40,448 nt of DNA from Coriobacteriaceae bacterium (GTDB taxonomy: Bacteria > Actinomycetota > Coriobacteriia > Coriobacteriales > QAMH01), in the NCBI GenBank assembly GCA_021203765.1, contig JAJQAN010000055.1:1-40448 (forward strand), given 5' to 3'. Positions 1-40,448 of this stretch are shown here, in pieces. Numbering within the stretch: the first letter of the stretch is position 1; the number at the start of each line of letters is the position of its first letter. The notes beneath the pieces were generated by a model. It saw only the letters and a list, made by a program, of their open reading frames with translations. It was not told the origin of the DNA and did not search any database. The translations under genes and the position numbers were made by a program.

Positions 1-447
1 CTCGTTAATGCCTGCAGTTTGCACCAGATGATTGACTTTCTCAACATAAGCCCAGAGTTGCTGATTGTCGTCTATATTCTTTTGATACCCGAGCAGCATA
101 TGTTGTTCTGAAGTTCCGGATTTGCCCCTCAGGCATTCACCCGCGTAACAGCTCTTACTTTTAACCATGCTTTCTATCTGGGGCGCCCAAGTTTCCGCAT
201 CTTCTATTCCATGTGCAGCGGTAAAGATGTGATTGTACCTATCTAAATCGTCCACAGAAGGAAGAGAATTTAAAGTATGGTCATAGTAGTCCATGTTCTC
301 AAAAGACTTTGCATAAGACTCGGCAGAATTCAAAGTTTCAAGTTTCCAGGAAATTATCTCCGGCTTTTTATATTCCTCATCTGCCAGAGGTACGAAAGCC
401 ACAAGAGCTAGTTTATCGAGAAATTCTTTCCTTGATATCAAAGACAT
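1..447 (-). CDS. Unrecognised protein, C-terminus cut by window edge
   Basis: A frame starting with ATG at 447 stays open for 149 codons to the left edge, so the gene is partial. Its ATG overlaps the TAA of the upstream nucleotidyltransferase gene by one base (TAATG), which indicates translational coupling and a shared operon. The N-terminus (MSLISRKEFLDKLAL) has a weak Tat-like look (S-R-K-x-F-L followed by a mildly hydrophobic stretch), but the hydrophobic segment is short and I do not call a signal peptide. The rest is soluble and acidic, with two cysteines near residues 99 and 104. I recognise no family. Base composition is clearly more AT-rich than the rest of the window, as in its upstream partner. 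Confidence 0.7.
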   Translation of the reverse strand, partial: MSLISRKEFLDKLALVAFVPLADEEYKKPEIISWKLETLNSAESYAKSFENMDYYDHTLNSLPSVDDLDRYNHIFTAAHGIEDAETWAPQIESMVKSKSCYAGECLRGKSGTSEQHMLLGYQKNIDDNQQLWAYVEKVNHLVQTAGINE

Positions 448-2018
448 TATTCTGGCCCTTCGTGCAACACGCCTGGGCATTGAAATAGAATATCCTGGCA
501 TGTCTCCCCTGCAATAGGTTTGTAAAGCCCGGCAATTTCTTTTTTATAGACTGAATGACATACGAAAACATCGTCGAGGGAAATTCCCTCAGGTATGCGC
601 ACAGAAAGATCCAACGACACGGATTCGTTCTTTGTCGAAACACCCAGCTCATTGGTGCGGTCTTCTCCAAAATGCTTGTTTACGTGATAATCGAGCTCAG
701 CTAACTGGAGGACTTTGGCCCGGGCATGCCATTGATTTTCATCCCTAAAAACAGTCATCGCCAGACCACAACTCTGGCAATCCTCGAAACGGCAACTCCA
801 TAGAATCAGTGAATGAAGAAGAATTCTTTCGCCTTCCTTTTCCAGGAAGGCTTCGGAAACATGCCACGATATGCACACTTCGCTCATATTCGAAGCATCA
901 GCGATGCATGCTCGGAGAAGAGGCTGGTTTTTCTCGACAGAGTCAAGATACATCATGGCGGACGCGGCAACATCTACGCGGGAAGCCTTTCTCCTGATAA
1001 CAGTACCGATGGTGTTTGCAACGCCGCGATGGCGGGAACGGATATCCAATAACCTGTCCTTGTAGGTGAGCCCCCATTGAGATTCGTAAAATGGAAAGTG
1101 CTTTTTTAGCACTTCCTCCATGTCTGGATAAACTTGGACAAAATCGTAAAGTGTCTCACCTAAAATGCGCCATAATCCATATTCTTCAGCAATCTTCGAG
1201 ACAATCCTAAGTGGGGGATCAGACTCAAGCAGACGCTTGATATCCATGAGATATTTCAGCCCGAGGCTCCCATCGGATACGTTAGCGCGAAACCCCTCCG
1301 TCGCTTCATGCGCCGCGAGAAGCAGGAAAATGAAGGAAAATGGTGCAGTCGGCACCGGACAGCTAACGCCGTCTATGTTCATGCACCTGCTATCAAGGAG
1401 GGCCTGCCTCACAAGCGAATCAGGCATCCCAATATAAGCATCGTGAATCTCTAGAATCGTAGGTGACCCGTCTTCTTCGAAGCGCATGTATGGAGCAAGA
1501 TGCGGTGCATGTGAGCTGTTTCTTATTGGATAAGGGCTTGCCATACCTTGCAAGAGTTTTTCATCAAGAACCCCTTTAGAGGCAAGTTGGCGCGCCCGAA
1601 AACTCTCGATTGGCTGCAGAAATCCTGCTTGTAAAGCAGCCCTATGTGCTTTTCCCACATCATCTTGAGCAACAAGAAGGTCTATATCCTTTGATTCTCG
1701 AACGTACATTGAACCATACAGTTTTTCGGACAAAGGAATACCCTTTAAAATGCAAAAATCAAGAGAGAGTGTATGAGCCTCTTGAGAGAAGCGCTCTAAA
1801 GAAGAAAACTGCCTTTGAGATACTCTTTGCGACGAATTAAGTAGATAAGATATTTCTTTATCCAAAGGACTCGTGCTGTTAAGCGTTTCATCATGATAAA
1901 AGCGAGAGATTAACCCCTCGTGCTGCATCGCCTGAAAAACAGCGGAATCATAGATGCGGTCGTCCGGAGCATTAGCAACAAAATCGAGCAAAACAGATAA
2001 GACGGACGCCTCAGACAT
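447..2018 (-). CDS. Nucleotidyltransferase family protein (PF14907-like)
   Basis: A 523-residue protein with the hallmark of the uncharacterised nucleotidyltransferase family NTP_transf_5: LKG at residues 91-93, a GS pair at 102-103 and the metal-binding D-x-D at 111-113 (KDIDLLV). The polymerase-beta-type fold is confined to the first half; the C-terminal ~250 residues are not recognised. Members of this family often sit in RiPP (lasso peptide-like) or exopolysaccharide clusters, but none of the other genes of such a cluster is visible here, so the substrate is unknown. ATG at 2018 is preceded by a purine-rich GGAAGG/GAAGAG stretch. It is coupled (TAATG) to the partial gene at the left edge. 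The AT-rich composition and codon use differ from the following 38 kb, suggesting acquired DNA. Confidence 0.75.
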   Translation of the reverse strand: MSEASVLSVLLDFVANAPDDRIYDSAVFQAMQHEGLISRFYHDETLNSTSPLDKEISYLLNSSQRVSQRQFSSLERFSQEAHTLSLDFCILKGIPLSEKLYGSMYVRESKDIDLLVAQDDVGKAHRAALQAGFLQPIESFRARQLASKGVLDEKLLQGMASPYPIRNSSHAPHLAPYMRFEEDGSPTILEIHDAYIGMPDSLVRQALLDSRCMNIDGVSCPVPTAPFSFIFLLLAAHEATEGFRANVSDGSLGLKYLMDIKRLLESDPPLRIVSKIAEEYGLWRILGETLYDFVQVYPDMEEVLKKHFPFYESQWGLTYKDRLLDIRSRHRGVANTIGTVIRRKASRVDVAASAMMYLDSVEKNQPLLRACIADASNMSEVCISWHVSEAFLEKEGERILLHSLILWSCRFEDCQSCGLAMTVFRDENQWHARAKVLQLAELDYHVNKHFGEDRTNELGVSTKNESVSLDLSVRIPEGISLDDVFVCHSVYKKEIAGLYKPIAGETCQDILFQCPGVLHEGPE

Positions 2019-2040
2019 AATGCACTACTCTTCGCCTTCC

Positions 2041-2925
2041 CTAGACCCCGAGGAACTTGTGCCAGGCGTCGGCCTCGCGCAGGCTTTGCGCATAGCCGGC
2101 GTCGTAGTTTTCGTTGAGCTTGTCGAGGTCGCGCTCGAAGCCGGAGATCGACAGGTCGTCGCAGTAGAAGACGTAGGCCTTCCCCTCCTTCTCCCACTCC
2201 TCGAGCAGATCGCAGGATTCGTTGTAGCGTTCGTTGCGGGTGCTCACGACCTCGCGGATCTCCGGGCGGCGCCAGAAGAAGCGGTCGATCCAGGGGCTCT
2301 GCTTGGGCTTGCGATAGCCGCGCTGGCGGGTGCGGACGACGAAGACCTTCTCGTAGCCGTCGGCCTCGATCGAGCGCATCGGCAGGCCTCCTCCTTCGGC
2401 GTAGGCGCCGTCGAAGCAGATGTGGTCCCCGATGTAGGTCGGGTTCATGAGGAAGGGCAGGGTCGAGGAGGCGCGGCAGCGGATCATCAGATCGTCGAGG
2501 GTCTCGATGCCGTCTTTGGTGAAGAAGACGCCCTCCCCTGTCGGCTGATCCACGCTGATGATGCAGCAGTCGGCGGGGTTTTCCTGGAAGGTCTCGAAGT
2601 CGAAGGGGATCGGCCCGTCGGGATGGGCGGCCTCCTCGTAGATGAAATGCGAGTTGTACCAGCCCTTCCAGGTGAGGAAGTATTTGAGCCCGGAGAAGCG
2701 GGGATCCATGATGAAGGAGGTGAACGAGGTACGGGAACGCTCAGGGTCGCGGGAGAGGTAGTTGACCGTGTGCGAGGAGCCGGCCGAGATGCCGTAGACC
2801 TTGTCGAAGTAGATTCCCTCTTCGAGGAGACGGGTGACGACGGCGGCGGAGTAGCATCCGCGCATACTGCCGCCCTCGAAGAAAAGGGCGGTGTCGAAGA
2901 CGTTGCTTGTCAGTTTTTCGGGCAT
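2041..2925 (-). CDS. Patatin-like phospholipase family protein
   Basis: A 294-residue protein with all three patatin elements: the glycine-rich oxyanion loop GGSMRG at residues 18-23, the nucleophile elbow G-I-S-A-G with Ser47, and the D-G-A dyad with Asp172. This fits a cytoplasmic Ser/Asp lipid acyl hydrolase of the bacterial RssA/YjjU-like group; no signal peptide is seen. The exact lipid substrate cannot be told. ATG at 2925 has no Shine-Dalgarno; a TATAGT hexamer lies only about 8 bases upstream, so the message may be leaderless, though no good -35 was found. The gene is divergent from the GtrA-like gene and lies 22 bases upstream of the AT-rich nucleotidyltransferase gene. Confidence 0.88.
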   Translation of the reverse strand: MPEKLTSNVFDTALFFEGGSMRGCYSAAVVTRLLEEGIYFDKVYGISAGSSHTVNYLSRDPERSRTSFTSFIMDPRFSGLKYFLTWKGWYNSHFIYEEAAHPDGPIPFDFETFQENPADCCIISVDQPTGEGVFFTKDGIETLDDLMIRCRASSTLPFLMNPTYIGDHICFDGAYAEGGGLPMRSIEADGYEKVFVVRTRQRGYRKPKQSPWIDRFFWRRPEIREVVSTRNERYNESCDLLEEWEKEGKAYVFYCDDLSISGFERDLDKLNENYDAGYAQSLREADAWHKFLGV

Positions 2926-2948
2926 GTATACAACTATACGCGCAATCT

Positions 2949-2977
2949 TGCTCTATGCTGCACCAATAAGGATATTT
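2949..2977 (+). promoter_or_regulatory. Candidate promoter for the GtrA-like gene
   Basis: TTGCTC (2949-2954), a 17-base spacer and GATATT form a weak sigma70-like promoter in the 99-base divergent gap, about 50 bases before the GTG at 3025. Only partial matches to both hexamers, so this is tentative. Confidence 0.25.
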
Positions 2978-3024
2978 TTACCTTCACGTCAACGAGTGCG
3001 AGGGTTTCAGGACAGGCTCAGACA

Positions 3025-3429
3025 GTGGGAATCAGAGACATCGTCAAAAGCGAGAAGCTGCGTGACATCGCCTTCACCTGGGTGAAGTACTGCGGCGTGG
3101 CCGCAAGCGAAGCCGTCCTCGAGTTCGTCTTGTTCTTCGTCTTGAACCTGTTCATGCACCATGTCTACGCCAACATCATCACGATTCTGTTCGCGGCGAC
3201 CTACATGTTCTTCATGAACCGCAACGTCACCTTCAAGTCCTCCGGCAACATCTGGCGCAGCATCGTCCTCTTCGTCCTGCTGTGGATCTGGAATCTGGTC
3301 TTCTCCTCCTTGATGCAGGCTTACCTGCCCGAGCTCACCGGCCTGCACCCAAACATCGTGAAACTCATCTGCATGTTCTGTCAGGGGACCTGGGGCTTCT
3401 GGCTCTCCCGAAACGTCATCTTCAAATAG
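3025..3429 (+). CDS. GtrA-family membrane protein
   Basis: About 134 residues with four hydrophobic segments in the pattern of GtrA/DPMS-type proteins: an early F-x2-V-K-Y-x-G-V-A-A motif, a central F-x-N-x2-V-T-F, and a terminal W-x2-S-R-N-V-I-F-K. These proteins help move or use lipid-linked sugars at the membrane in wall or O-antigen glycosylation. The same frame stays open far upstream over the patatin gene, but that stretch is antisense; I chose GTG at 3025 because similarity to GtrA starts right after it and a GGACAGG lies about 8 bases before. It is the only plus-strand gene in the first 18 kb, and its stop is 2 bases from that of the convergent gluQ. No glycosyltransferase lies beside it. 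Confidence 0.82.
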   Translation: MGIRDIVKSEKLRDIAFTWVKYCGVAASEAVLEFVLFFVLNLFMHHVYANIITILFAATYMFFMNRNVTFKSSGNIWRSIVLFVLLWIWNLVFSSLMQAYLPELTGLHPNIVKLICMFCQGTWGFWLSRNVIFK

Positions 3430-3431
3430 CG

Positions 3432-4361
3432 TCAGTCGCGGCGGCCGAGATCGGCAAGCGTTGCGGGGTCGACGACGATGTCGCTGGTGGGGACCTTGTC
3501 CCATGAGAATGCCCCGATGAACTCGTCGATGCTGAGCGGCGCATCCGCGATGCCGGAAAGCGCGGCCACGCGCCCGAGCAGGGCCTCCGGGGTCTCGAAT
3601 CTATCCTTGAGGCGGCCGAAGTCGCAGTCGCGATGGCGCTTGGAGAGGCGATGGCCGTCCGGGGCGTACAGCACCGGGTGGTGGAAGTAGGCAGGCGACG
3701 TATAGCCGAGGAGTTGCTGCAGGTAGATCTGCTGCGGGGTCGAGGGGATGAGGTCGGCGCCGCGTACGACCTCGTCGATGCCGCTTGCCGCGTCGTCTGT
3801 GACGCAGGCCAGGTGGTAGGCGATGATGCCGTCGCTGCGCTGCAGGATGAAGTCGCCGGACTCACGGGCGAGGTTTGCCGTGTACGGGCCCCGGCAGCCG
3901 TCGGTGAAGGAGATGTCGCGGTCGGGCACGTGCAGGCGTAGGCTGTAACGCTCCGTTTTCGCACGCTCGGCGACCTCGTCGGGGGACAGCCCGTAGCAGG
4001 TGAGCGGATAGACGTAGATCCCGTCGGAGCCGTGTGGAGCGATTGCGGCGCGTATCTCGGAGCGGGTACAGAAGCAGGGATAGACCTCGCCGGCGGCGCT
4101 CACCTGCGCGAGCGAGCGCTCATAGACCTCGCTACGTCCGCTTTGGATGAGCGGGTCGGCGTCCCAGGTGATGCCGAGCCAGCGCAGGTCGTCTGTCAGC
4201 TGCTCGCGGGCGGCCGTTTCGCGCGTGCGCTCGTCGAGGTCTTCGAATCTCAGGAAAAAGGCGCCGTCGTGGCTGCGTGCGGAGGCGTAAGCCAGGACGG
4301 CGGAGTAGACGTTTCCGAACTGCATACGTCCGCTCGGCGTCGGGGCGAATCGTCCGGCCAT
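3432..4361 (-). CDS. gluQ: Glutamyl-Q tRNA(Asp) synthetase
   Basis: 309 residues, the usual size for GluQRS, a truncated glutamyl-tRNA synthetase that activates glutamate and attaches it to queuosine at position 34 of tRNA(Asp). Visible features: HIGH-like RFAPTPSGRMQFGN at residues 4-17, the zinc site C96-x-C98 with Y118-x3-C122, the GluRS-type FRFEDLD region, and a KMSKS-like RLSKR at 238-242. It lacks the anticodon-binding domain of full GluRS. The ATG at 4361 is chosen because the HIGH motif follows at once; longer frames upstream overlap the preceding gene and read as antisense-type sequence. It is the last gene of the CoA ligase-iorA-iorB-lipoprotein run, 5 bases after the lipoprotein stop. 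It needs queuosine-modified tRNA, for which no synthesis gene is in the window. Confidence 0.93.
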   Translation of the reverse strand: MAGRFAPTPSGRMQFGNVYSAVLAYASARSHDGAFFLRFEDLDERTRETAAREQLTDDLRWLGITWDADPLIQSGRSEVYERSLAQVSAAGEVYPCFCTRSEIRAAIAPHGSDGIYVYPLTCYGLSPDEVAERAKTERYSLRLHVPDRDISFTDGCRGPYTANLARESGDFILQRSDGIIAYHLACVTDDAASGIDEVVRGADLIPSTPQQIYLQQLLGYTSPAYFHHPVLYAPDGHRLSKRHRDCDFGRLKDRFETPEALLGRVAALSGIADAPLSIDEFIGAFSWDKVPTSDIVVDPATLADLGRRD

Positions 4362-4366
4362 GATCC

Positions 4367-5428
4367 CTAGTCGTTTGCGTCGGTGGCGGCCAGGGACAGG
4401 TCGGAGTCGTAGGGCAGCCCGGAAGGCATCTCGGTAATCTTGATGTCGGACTGGTCCGTGATCTGGCCGAGCCATTCGTCGAAGAGCCCGTCTCGGAGGT
4501 CCTCGGTCGCGTCCTCGTCGATCTGGGCGAGGATGCGCTTGGGCACCGAGGCGCGCTTGATGGAGGCTGCCTTCTTGTCGGGCTTGAAAACCCGGTCGCA
4601 GAGGATCAACACCGCCCCCTCGTCGGTCTCAAGCGGCTCGGCGAGGCGGTGGGCCTTCAGTTCGTACAGGGCGCTCAGGTATTCGTTGGACAGCTTCTCG
4701 GCGTCTTGGGGCAGGCTGTCCCAGCCGCCGTCCTTCACATGTCCGAGGCGCTTGAAGCGCTTGGTCTTCACCCGCTTTTTCTTCTTGGTCAGATCCGCAT
4801 AGGCATCCCAGGCATCGTCGAGCGAATCGAACTCGATATAGAGGGAGTGGCGGCCGGCATACGAGGCCGCGTTCTTGTCGAGGAAGTCCTGCTTCTGCTC
4901 GGGGCTGGCCTTTTGGTAGGAGGTGACCTGGCGGCTGAGCTTTTCTTGGAGCAGGCGCAGCTCCTCGGCCTCGCGCCAGGAATCCTCGTCCTGGCCGTAC
5001 GCGCTTAAGACGCTGTCCCACGAGTCGGCGCCGTAGCGCGTCTCGTAGAGGTCGTGGGACTCCGCGATCGCCGCGTCCAGCTCCTCGGCGGAGACCGAGA
5101 TCTGCAGCTCGGCGCAGCTTTGGCGGATCAGCAGCTCGGGCACGAACTTGTTTTCGATGACGTAGGTGCGGATGCCCTCGGCGGTGTATCCCGCCTCGGT
5201 CAGATACGATGCCCAGGCGTCCGCCGTCTCGTAGCTGGTGTTCTGCGAGCGGAAGCCCTCGATGTAGGCGGTGACGTCGTCTTCTGCGATGGTCTGGGCG
5301 TTGACGGTGGCGGCCACGCCCTCCTCGGGGTCGACCTCGCCGCAGCCGGTCAGGGCACAGCAGGCACAGGCGGCGATGACAAGGACGGTGCAGCCGAAGG
5401 CGGCGGGTATGCGGTGGACCTTAGGCAC
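4367..5428 (-). CDS. SurA/PrsA-like peptidyl-prolyl isomerase lipoprotein
   Basis: 353 residues from a GTG at 5428 that overlaps the iorB stop by 8 bases. The N-terminus has a short basic region, a hydrophobic core and the lipobox L-T-G-C, so it should be a lipoprotein on the outer face of the membrane. Residues after the lipobox match a SurA_N-type helical domain (vaATVNAQTIAEDDV, then paired helices). The later part resembles a degenerate parvulin rotamase domain (HSLYIEFDSLDDAWDAY...GGWDSL...LAEPLETDEG) interrupted by a run of lysines (TKKKKRVKTKRFKR). Role inferred: folding of exported proteins. Its place between iorB and gluQ looks like operon convenience rather than shared function. Confidence 0.78.
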   Translation of the reverse strand: MPKVHRIPAAFGCTVLVIAACACCALTGCGEVDPEEGVAATVNAQTIAEDDVTAYIEGFRSQNTSYETADAWASYLTEAGYTAEGIRTYVIENKFVPELLIRQSCAELQISVSAEELDAAIAESHDLYETRYGADSWDSVLSAYGQDEDSWREAEELRLLQEKLSRQVTSYQKASPEQKQDFLDKNAASYAGRHSLYIEFDSLDDAWDAYADLTKKKKRVKTKRFKRLGHVKDGGWDSLPQDAEKLSNEYLSALYELKAHRLAEPLETDEGAVLILCDRVFKPDKKAASIKRASVPKRILAQIDEDATEDLRDGLFDEWLGQITDQSDIKITEMPSGLPYDSDLSLAATDAND

Positions 5429-5996
5429 CGGCGGCCTTCCGTCCTTCGGCAAAGGCCGCGAGGTTGGCATCGACGGTCTGGGGCGGCACGCGGTCCGCGA
5501 TGACCTGCTCCCAGGAGGCGGCATCGAAGTCCAGGGCGGTGGAAAGCGCCCCCATCAACACGACGTTGGTGGACTTGGGCGAGCCGGCCTCGCGCGCGAT
5601 ACGCCCTGCGGGCAGCAGGTGGGCGCCCATCTCCTGCAGGCGTTCGGTGCAGTCGGCCGGCATCTGGGCGTTGCCGATGTGGACGCTCACGGGGACGATC
5701 TGCTCCTCGTTGGCGAACATGACGCCGTCCGGCTTGAGGTAGGGGCGGGCGCGCAGGGCCTCGACCGCCTCGAAGGCGACGACGACGTCGACGCAGCCCT
5801 CATCGGCGACCATGCTCGCGACCTCGTCGCCGAAACGCACGACCGTGCTCACCGAGCCGCCGCGCTGCGACATACCGTGAATCTCGGAAATCTTGACCTG
5901 CAATCCTGCGGCCGTCGCCGTCTTGGCCAGAAGGTCGCCGGCCAGGATCGTGCCCTGGCCTCCGACGCCGACCAGAAGGACCGTGGTGGTTTCCAT
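5421..5996 (-). CDS. iorB: Indolepyruvate:ferredoxin oxidoreductase, beta subunit
   Basis: 191 residues, typical IorB length. This is the gamma-type domain of 2-oxoacid:ferredoxin oxidoreductases: V-G-V-G-G-Q-G-T near the start, then H-G-M-S-Q-R-G-G-S-V and a central V-V-A-F-E-A-V-E-A. With IorA it decarboxylates aryl pyruvates made from tryptophan, phenylalanine or tyrosine, yielding aryl-acetyl-CoA, CO2 and reduced ferredoxin in the cytoplasm. ATG at 5996 is 2 bases downstream of the iorA stop, as expected for a co-translated pair. Its end overlaps the lipoprotein gene. Reduced ferredoxin could be used by the Ech hydrogenase encoded at 28-34 kb. Confidence 0.95.
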   Translation of the reverse strand: METTTVLLVGVGGQGTILAGDLLAKTATAAGLQVKISEIHGMSQRGGSVSTVVRFGDEVASMVADEGCVDVVVAFEAVEALRARPYLKPDGVMFANEEQIVPVSVHIGNAQMPADCTERLQEMGAHLLPAGRIAREAGSPKSTNVVLMGALSTALDFDAASWEQVIADRVPPQTVDANLAAFAEGRKAAGA

Positions 5997-5998
5997 GG

Positions 5999-7789
5999 CT
6001 AGACCCCCTCCCCTATGCAGCCGGAGGGACAGACCTGGGCGCACTGGCCGCAGCCGATGCACTGGTTCTCATCGATGACCGCGTGGCCCTCCTCGTCATG
6101 CCCGAGCGCCGGACAGCCGATCTGCACGCAGATGCCGCAGGCCTTGCAGCCGCTTATCTGCGGTGCGGGCTTTCTGCTGCGGTCGACGAGGCGGCAGGGG
6201 GACCGAAAGACGATGACGCTTAAGGAATCGGCATGCTCCTTGGTGGCGGCGGTCAGCGCCGCTCGCACCGCGGCCAGGTCCTGCGAGTCGACCTCGACGA
6301 CATCGGTGACGCCGAGGGCGCGGACCAGCTCGGCGATGTCGAGCGGCTTGCCTGCCGGAATGTCGAGCGGGCTGAGTCCCTCGGCCGATTCGGTGAGCGT
6401 CACCCCGTTGCAGGGGTTTCCCTGCAGCCCCGTCATCGCGGTCGTGCGGTTGTCGAGGATGCAGAGCGTGCCGGATCCGGCGTTGTAGACGGTGCCGAGC
6501 AGGCTCGTGATGCCGCTGTGCGCGAAGGTGGAGTCCCCGATGACGCCGACGACGGGACGGTCGCATCTTTCCTCCACGTCGGCAAGCTCCATGCCGTGCG
6601 CCATCGAAAGCGAGGCGCCCATATCCACGGTCGAATGTACCGCGTTCATCGGCGGCACCGCGCCGAGGGTGTAGCAGCCGATATCCCCGGTGACGACGGC
6701 CTTCAATCGCCTGAGCTCGGTGTAGACCAGGCGGTGCGGGCATCCCGGGCAGAGCGCCGGCGGGCGCGGCGGCAGGTCGGTCTCGGGCTCGGCGGCGACC
6801 GGGCAGGGCATGGAGAAGGCGCGGCGGATCAGCGTCGGCGTGAGCTCGCCGTCACGGGGGACGGCCACCTCCCCGAGCTCGATGCCGAGGGAGCGCACAC
6901 GCATGTCGAAGTAGTCGCAGGCCTCCTCAATGACGTAGCACGTGTCGACCGAGGCGGAAAATTCCCGCAGCTTGACGGGGGGCAGCGGCCAGGACAGGCC
7001 GAGCTTTAGGGTGGATGCATCCGGCAGCGCCTCGCGGACGTGCTGGTAGACCGCCCCGGAGCAGATGACCCCGACCGAGGGGTCCCGCATCTCGATGCGG
7101 TTGAGCTCGCTCGTCTCGGCAAAGTCGACGAGGGCGTCCTCACGCGCGTCGGTGGCCCGGCGGCGCACCCGGGCGTTGGCCGGCATCATCACGTACTTGT
7201 CCGGTGCGTCCTCGTAGTCCTTCGGTTCCACCTGACGGCGGGTGCCGCCCAAGGTGACCGGCGTCTTGGTATGGGCGATGCGGACGGTCTCGCGCACGAA
7301 GACCGGCGTGTCGAATTCCTCGGAGATGTCGAATGCCTGCTGCACGAAGGCGGCCGCCTCGGCGGAGTCTGCCGGCTCGAGCATCGGCACGCGGGCGAAG
7401 GCCGCGTAGTTACGGGAGTCCTGCTCGTTTTGGGAGGAGTAGATGGAGGGATCGTCGGCGGCCAGGATGACGAGGCCGCCTCCCACGCCGGTGTTGCAGG
7501 CGGACATGAGCGGATCGGCCGCGACGTTGACGCCGACGTGTTTCATCGTGACGAGAGAGCGCACCCCTCCCATGGAGGCGCCGATGCCGACCTCGAGGGC
7601 GACCTTCTCGTTGGGCGCCCATTCGCAGCGGACCTCGTCGTGTCTGACGAGGTTTTCGAGCGTCTCGGTCGACGGGGTGCCGGGGTATCCCACCCCGACG
7701 GCGACACCGGCGAGCCAGGCTCCCTCGGCGATCGCCTCGTTTCCGGAGAGCAGCCGTGTGCCCTTCACTGTCGTAGCCTCGGTACTCAC
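5999..7789 (-). CDS. iorA: Indolepyruvate:ferredoxin oxidoreductase, alpha subunit
   Basis: 596 residues, usual for IorA. It starts with the transketolase-pyrimidine-like domain (GNEAIAEGAWLAGV, Y-P-G-T-P-S-T-E), followed by the thiamine-diphosphate domain with G-D-I-G-C-Y, G-D-S-T-F-A-H-S-G and an N-x-T-T-A-M-T-G-x-Q metal loop near residues 430-470. A C-terminal ferredoxin domain carries two clusters (C-x2-C-x2-C-x4-C and C-x2-C-x2-C-x3-C). The GTG at 7789 overlaps the CoA-ligase stop by 4 bases (GTGA). A longer frame upstream lies antisense-like over the ligase gene and is rejected. Catalysis is as for IorB; the whole run acs-iorA-iorB is one transcription unit. Confidence 0.96.
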   Translation of the reverse strand: MSTEATTVKGTRLLSGNEAIAEGAWLAGVAVGVGYPGTPSTETLENLVRHDEVRCEWAPNEKVALEVGIGASMGGVRSLVTMKHVGVNVAADPLMSACNTGVGGGLVILAADDPSIYSSQNEQDSRNYAAFARVPMLEPADSAEAAAFVQQAFDISEEFDTPVFVRETVRIAHTKTPVTLGGTRRQVEPKDYEDAPDKYVMMPANARVRRRATDAREDALVDFAETSELNRIEMRDPSVGVICSGAVYQHVREALPDASTLKLGLSWPLPPVKLREFSASVDTCYVIEEACDYFDMRVRSLGIELGEVAVPRDGELTPTLIRRAFSMPCPVAAEPETDLPPRPPALCPGCPHRLVYTELRRLKAVVTGDIGCYTLGAVPPMNAVHSTVDMGASLSMAHGMELADVEERCDRPVVGVIGDSTFAHSGITSLLGTVYNAGSGTLCILDNRTTAMTGLQGNPCNGVTLTESAEGLSPLDIPAGKPLDIAELVRALGVTDVVEVDSQDLAAVRAALTAATKEHADSLSVIVFRSPCRLVDRSRKPAPQISGCKACGICVQIGCPALGHDEEGHAVIDENQCIGCGQCAQVCPSGCIGEGV

Positions 7790-9420
7790 GCCTTGTTCTC
7801 CTTTTCGACGATATGTTCGGCACCGTAGATCTCGCGCAGCTTCGGCTTTTCGATCTTGCCGGTCGCGTTGCGCGGGACATCGGCGAAGATGATGCGGCGG
7901 GGACGCTTGTAGCGCGGCAGCGTCAGGCAGAACTCGTCGACTTCCGCTTCGCTGAGCTCCTCGCCGGGCTTGACCTCGATGATGGCGGCGGCGATCTCGC
8001 CGAGCCGGTCGTCGGGAAGCCCGATGACGGCGACGTCCTTGATGGCGGGATGGGCGCTTAAGTGGTCTTCGACCTGGACGGGGTAGATGTTCTCGCCGCC
8101 GGAGATGACGACGTCCTTCTTGCGGTCGACGAGCCAGTAGAGGCCGTCTTCGTCCTGCTGGGCCATATCCCCGGTCAGAAGCCAGCCGTCGACGAGGGCC
8201 TCGGCGGTCGCCTCGGGGTTCTTGTAGTACTCGGTCATGAGCGACGGCCCCTTGACGCAGAGCTCGCCGATCTCGCCTTGTTCGACCTCGTTGCCGTCGT
8301 TGTCGACGATCTTGACCTCCCAGCCGTAGCCGGGGACGCCGATCGCGCCGACGTGGTCGATGTTCTCCAGGCCGAGGTGCACACATCCCGGCCCGAGGGA
8401 CTCGGACAGACCGTAGTTGGTGTCGTAGTCGTGGTGCGGGAAGTAGCTGCGCCACTTCTCCACGAGGCTTTTGGGGACCGGCTGCGCGCCGATGTGCATG
8501 AGGCGCCACTGGTCGAGCTCGTAGTCCTCGATTTTGAGGTCGCCGCGCTCCAAGGCCAGCAGGATGTCCTGCGCCCAGGGCACGAGGAGCCAGACGATGG
8601 TGCAGCCCTCATCGCTCACCGCCTCGAAGATCGTCTGGGGCGACACCCCGCGCAAGAGCACCGCCTTCGAGCCGGAGATGAGGCTGCCGAACCAGTGCAT
8701 CTTTGCCCCGGTGTGATAGAGCGGCGGGATGCATAAGAAGACGTCGTCGTGGGTCTGGCCGTGGTGCTTCTGCTCGACCACGGCCGCATGGCTCAGGCTC
8801 TCGTGGTTGTGCAGGATGGCCTTGGGAAAGCCGGTCGTGCCGGACGAGAAGTAGATGGCGGCGTCGTCCTTTGCCTCCAGGGGCACCATGGGATCGGCGC
8901 TCGAGCAGTTCGCGGTGAGCTCGTCGTAGTTTTCGGCAAACGTCGGGCAGTGCGCGCCGGTGTAGAAGATGAGACGCTTTTGTTCGATCCGGTCGACGAT
9001 CTCCTCGATGCGGCCGATGAACTCCGGGCCGAAGACGAGGACGTCGACGTCCGCCTTGTCCAGGCAGTACTCGATCTCCTCGGAGGTGTAGCGGAAGTTG
9101 AGGGGCACGACGACGGCGCCGCACTTCAAGACCCCGAAGTAGATGGGCAGCCACTCGAGGCAGTTCATGAGGAGGATGCCGACCCGATCGCCTTTGCCCA
9201 CACCGCGCTCGATTAAGAGGTTGGCGAAGCGGTTGGCCTTCTCGTCGAAGACACGCCAGGTGATTTCGCGGCGGTAGGCCCGGGTCTCGGTCACCTCGGT
9301 CAGGTCGTAGTCGCGCCAGGTGACGCGGCGGCGTTCCTGCACATCGGGGTTGATTTCGACGAGGGCGACCTCGTCGGGATAGGTGGCGGCGTTATGCCGC
9401 AGAAGGTCGGGTATGGGCAC
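7786..9420 (-). CDS. AMP-forming acyl/aryl-CoA ligase
   Basis: 544 residues with the complete ANL-superfamily motif set in order: YFSSGTTGFPKA (P-loop), YGLSES, GWLLTGD, DRKKDVVISGGENIYP and the catalytic lysine in NATGKIEK close to the C-terminus. It joins a carboxylic acid to CoA with ATP through an acyl-adenylate. Substrate is not visible; coupling to iorA suggests an aryl acetate or similar acid, while the general sequence looks like medium/long-chain acyl-CoA synthetases. Start is GTG at 9420, with AGAGG 8 bases upstream; no ATG start fits the family N-terminus (PIPDLLRHNAATYPDEVAL). It leads the five-gene operon that ends with gluQ. The 118 bases upstream hold no convincing promoter. 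Confidence 0.9.
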   Translation of the reverse strand: MPIPDLLRHNAATYPDEVALVEINPDVQERRRVTWRDYDLTEVTETRAYRREITWRVFDEKANRFANLLIERGVGKGDRVGILLMNCLEWLPIYFGVLKCGAVVVPLNFRYTSEEIEYCLDKADVDVLVFGPEFIGRIEEIVDRIEQKRLIFYTGAHCPTFAENYDELTANCSSADPMVPLEAKDDAAIYFSSGTTGFPKAILHNHESLSHAAVVEQKHHGQTHDDVFLCIPPLYHTGAKMHWFGSLISGSKAVLLRGVSPQTIFEAVSDEGCTIVWLLVPWAQDILLALERGDLKIEDYELDQWRLMHIGAQPVPKSLVEKWRSYFPHHDYDTNYGLSESLGPGCVHLGLENIDHVGAIGVPGYGWEVKIVDNDGNEVEQGEIGELCVKGPSLMTEYYKNPEATAEALVDGWLLTGDMAQQDEDGLYWLVDRKKDVVISGGENIYPVQVEDHLSAHPAIKDVAVIGLPDDRLGEIAAAIIEVKPGEELSEAEVDEFCLTLPRYKRPRRIIFADVPRNATGKIEKPKLREIYGAEHIVEKENKA

Positions 9421-9538
9421 GTCGGTATCCTCTTTCGTCAGGTGATAAAACCATCACGCAAGATGATACCGCGCCTTGACGCGCAACAACAGGAAGAATC
9501 GATTGTGGACGCCGGGGCGGCGCAGGTGAGGTGTGGCG

Positions 9539-10747
9539 TTACGGACGGCAGGCGCCGTAGTAGTCGCTGCGCGAGGACAGATACGAGATCTTGACGACGT
9601 CTCCGGTCTGCGGGGCGTGGATAAACTGCCCGTCGCCGCAGTAGATGCCGACGTGGTGGATGGATGCGGCCGAGGATCCGAAGAAGACGAGGTCGCCGGG
9701 CATGAGGGCGCTCTTGGCGATGTGGAGCCCGTCGTTGTACTGGTCGCAGGCCACACGCGAGAGCTTGATGCCGATCTGCTTGTAGCAGTACTGCACGAGC
9801 CCGGAGCAGTCGAAGCCGCTGGGGGAGCTGCCGCCGTAGACGTAGGGCACGCCGAGGTACTTCTTGGCGATCTTGACGACCTCGGGATGGGAGCCTGCCG
9901 TGGAGGTGGAGCCGGCCCATGCCGCCGAGGAGCGCGGCGCAGACGAAGTCGAGCTGGAAGAAGACGACTTCTTCTTCTTTTTGCTGGAGGTGGTGGCAGA
10001 TGAGGTGCCCTCGGAGGTCTGACCGGCAGCATCGGCCTCCTCTTCGGCCTGGCGCTGGGCGGCCTGGGCCGCCGCTTCGGCCTCCTGCTGGTCGATGATC
10101 TCCTGGATGTCGCTCGTGACCGAGCTTAGGAGCTCTTCCTGCTCAGCCAGGGTGCTTTGGACCTGGTCGTTCTTGCTTTTGGCCTCGGCCTCGTATTCTT
10201 CCTGCTCGGCGAGGGAGTTTTCCAGGCTGGAGTCGAGCTGTTCGAGCTCGGTGGAAAGCGCGTCGACCTCCTCGACCGCCTGGGCGCGGTTGGTGGCTAT
10301 CTTGTCGATGAGGTACAGACGCGAGGTGAAGTCGTCGAAGCTGCAGGCGTCGAGCAGGACGGAGAGGTAGTCGACCGAGCCGTACTTGTACTCCTCGGCG
10401 ACGGTGTCGGCCAGATCGTCTTTGGCCTGGGCGAGCTCTTCGTCGGTGTCCTTGATCTGCTGTTTGACGTCTTTGACACGGGACTTGGTCTCTTTGACCT
10501 TTTCTTTGGCCTTGGTAAGCTCCTGACCTGCGATTTCGAGATCGTCGGCGAGCTGGTCGCGCTTTTTGGAGATGCTTTCGGCCAAGGCCTGCTTGGAGGC
10601 GAGGGAGTCGGAATCCTTCTTGGATGTGGGTGTGGCGAAAGCGCAGGGGACGCTGCAGGAAAAGACGAGGGCCGCAGCGGTGAGAAAAACGAGGAAAGCT
10701 TTAGGTTTCATACGTGAGCGTTTTCGCATCCGAGTAAGAGCATACAT
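9539..10747 (-). CDS. Secreted NlpC/P60 peptidoglycan endopeptidase with coiled coil
   Basis: 402 residues: signal peptide in the first ~39 residues (basic start, hydrophobic core, cleavage near A-F-A), a long Glu/Lys-rich coiled coil at about 50-235, an Ala/Gln then Ser/Lys/Thr linker at 235-285, and a C-terminal NlpC/P60 domain with catalytic Cys in FDCSGL, His in HHVGIY and a second His in FIHAP. This is the PcsB/RipA-like layout of enzymes that cut stem peptides during wall growth or daughter separation; the coiled coil probably docks to a membrane regulator such as FtsX (inference). ATG at 10747 is preferred because AGAGGGG lies 8 bases upstream; later in-frame ATGs (10729, 10711) lack one. 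It has its own promoter. Confidence 0.92.
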   Translation of the reverse strand: MYALTRMRKRSRMKPKAFLVFLTAAALVFSCSVPCAFATPTSKKDSDSLASKQALAESISKKRDQLADDLEIAGQELTKAKEKVKETKSRVKDVKQQIKDTDEELAQAKDDLADTVAEEYKYGSVDYLSVLLDACSFDDFTSRLYLIDKIATNRAQAVEEVDALSTELEQLDSSLENSLAEQEEYEAEAKSKNDQVQSTLAEQEELLSSVTSDIQEIIDQQEAEAAAQAAQRQAEEEADAAGQTSEGTSSATTSSKKKKKSSSSSSTSSAPRSSAAWAGSTSTAGSHPEVVKIAKKYLGVPYVYGGSSPSGFDCSGLVQYCYKQIGIKLSRVACDQYNDGLHIAKSALMPGDLVFFGSSAASIHHVGIYCGDGQFIHAPQTGDVVKISYLSSRSDYYGACRP

Positions 10748-10815
10748 GACGATCGACCCCTCTGCTGTGTTTGAGTGCTGCGTTTAAGGTCAGTCCGCTT
10801 ATCGCGGATACGCAC

Positions 10816-10844
10816 ATTGTAGGACTCCGAGATGGCCACTGCAA
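10816..10844 (-). promoter_or_regulatory. Sigma70-type promoter of the NlpC/P60 gene
   Basis: On the minus strand TTGCAG (10844-10839), a 17-base spacer and TACAAT (10821-10816) match the consensus hexamers at 4/6 and 5/6 with ideal spacing. Transcription would start near 10809, about 60 bases before the ATG at 10747. It separates this gene from the napH gene ending at 10899. Confidence 0.55.
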
Positions 10845-10898
10845 CACGAAATCCAGGGTCATCACAAAGGCGATATTGGGCAATGTCGCAGGCGTTGA

Positions 10899-11849
10899 CT
10901 AGGACGTTTCGTCGTCGCTCGACCTGGTCTGCGGCCTGACCTTGAAGGAGATCGACGAGGTCGGACAGGTCCGGGCGCAGGCGCCGCATCGCTGGCAGCT
11001 TCCGAGCTGCTGGACGGTGTCTGTCGCATGCAGGTCGATCTGTTCGGGACAGACCGCCAGGCAGGCGGAGCATTCCTTGCCCTCGCTCGTGATGAGGCAG
11101 GTCGACGCCTTCACCTTCGGCCGGAAGCCGACCGCGAACTGCCCGACGATGTTGAGCAGCCCCGCGATGGGACAGAGGGACAGGCACCAGACACGGCAGA
11201 TGATCAGCTCGACGACGAGGGCGGCCGGGAACACGAGCGCCGACCAGGTCATCTGCTTGTCGACGATCAGGTGCCAAAGCGAGCCGACCGTCCCGAAGGT
11301 GAGCCCGACCGGGCAGATGAGGCAGAAGAGCGGGATGCCGGCGACGATGGTCGCGACGATGACGGCGAGCAGGGCCCAGGTACGTTTGTCGCGGGCCAGG
11401 TGGCGCAGGCTGCCGATGAGGCTCCAGGCCTGGCAGCCGCCACTCCCCTCCTTTGCGCAGGCCTCGTGCTTGGCCGGCTTGGGGTCGCGCTTGAAGAAGC
11501 GGCGGATGCGCGGGGCGGGACAGCCCCACGCGCACCAGGCGCGTCCGAAGACGAGCGCGAAGATGAGCAGGATGAGCAGGGCGATGAAGCCGACGGGCAG
11601 GAAGCTGCCTGATGCGATCATGGCCTCGATGCCGCCGAGCGGGCAGAGCAAGAAGAAGCTGCCGATCCCGAACGAGGACGGCGTGCCGAGCCCGCTGTCG
11701 AAGGCGAGCGACACGATGACGGCGACCAGGATCACCAGCAGCGTGACCGTCTGCAGGCGTTTCATGTTGGAGGCAACGCGGTGTTCGTGGCTGACCTCGG
11801 CCGGTTTTTCCTCTGCCGGGGCCGCCTCCTGTTTGTCCTCCTCCGTCAC
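10899..11849 (-). CDS. napH: NapH-like polytopic quinol dehydrogenase subunit
   Basis: 316 residues. Four to six membrane segments carry the two C-x3-C-P motifs of the NapH/CcoG-like family (CAWGCP and CLICP), and two C-terminal 4Fe-4S sites follow (C-x2-C-x3-C-P and C-x2-C-x2-C-x3-C-P). NapH takes electrons from menaquinol and passes them to NapG. The GTG at 11849 overlaps the napG stop (GTGA) and has an excellent GGAAGGGGG just before it. Last gene of the dms operon. In this setting it probably offers an extra quinol-to-periplasm route for the DmsA-type enzyme, not for a nitrate reductase, since napA and napB are absent. Confidence 0.87.
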   Translation of the reverse strand: MTEEDKQEAAPAEEKPAEVSHEHRVASNMKRLQTVTLLVILVAVIVSLAFDSGLGTPSSFGIGSFFLLCPLGGIEAMIASGSFLPVGFIALLILLIFALVFGRAWCAWGCPAPRIRRFFKRDPKPAKHEACAKEGSGGCQAWSLIGSLRHLARDKRTWALLAVIVATIVAGIPLFCLICPVGLTFGTVGSLWHLIVDKQMTWSALVFPAALVVELIICRVWCLSLCPIAGLLNIVGQFAVGFRPKVKASTCLITSEGKECSACLAVCPEQIDLHATDTVQQLGSCQRCGACARTCPTSSISFKVRPQTRSSDDETS

Positions 11850-12472
11850 AGCGCACCCCCTTCCTCGGCATGGGTACGCTCGGTCACGACGATGATGCCG
11901 CGCTCGCTGCCGCCGGAAAAGGACGTGAGCACGTTGGCCGGGCAGTCCCGCTCGCAGGTGCCGCAGCCGTTGCAGAGATCCTCGTCGACGACCGGCAGAC
12001 GGTCCTCGTCGAAGGAGACCGCGCCGTAGGGACAGTTCTCCACGCAGACGCCGCAGCTGCCCCGCGTGTAGAAGGCCAGGCAGCGGTCCGGCTGGACCTC
12101 GGCCACGCCGATGCGCCCCGGGACGGGGACGTAGGGATCCGAGGGCACGATCGCCTCGGTCGGACAGACCTCGTAGCATTTCTGGCAGAACGTGCAGCAG
12201 TCCTTCGCGAAGCTCACCACGGGGGTGCGGACCTGCAGGACGCCGACCTCGATGCCGGCCGGCTCGAGTATGTCGGTCGGGCAGACGCTGATGCAGCGCT
12301 CGCAGTGGATGCAGCGCGCCATGAACTCGTCTTCGTCGACAGACCCCGGCGGGCGCAGGACGTTTGCGGTATCGGGCAAAAAGCGCGCGGCGGCGCCGAT
12401 GCCGGCGCAGACGACGACGGCGCCGGCGCCGGCGACGAACCCCCTCCGTGACATGATCTTGCTGGAAGCCAT
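11846..12472 (-). CDS. napG: NapG-like Tat-exported 4Fe-4S ferredoxin
   Basis: 208 residues with a Tat signal (S-R-R-G-F-V at 8-13 plus a hydrophobic Ala/Gly/Val stretch) and four cysteine clusters: C-x2-C-x2-C-x3-CP, C-x2-C-x2-C-x3-CP, C-x2-C-x3-CP with an upstream partner Cys, and C-x2-C-x2-C-x3-CP. This is the NapG/MauM pattern of an extracytoplasmic electron carrier that works with NapH. ATG at 12472 sits 25 bases after the torD stop; GGAG lies 9 bases before it. It is translationally coupled to napH by a 4-base overlap. Partner inferred: the DmsAB pair of the same operon. Confidence 0.88.
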   Translation of the reverse strand: MASSKIMSRRGFVAGAGAVVVCAGIGAAARFLPDTANVLRPPGSVDEDEFMARCIHCERCISVCPTDILEPAGIEVGVLQVRTPVVSFAKDCCTFCQKCYEVCPTEAIVPSDPYVPVPGRIGVAEVQPDRCLAFYTRGSCGVCVENCPYGAVSFDEDRLPVVDEDLCNGCGTCERDCPANVLTSFSGGSERGIIVVTERTHAEEGGAL

Positions 12473-12497
12473 GGGCCTTGCTCCCGTCTCGTCAGGC

Positions 12498-13235
12498 CTA
12501 CGCGCTGGCGGCTTCGGCGTCTTGCTGGATACGTGGCCAGTCCGAGGTCTGCTTGATCTCCTCGAGCAAGGCCGAGAGCATCTCGTGGGACTGCTCGAGC
12601 GTGCCGATCGCCACCTCGAGCATCCCGAGGTAGAAGGCAAGCTTAGCATAGTCCTTGGCCGCATCGAGCAGCCCTCCTATCCAGTTGAGGAGGTGCTTTT
12701 CGATGAAATCGAGCTGGTGTTCGAGATTTTCTTGGAAGGCCGAAAGGTCCTCATGGCCGCGCAGCAGGACCGCCGCCGCGCGGCTCATGCAGGACAGATA
12801 CTCGAACTCGAAGGCGATGTGGTCTTCGGGCTCGTGCAGGTCCGGATCGACCAGAAAGCCGTCGCGTTTGTAGACGCGCACGACATCGTCACGCGATTCC
12901 TGCATGACGATGTGCTCCTCGCTCGTGAAGGCGGACTCGTAGGGAACGGCGGTGCGCCGCTCCCTGGTCTGGATGCTGCTCGCCAGAAAGACCCGGGCGT
13001 ATTCGCAGGCAAGCTGCGTGCGCTTGTCGTGGGCCGCGAAGTTGAAGTAACGGCGCACGAGACGGTAGCCGGCGTCGAGGTGCTCGTTGCCGGTGTCGCT
13101 CGGGAACTCCGTCTCTTCCAGGACCTCGATCGTCTCGTCGTTGAGCTCCTTGAAGAACATCTGGGAGAGGAACAGGTACGTGTCCGCGATCCCCTCGAAA
13201 TAGTCCGCAAGCTGATCTGCGTCTTGTGTCGCCAT
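12498..13235 (-). CDS. TorD/DmsD-family molybdoenzyme chaperone
   Basis: 245 all-helical residues with the TorD-family signatures Y-E-S-x-F (YESAFTSEEH, about residue 98) and E-P-E-D-H-I-A-x-E-F-E-Y-L (about residue 134). Such chaperones bind the Tat signal of the catalytic subunit and keep the apoenzyme competent for cofactor insertion in the cytoplasm; here the client is surely the DmsA-like protein four genes upstream in the same operon. ATG at 13235 follows a GAGGTGG. The 54-base gap from dmsC is the largest inside the operon and shows no terminator. Confidence 0.9.
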   Translation of the reverse strand: MATQDADQLADYFEGIADTYLFLSQMFFKELNDETIEVLEETEFPSDTGNEHLDAGYRLVRRYFNFAAHDKRTQLACEYARVFLASSIQTRERRTAVPYESAFTSEEHIVMQESRDDVVRVYKRDGFLVDPDLHEPEDHIAFEFEYLSCMSRAAAVLLRGHEDLSAFQENLEHQLDFIEKHLLNWIGGLLDAAKDYAKLAFYLGMLEVAIGTLEQSHEMLSALLEEIKQTSDWPRIQQDAEAASA

Positions 13236-13289
13236 CGCTTTTCCACCTCACCAATCCGAAGAAAACCGACCTGCGAAAATCCAAACTCC

Positions 13290-14192
13290 TCAGTCGAGGG
13301 ACACCAGGAAGAAGTTCAGTATGGGCGTCCCGATGATCCACATGACGATACGCACGAGCGTGGCCGCGGCGACACCGCCGACGACGGCGAGGACGCCGAG
13401 TGCGATCGCCGTGTTCCGAGCGGCCTTGTAGGCGATGATGCCGGCGACGATCACGAGGGCCGATCCGACCAGGGCGAGTATCGCGAAGAGCAGGGCGTTT
13501 TGGACCTGCGTGACGTAGCTCATGGTCGCGATCATGAAGATGACGGTGACGATGATGCCGAGCGCACCGCCGATGGCGGCCAGGATCCCGGCGAAGGGGA
13601 TATCGGAGCCCTCGTAGCCTTCCGACGGCTTCGTGATGACCTTGATGAAGCGACACCAGCGGCCGGCGCCCGCAGGGGCCGGCTCGTAGTTCTCCGGCCT
13701 CGTCAACGCCTTGACGAGCAGCAACACGCCGCCGCCGGCAGCGGCGGCCGTCCCGCAGTAGGCGAGCGGCAGGGAAAACGTCATCCACGCGGGGCGTGAC
13801 TCCATCGTGTAGGAGTTGCCGCACTCGTAGGAGAAGACCACGCAGACGATCATCGCGAGGATCCCGAAGAGCAGGCGCGCCCTCGGCGCCGCGTTGCGGA
13901 CGAGCAGGATGAAGTAGATCGCGATCAAGACGATGCAGATGCCGATGAGCGTCGCCTCGATGAAGATGCCCGAGGTGGGGTGCTGCAGGGCGTTGAGCAC
14001 ACGGTCGGGATGCGAAAGGTGCGTTATGGACGCCAGACCGCCGACCGCCAGAATGATGACGGCGATGATGCATTCCAGCCTCGAGGGCTCCGCTGCCTTC
14101 CTGATGAGGGACTGCAGCATCGCGAAGGCGAAGAACCAGGCGCCCGCACCGGAGATGACGGTGAATAAGACGAGTGACCACTGGATCTCCAT
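13290..14192 (-). CDS. dmsC: DmsC-like membrane anchor subunit
   Basis: 300 residues with eight predicted hydrophobic segments, close to DmsC (about 287). The N-terminus (EIQWSLVLFT) and the H-L-S-H-P-D-R-V-L-N-A-L-Q-H segment after the second membrane span match DmsC anchors, which bind menaquinol and hold the A and B subunits to the membrane. The ATG at 14192 overlaps the dmsB stop by one base (TGATG), so it is coupled. A longer open frame upstream is antisense-type over dmsB and is not used. DmsC rather than NrfD is favoured by the N-terminal motif. Confidence 0.85.
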   Translation of the reverse strand: MEIQWSLVLFTVISGAGAWFFAFAMLQSLIRKAAEPSRLECIIAVIILAVGGLASITHLSHPDRVLNALQHPTSGIFIEATLIGICIVLIAIYFILLVRNAAPRARLLFGILAMIVCVVFSYECGNSYTMESRPAWMTFSLPLAYCGTAAAAGGGVLLLVKALTRPENYEPAPAGAGRWCRFIKVITKPSEGYEGSDIPFAGILAAIGGALGIIVTVIFMIATMSYVTQVQNALLFAILALVGSALVIVAGIIAYKAARNTAIALGVLAVVGGVAAATLVRIVMWIIGTPILNFFLVSLD

Positions 14193-14833
14193 CAGTCCAC
14201 GCTCCCCTCGGTCGTCATGTACTTGCTCGTCGTCTGCTGCAGGTCGTCCACGCGCCACTCGCCGAACTTCGACGAGAAGATGTAGGCGGAAAGCGGGCCG
14301 TTGCCGACGTCGGGCAGATGATGCACCGAGCCGGGCTCGGCCGCCTCGGCGCGGGCGATCTCCTTGGAGACGTCGGATTCCGGATCGTCCAGATCGCCGT
14401 AGAAGCGGGCGGTGCCGCAGCAGTTCTTCACGCAGGCGGGCTTCTCGCCCGCGATGGTCAGGTGGTTGCAGAGCGTGCACTTCTCCACGACCTTCTGCTC
14501 CTCGTTCCAGGAGCGGACGCCGTAGGGGCAGGCCATCATGCAGTACTTGCAGCCGATGCACTTCTCCTTGTTGACGAGGACCATGTCGGTCTGCTCGTCA
14601 CGGTAGCTCGCGCCGGTCGGGCAGACCTGGACGCAGGGCGAGTTCTCGCACTGTTGGCACATGACCGACAGCCAGAACGTGTGGACGTCGGGGAACTCGC
14701 CGTAGGGCTCGATCTGGACGACCTTGTTCCAGCGTTCCCCCAAAGAGACGTCGTTTTCCATCTTGCAGGCGACCTCGCAGCTGTAGCAGCCGATGCAGCG
14801 GTCGACGTTGATAACCAGGCAGTTACGCGGCAT
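14192..14833 (-). CDS. dmsB: DmsB-like electron-transfer subunit, four 4Fe-4S clusters
   Basis: 213 residues. Four cysteine groups are visible: C13-x2-C-x2-C-x3-C, then MCQQCENSPCVQVCP, CIGCKYCMMACP, and CTLC...C-x3-C. This is the DmsB/PhsB/NrfC pattern that wires the membrane anchor to the catalytic subunit. Two ATGs are possible: 14842 lies only 2 bases after the strong GGGAGGAGG, too close, so 14833 (MPRNCLVINV) with 11 bases is preferred; neither is ideal. The gene overlaps the dmsA stop by about 10 bases. No signal peptide, as usual: it is exported with DmsA. Confidence 0.92.
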   Translation of the reverse strand: MPRNCLVINVDRCIGCYSCEVACKMENDVSLGERWNKVVQIEPYGEFPDVHTFWLSVMCQQCENSPCVQVCPTGASYRDEQTDMVLVNKEKCIGCKYCMMACPYGVRSWNEEQKVVEKCTLCNHLTIAGEKPACVKNCCGTARFYGDLDDPESDVSKEIARAEAAEPGSVHHLPDVGNGPLSAYIFSSKFGEWRVDDLQQTTSKYMTTEGSVD

Positions 14834-17609
14834 AAACGGCATTACCTCCTCCCGTGTTCTCGGAATACTCGGGCAGCCAGGGCGTGAAGTCCTTCGCCTC
14901 GAGCCAGCAGCCCTCGGGCGGCGCGTCGGCCTTCGTGATGTTGATCGTGATGCCCCGCAGGGTGTAGGTCCCGTAGACGTCGTTGAACGGGCATTCGTCG
15001 TTGTTCTGCGTCAGCAGGTTGATGTTGAAGCACTGCCAGGCGCGGTTGGGGTCGTCGGAGTCGAGCAGTTCGGGATTCCAGAAACGCTCCTGGTAGATGA
15101 CCTTGGGCGCGACGCTCTTGGTGATGCGGCAGCGTCCCTGCGTACGGCCGCGCTTGGACTCGAGCCAGAGCCAGTCGCCGTCCTCGACGCCGATCTCGGC
15201 CGCCGTCTCGGGGTTGATCCAGGTCTCCGGATACGGGTAGATCTCACGCGTGTAGGGCACGTTGCGCAGCGTCCCGTGGTGGAAGGCCGGCAGACGCCCC
15301 TGCGTGAGCGCATAAGGGTAGGCCGGGTCGTAGTTCTCCTCGCCTTCGACCGGCGTCTCGAAGGGCTCGAGGTAGTACGGCAGCGGGTTGTAGTTGTCCG
15401 AAAGCGGGTAAACGTCGGTGGCCGGCTCCATCGAGCCGGTGCCGTCGATCGCCCCGGTGTTGCCGAGCAGGATGTTGCCGTCGAAGTAGGGCTCGCAGCG
15501 CTTCGAGGTCGTGTTGAAGCCGACCGGCTTGCCGTCGTTGTCCGGGTCGGGGTCCAGGTGGCTGTCGTAGGACTTGTCCGCGTATTCCTGGATCGTCTGG
15601 TACTCCGAGGGCGCCTGGGCGTCGAAGGTCGCCCAGTCCCACTTCTTGGTGTCGTAGTAGTTGCTCCCGACGAAGTAGCCGACGAAGTCCATGTACTCCT
15701 CGTAGGTGCGCCAGTAGGTGCCGTAGAAGTCGCCGCAGACCTTCGGGTCGAAGGACATCTTGGCCCGCTCATGGCCGCGGTCGGCCAAGGCGGCCGCCAT
15801 CCAGGACCAGTGCATGCATTCGTCGACCGCCTCGTAGAGCTGCGTGCAGGCGCGGCGGATGGCGTAGGTGTTCAGACGGTCCTGGGCGTAGTTGGTCTCG
15901 AGCCATTCGGCCGTGGGCAGGACGTAGTCGGCCAGACAGACGCTCGTGGTCGTCCAGTGCATGTACATGTGCACGTTCATGTCGGTCGTCAGCATCGCGT
16001 TGTAGATGCGCGTGGCGTTGCCGATCATCGCGAGCTTGTTGCCGCTGCGCTCCATCCAGACGCGCGGACGGTACGGCTCGCCGGTCTCGATCGCCTTGAG
16101 GACGGTCGGGATGTGGGATGCCATCCAATGCCCGAGACCCTTGTGCTCGGTGTAGCCCAGTCGGGCGTTGACCTCCTTTTCGGGCATCTCGAGCGGGTGC
16201 GGACCGTGCAGGCCGAAGGGCATGACGACGTAGTTGCACGGTTCGACGAAACACGGACGGTTCTGCACGATGGCGCCCGGCGTGCGGATCGCGCCGCGCA
16301 GGATGTCGAGGATGGCGCTCGCCTGGGCGGCCTGGGCGGAGTTGCGGGCCTGGTCGGTCGCCACGCCGAGGGAGATGCCGCCGTGCGGCGTTCCGTCGAT
16401 GTAGAGGTTGATGGCCTCCTCGATCTTGTCGGCCTGCAGCCAGCAGACCTCGGCCGCCTTCTCGAGCGTCCACTCGTCGCACTGCTCCTTGAGATGTTGG
16501 AAGGCCGTGCGTGCCTTGGTGCCGTCGGGCAGCTCGTATTCGCCGAACATGGCCGGGTCGAGGCTCTTGTCGTAGGGGTACGGCATGGCCTTGACGCTCT
16601 TGGACTTCTTGTCGTAGACGACGTATTCGTCCTTGCTGCCGAGGCCGAGCTCGTTGGCACGGTAGGTGAGGCCGGTCTTGGAGTTGACGAGGAACGGCAG
16701 GTTGGTCCACTCGCGGCAGAACTCCTCGTTCCAGGCCTCATGCTCGATGATGTAGCGGATCCACGCGAGCATCAGCGCCACGTCGGTGCCCGGGCGTATG
16801 GGCAGCCACACGTCGGCGCGCGCCGCATCCGGCGTCATACGGGGATCGATGACCACCGACTTCATGCCGTTGCTGCGCAGCTCGGTGACGATGCGCCCGG
16901 TCGAGCCGATGCCGTGGGTTGACGGGCCGACGCCCCACATGACGTAGACCTGTGTCTGGCAGTCGGGCAGGTAGACCTCGGTGACAGGACCGTCTGCCAG
17001 GGAGGTGTCGGCCGTGCCGTTCAGGCACGGTTCCATGTGGTTGCGCGGCAGATAGCACTGCGCGCAGCCCGGCTCGAAGAAGTTGCCGCCGCCCCACACG
17101 GTGAGGAAGCGGGCAGGCGAGAAGAACTGGGGGTTGCCGCCGCCGCCGGTGGACAGCACCAGGCTCTTCACTCCCTCCTTCTGATAGTGCTCCCACAGGA
17201 CGTCGGCGATCTCGTTGATCGCCTCCTCCCATGAGAGGCGCTCCCATTCGTTGACGCCGCGTTCGCCGACCCGCTTCATCGGGTACTTGATGCGGTTGGG
17301 ATTGTAGAGCGCCTGGATGCCGGCAAGGCCCTTCGCACATGCGGCGCCCTTGTTCATCGGATCGCCCGGGTCGCCTTCGAGCTTGACGACGCGGCCGTCC
17401 CGGACATGGGCGATGATGCCGCAGTTGTTCAGGCAGGCGCGGCAGATGGTGCGGATCTGCTGTTCCTCACCCGCCTCCGCCGCCTCGGCGGGCTCGACCT
17501 CCTGCAGGTGCGAGGCAACCGTGCCCGACATGGCGGCCGCAGCGGTCGTGAACAGGCCCATCTGCACGAAACCGCGTCTGCTGATGTCCTTCTTCAACAA
17601 CATTGCCAC
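14823..17609 (-). CDS. dmsA: DmsA-like Tat-exported molybdopterin oxidoreductase
   Basis: 928 residues. The N-terminus has a Tat signal (S-R-R-G-F-V at 10-15, then an Ala-rich core to about residue 45). A 4Fe-4S site follows: C56-x2-C59-x3-C63-x27-C91. The molybdopterin fold covers the rest, with a C-terminal molydopterin-dinucleotide-binding domain (W-I-N-P-E-T-A-A-E-I-G-V-E-D-G-D). The region where the Mo ligand is expected reads GCAQCYLPRNH (Cys182, Cys185), with no obvious Ser in the DMSO-reductase position, so the ligand may be Cys. Coriobacteriia carry many such enzymes acting on S/N-oxides, catechols and other acceptors; the substrate cannot be read from sequence. First of dmsABC-torD-napGH; ATG at 17609 has GAGGTGG before it. 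Confidence 0.92.
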   Translation of the reverse strand: MAMLLKKDISRRGFVQMGLFTTAAAAMSGTVASHLQEVEPAEAAEAGEEQQIRTICRACLNNCGIIAHVRDGRVVKLEGDPGDPMNKGAACAKGLAGIQALYNPNRIKYPMKRVGERGVNEWERLSWEEAINEIADVLWEHYQKEGVKSLVLSTGGGGNPQFFSPARFLTVWGGGNFFEPGCAQCYLPRNHMEPCLNGTADTSLADGPVTEVYLPDCQTQVYVMWGVGPSTHGIGSTGRIVTELRSNGMKSVVIDPRMTPDAARADVWLPIRPGTDVALMLAWIRYIIEHEAWNEEFCREWTNLPFLVNSKTGLTYRANELGLGSKDEYVVYDKKSKSVKAMPYPYDKSLDPAMFGEYELPDGTKARTAFQHLKEQCDEWTLEKAAEVCWLQADKIEEAINLYIDGTPHGGISLGVATDQARNSAQAAQASAILDILRGAIRTPGAIVQNRPCFVEPCNYVVMPFGLHGPHPLEMPEKEVNARLGYTEHKGLGHWMASHIPTVLKAIETGEPYRPRVWMERSGNKLAMIGNATRIYNAMLTTDMNVHMYMHWTTTSVCLADYVLPTAEWLETNYAQDRLNTYAIRRACTQLYEAVDECMHWSWMAAALADRGHERAKMSFDPKVCGDFYGTYWRTYEEYMDFVGYFVGSNYYDTKKWDWATFDAQAPSEYQTIQEYADKSYDSHLDPDPDNDGKPVGFNTTSKRCEPYFDGNILLGNTGAIDGTGSMEPATDVYPLSDNYNPLPYYLEPFETPVEGEENYDPAYPYALTQGRLPAFHHGTLRNVPYTREIYPYPETWINPETAAEIGVEDGDWLWLESKRGRTQGRCRITKSVAPKVIYQERFWNPELLDSDDPNRAWQCFNINLLTQNNDECPFNDVYGTYTLRGITINITKADAPPEGCWLEAKDFTPWLPEYSENTGGGNAVYAA

Positions 17610-17653
17610 CTCTTTTCCGTTTCCACCAATCGACGTACGTACTGTATGTATGC

Positions 17654-17670
17654 ACCCTCGCCTAGAGGGT
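17654..17670 (-). repeat. Intercistronic stem-loop upstream of dmsA
   Basis: ACCCTC and GAGGGT form a perfect 6-bp stem with a 5-base loop in the 72-base gap between the winged-helix-like gene and dmsA. No U-run follows on the minus strand, so it is more likely a processing or stability element than a terminator. A GTACGTAC palindrome lies next to it. Confidence 0.4.
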
Positions 17671-17681
17671 TCAAACCACTC

Positions 17682-18293
17682 CTAGTCCTCCGCCAAGACC
17701 GCCCGTCCCGCATCGGTCGTGCGCCATGCGTCGGTCCACTCGATCGCCCCGGCGCTCTCCAAAGCGTCGATGAAGTACTGGGCGTAGACCTTCGTCTGGT
17801 GTGTCTCGGGATCGGGCTGAAGCTGGGGGAAGGCCTCGAGGACCTCCTCGAGCTTGGGAAGGTTGAGGCCGTCGGGCGTGTCGCAGGCCTCCATGCCCGC
17901 GCGGTAGACGTCCGCGTAGTGGGGACGCTCCTCGAAAAGTTCGTGGATGGCGGTCTCGGGCTCGTAGCGTGACAGCAGGTAGCTGCCACCCTCGGTGATC
18001 CGGACGGAGTCATCCACGCTCGCGTCGTCCGCGACGTTCTCGTCGAGCTGGAGGTCTTCGAGCGTGCCGTCGTAGGGCTTTCCGTCGACGAGAAGGTCTT
18101 CTTCGAGCGCCCCGTTGCGGATGAGGATGTCTATGGAGGTGGAGGGTGACTGACGGTAGGTCTCGCTCCAGACCTCCTCGGCGCGCTCTTCGAGCTCGCC
18201 ACGATCGGATATCTCCTGCTCTGCACACAGCGACAGGACGGCAAGGAGCGGCCGTTTGAGCGAAGGATTGTGTTCGATGATATCCGAGTCCAT
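17682..18293 (-). CDS. Acidic two-part winged-helix-like protein upstream of dmsA
   Basis: 203 residues, acidic (many D/E), no signal peptide or membrane segment. I do not recognise a named family. Two stretches look like the last helix and wing of winged-helix domains: R-I-T-E-G-G-S-Y-L-L near residue 100 and W-R-T-T-D-A-G-R-A-V-L at the C-terminus, each preceded by two or three predicted helices; the first half also has a long helix pair (SLKRPLLAVLSLC). ATG at 18293 has a strong GGGAAGGGGG 5 bases upstream and is preferred to two earlier in-frame ATGs. It is the first gene of the dms transcription unit. It could be a local regulator, or an accessory protein for assembly of the DmsA-like enzyme; acidity argues against simple DNA binding. 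Confidence 0.72.
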   Translation of the reverse strand: MDSDIIEHNPSLKRPLLAVLSLCAEQEISDRGELEERAEEVWSETYRQSPSTSIDILIRNGALEEDLLVDGKPYDGTLEDLQLDENVADDASVDDSVRITEGGSYLLSRYEPETAIHELFEERPHYADVYRAGMEACDTPDGLNLPKLEEVLEAFPQLQPDPETHQTKVYAQYFIDALESAGAIEWTDAWRTTDAGRAVLAED

Positions 18294-18377
18294 GGAAGCC
18301 CCCTTCCCGACTCGCGACGCCTCTCTCATGACGTCGACTTGCATTCTAGGAGGTGAAAAGGCGCTGCACATCCTTGT

Positions 18378-18432
18378 AAAAGGACCATTTCAGCCCCTTA
18401 AAAAAGGACTATTTTGCATAATCAGAAAAGGA
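18378..18432 (+). repeat. Three AAAAGGA repeats at exact 24-bp spacing
   Basis: AAAAGGA occurs at 18378-18384, 18402-18408 and 18426-18432, each 24 bp from the next; the first two extend to AAAAGGAC-x-ATTT. A fourth partial copy (AAAAGG) lies at 18356. The first copy also pairs with TCCTT at 18371 as a short dyad. This is a likely operator array for a DNA-binding regulator, the neighbouring LuxR-type protein being the natural candidate. Confidence 0.6.
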
Positions 18433-18455
18433 TGAGCGGGGCCGTCTGCACAGGT

Positions 18456-18487
18456 AAATCTTATAGTCATCTGAGGATATAAGAAAT
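18456..18487 (+). repeat. Imperfect inverted repeat, possible LuxR-type operator
   Basis: AAATCTTATA (18456-18465) and TATAAGAAAT (18478-18487) pair at 8 of 10 positions around a 12-base centre. It lies 110 bases before the LuxR gene start. A dyad of this size suits a dimeric HTH protein; autoregulation is an inference. Confidence 0.45.
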
Positions 18488-18598
18488 CTGCCCCGTGCAG
18501 GAAAACGCAGGTAAGCAGTACACTTCTACCAAGCATTAAACCCCGCAGGCAGGGTACGCAAGCCGCAGGAAGGGCAGCTGGGGACGTGGGGGGTTCGG

Positions 18599-20146
18599 AT
18601 GGCTGACGAATCGAGAGATCTTGTCGAAGGGCATGTCTCGCCGCTGATGGACCAGTGGTCGGGGCTGCGCTTCCTCGGCCTGAGCGCCTGGTGGGCATGG
18701 ATCTGGCTCTGCTACAACTCAGTCGAGATTACGAGGTTCTTCCCATCAGGTGAGCAGACCGGCGACATCTATCTCATCTACCTCGTCTCCACCTTGGCCA
18801 TCGCCTTGGCCATGTTCATCGCGGCCGGCGCGTGGCGCAGCTTCACCAAGTTCGTCGACCGGCGCGGCGTCGTCATCGCCTTCGGCATCCTCGCGGCGCT
18901 CTCGACGGTCCTCCTGGGCTTCTCCAAGCTCATCGACGGGGAGGCCTGCTTTATAATCGCGGCAATCTGCACCGGGCTGACCACCTCGTTTCTCTGCCTG
19001 AAGGTCGGCCGCGTCTTCAGCAGCGTCTCCCTGGCGGAATCCCTGACGGCGAGCGGGATCTCGCTCCTCTTCTCCGCCCTGCTCTATTTCGTCTGCATCG
19101 GCATCCCCGAGGAGATACGTCTGTACTGCATCGCGGCGCTTCCGCTCATATCGGCGCTGCTCCTCACCATGAAATCCCACGACCCCTTCGAGGTGATACC
19201 ACTCGAACATACCGAGGACAAGGAGCAGTCGGCCCGCATACGACACATGTACATCAGGCTCGTCGTCGCCTCCGCCCTCGTCGCGATCACCGCGGGCATC
19301 GGCAAGGGCGTCGAATCACAGCTCCTCGACTTCGAGGAATTCCAGCTGCAGGGAAGCATCATCACGCTCGGCATCCTCGTCATCGCCATCTTCATCATCG
19401 TCGCGGTCAACCACCGCAACATCGCACGGGGTGCCGGCCTGGTCTACCAGGCCCTCATGATCTTAGGCATCGCGATGATGATCGCAACCTGCTTCGGCTT
19501 CAACATCGGCTACCTCAACATCGGGAAGGAATCCCTCTGGATCGTCCTGTCCTGCTTCATGGCCTATTTCGCCTTCCGCTTCGACTTCCCGCCGATACGG
19601 ATCTTCGCGGTCGGCCAGGGCGTCTACTTCCTCGCCTCGACCTTGGGCTGGTTCATCGGGGCCTTGATCGCGCCGTACTACGGCGAGACGATGGTCGTCG
19701 TGGGTGTCGCCGTCATCATGGCCTTCCTCGTCGTACTGGTGCTCGTCTACGTCTTTCCCGCAAGCGTCATCGAGGAGGCGACGACCTGGACCGACACCGG
19801 CCTCGAACAGATGCGCAGGCTCAACCAGACATCCGAGGGAGAGGGCACCGAAGGAAGCGGGCAGGCTTCGGAGGCGGCGGAGGAGCTGCCCGGGGGTGTA
19901 GAGGCCTCAGGCGTCGCGGAAACCTCGATGGGATTTAGCCTCGAGCGCGCGAGGGACCCGCACTACGGCCTGTCGGCACGCGAGCTGGAGATCCTGTTCC
20001 TCTTCGCGCAGGGCAGAAGCGCCAGCTGGATAGGCGACAACCTCTACATCTCGACGAACACGGTGCGCTCACACTTGCGCGCCATCTACACGAAACTCGA
20101 CGTGCACACGCGCCAGGATCTGCTCGATTTTCTTTCAGGTGAATAA
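18599..20146 (+). CDS. Membrane-bound LuxR-type regulator with multi-TM sensor
   Basis: 515 residues. Residues ~20-395 form about twelve hydrophobic segments resembling an MFS-like membrane domain; a Glu/Gly/Ser-rich linker follows, and residues 453-515 are a GerE/LuxR HTH (LSARELEILFLFAQG, then ISTNTVRSHLRAIYTKLDV). The TM-sensor plus C-terminal LuxR layout is a large paralogous group in Eggerthella-like Coriobacteriia, often divergent from DMSO-reductase-family operons; a few control their neighbouring catabolic enzymes. Here it presumably senses a substrate of the dms module at the membrane. ATG at 18599 follows a GTGGGGGG. No phospho-acceptor receiver domain is present, so control is likely by ligand. 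Confidence 0.92.
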   Translation: MADESRDLVEGHVSPLMDQWSGLRFLGLSAWWAWIWLCYNSVEITRFFPSGEQTGDIYLIYLVSTLAIALAMFIAAGAWRSFTKFVDRRGVVIAFGILAALSTVLLGFSKLIDGEACFIIAAICTGLTTSFLCLKVGRVFSSVSLAESLTASGISLLFSALLYFVCIGIPEEIRLYCIAALPLISALLLTMKSHDPFEVIPLEHTEDKEQSARIRHMYIRLVVASALVAITAGIGKGVESQLLDFEEFQLQGSIITLGILVIAIFIIVAVNHRNIARGAGLVYQALMILGIAMMIATCFGFNIGYLNIGKESLWIVLSCFMAYFAFRFDFPPIRIFAVGQGVYFLASTLGWFIGALIAPYYGETMVVVGVAVIMAFLVVLVLVYVFPASVIEEATTWTDTGLEQMRRLNQTSEGEGTEGSGQASEAAEELPGGVEASGVAETSMGFSLERARDPHYGLSARELEILFLFAQGRSASWIGDNLYISTNTVRSHLRAIYTKLDVHTRQDLLDFLSGE

Positions 20147-20150
20147 GGGA

Positions 20151-20165
20151 ACCGCACGCGCGGTC
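20151..20165 (+). terminator. Weak hairpin after luxR gene
   Basis: ACCGC-ACGC-GCGGT sits in the 31-base convergent gap between the luxR and FHA genes. It is short, without a U-run, and may serve both strands. Confidence 0.25.
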
Positions 20166-20177
20166 TGAAGGGTGCGC

Positions 20178-20633
20178 CTAGCTCTTCTTGTACTTGAAGA
20201 CCATGCTGAAGGTACCGATGTTGATGCGGGAGCCGGCGTGCAGGTAGGCGTCCTCGACGACGGCTCCGTCCACCCAGGTGCCGTTGAGCGAGCCGGCGTC
20301 CACGATCTGGACGGTATCGTTTTCGATGACGATGGAGGCGTGGTAGCGCGAGACGGTGGTGTTGTTCAAGAAGATGTCGCATTTGGGATCGCGGCCGATG
20401 GTGAAGGTCCCCTGCCCCAAGACGAACTGCTCGCCCTTGTACATCCCGTCGGCGACCTCGAGGACGGGCGTGTCGGTGGGCGGAACCCCCATGGTGACCT
20501 CGGCCTGCTCGGCGGCAAGCGGGGTGAAGGCCTGGGTCTTTTCCGCGAAGCTGTAGCCGCAGGAGCTGCAGGTGGCGGCGCCGGGCTCGACCACCGAGTT
20601 GCAGACGGGGCAGATCTGGGAATCCTCAGGCAT
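20178..20633 (-). CDS. Zinc-ribbon plus FHA-domain protein
   Basis: 151 residues. An N-terminal zinc ribbon has C8-x2-C11 and C22-x2-C25; a Thr-containing linker (KTQAFTP) follows; the C-terminal ~75 residues are an FHA domain with F-T-I-G-R-D, S-R-Y-H and L-N-G-T-W-V, the residues that read phosphothreonine. Such proteins act downstream of Ser/Thr kinases of the PknB type. The linker Thr resembles the phospho-acceptor of GarA-like proteins, a possible self-recognition switch (inference). No kinase or phosphatase gene lies beside it. ATG at 20633, convergent with the luxR gene. Confidence 0.9.
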   Translation of the reverse strand: MPEDSQICPVCNSVVEPGAATCSSCGYSFAEKTQAFTPLAAEQAEVTMGVPPTDTPVLEVADGMYKGEQFVLGQGTFTIGRDPKCDIFLNNTTVSRYHASIVIENDTVQIVDAGSLNGTWVDGAVVEDAYLHAGSRINIGTFSMVFKYKKS

Positions 20634-20733
20634 CTTCGCTCCTCACGCTTCGGGTGTACGGCCGCAAAAACGGCATCTGACGTGTACTAATGTAGCACAG
20701 GAAGGCCGCTCGTGCATGGGGCGGGACCGCACA

Positions 20734-20759
20734 GAGGGCCCCGACACAGGGGCGCCCTC
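20734..20759 (-). terminator. GC-rich hairpin at the end of the paaK-gcvT-like operon
   Basis: GAGGGCGCCCC and GGGGCCCTC pair around a 6-base loop right at the stop codon of the GcvT-like gene (TGA at 20760-20758). Strong stem but no U-run, so factor-independent termination would be weak. Confidence 0.4.
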
Positions 20760-21498
20760 AGTCCCCGTGCCTGAGCGCGCGGGCGCCGATGAAGTCGTCG
20801 CTGGAACGGAGCATCCTCTCCAAGCGGGGGTCTTCGGGCTTGAAGTAGGCGCCGTCGGCCAGGCGCGGGTCGTAGGCATCCATCGCGAAGAGCAGATCCT
20901 TGAAGGCATCGGTGTCGAGGCGTTCCAGCTCGAGATAGGCGTTGAGGAAGTCCCCCACCTGCGAGGCGAAGGCCGTCGCCGTCATGAAGAGATAGCAGGG
21001 CAGCTCGGCAACCCCGTAGCCCTCCTCGGTGAATTCATGGTCCAGATACGGCAGGTCGGTGCCGCAGGCGCGGGTCAGATCGGCATGTATCTGCGGCGAG
21101 GCCGTGCCGAAGAGCATCAGGGCCGCCATGGCGTCGCTTTGGTCCTCCACCGTGACATCTGCAAAGACCCGCCCGTCGTCGTCTTCTATGGCGGCGTGGG
21201 CGGTGAGCCACTCGCAGACCTCCTCGGTGTTGGTCGGGTTGGTGAGCATGAGGTATTCGGCATCTCCGGTGCGCATCAAGAACACCAGGTCGATGATCTC
21301 GCCTTCGGAGTTGAGCACCAGCGTTTTGGCAAGGCCGCCGAGCTTTTCGGTCGCGGACAGGTCGGAGGCGCAGGCGACCTGCAGGAAGGCTTCTGCGTCG
21401 GCCCCGCTGATGCGCAGGGTGCCGGCCACGCTCACGTCGACGACGAAGGCATGGGCGGCCTCAGTCTCGACGGTGTCTGCCTGTTCCTTGCGGTTCAT
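20758..21498 (-). CDS. GcvT/YgfZ-like folate-binding protein
   Basis: 246 residues similar to the N-terminal folate-binding fold of aminomethyltransferase GcvT and of YgfZ (V-D-V-S-V-A-G-T-L-R-I-S-G-A-D-A-E-A-F-L, then L-N-S-E-G-E-I-I-D-L). It is much shorter than GcvT (~360) and lacks the usual C-terminal barrel; the YgfZ motif K-G-C-x-x-G-Q is also not seen. No glycine-cleavage partners are nearby. ATG at 21498 overlaps the dacA stop by 4 bases (ATGA). Function uncertain: a one-carbon or Fe-S repair role is only suggested by fold. Confidence 0.72.
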   Translation of the reverse strand: MNRKEQADTVETEAAHAFVVDVSVAGTLRISGADAEAFLQVACASDLSATEKLGGLAKTLVLNSEGEIIDLVFLMRTGDAEYLMLTNPTNTEEVCEWLTAHAAIEDDDGRVFADVTVEDQSDAMAALMLFGTASPQIHADLTRACGTDLPYLDHEFTEEGYGVAELPCYLFMTATAFASQVGDFLNAYLELERLDTDAFKDLLFAMDAYDPRLADGAYFKPEDPRLERMLRSSDDFIGARALRHGD

Positions 21499-22847
21499 GA
21501 TTGTGAGTCCACATCGGCGTGGATGGCGTCTTCCATGTCCTCGGTGATCTCCTCACCGGTCAGGTCGTCGGAGCGGGTGATGGAGATGGGTTCCGCGTAC
21601 AGGGTGGTCTCGGCCACGCAGTCGTCCCCGGAGAAGAAGCCGACCAGGCGGTTCAAGGCAACCCAGACCGTCACGAATATGTTCGGTCCCGCCCTGCTCT
21701 CCAGCGCGACCAAGGGCACGGTCGCGACCTCCTTTTGGTCCTGGCGCCAGGTGACCGTGCCGAGACGGTCGCCGGCCTTCACGCCCTCGCTCACGTCCGC
21801 ATAGGAGATGTCGACGCTCACGTCGCCGTCGTAGTCGAAGACGTAGGCGTAGGTGTCCTCGGCCACCCCGGCGGGCACGGTCTCGTTGACGTAGGCGCTC
21901 ATCGACACGTCCGCCAGCACCTCGTCGGAGGCCGCCAGTTCGTATTTGCGGTAGTGGCTGTAGCCCCATGCGAGCAGACGGTAGGAGTCGGTGAAGCGCT
22001 CGGATTCGTCGTTGCAGCCCAAGACGACGGCGTAGAGTTCCAGACCGTCCTGGACGGCCGCCGAGACGAGACAGTAGCCCGCCTCGTTGGTGTATCCCGT
22101 CTTGATGCCGATGCAGTCGCTCCAAGTGTTGAGCAGCGAGTTGGTCGAGTGGTAGGTCTTCTTGGTCCCGCCGATATCCACGGTCGCCTTCTTCTTGCCG
22201 ACGATCTTCTTGAAGGTCTTGTTGTTCATGGCGTAGCGGGCGATGACGCAGAGGTCGGAGGCGGTCGAGTAATGCGTGGGCGAATCGAGGCCGTGCGGGT
22301 TGTCGAAGTGGGTGTTCTCCAGGTTCAGCTCGGCGGCCTTCACGTTCATCATGTCGACGAAGGCGTCCACCGACCCGGCAATGCCCTCGGCGATGGCGAT
22401 GCCGGCGTCGTTACCTGAGTGGATGAGCAGGCCGCAGAGCAGGTCGTACAGCGACACCCGCGTGCCGGCCACAAGCCCCGCGCTCGACTCGCCGACGCTG
22501 GCCGCCTCGACCGAGACCTTGTACTTCTTCTTGAGCTTGCCGTTCTCGATCGCCACGATCGCCGTCATCATCTTGGTGATGGAGGCCATGGCGCCGCGCA
22601 CGTCGGCCTGACGCGACCACAGGATGTTGCCCTCCGCGTCGCAGAGGATGCCGTAGTCGCAGTCCACCATCGGGGCTTCGGTGACCGTGAGGCCACGGGC
22701 CGCGACGGTCTCAAGCCCGACGTAGTCGTCGCCTTCGATCGTCGCCTGGGCGAAGGCGGGAAACGAACAGACGACGAGCGCCGTTGCGACAAGGCAGCAA
22801 AGCAGCCGCTGCAGGAAGTGCTGTCTGTGTCGGCGAGGCGTCCCCAT
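21495..22847 (-). CDS. dacA: D-alanyl-D-alanine carboxypeptidase (PBP5 family)
   Basis: 450 residues. Signal peptide in the first ~35 residues (hydrophobic core LLCCLVATALVVC, cleavage near A-F-A-Q-A), then a class-A low-molecular-weight PBP domain with S89-I-T-K92, S144-G-N and K249-T-G. It trims the terminal D-Ala of stem peptides outside the membrane. A C-terminal beta domain follows, and a stretch near residue 410 (FVTVWVALNRLVGFF) may be a membrane-associating helix. ATG at 22847, 7 bases after the ACT-protein stop, has only a poor Shine-Dalgarno. Coupled to the GcvT-like gene. Confidence 0.93.
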   Translation of the reverse strand: MGTPRRHRQHFLQRLLCCLVATALVVCSFPAFAQATIEGDDYVGLETVAARGLTVTEAPMVDCDYGILCDAEGNILWSRQADVRGAMASITKMMTAIVAIENGKLKKKYKVSVEAASVGESSAGLVAGTRVSLYDLLCGLLIHSGNDAGIAIAEGIAGSVDAFVDMMNVKAAELNLENTHFDNPHGLDSPTHYSTASDLCVIARYAMNNKTFKKIVGKKKATVDIGGTKKTYHSTNSLLNTWSDCIGIKTGYTNEAGYCLVSAAVQDGLELYAVVLGCNDESERFTDSYRLLAWGYSHYRKYELAASDEVLADVSMSAYVNETVPAGVAEDTYAYVFDYDGDVSVDISYADVSEGVKAGDRLGTVTWRQDQKEVATVPLVALESRAGPNIFVTVWVALNRLVGFFSGDDCVAETTLYAEPISITRSDDLTGEEITEDMEDAIHADVDSQS

Positions 22848-22854
22848 GCAGGTA

Positions 22855-23265
22855 TCAGGCGAGATCTGAGGCCTCCACCGCCTCGAAACCGGCGGCGGCC
22901 AGGGCTTCGACGCCCTTCTTGGAGCACTTGATCGCGTTGAGCGCGGCCCCTTCCAGGCTGCTGAAGCAGTAGCTGTACTCCACGTCGCATTCGGCCTTCT
23001 CGAGAGCCTCGAATACCCCGGTGAGCCCGCCGGGGGTATCGGGGACCTTGATGACGCAGATCTCGGTGGTGGTCGCACGGTACCCCGCGTCGGTCACGAC
23101 GGATGCCGCACGCTGCGGGTCGTCGCAGATGATGCGGGCGATGCCGTAGTCGGTCGTCTCGGCGAGCGAGAAGGCGTGCATGTTGATGGAGGCGTCGCCC
23201 AAGGCCTTGCACAGGCCGGTCAGATGCCCCCGGGAGTTCTCGACGAATACGGTGAGCTGGTCCAT
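22855..23265 (-). CDS. Tandem ACT-domain protein
   Basis: 136 residues made of two ACT repeats: LTVFVENSRGHLTGLCKAL at the start and ICVIKVPDTPGGLTGVFEAL in the middle, each with the G-x-L loop that binds amino acids. This stand-alone two-ACT form is regularly encoded next to phenylacetate-CoA ligase and indolepyruvate oxidoreductase genes and probably senses aromatic amino acids. A GTG at 23274 overlaps the paaK stop, but ATG at 23265 is preferred because AGGGGAG lies 8 bases upstream. Confidence 0.9.
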   Translation of the reverse strand: MDQLTVFVENSRGHLTGLCKALGDASINMHAFSLAETTDYGIARIICDDPQRAASVVTDAGYRATTTEICVIKVPDTPGGLTGVFEALEKAECDVEYSYCFSSLEGAALNAIKCSKKGVEALAAAGFEAVEASDLA

Positions 23266-23270
23266 GGTAC

Positions 23271-24575
23271 TCACTCCCCTTTCTCACGAAGGTCGACGAC
23301 GCGTTTGGCCTTGCCGAGCGAACGCTCGATGGTCTTGGGCTCGACGATTCTGACGTCGATCTTGACCTGCAGTTCGCTCTTCAGCCCGTCCTGCAGGCGC
23401 TTTTGCAGGTCCTCGATCTTGCGGACCTCGTCGATCGGGAAATCCGGGACGGTCTCGATCTTGAGCGTCGCCTTGTCGAGCGGTCCGTCGTTGGAAAGCT
23501 CGATGACGTAGTGGGGCGCGACCTCCTCGAAACCGACGACGACCTGCTCGATCTGACGCGGGAAGACGTTCACGCCGCGGATGATCATCATGTCGTCGGT
23601 GCGCCCGGCGATGCGGTCGATGCGCCTGGTGGTGCGACCGCAGGCGCAGGTGCCGGGCACGATGCGGGAGATGTCGCGGGTGCGGTAGCGCACGAGCGGC
23701 GAGCACTCCTTGGAAAGCGAGGTGAAGACGAGTTCGCCCCACTCCCCGTCGGGGACCGGCTTGCCGGTCTCGGGGTCGACGACCTCGGTGATGAAGTGGT
23801 CCTCGGCGATGTGCAGGCCGTTCTGCTCGCGGCATTCGATGGCCACGCCCGGTCCCATGACCTCGGAGAGACCGTAGATGTCCAGGGCGCAGATGCCGAG
23901 CTTTTCCTCGATGTCCTTGCGCATCTCGTTGCTCCACGGTTCGGCGCCGAAGATCCCGGCGAAGATCGGCCAGCCGCTCGGGTCCTCCCCCATCTCGATG
24001 GCGGTGTCGGCGATGTGAAGCGCATAGGACGGCGTGCAGGCCAGAATGCCTGTGCCGAAGTCCTTCATGAGCTTGACCTGGCGTTGGGTGTTGCCCGACG
24101 ACATCGGCAGCTCGACCGCGCCGATACGGCGGCAGCCCTCGCTCCCGCCGAGGCCGCCGGTGAACAGACCGTAGCCGTAGGCGACCTGGACGACGGTGCC
24201 CGGCCCGCCCCCGGCGTAGTCGATGCCGCGGGCGAAGCAGTCGCCCCAAACCGCCATGTCGTGTTCGGTGTAGCCGGCGACGGTGGCCGTGCCGGTCGTA
24301 CCGGAGGAGGCTTGGATGCGCTTTACCTCATCCATGGGTACCGCGTACATGTCGAAGGGATAGGCGTCGCGCATGTTCTGCTTGTCGGTGAACGGCGCCT
24401 TCTGCAGGTCGTCGAGGCTGCTCACCGCATAGGGGTCGAAGCCCGCCTCGTCAAAGGAGCGCTTGTAGAACGGGATGTGCTCGTAGCAGTCGACCACGGT
24501 CTTCTTCAGCCGCTCGAGCTGCAGGTCGTGCAGCTCATCAGCGCCCATGTGCGTCAGTTCGTCTTGGAATCCCAT
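23271..24575 (-). CDS. paaK: Phenylacetate-CoA ligase family protein
   Basis: 434 residues, the size of PaaK. Motifs: SSGTTG near residue 90, YGLSEVMGPG, and GRTDDMMIIRGVNVFP for the adenylation site; the C-terminal domain (IDVRIVEPKTIERSLGKAKRV) carries a late lysine. Product: aryl-acetyl-CoA plus AMP and PPi in the cytoplasm. In fermenters this enzyme is often tied to IorAB and aromatic amino acid breakdown rather than aerobic phenylacetate catabolism, and no paaA-E genes are seen. ATG at 24575 follows GAGGAC. First gene of paaK-ACT-dacA-GcvT-like; the mixture with wall genes is unusual. Confidence 0.92.
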   Translation of the reverse strand: MGFQDELTHMGADELHDLQLERLKKTVVDCYEHIPFYKRSFDEAGFDPYAVSSLDDLQKAPFTDKQNMRDAYPFDMYAVPMDEVKRIQASSGTTGTATVAGYTEHDMAVWGDCFARGIDYAGGGPGTVVQVAYGYGLFTGGLGGSEGCRRIGAVELPMSSGNTQRQVKLMKDFGTGILACTPSYALHIADTAIEMGEDPSGWPIFAGIFGAEPWSNEMRKDIEEKLGICALDIYGLSEVMGPGVAIECREQNGLHIAEDHFITEVVDPETGKPVPDGEWGELVFTSLSKECSPLVRYRTRDISRIVPGTCACGRTTRRIDRIAGRTDDMMIIRGVNVFPRQIEQVVVGFEEVAPHYVIELSNDGPLDKATLKIETVPDFPIDEVRKIEDLQKRLQDGLKSELQVKIDVRIVEPKTIERSLGKAKRVVDLREKGE

Positions 24576-24635
24576 CTAGTCCTCATTTCTCTTACGTACC
24601 TCTTCACCGCCGACGGGGAAGCTTATCGCTTGTTG

Positions 24636-27143
24636 CTAGTCGGAGTCCTTCTTGGAATCGGAGTTCGAATCCGACGAGGAGCTCGAGGTCTTCGTCCCGA
24701 TCTTGATGATCTCGTCTTGGGCCTGGTAGACCGAGAAGAAGTCGACGTCGTGCAGGACCTCGCCGCTCTTGCTTTCGACATAGTAGCGGATGGTGATGGA
24801 TCTGCCGTCCACGCCGCTTTGGTCGACCGTCTCGGTGCCCTTGGCGAGCTCGTCGTCCTCCTCGCGGATGGTCTTGTACTTGTCGCCTTCCTTCCACTCG
24901 CCGCGCTCGCACTTGACCTTGCGGTGCTCGTCGGTGCCCCAGATGCTGACGGTCACGTTGCCGTCGTCTATGCCGGCGCTGACGAGCAGGTAGTTGTCCG
25001 TGTCGTTGGCCCAGGCGAAGTCGGGGCCGTCCCAGGAGACGGTCGCGTCGTTGAAGCCCTCGTCGTCGTAGGCGGGGATGTAGAAGTCGTGGTTGGTGCG
25101 GGTGACGATCTCCAGGCCGGAGTAGCAGACGGCGTTGTAGACGCAGGTGGCCACCTGGCAGATGCCGCCGCCGAGCTGGTCTTCGTGACGCCCGTTGACG
25201 ATGGTGGAGGCCTCCTCGAAGCCCTTCTCGGAAGTGCGCTCGCCGGTGGTGTCGTTGAACGACCAGGTGTCGCCGGGGGCGACGAGCGAGCCGTCGATGA
25301 GCTCGCAGAGCAGCGTGATGTTGTGGATGCGGGCGTCGGTGCCGGAAAGCGGTATCTGCCAGCCGGCGATACGCTCCTTGATGCCCATACCCTGCGCGTC
25401 CTCGGTGGAGATGTTCGGCTGGATCGTGATGACGTTGATGGCGATGTCGCGCGAGCCGTCCTCGAAGAGCGCGTTTTGGATGGCGAGCGCCGCCTCGTCA
25501 CGGTCGGGGCCCTTGCCCTCCTTGCTCTCGACGATCTCGACCTCGCCGCTGCTCACGTCGAAGCTCGCGTCGACGGCGTTGCCGAAGGCCTTGTCCTCGC
25601 CGAGTTCGTCGATGAGGTAGTCGTCGGCCTTCTTGAAGTTGACGTAGGCCTGCAGGGTCCAGCCGGAGGTCTCGTCGGTGCCGACTGTGGCGTAGCTGTC
25701 ACGTCCGATGCCGTCTTCGTCGGTGACGACCTCCTCCGAGCCCTTCTCGATGTCGAGACGCTGGTTCGGTTCGAGGACCTTCTGGGAGATGAGCTGGCCC
25801 AAGTCCGCCTTGCCGGCCTCCCAGCCGCTCTTGCGGTAGGTGAAGTTGATGCCCTCATCGATCGTGGACTGGACGGAGTCGACCACCTTTTGGGCGGTGG
25901 CGGCGGTGATGTGGACCGGGACGTCCTCCATGGGGATGACGAAGCAGGGCTCTTCGGTGTTAAAGACCGCCGCCTCGTAGGAGGTGCGGAAGGCGTCGTC
26001 GGTCACCGACCAGCCGTCATGGCCGTCCTTGACGGCGGCCTTGCCCTTGTCCGAGACCTTGATGCGGAACTCCGATACCTTCGTGCCGATCTTCTTATCG
26101 ATCTTGGATTCGAGGTTTTCGACGGATTCCTCGTCGTAGGTGAACGTGGCGGTCTTGTCCACCGCGCCGAACCAGGCCGTGAAGCGGGAGAAGAACGTGT
26201 TGAAGCTGCGCCCGACCGAGTAGGCCTCCTCCGCCAGGCCCTGCGAATCGACGGCGGCACCGAGGGATTCTGCCTTGATGGTCCACTGGCGTATGGCGGA
26301 TTCGTCGGATTCGGCGTCCTCGTCGCTGGCGGCCGTGTCGAGGACCTTGTTCGGGTTGGTCGGCAGGGCCTCGAGCGTGTAGCCGTCCTCGGCGGCGACC
26401 TGCGCGGTCGCATAAGCCTCGACCGAGGAGGACTCGAGGACGGGGGTAAGCTCCGCGTCCAGGGTGTCGGCGGCCTCCTCGACCGTCATGCCGCCGACGT
26501 CGACACCCTGCACCTTGACGCCGGGGTGTACGCGTCCCCAGCTGCTTGCGATGTCGACGATGCCGCCGACGATGATGATGACGAGGACGATGGCGATGGG
26601 GAGGAAGATGCGGATGTTGCGGAGCAGGAAGGGCTGCTCGGACCTGTTCTGGCGGCGCTGTTCCTTCGGCGGCCGGGTGTTGCGCTGCGAGCGGCCCTGG
26701 TTCAGCTGGGCGTTTTGCGCCCGCTCGGCGGCCGTGCGTCCGCCGGTCAGGCCGTGCGGCCTCCTTTCCTGCGCATAGTAGGCAGGCTGCGGAGACGAGG
26801 ACTGGGGCGTGCGTTGCTGGGAGGGCTGTTGTCCGCCCTGCGCGGAACGGGTCTGTTCAGGGTTTTGCCGTGCCTGGTCCGCGGCCTTCTTCGCAGATCC
26901 CTTCTTCTGCTGGGACTGCAGGCTGGATGAGGCGACACGCGCGGCACGCGAGGAAGAGGCGGAGTAGTGGCGCTGTTGCGGGGCGGCGTTCTGACGCGGG
27001 GCGGAGTGGGCGGCCGTGTGCGAGCCCTGTCCGGACTGCGAGGCAGACGAGGAGCGGGCACCCTTTGCGCGGCGCTTGATCTCGTCGTCATGCGCCCGTC
27101 CCGACCCCTTTGAGCTGGACGGATTGTTCCTCGTGTCGGCCAC
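24636..27143 (-). CDS. VanW-family membrane-anchored cell-wall protein
   Basis: 835 residues. Residues 1-172 are a cytoplasmic, low-complexity tail rich in Ser, Gln, Arg and Ala; 178-199 is a single membrane span; the exterior part starts with a putative peptidoglycan-binding region (GVKVQGVDVGGMTVEEA) and ends in a VanW domain with G-D-T-W-S-F-N and GGGICQVATCVYNA. The C-terminus after the VanW domain may include a G5-like strand region and ends in a Ser/Asp/Lys tail. VanW proteins are linked to wall and glycopeptide response but their activity is unknown. Start is GTG at 27143 with AAAGGA 10 bases upstream. It stands alone, 60 bases from paaK. Confidence 0.9.
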   Translation of the reverse strand: MADTRNNPSSSKGSGRAHDDEIKRRAKGARSSSASQSGQGSHTAAHSAPRQNAAPQQRHYSASSSRAARVASSSLQSQQKKGSAKKAADQARQNPEQTRSAQGGQQPSQQRTPQSSSPQPAYYAQERRPHGLTGGRTAAERAQNAQLNQGRSQRNTRPPKEQRRQNRSEQPFLLRNIRIFLPIAIVLVIIIVGGIVDIASSWGRVHPGVKVQGVDVGGMTVEEAADTLDAELTPVLESSSVEAYATAQVAAEDGYTLEALPTNPNKVLDTAASDEDAESDESAIRQWTIKAESLGAAVDSQGLAEEAYSVGRSFNTFFSRFTAWFGAVDKTATFTYDEESVENLESKIDKKIGTKVSEFRIKVSDKGKAAVKDGHDGWSVTDDAFRTSYEAAVFNTEEPCFVIPMEDVPVHITAATAQKVVDSVQSTIDEGINFTYRKSGWEAGKADLGQLISQKVLEPNQRLDIEKGSEEVVTDEDGIGRDSYATVGTDETSGWTLQAYVNFKKADDYLIDELGEDKAFGNAVDASFDVSSGEVEIVESKEGKGPDRDEAALAIQNALFEDGSRDIAINVITIQPNISTEDAQGMGIKERIAGWQIPLSGTDARIHNITLLCELIDGSLVAPGDTWSFNDTTGERTSEKGFEEASTIVNGRHEDQLGGGICQVATCVYNAVCYSGLEIVTRTNHDFYIPAYDDEGFNDATVSWDGPDFAWANDTDNYLLVSAGIDDGNVTVSIWGTDEHRKVKCERGEWKEGDKYKTIREEDDELAKGTETVDQSGVDGRSITIRYYVESKSGEVLHDVDFFSVYQAQDEIIKIGTKTSSSSSDSNSDSKKDSD

Positions 27144-27185
27144 TCGTTCGTTATCCTTTGCGAAACATAAAGACTCTAGGCACGA

Positions 27186-27216
27186 ATTGTAAGGATACCA
27201 CCATCGCCGCTGTTAA
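27186..27216 (-). promoter_or_regulatory. Candidate promoter of the VanW gene
   Basis: TTAACA (27216-27211, 5/6) and TACAAT (27191-27186, 5/6) on the minus strand, with a 19-base spacer, which is longer than ideal. Predicted start near 27179, about 36 bases before the GTG. Confidence 0.35.
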
Positions 27217-27249
27217 ACGGGGTTGAGGAACAAACTTGCACACGAGTTC

Positions 27250-27284
27250 CAGGCAAGCGGTCAAGCTGAGCGACTGCTTGCCTG
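27250..27284. repeat. Inverted repeat, 9-bp perfect arms
   Basis: CAGGCAAGC (27250-27258) pairs perfectly with GCTTGCCTG (27276-27284) around a 17-base loop. No U-run on either side. It lies 17 bases from a second, longer hairpin, so the two may form one structured element. Confidence 0.55.
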
Positions 27285-27301
27285 CGAGACCCTGGGAAGG
27301 A

Positions 27302-27341
27302 GGCGCGGCTGCCTGCCATGCGGGAGCAGGCAGCCCGCGCC
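27302..27341. repeat. Strong GC-rich inverted repeat
   Basis: GGCGCGGCTGCCTGC (27302-27316) pairs with GCAGGCAGCCCGCGCC (27326-27341) along 15 bp with one bulged base and a 9-base loop. It is not followed by Us on either strand, so it is not a typical terminator. Confidence 0.6.
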
Positions 27342-27354
27342 CTCAGATTCCGGT

Positions 27355-27605
27355 CAAAACCACGCCTAATGCAAATACAGCAGGTGAGCTCCTGCCAAAA
27401 CCTGCTCAATGATCCACCGCGGAAAAAATCGAGGCTCCAAACGCCAAAACCAGCCTTCAAGCAGGGTTTTCGGTGTCAAAACCAGGCTAAAGATGAAGGC
27501 CATAAAAGGCAATTCGGAAAGCCGCAGGTCAAAGAGTTACAGTAAATCGGCGATTGCCGACTAACCCTTCGATCGGCTTGCTTGGAGTGCAGTTTTGGCA
27601 AAACC
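27355..27605 (+). repeat. Five degenerate CAAAACC-centred repeats
   Basis: CAAAACC occurs at 27355, 27396, 27445, 27477 and 27599, usually followed by N-(C/G)-(C/G)-C-T and then AA (for example CAAAACCAGGCTAA, CAAAACCAGCCTTCAA). Spacing is irregular (41, 49, 32, 122), and an inverted GGTTTTCGG lies at 27464. The density is far above that in the rest of the window. Confidence 0.5.
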
Positions 27606-27730
27606 GGCCTCGATTTTTTCCGAGAGCGTCAAAAAGGCCTCGGATGTGGGGTTGAGGTTGAGGTTGGTGGAGGAGGCGCGCCACATTCCGCAGCCCCCGC
27701 AAAGCATATTGCCGGCGCGGCGGCTCCGCC

Positions 27731-28390
27731 CTATCCGGCGGCTTCCTGCTGCGCGGCGGCCTCGGGTGCGTCGTTGCGGTGGATGAAGTTCCTGATGCCG
27801 CGGACGTGGTAGAGCACGAAGGCGATGATCGAGCAGACGATGCCCGCGTAGATGAGGTAGATGCCGAAGTAGACCGGCCCGTCGAGGCCGAAGCCGACCA
27901 GCCAGGCCGGCGCGCCCGCTATCCCGAGCGAGGGCACAAGCGGCAGACCGAAGAGCAGAAACGCGAATCCGAAAAGCAGAAACGCGGTCGCGAACTTGCC
28001 GACGTAGACGACGGAGGGCAGCTCGATGTCCATCGACAGGAAGAGGCGCCCCTCCAGCAGGAGGATGACGTCGCGGGCGATGAGGAAGATGAGCATCCAC
28101 AGCGGCAGACGCCCGAGGATGAACAGGGCGATGACGCCGCAGGCGATGAGTATCCGGTCGATGAGGGGGTCGATGATCTTGCCGATGCGGGAGATCTGTT
28201 GGGTGCGGCGGGCGACTTGCCCGTCCACCCAGTCCGTGCCGGCCGCGACGGCGAAGACGACGAGGGCGGCGATGTCGAGGTGCGGCCCGAAGAGCAGCCA
28301 GAGGAAGAGCGGTATGAGGAGGAAGCGGATGAGGCTGAACAGGTTCGGCAGGGTGAGGATCCTATTCGATTGCTTCTCCTCGGAGTCCAT
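27731..28390 (-). CDS. CDP-alcohol phosphatidyltransferase, PgsA-like
   Basis: 219 residues with about six membrane segments and the family motif D53-x2-D56-G-x2-A-R-x8-G-x3-D74-x3-D78 complete. It condenses a CDP-diacylglycerol with an alcohol; glycerol-3-phosphate (PgsA) or a cardiolipin-type reaction is most likely, but the acceptor is not set by the motif. ATG at 28390 overlaps the echF stop (TAATG), so it is the seventh gene of the ech operon. The C-terminus ends in an Ala/Gln-rich tail. A phospholipid enzyme behind a membrane hydrogenase is an odd pairing. Confidence 0.87.
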   Translation of the reverse strand: MDSEEKQSNRILTLPNLFSLIRFLLIPLFLWLLFGPHLDIAALVVFAVAAGTDWVDGQVARRTQQISRIGKIIDPLIDRILIACGVIALFILGRLPLWMLIFLIARDVILLLEGRLFLSMDIELPSVVYVGKFATAFLLFGFAFLLFGLPLVPSLGIAGAPAWLVGFGLDGPVYFGIYLIYAGIVCSIIAFVLYHVRGIRNFIHRNDAPEAAAQQEAAG

Positions 28391-28851
28391 TACTCCCCTT
28401 CTTGTCCCGCCTTGTCCTCTTTGGCCTTCTTGGCGGCCTTGGCCGCCTCGACCTTGGCCTTGCGCTCGGCTTCCTTGCGTTCCTTTTCGGCCTGTTCCTC
28501 CGGCGTCAGGGGCGGTTTCTTGTAGACCACCGGCTCAGGCTTGGTCATGGGCGCCGTGTAGTGGGTGTCCATCCTCAGAACCTTCTTGGAACAGGCTTTC
28601 ACGCAGGAATTGCAGGCGATGCATTTGTAGGGGTAGATTGTCCACGTCTCGGCATCCCTGTCAACCACGATGGCATCGGCCGGGCACTTCTTCTGGCACA
28701 GGCCGCAGAGGATGCAGCCTTTGATGTCGGCCATCTCGACATGGCCACGGGTGCGCTCGTAGGGCTCGCGTACCTCGTAGGGGTAGCGGCGGGTCGGTGC
28801 CTTCTTGAAGAGGCTGGAAAGCGTCATGCCTCCGAGTCTGAAAACTCCCAT
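28390..28851 (-). CDS. echF: Ech hydrogenase subunit F, 2x[4Fe-4S] ferredoxin-like
   Basis: 153 residues. Two clusters: C46-x2-C49-x2-C52-x3-C56 and C77-x2-C80-x2-C83-x3-C87, the NuoI/EchF pattern that takes electrons from reduced ferredoxin and hands them to EchC. From about residue 112 the protein continues into a Lys/Glu/Ala-rich helix (PEEQAEKERKEAERKAK and on) of some 40 residues that is not part of the core fold. ATG at 28851 is 9 bases after the echE stop. Cytoplasmic arm of the complex. Confidence 0.9.
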   Translation of the reverse strand: MGVFRLGGMTLSSLFKKAPTRRYPYEVREPYERTRGHVEMADIKGCILCGLCQKKCPADAIVVDRDAETWTIYPYKCIACNSCVKACSKKVLRMDTHYTAPMTKPEPVVYKKPPLTPEEQAEKERKEAERKAKVEAAKAAKKAKEDKAGQEGE

Positions 28852-28860
28852 GTCCTCACC

Positions 28861-29949
28861 CTACCTTTCCGTACAGCTGATACAGGGATCGATCGTCAGG
28901 ATGATGATGGGGACGTCGGCCAGATCGCAGCCGCCGAGCGCGGCGACGAGCCCGGCGAGGTTCTGGCTCGTCGGGGTGCGGATCCGCATGCGTTCGAGGA
29001 ACTTGGTCCCGTTGCCTTCCGAATAGTAGAACGCCTGGCCACGCGGCTGTTCGACCGTGCTCATGGCCTTGGCGCCGTCCTCGGGCGCGCCCTTGACGTC
29101 GACCATGACGTCTCCGGCGGGAATCTTGTCGACGAGCTCGGCGATGATGTCCATGGACTGCAGGACCTCGTTGATGCGGACGTAGCAGCGGGCGTAGCAG
29201 TCGCCGTCCTCGGAAAGTATCGGCTCGAAGGCGGCCAGATCGCCGTAGGCGCCTATCCCCTTGAGGCGGTCGTCGACGAGGAGCCCGGAGGCGCGGCCGA
29301 AGGGACCGACCATGGAGCATTCGGCGGCCTGCTCGCGGGTCAGGTAGCCGACGCCGCTCAGCCGGGTCCTGACCGAGCTGTCCGTGAGGAAGGTCTTGGC
29401 GATCGAGTTGTACTCGTCACGGATGCGATCGAGCGTCTCGCACATGCCCTTGAGCACCGAGTCCTCGACGTCGTTTTTGAAGCCGCCGACGTCGCAGGCG
29501 CTGAAGATGACACGTCCGCCGGTGCACTGCTCGAAGATGTCGAGGACGTCCTCGCGCAGGCGCCAGCAGTGCATGAACAGCGCCTCGAAGCCGAAGGAAT
29601 CGGCCATGAGACCGAGCCAGAGCAGGTGTGAGTGTATACGGCTCAGCTCGTGGAAGATGGTGCGCAGGTACTCGGCGCGGTCGGTCGTCTCGATCCCCAT
29701 GAGCTGCTCGACGTTTTGGACGTAGCCGAGGGAATGCCCGAACGAGCAGATGCCGCAGATGCGTTCGGTGATGAAGACGAACTGCGTGTAATCGCGCTTG
29801 GTGACGAGCTTTTCGAGCCCGCGGTGCACAAATCCGATGCGCGGGATGGCGGTGATGACCTTCTCGTCCTCCAAGACGAGGTCGAGGTGGACCGGCTCGG
29901 GCAGGACGGGATGCTGCGGGCCGAAGGGTACGACGGTTCTCTCACTCAT
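28861..29949 (-). CDS. echE: Ech hydrogenase subunit E, [NiFe] large subunit
   Basis: 362 residues, as in EchE. Both nickel-binding pairs are present: R-I-C65-G-I-C68 near the N-terminus and D-P-C356-I-S-C359 at the end, so this is a true [NiFe] hydrogenase and not a cysteine-less NuoD. The chain stops only three residues after the last cysteine (C-T-E-R), leaving no C-terminal peptide for a maturation protease. MSERTVVPFGPQHPVLPEP at the start is the classic group-4 N-terminus. ATG at 29949 overlaps the echD stop by 8 bases. Reaction: 2H+ plus electrons from ferredoxin to H2, or the reverse, at the cytoplasmic side. Confidence 0.95.
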   Translation of the reverse strand: MSERTVVPFGPQHPVLPEPVHLDLVLEDEKVITAIPRIGFVHRGLEKLVTKRDYTQFVFITERICGICSFGHSLGYVQNVEQLMGIETTDRAEYLRTIFHELSRIHSHLLWLGLMADSFGFEALFMHCWRLREDVLDIFEQCTGGRVIFSACDVGGFKNDVEDSVLKGMCETLDRIRDEYNSIAKTFLTDSSVRTRLSGVGYLTREQAAECSMVGPFGRASGLLVDDRLKGIGAYGDLAAFEPILSEDGDCYARCYVRINEVLQSMDIIAELVDKIPAGDVMVDVKGAPEDGAKAMSTVEQPRGQAFYYSEGNGTKFLERMRIRTPTSQNLAGLVAALGGCDLADVPIIILTIDPCISCTER

Positions 29950-30373
29950 CGGCGGCCTCCTCTCCTTCCGCGCCCTCGGGCGCTTCTGCGTCGACCTCCC
30001 CTTCGACGGCCGCACGCGGGTTCATCGGATAGGCGACGGCGACCTGGTAGAAGTTGCCCTCGAAGTCGATGCTGATGCCCTCGATATCGATGCCGAAGAG
30101 GTCGTGCGCCTCGTTTTCGAAGACGAAGGCCGCGGGGTAGAACTCGGTGATGGACGGGATCGACATGCCGTCGGGCACGAAGACCATCTTGCCCTCCAGG
30201 CCGTCGTAGGGATATTCCGGCGCGGCGAAGGCGTAGAGCACGTCACAGCCCGTCTCGCGCGTGATCGCGCAGATCTGCACGAAACGGTAGCCGGCCTCCT
30301 TGTAGGCGGCGGTGAAGGCTAAGATCTCCTCGATACCGGCGGTCTCGAAGGTGGGTTGCTCGTGGCGTTTCAT
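29942..30373 (-). CDS. echD: Ech hydrogenase subunit D, NuoC-like
   Basis: 143 residues related to NuoC/EchD: helix and strand layout ending in F-Y-P-A-A-F-V-F-E-N-E-A-H-D-L-F-G-I-D-I-E-G, the family signature that contacts the large subunit. After the core (about residue 118) comes an acidic Ala/Glu tail. ATG at 30373 overlaps echC by 4 bases (ATGA); its own stop overlaps echE by 8. No cofactor sites, as expected. Confidence 0.9.
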   Translation of the reverse strand: MKRHEQPTFETAGIEEILAFTAAYKEAGYRFVQICAITRETGCDVLYAFAAPEYPYDGLEGKMVFVPDGMSIPSITEFYPAAFVFENEAHDLFGIDIEGISIDFEGNFYQVAVAYPMNPRAAVEGEVDAEAPEGAEGEEAADE

Positions 30374-30924
30374 CGCCCGTCACCTCCCTGGGCTGCGGCT
30401 TTCGCCTCGGCGGGCTCCTCCGTCTTGTCCGCAACGTCGGCCTGCGGGGCGTAGACCCCCTCGCCGGCGTCCGCATAGCCGCGCGGCTTGGTGGAGATGC
30501 CGTTGAGCTCCTTGGACTTTTCGTCGAGGATGCCGATGGCGGTGACGATGCCGTCGATCAGGGCCTCGGGTCGGATGGCGCAGCCGGGGACGTAGACGTC
30601 GACCGGGATGACCGTGTCGATGCCGCCGTTGACGTTGTAGCAGGTGTGGTAGACCCCGCCGCCGCAGGCGCAGGCGCCGCAGGCGACGACGACCTTGGGT
30701 TCGAGCATCTGGTCGTAGATCTGACGGACGACCGACTCGTTCTGGTCGTTGACGGAGCCGGTGACGACGAAGATGTCGGCGTGCTTGGGGTTGCCGGTGT
30801 TGATGACGCCGAAGCGCTCCGCGTCATACAGGGGCGTCAGCGCGGCCAGGACCTCGATGTCGCAGCCGTTGCAGCTCGAGCCGTCGTAGTGGATGATCCA
30901 CGGTGATTTGCTTGCGTGTGGCAT
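30370..30924 (-). CDS. echC: Ech hydrogenase subunit C, small subunit (NuoB-like)
   Basis: 184 residues. The N2-type 4Fe-4S ligands are C18-x2-C21, a Cys in A-C-G-A-C-A-C-G-G (Cys82/85/87) and C115 in P-G-C-A-I-R-P-E-A. It passes electrons from EchF to the NiFe site. The last ~35 residues are an acidic, Ala-rich extension beyond the family core. ATG at 30924 has a strong GGAGGT just before it; the echB stop lies 15 bases upstream. Confidence 0.94.
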   Translation of the reverse strand: MPHASKSPWIIHYDGSSCNGCDIEVLAALTPLYDAERFGVINTGNPKHADIFVVTGSVNDQNESVVRQIYDQMLEPKVVVACGACACGGGVYHTCYNVNGGIDTVIPVDVYVPGCAIRPEALIDGIVTAIGILDEKSKELNGISTKPRGYADAGEGVYAPQADVADKTEEPAEAKAAAQGGDGR

Positions 30925-30939
30925 ACGTGAGACCTCCTT

Positions 30940-31833
30940 TTAAAAGACGACCAGATAGACGATGTTGAGACCGCCGCAGATCAAAGCGACCATCCACGAG
31001 GTCTTCAGCATCGTCTGCCATTTGACGCGGGCGAAGTTGTTGTCGATCAAGATCTCCAGGAAATAGACGACTATGACGACGACCACGGCGATGAGTATCG
31101 CCCAGGCGGTACCCGACCACAGCACGAACATCGCCACCCAACCGAGGAACATGATGTTCTCGTACCAGTGCGAGATCTCCACCAGGGCAAGCGTGCGTCC
31201 GGAGAACTCGGTCGTGAGGCCGCGGACGATCTCCTGGTGCGCGTGGTGGCTCGTGGAGATGTCGAAGGGCGACTTGCGCAGCTTGATGGTGAGGATGTAG
31301 AGGAAGCCGATGAAGATGAGCGGCAGCGAGCGTATGACCGGGACGTCGGAGGTGACGATCCCGGAGACCTCGAAGGTCCCACAGGCCAGATAGAGGCCGA
31401 TGGCCACGAGCAGCACCATGGGCTCATAGGACATGACCTGGAGTATCTCGCGCTGGGCGCCAATCTCGGCGTACGGCGAGCGCGAGGCGTAGCCGGCCAG
31501 GATCAAGAAGAGCGTGCCCAGCGTCAGGATGAAGACGCAGAGCAGGAAGTTGCTCCCCGAGAAGAAGGCGCAGCCGGCGAGCAGGATGAAGATGAAGTAG
31601 ACGATGACGTAGAGGTCCTGTGCCCCGTTGACCGTCGCGTTCTCCTTCTGGATGAGCTTGCGCACGTCGTAGTAGGGCTGCAGGAGCTTGGGGCCGACAC
31701 GGCCCTGCATGCCGGCGGTGATCTTGCGGTCGATGCCGTCGAGCAGGCAGCCGAGGATGGGGGCGATGATCAGAAAGGCCACGATGCCGATGAGGGCGAA
31801 GAGGCTGAAGCTTCCGCTGAAACTGAGGCTCAT
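30940..31833 (-). CDS. echB: Ech hydrogenase subunit B, NuoH-like membrane protein
   Basis: 297 residues with eight hydrophobic segments. The family markers G-R-V-G-P-K-L-L-Q-P-Y-Y-D and R-S-P-Y-A-E-I-G-A-Q-R-E are present, with K-S-P-F-D-I-S-T-S-H-H-A-H-Q-E in the loop that meets the cytoplasmic arm. It joins the peripheral subunits to the ion-moving EchA. ATG at 31833, 1 base after the echA stop, is chosen from the N-terminal similarity; a longer frame overlaps echA antisense-like and is rejected. Confidence 0.94.
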   Translation of the reverse strand: MSLSFSGSFSLFALIGIVAFLIIAPILGCLLDGIDRKITAGMQGRVGPKLLQPYYDVRKLIQKENATVNGAQDLYVIVYFIFILLAGCAFFSGSNFLLCVFILTLGTLFLILAGYASRSPYAEIGAQREILQVMSYEPMVLLVAIGLYLACGTFEVSGIVTSDVPVIRSLPLIFIGFLYILTIKLRKSPFDISTSHHAHQEIVRGLTTEFSGRTLALVEISHWYENIMFLGWVAMFVLWSGTAWAILIAVVVVIVVYFLEILIDNNFARVKWQTMLKTSWMVALICGGLNIVYLVVF

Positions 31834-31834
31834 G

Positions 31835-34147
31835 TCACTCTCCCTCCTCTTCCGTGTCCGCACCGTAGGCGCCGGTCTCCTCGTCCGAGCCGGAGTCCTC
31901 GTAGTCGTAGGCGTATTCGTCGTCGTAAGAGGAGTCCTCGTCGTAGGATTCCTCGTCATAGTCCTCGTCGTAGTACGAGCTGTAGTCGGTGGCATAGGTC
32001 TGCTCGTAGACGTAGTCCATGACCTCGGGCAGGCTGGTGAGGCCGTAGTACTCCTCGAGCATCTCGGTGTTCTCCTCGTAGAACTCCTTGTAGTACTCGT
32101 AGTTCTGGAGGTATTCGCCGTAGGTGGCCTCATCGGAGCTGCTCCACTCCGTCTCCTCGTAGACCTGCCGCGCATCGGGCATGGCCTCGACCACGTCGCG
32201 TTCGGCGGCGACCGACTGGCCGACGAAGGCCAGGGACCCAAGCATCAGCGTGAGGCAGACCGCGATGCCGACGATGGTGACCCGATGCTCGTTGAAGTAG
32301 TCGGTGAGGTACATGTTGCGCTGGGTGGCGGGAAGCTCACGCGAGAACGAGTCCTTGAAGGTGCGCTCCTGCGCGTCGATGCCCGCACCGGACATGTAGA
32401 CCGGCACGATCTTCTTGCGGGTGGCGCCGGAAAATCCGAGGAAGATGATGGCGATGACCAGGGCGATGATCGCCATGATCCACAGGTCGCTGTTCGCGAT
32501 GCCCTGCGTCACCTCCTCGAAGACCGTCGCCAGATACGGCACGACGGCGCCCTGGGATATGAGCGGGAATCCGATACAGGCGACGACCGTCAGAACCGTC
32601 ATCAGGCCGATGGCGCTCCATTCGCTGCGGTAGACCCTGCCCTCGACGTCGGCGGCGCCGCTGTTGGCCACGGAGAGTATCTTGCCGAGCCACTTGGCCC
32701 AGAACATGAAGGTGGCGGCCGACCCGAAGGCCAGTATCAGCAGCAGCAGGACGTTTTCGGACGAGGCGAACGATGCGAGCGCCGCCCACTTGGAGACGAG
32801 CATCCCGAACGGTGCGATGAACATCCCCAGGATGCCGATGGACATGAAGCGGGCGAGCCGCGGCATGCGCTCGAAGAGGTCGTCCATGCTCTCGATGTCG
32901 CGGCTGCCGATGTGGTGCTCGGCGGTGCCGACGCAGAGGAAGAGCAGCGACTTGGCGCAGGCATGGAAGATGAGGAGGAAGATCGCGGCCCAGAGCGCCC
33001 CGTCGGTGCCGACGCCGGCGCAGGCGATGATCAGGCCGAGGTTGGAGATGGTCGAATAGGCCAGCACGCGCTTGGCGTTGGTCTGCGAGATGGCGGCGAA
33101 CGAACAGAAGAGGAAGGTCGCGCCGCCGACGAGCATGACGACGAAGCCGGGGATGTTGAAGCCGAGGCAGGGTGCGAGCTTGATGATCAAAAAGACGCCG
33201 GCCTTGACCATGGTCGAGGAGTGCAGCAAGGCCGAGGTCGGCGTGGGCGCGACCATGGCGCCCAGAAGCCAGCTTTGGAAGGGCATCTGCGCGGCCTTGG
33301 TAAATCCGGCGATGCAGAGCAGGATGAGCGGCAGGTAGGTGATCTGGGTGTAGCCGGCCGCCGACATGTCGAGCGACATGGAGATGAACTGGTCGAGCTC
33401 GATGACGCCGTAGAAGTTGCCGATCCAGACCAAGGCGATGGCGAAGCACAGACCGCCGATCAGGTTCAAGACGATCTGCCGGAAGGAGTTGCGGATGGCC
33501 TCCTCGGTGCGGGTGTAACCGATGAGCACGAAGGAGCAGACGGTCGTGATCTCCCAGACCGTCAGCATCCAGTTGAGGTCGTTGAAGAAGACGATGCCGA
33601 ACATCGCTCCCAAAAAGACGAACATGATCGCGAAGAAGGTCGGGCGGCGGTCCTTGCCCGGGTTGTGGCGTTCGTGGTCGCGCATGTAGCCGAGGCCGTA
33701 GACGCAGATGCCGCAGCCGATGATGCCGATGATGAGCGCCATGATGATGGAGAGGTCGTCGATGTAGAGCGTGGAGGTGGCCTCCATGCCCCTGAAGAGG
33801 CCGAACTCGGCCCAGACGACGATGGTGCCCTGGGCAAGCGCGAGGAGGACGGCCTTGTAGTTGTGGTGGCAGAGGCCCTTGACGACGATGTAGACGCAGA
33901 TGAAAACGTCGATGGCGAGCGTCACCCAGTTGATGACTTCGGTGAGTCCCGGCCCGAGGGCGTAGTAGTGGGTCCCCGTCCCCAAAAACTCGACCGCCAG
34001 AAATATCGACGCGAAGGCGGTGATAAGCGCACCGATGACCGTGACGACGGAACGCGCCCGGTCCTTACGCGCGATAAGCAGTATGAGGGCGATGAGTACG
34101 GGAAAGAGGATCAGGAACCCGATGATGCCGATACCGATCTCTTCCAA
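31835..34147 (-). CDS. echA: Ech hydrogenase subunit A, NuoL-like ion pump with acidic tail
   Basis: 770 residues, against about 640 for most EchA. The antiporter-like core has about fifteen segments and the key charged residues: Glu200 in VWEITT, Lys284 in FTKAAQMPFQSWL, Lys315, Lys399 in ACAKSLLF and Lys453. The last span ends near 645. Residues 650-770 form an unusual tail, extremely rich in Asp, Glu, Tyr and Ser (YDEDYDEESYDEDSSY region at 726-741). The start is TTG at 34147, supported by AAGGAGG 6 bases upstream. First gene of echABCDEF-pgsA-like. The subunit converts the redox drop into an H+ or Na+ gradient. Confidence 0.93.
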   Translation of the reverse strand: MEEIGIGIIGFLILFPVLIALILLIARKDRARSVVTVIGALITAFASIFLAVEFLGTGTHYYALGPGLTEVINWVTLAIDVFICVYIVVKGLCHHNYKAVLLALAQGTIVVWAEFGLFRGMEATSTLYIDDLSIIMALIIGIIGCGICVYGLGYMRDHERHNPGKDRRPTFFAIMFVFLGAMFGIVFFNDLNWMLTVWEITTVCSFVLIGYTRTEEAIRNSFRQIVLNLIGGLCFAIALVWIGNFYGVIELDQFISMSLDMSAAGYTQITYLPLILLCIAGFTKAAQMPFQSWLLGAMVAPTPTSALLHSSTMVKAGVFLIIKLAPCLGFNIPGFVVMLVGGATFLFCSFAAISQTNAKRVLAYSTISNLGLIIACAGVGTDGALWAAIFLLIFHACAKSLLFLCVGTAEHHIGSRDIESMDDLFERMPRLARFMSIGILGMFIAPFGMLVSKWAALASFASSENVLLLLILAFGSAATFMFWAKWLGKILSVANSGAADVEGRVYRSEWSAIGLMTVLTVVACIGFPLISQGAVVPYLATVFEEVTQGIANSDLWIMAIIALVIAIIFLGFSGATRKKIVPVYMSGAGIDAQERTFKDSFSRELPATQRNMYLTDYFNEHRVTIVGIAVCLTLMLGSLAFVGQSVAAERDVVEAMPDARQVYEETEWSSSDEATYGEYLQNYEYYKEFYEENTEMLEEYYGLTSLPEVMDYVYEQTYATDYSSYYDEDYDEESYDEDSSYDDEYAYDYEDSGSDEETGAYGADTEEEGE

Positions 34148-34235
34148 ACCGGTCCTCCTTATCTTGTGGATGTCTTAGTGGCGAATGATTTCCGCATTAG
34201 GAAAAGATGCTACCTTAAATCCCGTACGGACAAAA

Positions 34236-34268
34236 GCGGTTTTCCCTGTACGTGCGAACAAAAGCCGC
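34236..34268 (-). terminator. Candidate terminator after trmL
   Basis: On the minus strand GCGGCTTTT and AAAACCGC pair with one bulge around a 16-base loop, then TTTTGT follows. It begins 16 bases past the trmL stop and would isolate the ech operon from the transporter genes upstream. ACAAAAGC is repeated at 34230 and 34258. Confidence 0.4.
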
Positions 34269-34283
34269 GAAGAGCCTCCGAGA

Positions 34284-34805
34284 TCAGCGGATGCCGGGAA
34301 AGTCGAGCTGCCGTAAGGCTTCGAACAAGACGATGTTGGCGGCGTTGGACAGGTTCAAGGACACGGCGTCCGGGTCGGCCGGATCCGACAGCGGGCCGGC
34401 GCTCGTCGCCGGGGAGACCCCCTCGCGCTCGAGCATGGGGATACGGATGCAGCTGTCGGCGTATTCGTCCAGGATCGACTCGTCGATGCCGCGGGACTCG
34501 CGCCCGAAGACCAAGAAGTCCTCGTCGCGGTAGGCGACCTCGTGGTAGAGACGCTCGCACTTCTTGGTGGCAAGCCACATGCGCGCGTCGGGATGGGCCT
34601 CCCGGAACTCATCGAAGCCGTCGTAGCAGGTCAGGTCGATGTCGTGCCAGTATCCCATGCCGGATCTGCGTATCATCCTGTCGTCGAGGGAGAAGCCGAG
34701 CGGCCCGATCAGGTGCAGGCGGCTGCCCGTGAGGACGCAGGAGCGCCCGACAGTCCCGGTGTTGGCAGGTATCTCAGGTTCGAACAAGACGACGTTCAAA
34801 GCCAT
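34284..34805 (-). CDS. trmL: tRNA (cytidine(34)-2'-O)-methyltransferase
   Basis: 173 residues, a minimal SPOUT methyltransferase. Visible: L-F-x-P-E-I-P-x-N-T-G-T-V-G-R at the start, the F-G-R-E-S-R-G-I-D motif, and the knot L-N-L-S-N-A-A-N-I-V-L-F-E-A near the C-terminus. It methylates the 2'-OH of the wobble base of tRNA(Leu) with S-adenosylmethionine. ATG at 34805, 20 bases after the EamA stop. It probably is the last gene of the ABC permease-ATPase-EamA-trmL run. Confidence 0.95.
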   Translation of the reverse strand: MALNVVLFEPEIPANTGTVGRSCVLTGSRLHLIGPLGFSLDDRMIRRSGMGYWHDIDLTCYDGFDEFREAHPDARMWLATKKCERLYHEVAYRDEDFLVFGRESRGIDESILDEYADSCIRIPMLEREGVSPATSAGPLSDPADPDAVSLNLSNAANIVLFEALRQLDFPGIR

Positions 34806-34825
34806 GGCCTAAGCCTCCCCTCCCC

Positions 34826-35713
34826 TCATGAGTCGCCCTCCTCGAGCGACTTGGGCTTTAAGAAGTCCAGATGCGTCTCGGATATGACGATGGCGATGAA
34901 GATCAGGGCGAACCCGATGAAGACGCGGACGCTCATGTCCTCGGTGCCGAAGAGGATGGAGAAGAGGACGCCGAAAACCGCCTCGAGCGAGAGCAGCAGG
35001 GCCGCCGAGGAGGGGCTGACCTTGGCCTGCCCGATGTTCTGGAAGAGCAGGGCGATGGCGGTGCAGAAGACGGCGAGGTAGCCAAGCGAGACGATCGTCG
35101 GCACGGAAAGCTGGGTCCAGTCCGGCATGGGCTCGAAGATGAGTCCGACGGCCAAGGCGAGCACGGCCGCACCCGCAAACTGCCAGATGGTGAGCACGTA
35201 GACGTCGCGTCCTTCGGCGAAGTGGGCGACCAGGAGGATGTGGATGGCGTAGAAGATCGCACCGAGCAGGGTGAGCCCGTCGCCGAGGCCGATGGAGAAA
35301 TCCCCGGTCAGGGTCACGAAACCGATGCCGATCAGGGCGATCACGGCGGCGATCACGTTGTAGCGGGTCACGCCGCGGCGGGTGACGAGCCAGCCGATGA
35401 AGGGAACCAAGATGACGTAGGCCCCGGTCAGGAAGGCGTTCTTGCCGGGCGTGGTCGACATGATCCCGTAGGTCTGCAGCAAATAGCCGGAAAAGAGCAT
35501 CGCGCCGAGCAGGCAGCCGCGGCCGATGTAGGCGGGTTTGAGATAGAGCGAGCGGCGCGGGAGGAAGACGAGGGCCAGGATGATGGCGGCGATGACGAAG
35601 CGGACGGCGAGGATCCAGGACGGGGGGACCGAGTCGGTCGTGTCCTTGACGACGACGAAGGAGCTGCCCCAGATGATGGGCGCGATGAGGAGCAGGATCC
35701 TATAGCGCATCAT
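34826..35713 (-). CDS. EamA-family (DMT) transporter
   Basis: 295 residues in ten hydrophobic segments as two EamA repeats ([17 protein letters not shown] at the start and a second [13 protein letters not shown] in the middle), with [14 protein letters not shown] at the end of the second. These carriers export or exchange amino acids or other metabolites. The 4-base overlap (ATGA) with the ABC ATPase gene suggests a link to amino acid traffic, but the substrate is unknown. Confidence 0.92.
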
Positions 35714-36444
35714 TTGATGTTTCCGAGGAAGTCCTTGGTCCGCTCGGATTTGGGATGGTCGAACAGTTCGCTCGGGGTGCCCTCCTCGACGAAGACGCCG
35801 CCTTCCATGAAGAAGGCACGGTCGGCAGCCTCGCGGGCGAATCCCATCTCGTGGGTGACGACGACCATCGTCATGCCGCCTTCGGCAAGCTCGCTCATGA
35901 CGTCGAGGACGCCACGTACCAACTCGGGGTCCAAAGCGCTCGTCGCTTCGTCGAAGAGCATGATGTGGGGATCCATCGCCAAGGCGCGGGCGATGGCGAC
36001 GCGCTGCTTCTGGCCGCCGGAAAGCTGGGCGGGGAGGAAGTCGGCACGGTCGAGCAGGCCGACGCGGTCGAGCTGCCTGAGGGCATTCTCCTCGGCCTCC
36101 TCCTTGCTGCGCTTTAAGACCCGGCGTTGGGCGAGCATGACGTTCTTCTTCGCATCGAGGTGCGGGAAGAGGTTGAACTGCTGGAACACCATGCCGACGT
36201 GCTCACGGAGCTTGTTGACATCGGTCTTGGGGTCGGTGATCTCCTCGCCCTCGATGTAGATGTGGCCGCCGGTGGGCTTTTCGAGCAGGTTGATGCAGCG
36301 CAGCATCGTCGACTTGCCCGAACCGGACGGCCCGAGCACGACGATGACCTCGCCTTTCTTGACCTCGAGGTTGATGTCGGTCAGGACCTCGGTCTTGCCG
36401 AAGGACTTGGAGAGGTGCTCGATCCTGATCATCGATTCAGCCAT
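35710..36444 (-). CDS. Polar amino-acid ABC transporter ATPase
   Basis: 244 residues of the GlnQ/HisP type. Walker [10 protein letters not shown] at 38-46, Q-loop V-F-Q-Q-F-N-L-F, signature [15 protein letters not shown], Walker [14 protein letters not shown] and H-loop VVTHEM are all intact. It powers uptake with the permease just upstream and the binding lipoproteins at 38-40 kb. ATG at 36444 overlaps the permease gene by 8 bases. Confidence 0.97.
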
Positions 36445-37822
36445 GGGCGCCTCCCCCGGCGGCGGCGCCTGCCGCTTCGACGGAGGTCATCGTGGAAGCC
36501 TGCTGATCCTTGAGGGCACGCTTGGCCTCACGCCTCTTCTTACGTTTGCTGTCGTTGGAGGGCGGCGCGTTGCCGTCGGCACGTGCCAGGGAATTCTCGA
36601 AGTGGGTCACGACACGGATGAGCGGCAGGGTCACGACCAGGTAGAAGCAGGCGGCGACGATGTAGGGCGTCATGTTGCCGGTCGTCGCGACGAAGCTCTT
36701 GGCGTAGAGCATGAGCTCCATGACGCCGACGGCGGCAAGTAACGAGGTGTCCTTGTAGAGCAGGATGAACTCGCTCGTGCAGGTCGGAATCACGCGGCGC
36801 ACCATCTGCGGGATGATGACGCGGAACATCGTCTGGATCGAGGTCATCCCGAGCGAGCGGGCGGCCTCGGTCTGCCCCTGCGGGATGGACTGTATGCCGG
36901 CGCGGAAGATCTCGGTGAGATAGGCGCCGGAATTGAAGGCCAGGACCAGGATGGCGAGGAGGTATTCGTTGAGGTTGACACCCATCAGCGGCAGGCCGAA
37001 GAAGGCGATGTAGATCTGCAGAAAGAGCGGCGTGCCACGGATGACGCCGGTATAGACGGCGGCGATGGCATGCAGGATGCGGTTGCGGAAGATCTTCATG
37101 AAGGCGAAGAGCAGGCCGAGCGGGATCGCGAGCGGGAAACCGATGGCCACCAGCATGAGCGAGAGCAACCAGCCGTGGAAGACGTTCGGCAGGGATGAGA
37201 CGATGAGCTGCGGCTGGAAGAAGAGGTTGAGGATGGTGACCGAGTCCCAGGCCTGTACCCAGGGCTGCTTGTCGAGCCAGTTGACGATCCGCTGGGTGAC
37301 CGACGCCTTGGCGACCTCGATGCCCGGCGATTCCGGCAGATCGGCCGTGCGCCCATCGGTCAGGGTATAGGTGCCGCCGAGGTGGACCTCCCCGTCGACG
37401 TTGGGCAGGGCGGTATCGTAGATCTCGGCGCGCAGGCGCAGGCCGCCGGTGAGCGGCTCGGGGCAGGATATATCGATGGCGAGCTCGTCTTTGTCGATGG
37501 TGGCGGAGATGTCGTTGTCGAGGCGGTCGATACCGTCGAGTACCGTCATCCTCACGCTCGAGTCGTCGGTGAACGACGAGCCTTCCGGCAGCACGAGATG
37601 GACGCCCGCAACCTCTTCGCCGTCGTCTATGAGCATCTCCCAGGTGATGCGGGTTGGTTCCCCGCCCAAGACGTTGTTCGTGGAGGTTTCGTTGCTCTTG
37701 GCCGTCGTCACGTCGACGTCGACCGCGTTCGACGTGAGCGGTGCGGCGATCGTGACCACAATCGAAAGGGCGAGCGCACAGAGGACCGAGGATTTGACGA
37801 ACTTCTTTAGTTCGGGTTGCAT
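36437..37822 (-). CDS. Amino-acid ABC permease with N-terminal extracytoplasmic domain
   Basis: 461 residues, about twice the ~220 of GlnP/HisM permeases. Residues 10-35 form a signal-like hydrophobic segment; 36-195 are a soluble, beta-rich, acidic stretch outside the membrane, unrelated to the binding proteins nearby; the permease proper begins near 205 and has [10 protein letters not shown] (262-271) and the EAA loop ([22 protein letters not shown], about 304-325). A basic, low-complexity tail closes the protein. ATG at 37822 is chosen over 37828 because AAGGGG lies 6 bases upstream of the former and would abut the latter. It has its own TATAAT promoter. Confidence 0.9.
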
Positions 37823-37890
37823 CAACATCCCCTTAGTCGGGTTCTGAAAAACGGCTGCTCCTGATGGCGCCGTGGTAGAACAAGTTCGGG

Positions 37891-37924
37891 ATTATAGCGC
37901 TTTTTGACGGCAGTGACGCTTTTT
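37891..37924 (-). promoter_or_regulatory. TATAAT promoter of the ABC permease with AAAAAGCG repeats
   Basis: A perfect TATAAT lies at 37896-37891 on the minus strand, about 70 bases before the permease ATG. No good -35 is seen; instead AAAAAGCG is repeated at 37905-37898 and 37924-37917, 19 bases apart, covering the -10 to -35 area. The repeats are a likely regulator site. Confidence 0.5.
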
Positions 37925-37940
37925 CATCCCAAAATACAAG

Positions 37941-37967
37941 AAAGGGCACCCTGAACGGGTGCCCTTT
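37941..37967 (-). terminator. Intrinsic terminator after solute-binding gene 1
   Basis: AAAGGGCACCC and GGGTGCCCTTT form a perfect 11-bp stem with a 5-base loop. On the minus strand it is followed by TTTCTTGTATTTT. It lies 55 bases past the stop of the binding-protein gene and separates it from the permease promoter. Confidence 0.85.
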
Positions 37968-38022
37968 CCCTACACGCCTTTGAAGCGTCGAAGCGTCGAG
38001 GCGTTGAAGTTGCGGAGCGAAC

Positions 38023-38982
38023 CTAGCCTTCGTCGTCCGGGTCGTCGGTCTCGGATTCGTCGGCACCGGGCTCATCCTTGGACTGGTCCGTAGCCGGCTC
38101 GGAGGTGGATTCACCTTCATCCGAGACGCCTTCGATCCACTTGGCCTTCAGCTCGTCCATGGTGCCATCGGCATACATCTCGGACAGGGCGTTGTTGATG
38201 GCCTCGGTGAGCGCGGTGTTGTCCTTGTTGATGGCGATGCCGTATTCCTCGCCGGTCGGGATCTCGTCGAGGATCTTGCAGTCGCTGTACTCGTTGGCGA
38301 CGTGGTTGGTCGCGGCCGAGGCATCATAGACGAAAGCCTCGATCTTACCGGAGCGGAGCGCGGCCAGTCCGTCGGAGGCGTTCTGGTACGGGATGTACTC
38401 GTCGTACTGGATGTTCTCCTTGATCCATTCCTCGCCGGTCGTGCCGGACTGCGCTCCGAGCACCTTGCCGGCCAGATCGTCCCTGCTCATGATGGTCGAG
38501 TCGTCCAGAATGACGATGGCCTGGTTGGACTCGTAGTACGGGTCGGAGAAGTCGACCAGTTCGAGACGCTCGTCGTTGATGGTGAACGAGCTTGCCGCGA
38601 CGTCCATCTTGGTGCCGGCGGCAACCTGGGTGATGAGGGTGTCGAAGGCCTGCGGGGCCAGATAGTTGCACTCCAGGCCGATGCGATCGCAGATCTCCTC
38701 CATCAGACCGACGGAAAAGCCTGCCGGCGTGTCGCCGTCCAGATACTCCATCGGCTTGTAATCGAGATCCGATCCGATCGTGAGCTTGCCGGGCTCGACG
38801 AGCTTGAACTCGCTCGTGTCAACCTCGGTGGCTGCCGTATCCGTGGCGGCCTGCTCGGTCTCGGTGGCCTCGGTGTTTTCCGTCTCGGTGCTGTCTTCGC
38901 CGCAGCCGACCAGGACCGCTCCGAAACAGAACGCAAGGGCCAGGCAGACCCCCGCAACGATAAGTTTCCTGTAACGCTTCAT
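38023..38982 (-). CDS. Amino-acid ABC transporter solute-binding lipoprotein 1
   Basis: 319 residues. Lipoprotein signal with lipobox L-V-G-C27, a Glu/Thr/Ala linker, then a family-3 solute-binding domain: KLTIGSDLDYKPMEYLDGD, G-F-S-V-G-L-M-E-E-I-C-D-R, D-V-A-A-S-S-F-T-I-N-D-E-R and V-D-F-S-D-P-Y-Y. It captures a polar amino acid and delivers it to the permease. An acidic tail closes it. ATG at 38982 follows AAAGGGGAG; the earlier ATG at 39054 would precede an unrelated leader. Paralog of the gene at 39231. Confidence 0.95.
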   Translation of the reverse strand: MKRYRKLIVAGVCLALAFCFGAVLVGCGEDSTETENTEATETEQAATDTAATEVDTSEFKLVEPGKLTIGSDLDYKPMEYLDGDTPAGFSVGLMEEICDRIGLECNYLAPQAFDTLITQVAAGTKMDVAASSFTINDERLELVDFSDPYYESNQAIVILDDSTIMSRDDLAGKVLGAQSGTTGEEWIKENIQYDEYIPYQNASDGLAALRSGKIEAFVYDASAATNHVANEYSDCKILDEIPTGEEYGIAINKDNTALTEAINNALSEMYADGTMDELKAKWIEGVSDEGESTSEPATDQSKDEPGADESETDDPDDEG

Positions 38983-39053
38983 GTCTCCCCTTTCGATAGG
39001 ATTGCAACAGACGCGGTTTATTCTCCCACAAAACGCAAGGTGCGGAAGCATCA
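38983..39053 (-). promoter_or_regulatory. Conserved leader, copy 1, before solute-binding gene 1
   Basis: On the minus strand this segment holds GCACCTT, TTTGTGGGAGAATAAACC and CCTATCGAAAGGGGAGAC in the same order as the copy at 40227-40288. Such conservation outside the coding part points to a shared promoter/leader inherited with the gene duplication; hexamers cannot be placed with certainty. Confidence 0.5.
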
Positions 39054-39130
39054 ATCCGAGTTTTTACCGCTTGGAAACCTCCAGCGGCGGCGCTCCTGCG
39101 CGCCACGGCATCCCATGGGACTGCCCATAC

Positions 39131-39163
39131 AAAAGGGGCGCCCGGCTTCCCGGACGCCCTTTT
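39131..39163 (-). terminator. Intrinsic terminator after solute-binding gene 2
   Basis: A ~14-bp stem (AAAGGGGCG-C-CCGG with CCGG-A-CGCCCTTT, one mismatch) around a CTTC tetraloop. The minus strand continues TTTTGTATG. It lies 68 bases past the second binding-protein stop; it could also work on the plus strand, where no gene needs it. Confidence 0.75.
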
Positions 39164-39230
39164 ATGCCGATACGTCGTCGAAGACGCTCAGGCGGTGGAC
39201 ATGCGTTGACGTACGTCCTCACCGAACGTC

Positions 39231-40226
39231 TTACTTGTCCATGTCGTCCTCGTAATCCGTAACCTCTTCGGAATTTTCCGGAGCCTCATCGGCTTCCTTG
39301 GCCTTTTCGTTTTCGATTGCGGTCTCCTCGGAATTGACCTCGCCTACTCCGGGGTAGTCGCCCTCAGACAACTTTTTGGACCAGGAAGCATAGAGCTCGT
39401 CGAAGCTGCCGTCGGCATGCATTTCGGCGAGCACGGTGTTGAGCGCCTCGGTCAACGCGGTGTTGTCCTTGTTGACGGCGATACCGTAATCCTGCGTGGC
39501 GTCGGGCTGCTCGAGGATCCTGACGTCCTCGTAGATTCCCTCGAAATTATCCTCCGGGCGGGCTAACTCGAAGACGAAGGCGTCGATCTCACCGGTGCCC
39601 AGCGCTTCGATCCCGTCGAGCAGGCTGTCGTAGGGGATGTATTTCTCATCCGGGTAGTTCTCCTTGGTCCATTCCTCGTCGGTCGTACCGGTCTTCGAGC
39701 CGAGCGTCTTGCCTTTCAGCTCGTCTGCAGACTGCAGGTCCGAATCCTTCGGAACGAAGATGGTCACGTTGCCCTCAACGTACGGATCCGTGAAGTCGAC
39801 CTTCTCGGCGCGCTCGTCGGTGATGGAGATGGAGCTGACGGCGACGTCCGCGACATCACCCGCTTCGAACCGGTCGAGGAGTTCGGGGAACTCCACCACC
39901 GGGGCATACTCGCATTCCAAGCCGAGGCGGTTGCAGACCTCCTTCATCATGTCGACGGAAAGGCCGGCGGGCTCACCATCGACCTCATATTCCACCGGCA
40001 TGTTGTCGAGGGCTGAGACGATCGTGAGCGTGCCGTCCTTGACCAGCTTGAACTGGCTCGTGTCGATTTCGGTGGCTGCCGTATCCGTGGCGGCCTGCTC
40101 GGCCTCGGTGGCCTCGGTGTCTTCTGTGACGGTGGTTTCCTCACCACAGCCGACCAAGGCTGCTCCGAAACAGAATGCAAGGGCAAGGCAGACCCCTGCG
40201 ATGATGACCTTCCTGTACTTCTTCAT
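39231..40226 (-). CDS. Amino-acid ABC transporter solute-binding lipoprotein 2
   Basis: 331 residues. The first ~45 residues, including the lipobox L-V-G-C27 and the E/T/A-rich linker, are nearly the same as in protein 1; the binding domain has diverged (VSALDNMPVEYEVDGEPAG, V-A-V-S-S-I-S-I-T-D-E-R, V-D-F-T-D-P-Y-V), so a different ligand is likely. The pocket loop N-K-D-N-T-A-L-T-E-A is kept in both. A 30-residue acidic tail follows. ATG at 40226 follows AAAGGGGAG. No permease or ATPase of its own is seen, so it may share the set at 35.7-37.8 kb. Confidence 0.95.
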   Translation of the reverse strand: MKKYRKVIIAGVCLALAFCFGAALVGCGEETTVTEDTEATEAEQAATDTAATEIDTSQFKLVKDGTLTIVSALDNMPVEYEVDGEPAGLSVDMMKEVCNRLGLECEYAPVVEFPELLDRFEAGDVADVAVSSISITDERAEKVDFTDPYVEGNVTIFVPKDSDLQSADELKGKTLGSKTGTTDEEWTKENYPDEKYIPYDSLLDGIEALGTGEIDAFVFELARPEDNFEGIYEDVRILEQPDATQDYGIAVNKDNTALTEALNTVLAEMHADGSFDELYASWSKKLSEGDYPGVGEVNSEETAIENEKAKEADEAPENSEEVTDYEDDMDK

Positions 40227-40288
40227 GTCTCCCCTTTCTATAGGATGACCAACAGTGGGTTTATTCTCCCACAAACAGAAAGGTGCGA
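40227..40288 (-). promoter_or_regulatory. Conserved leader, copy 2, before solute-binding gene 2
   Basis: Contains GCACCTTTC, TTTGTGGGAGAATAAACC and CCTATAGAAAGGGGAGAC, matching copy 1. In this copy GTGGG and CCCAC can form a short stem around AGAATAAA; in copy 1 the right arm is altered, so the stem is not conserved. Confidence 0.5.
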
Positions 40289-40368
40289 ATCGGTAAATTG
40301 TGATTCATTTACCAGAGGCATCCGCGGAGAACGACCGAGCGCCCGTATCCGGATTTTTTGAGGGCTGC

Positions 40369-40448
40369 TTAGAGCTGCGCGCGCAGAAAGCCTAAGGACT
40401 TGAGGTTCAAGGAGAGATGCTCGGCGATCCAGCGCGTACAGAACTCGG
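40369..40448 (-). CDS. C-terminal end of an unknown gene, cut by right edge
   Basis: On the minus strand a frame enters from the right edge and ends at TAA (40371-40369), giving 25 residues that finish KSLGFLRAQL. Composition and codon use fit a real gene, and the 80 bases have no stop in this frame. Too short to name. About 140 bases separate it from the second binding-protein gene. Confidence 0.45.
   Translation of the reverse strand, partial: EFCTRWIAEHLSLNLKSLGFLRAQL

Follow-up and report, generated by a model that had tools for sequence, protein, structure and literature searches.

Between a DMSO reductase-like operon and a gene for a membrane LuxR-type regulator, the window (the whole 40,448-nucleotide stretch of DNA analysed here) contains three copies of the heptamer AAAAGGA. 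Which of the two flanking transcription units do these repeats serve, and which protein might read them? From comparison with related genomes, we consider it quite probable that the array serves the P0002-dmsABC-torD-napGH operon as its operator, through which the membrane LuxR would activate these genes. The genes concerned are:

10899..12595, minus strand: two genes for NapG/NapH-like ferredoxin-type proteins
12498..13235, minus strand: TorD-family chaperone (PF02613)
13290..14204, minus strand: DmsC-like membrane anchor (PF04976)
14192..14842, minus strand: DmsB-like 4Fe-4S subunit
14823..17609, minus strand: P0003, DmsA-like molybdopterin subunit with Tat signal (PF00384, PF01568, PF04879)
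17682..18293, minus strand: P0002, chaperone-like product of the operon's first gene, with a function suggested by its position
18599..20146, plus strand: P0001, membrane LuxR regulator (PF00196 HTH, E 1.8e-13, residues 458-510), the proposed binder

The repeat array and the operon genes

The AAAAGGA copies were identified on the plus strand at 18378-18384, 18402-18408 and 18426-18432, with steps of exactly 24 and 24 bp, as the earlier note had reported. When the 304-bp gap was shuffled with its dinucleotides preserved, 1 of 20,000 shuffles contained an equidistant 7-mer triple, and the only other such triple in the 40-kb window is a simple GC repeat (CGGCGGC). The array is also the sole occurrence in this organism's genome of an AAAAGGA pair at 24-bp spacing. 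A 19-bp unit, CCTTnnAAAAGGACnATTT, is common to the first two copies. The flanks of the outer boxes form a 16-nt inverted repeat around the array that is 81% complementary (18360-18375, GGCGCTGCACATCCTT, and 18428-18443, AAGGATGAGCGGGGCC).

We reset the start of P0002 to the ATG at 18293 (residue 27 of the long ORF). This choice was made because the upstream ATG, at 18371, precedes the predicted operon start (near 18336), and because the orthologues of P0002 begin at the same MxxDxIxHNPxLKxP. The DmsA-like subunit shares 79-82% identity with its Eggerthellaceae orthologues. Among solved structures its top match is acetylene hydratase (2e7z, E 3e-47, N-terminal part), followed by thiosulfate reductase; all of its NCBIfam matches are under the curated cut-offs.

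Promoter anatomy and its conservation

Read on the minus strand, the AAAAGGA copies are TCCTTTT boxes in the predicted promoter of the divergent P0002-dmsABC-torD-napGH operon. The elements of this region, in order toward P0002, are:

18461..18467, minus strand: upstream element ACTATAA (AGAATAA in relatives), 35 bp before the TCC of the distal box
18417..18432, minus strand: upstream (distal) box TCCTTTTCTGATTATG, with the AAAAGGA copy at 18426; contains CATAAT/ATTATG
18393..18408, minus strand: middle box TCCTTTTTTAAGGGGC (AATAGTCCTTTTTTAAGG), with the copy at 18402; extra in the source genome
18369..18384, minus strand: proximal box TCCTTTTACAAGGATG, with the copy at 18378; aligned to the proximal box of nine relatives
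18356..18361, plus strand: weak fourth AAAAGG, 22 bp beyond the copy at 18378, in the spacer before the -10
18343..18348, minus strand: -10 hexamer TAGAAT predicted for the P0002-dms operon, at an offset shared with the hexamers of relatives

No sigma-70-type promoter with a -35 hexamer was identified on either strand between 18200 and 18620. Measured from its TCC, the proximal box is 36 bp from the -10 in the window and 37 bp from it in eight aligned relatives, and its center is at about -41 of the predicted start site. The distal and proximal boxes are 48 bp apart in the window, compared with 45-46 bp in the alignment of relatives. The weak AAAAGG at 18356 has no counterpart in the aligned relatives and is probably not a conserved box.

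Class II activator-dependent promoters have LuxR/NarL-type sites that overlap the -35 position. The array resembles them in the proximal box near -41, which covers the -35 position at a conserved distance from the -10, and in the lack of a -35 hexamer. It differs from them in the number of its boxes (two or three) and in their spacing (45-48 or 24 bp), and its activation is a prediction. Compared with these sites, each box is only partly symmetric (CCTTTTnnGG, CCTTTTACAAGG). By eye, the partial symmetry involves CCTTTTTTAAGG and CCTTTTACAAGG in the window and CCCTTTAGGG and GTCATTTTATGAC in relatives, and there is none at 18426. The distances between boxes, including 24 bp, do not correspond to a whole number of helical turns.

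The same promoter layout was found in the orthologous operons of Eggerthella, Gordonibacter, Adlercreutzia and other Coriobacteriales. It consists of an AGAATAA-like box, a distal TAGTCCTTTTTGA, 45-46 bp, a proximal TCCTTTTnnGGnCATG, 37 bp and a -10, with no -35. With the window included, nine promoters (window plus eight relatives) follow a common pattern of distal box, 45-48 bp, proximal box, 36-37 bp and -10. The aligned consensus is TA[GA]TCCTTTTTGA for the distal box and [CG]TCCTTTTnnGGnCATGnG for the proximal one, and the -10-like hexamers of the relatives are TACAAT, TATACT, TAGAAT, TATGAT and similar. The AGAATAA element is at an equal offset in the window and seven relatives and, in the alignment, one base off in L094. 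TCCTTTT-type boxes are directly upstream of all close P0002 orthologues examined (42-50% identity, from Eggerthella, Gordonibacter, Adlercreutzia and other Eggerthellaceae).

LuxR orthologues were compared in nine cases from named genomes (35-58% identity), and none has the array upstream of luxR; in L049, one of the nine, that gap contains a single box. In every gene arrangement the motif keeps to the operon and not to luxR. As the boxes of relatives are on the operon side, the motif is read on the minus strand, as part of the operon promoter, and the idea of a luxR-side element was given up.

Exact 24-bp phasing is particular to the source genome, and what is conserved is a pair of boxes 45-46 bp apart. 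The middle box has degenerate counterparts in Adlercreutzia (CCTGCTTTTTGA) and L093 (TAGTCCTTGTG) and is absent in the other aligned relatives; the expectation that AAAAGGA would recur at 24-bp steps was thus not borne out. A search of 201 relatives for AAAAGGA pairs exactly 24 bp apart gave scattered single matches in nine other genomes, about as many as for a reversed-pattern control, so exact phasing is no family-wide signature. The earlier note had proposed that the repeats are regulator sites of a membrane LuxR/DMSO reductase pair, to be abandoned if orthologous gaps lacked them. The linkage to this pair stands, and the motif was found when we looked for it in orthologous pairs; the 24-bp step did not carry over.

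CATAAT (18418-18423) is present and was found to have no -35, as noted earlier. However, on the opposite strand it reads ATTATG, which forms the 3' half of the upstream box; the predicted operon -10 is instead TAGAAT on the minus strand. The CTTATA/TATAAG dyad (18460-18465 and 18479-18484) is likewise present, and its CTTATA arm overlaps the conserved ACTATAA element, but no TATAAG arm was observed in the relatives. An autoregulatory promoter at CATAAT on the plus strand was considered and rejected, as CATAAT belongs to a conserved box.

We scanned both strands of the window with matrices built from seven relatives only. The top two distal and top two proximal matches in the window are all copies of the array. 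For the combined architecture, the score in the window was 35.2, compared with 6.8 at the next place and 6.7 or less in 12 shuffled windows. Leave-one-out scans placed the best match at the operon promoter in every orthologous locus (48.5-57.4). L049 (LuxR 35%, DmsA 45%), which is outside the matrices, scored 25.6 with 46-bp spacing (next, -1.6), and the 17 control loci with paralogous or other operons scored 7.9 or less. Counting against the proposed operator, the window boxes, at 12-21 bits, are below those of most relatives (13-30), and both of their spacings deviate (48 bp between boxes and 36 bp to the -10). For the box at 18426 the distal matrix gave 14.5 and the proximal one 14.4; the top match in the 40-kb window to the distal-box matrix is the middle box (20.9). 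As this matrix favours the middle copy, the boxes of the window can be paired in more than one way; assignment of the three to the two conserved ones, ambiguous by sequence, was decided from how far each lies from the -10.

A simple two-box pattern, searched in 399 genomes of the order, gave about 0.25 matches per genome. Six genomes that carry the operon (G000, G160, G051, G107, G244, G258) have exactly one match each, at the P0002-dms promoter, and the pattern is absent from paralogous operons of the same genomes. The promoters of Adlercreutzia (G201, G202) and G218 were missed because one box deviates. A wider regulon for the pattern was considered and rejected, given the single match per genome in the six matching genomes.

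The accompanying regulator and rival explanations

P0001 has a C-terminal HTH, about ten hydrophobic segments (from a simple hydropathy count rather than a dedicated predictor) and an adjacent molybdenum-enzyme operon, features of the 10-12-TM LuxR family. Its clade has 98/98 support in the tree, with L049 on a long branch. Wherever the contig permits, a LuxR of this clade adjoins the P0002-dms operon, and its placement takes four forms. In the window and L049 the gene is divergent at the 5' end of the operon. It is upstream and in line in Adlercreutzia, L046 and L050, downstream and in line in L152, and downstream but convergent in Gordonibacter L083 and Eggerthella L081. In E. sinensis, luxR is beside torD-napGH on one contig and the 5' part of the operon is on another; thus, the link was drawn from the 3' genes. 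Members of the P0001 clade share a conserved recognition helix (ISKNTVRSHLRAIYxKLDVHTRQ), which is different in paralogues. G147 carries an operon relic (L085:7579-8367) with an intact chaperone, about 51 remaining dmsA residues and no LuxR of the P0001 clade. Only a proximal-like box is kept there, and a distal box was not found; this may reflect decay or another binder.

As the same arrangement occurs in related gut bacteria, the array is probably a docking site of the membrane LuxR. From these comparisons we infer P0001 as the binder, activation as its effect and the position of the start site. The membrane domain of P0001, or of its relative elsewhere, would sense a substrate, and the C-terminal HTH would bind the boxes. 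The proximal TCCTTTTnnGGnCATG box would cover the position of the missing -35, centered at about -41, ahead of the -10 TAGAAT (18348-18343), so that P0001 may act as a class II-type activator and bring RNA polymerase to a promoter that has no -35. The distal box, 45-48 bp upstream, could stabilise a second dimer, and the source genome has a further box between. Activation is suggested because the -35 is missing, a box is near -41, and DadR, HcdR and CadR have an activator role (PMC9734109).

The boxes might alternatively bind a non-adjacent factor, such as a redox or global regulator that controls the operon, while the LuxR acts elsewhere. We consider this unlikely, although G147 keeps its proximal-like box without any P0001-clade LuxR and the LuxR as binder of the boxes is itself inferred. 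A global regulator would be expected to have other targets, yet each of the six matching genomes has a single instance of the two-box pattern and none in its paralogous operons, and the sole regulator that tracks the operon through four rearrangements is the P0001-clade LuxR. This association, the clade-specific helix and the distinct boxes of a sister operon (see below) favour the LuxR over a global regulator. Autoregulation, with the array as luxR's own operator and CATAAT as its promoter, is clearly less probable still. The divergent luxR shares the gap with the operon in the window and L049, which makes a side effect on luxR possible. However, relatives with a relocated luxR keep the motif at the operon, with none upstream of luxR, and CATAAT is explained as the opposite strand of a box whose ATG end is conserved.

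That the boxes act in RNA, within a leader or an attenuator, and not as an operator in DNA, is highly improbable: transcription from upstream could pass through them in Adlercreutzia and L090, where they are between two in-line genes, but in all aligned cases they are upstream of the -10 at a fixed distance, and the gene order of the window is divergent. We give practically no weight to a chance or compositional repeat of the A-rich, ribosome-site-like AAAAGGA. The heptamer is indeed frequent in the window (10 copies, compared with 2.1 expected), but the rarity of the phasing in shuffled sequence and the independent conservation in relatives refute this explanation.

Related regulators and a sister operon

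Gut Coriobacteriia have dozens of membrane LuxRs, which are presumed to turn on drug- and diet-metabolising enzymes; one Eggerthella lenta strain has 83 transmembrane LuxR-type proteins (PMC9734109). The same paper describes DadR, HcdR and CadR of E. lenta as related regulators that activate adjacent molybdenum-enzyme promoters in response to substrate. P0001 resembles these, as described there, in its C-terminal LuxR HTH after a many-helix membrane domain, its adjacent molybdenum-enzyme operon and its proposed role as a substrate-specific activator. It differs in belonging to another ortholog group and in the conserved two-box operator proposed here; a term search of that main text (PMC9734109) found no operator for DadR, HcdR or CadR. 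We found no published operator for the membrane LuxR family in the open-access papers searched. The array is thus a new candidate operator for a known kind of regulator and no new kind of system. Being conserved and genome-unique, with a matching helix and tractable relatives (Eggerthella, Gordonibacter), it makes DNA recognition by the family directly testable.

A sister chaperone-dmsABC operon (DmsA 52%) in the same genomes adjoins its own, paralogous membrane LuxR gene, which is not visible on the short contig L150. Upstream of this operon we identified the dyad TGATGCA-AAG-TGCATCA, followed at a distance of about 36 bp by another box, ATGATGCG. The candidate operator sites are:

L148:5414-5463 (G201): perfect dyad TGATGCA-AA[GC]-TGCATCA
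L150:6170-6220 (G237): perfect dyad of the same form
L149 near 7633 (G244): degenerate form of the dyad

As in the window, two boxes are upstream of a chaperone-first reductase operon beside a membrane LuxR gene; the box sequence, however, differs, as would follow from a separate operator for each regulator clade. We tentatively suggest, with somewhat more doubt than belief, that each coriobacterial membrane-LuxR clade has, at its cognate reductase operon, a two-box operator of its own, made up of a distal box and a proximal box that overlaps the -35. If so, a regulator-to-operator code could be read from comparative promoters, with TCCTTTTnnGGnCATG as the entry for the P0001 clade and the TGATGCA/TGCATCA dyad as that for the sister operon. 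The comparative route, by aligning promoters of orthologous operons, may also reach other LuxR groups. In G201 (L147-L148), three tandem chaperone/dms operons occur within about 30 kb together with three membrane LuxR genes. This set resembles a repeated regulator-enzyme cassette and is useful for comparison of operator specificity.
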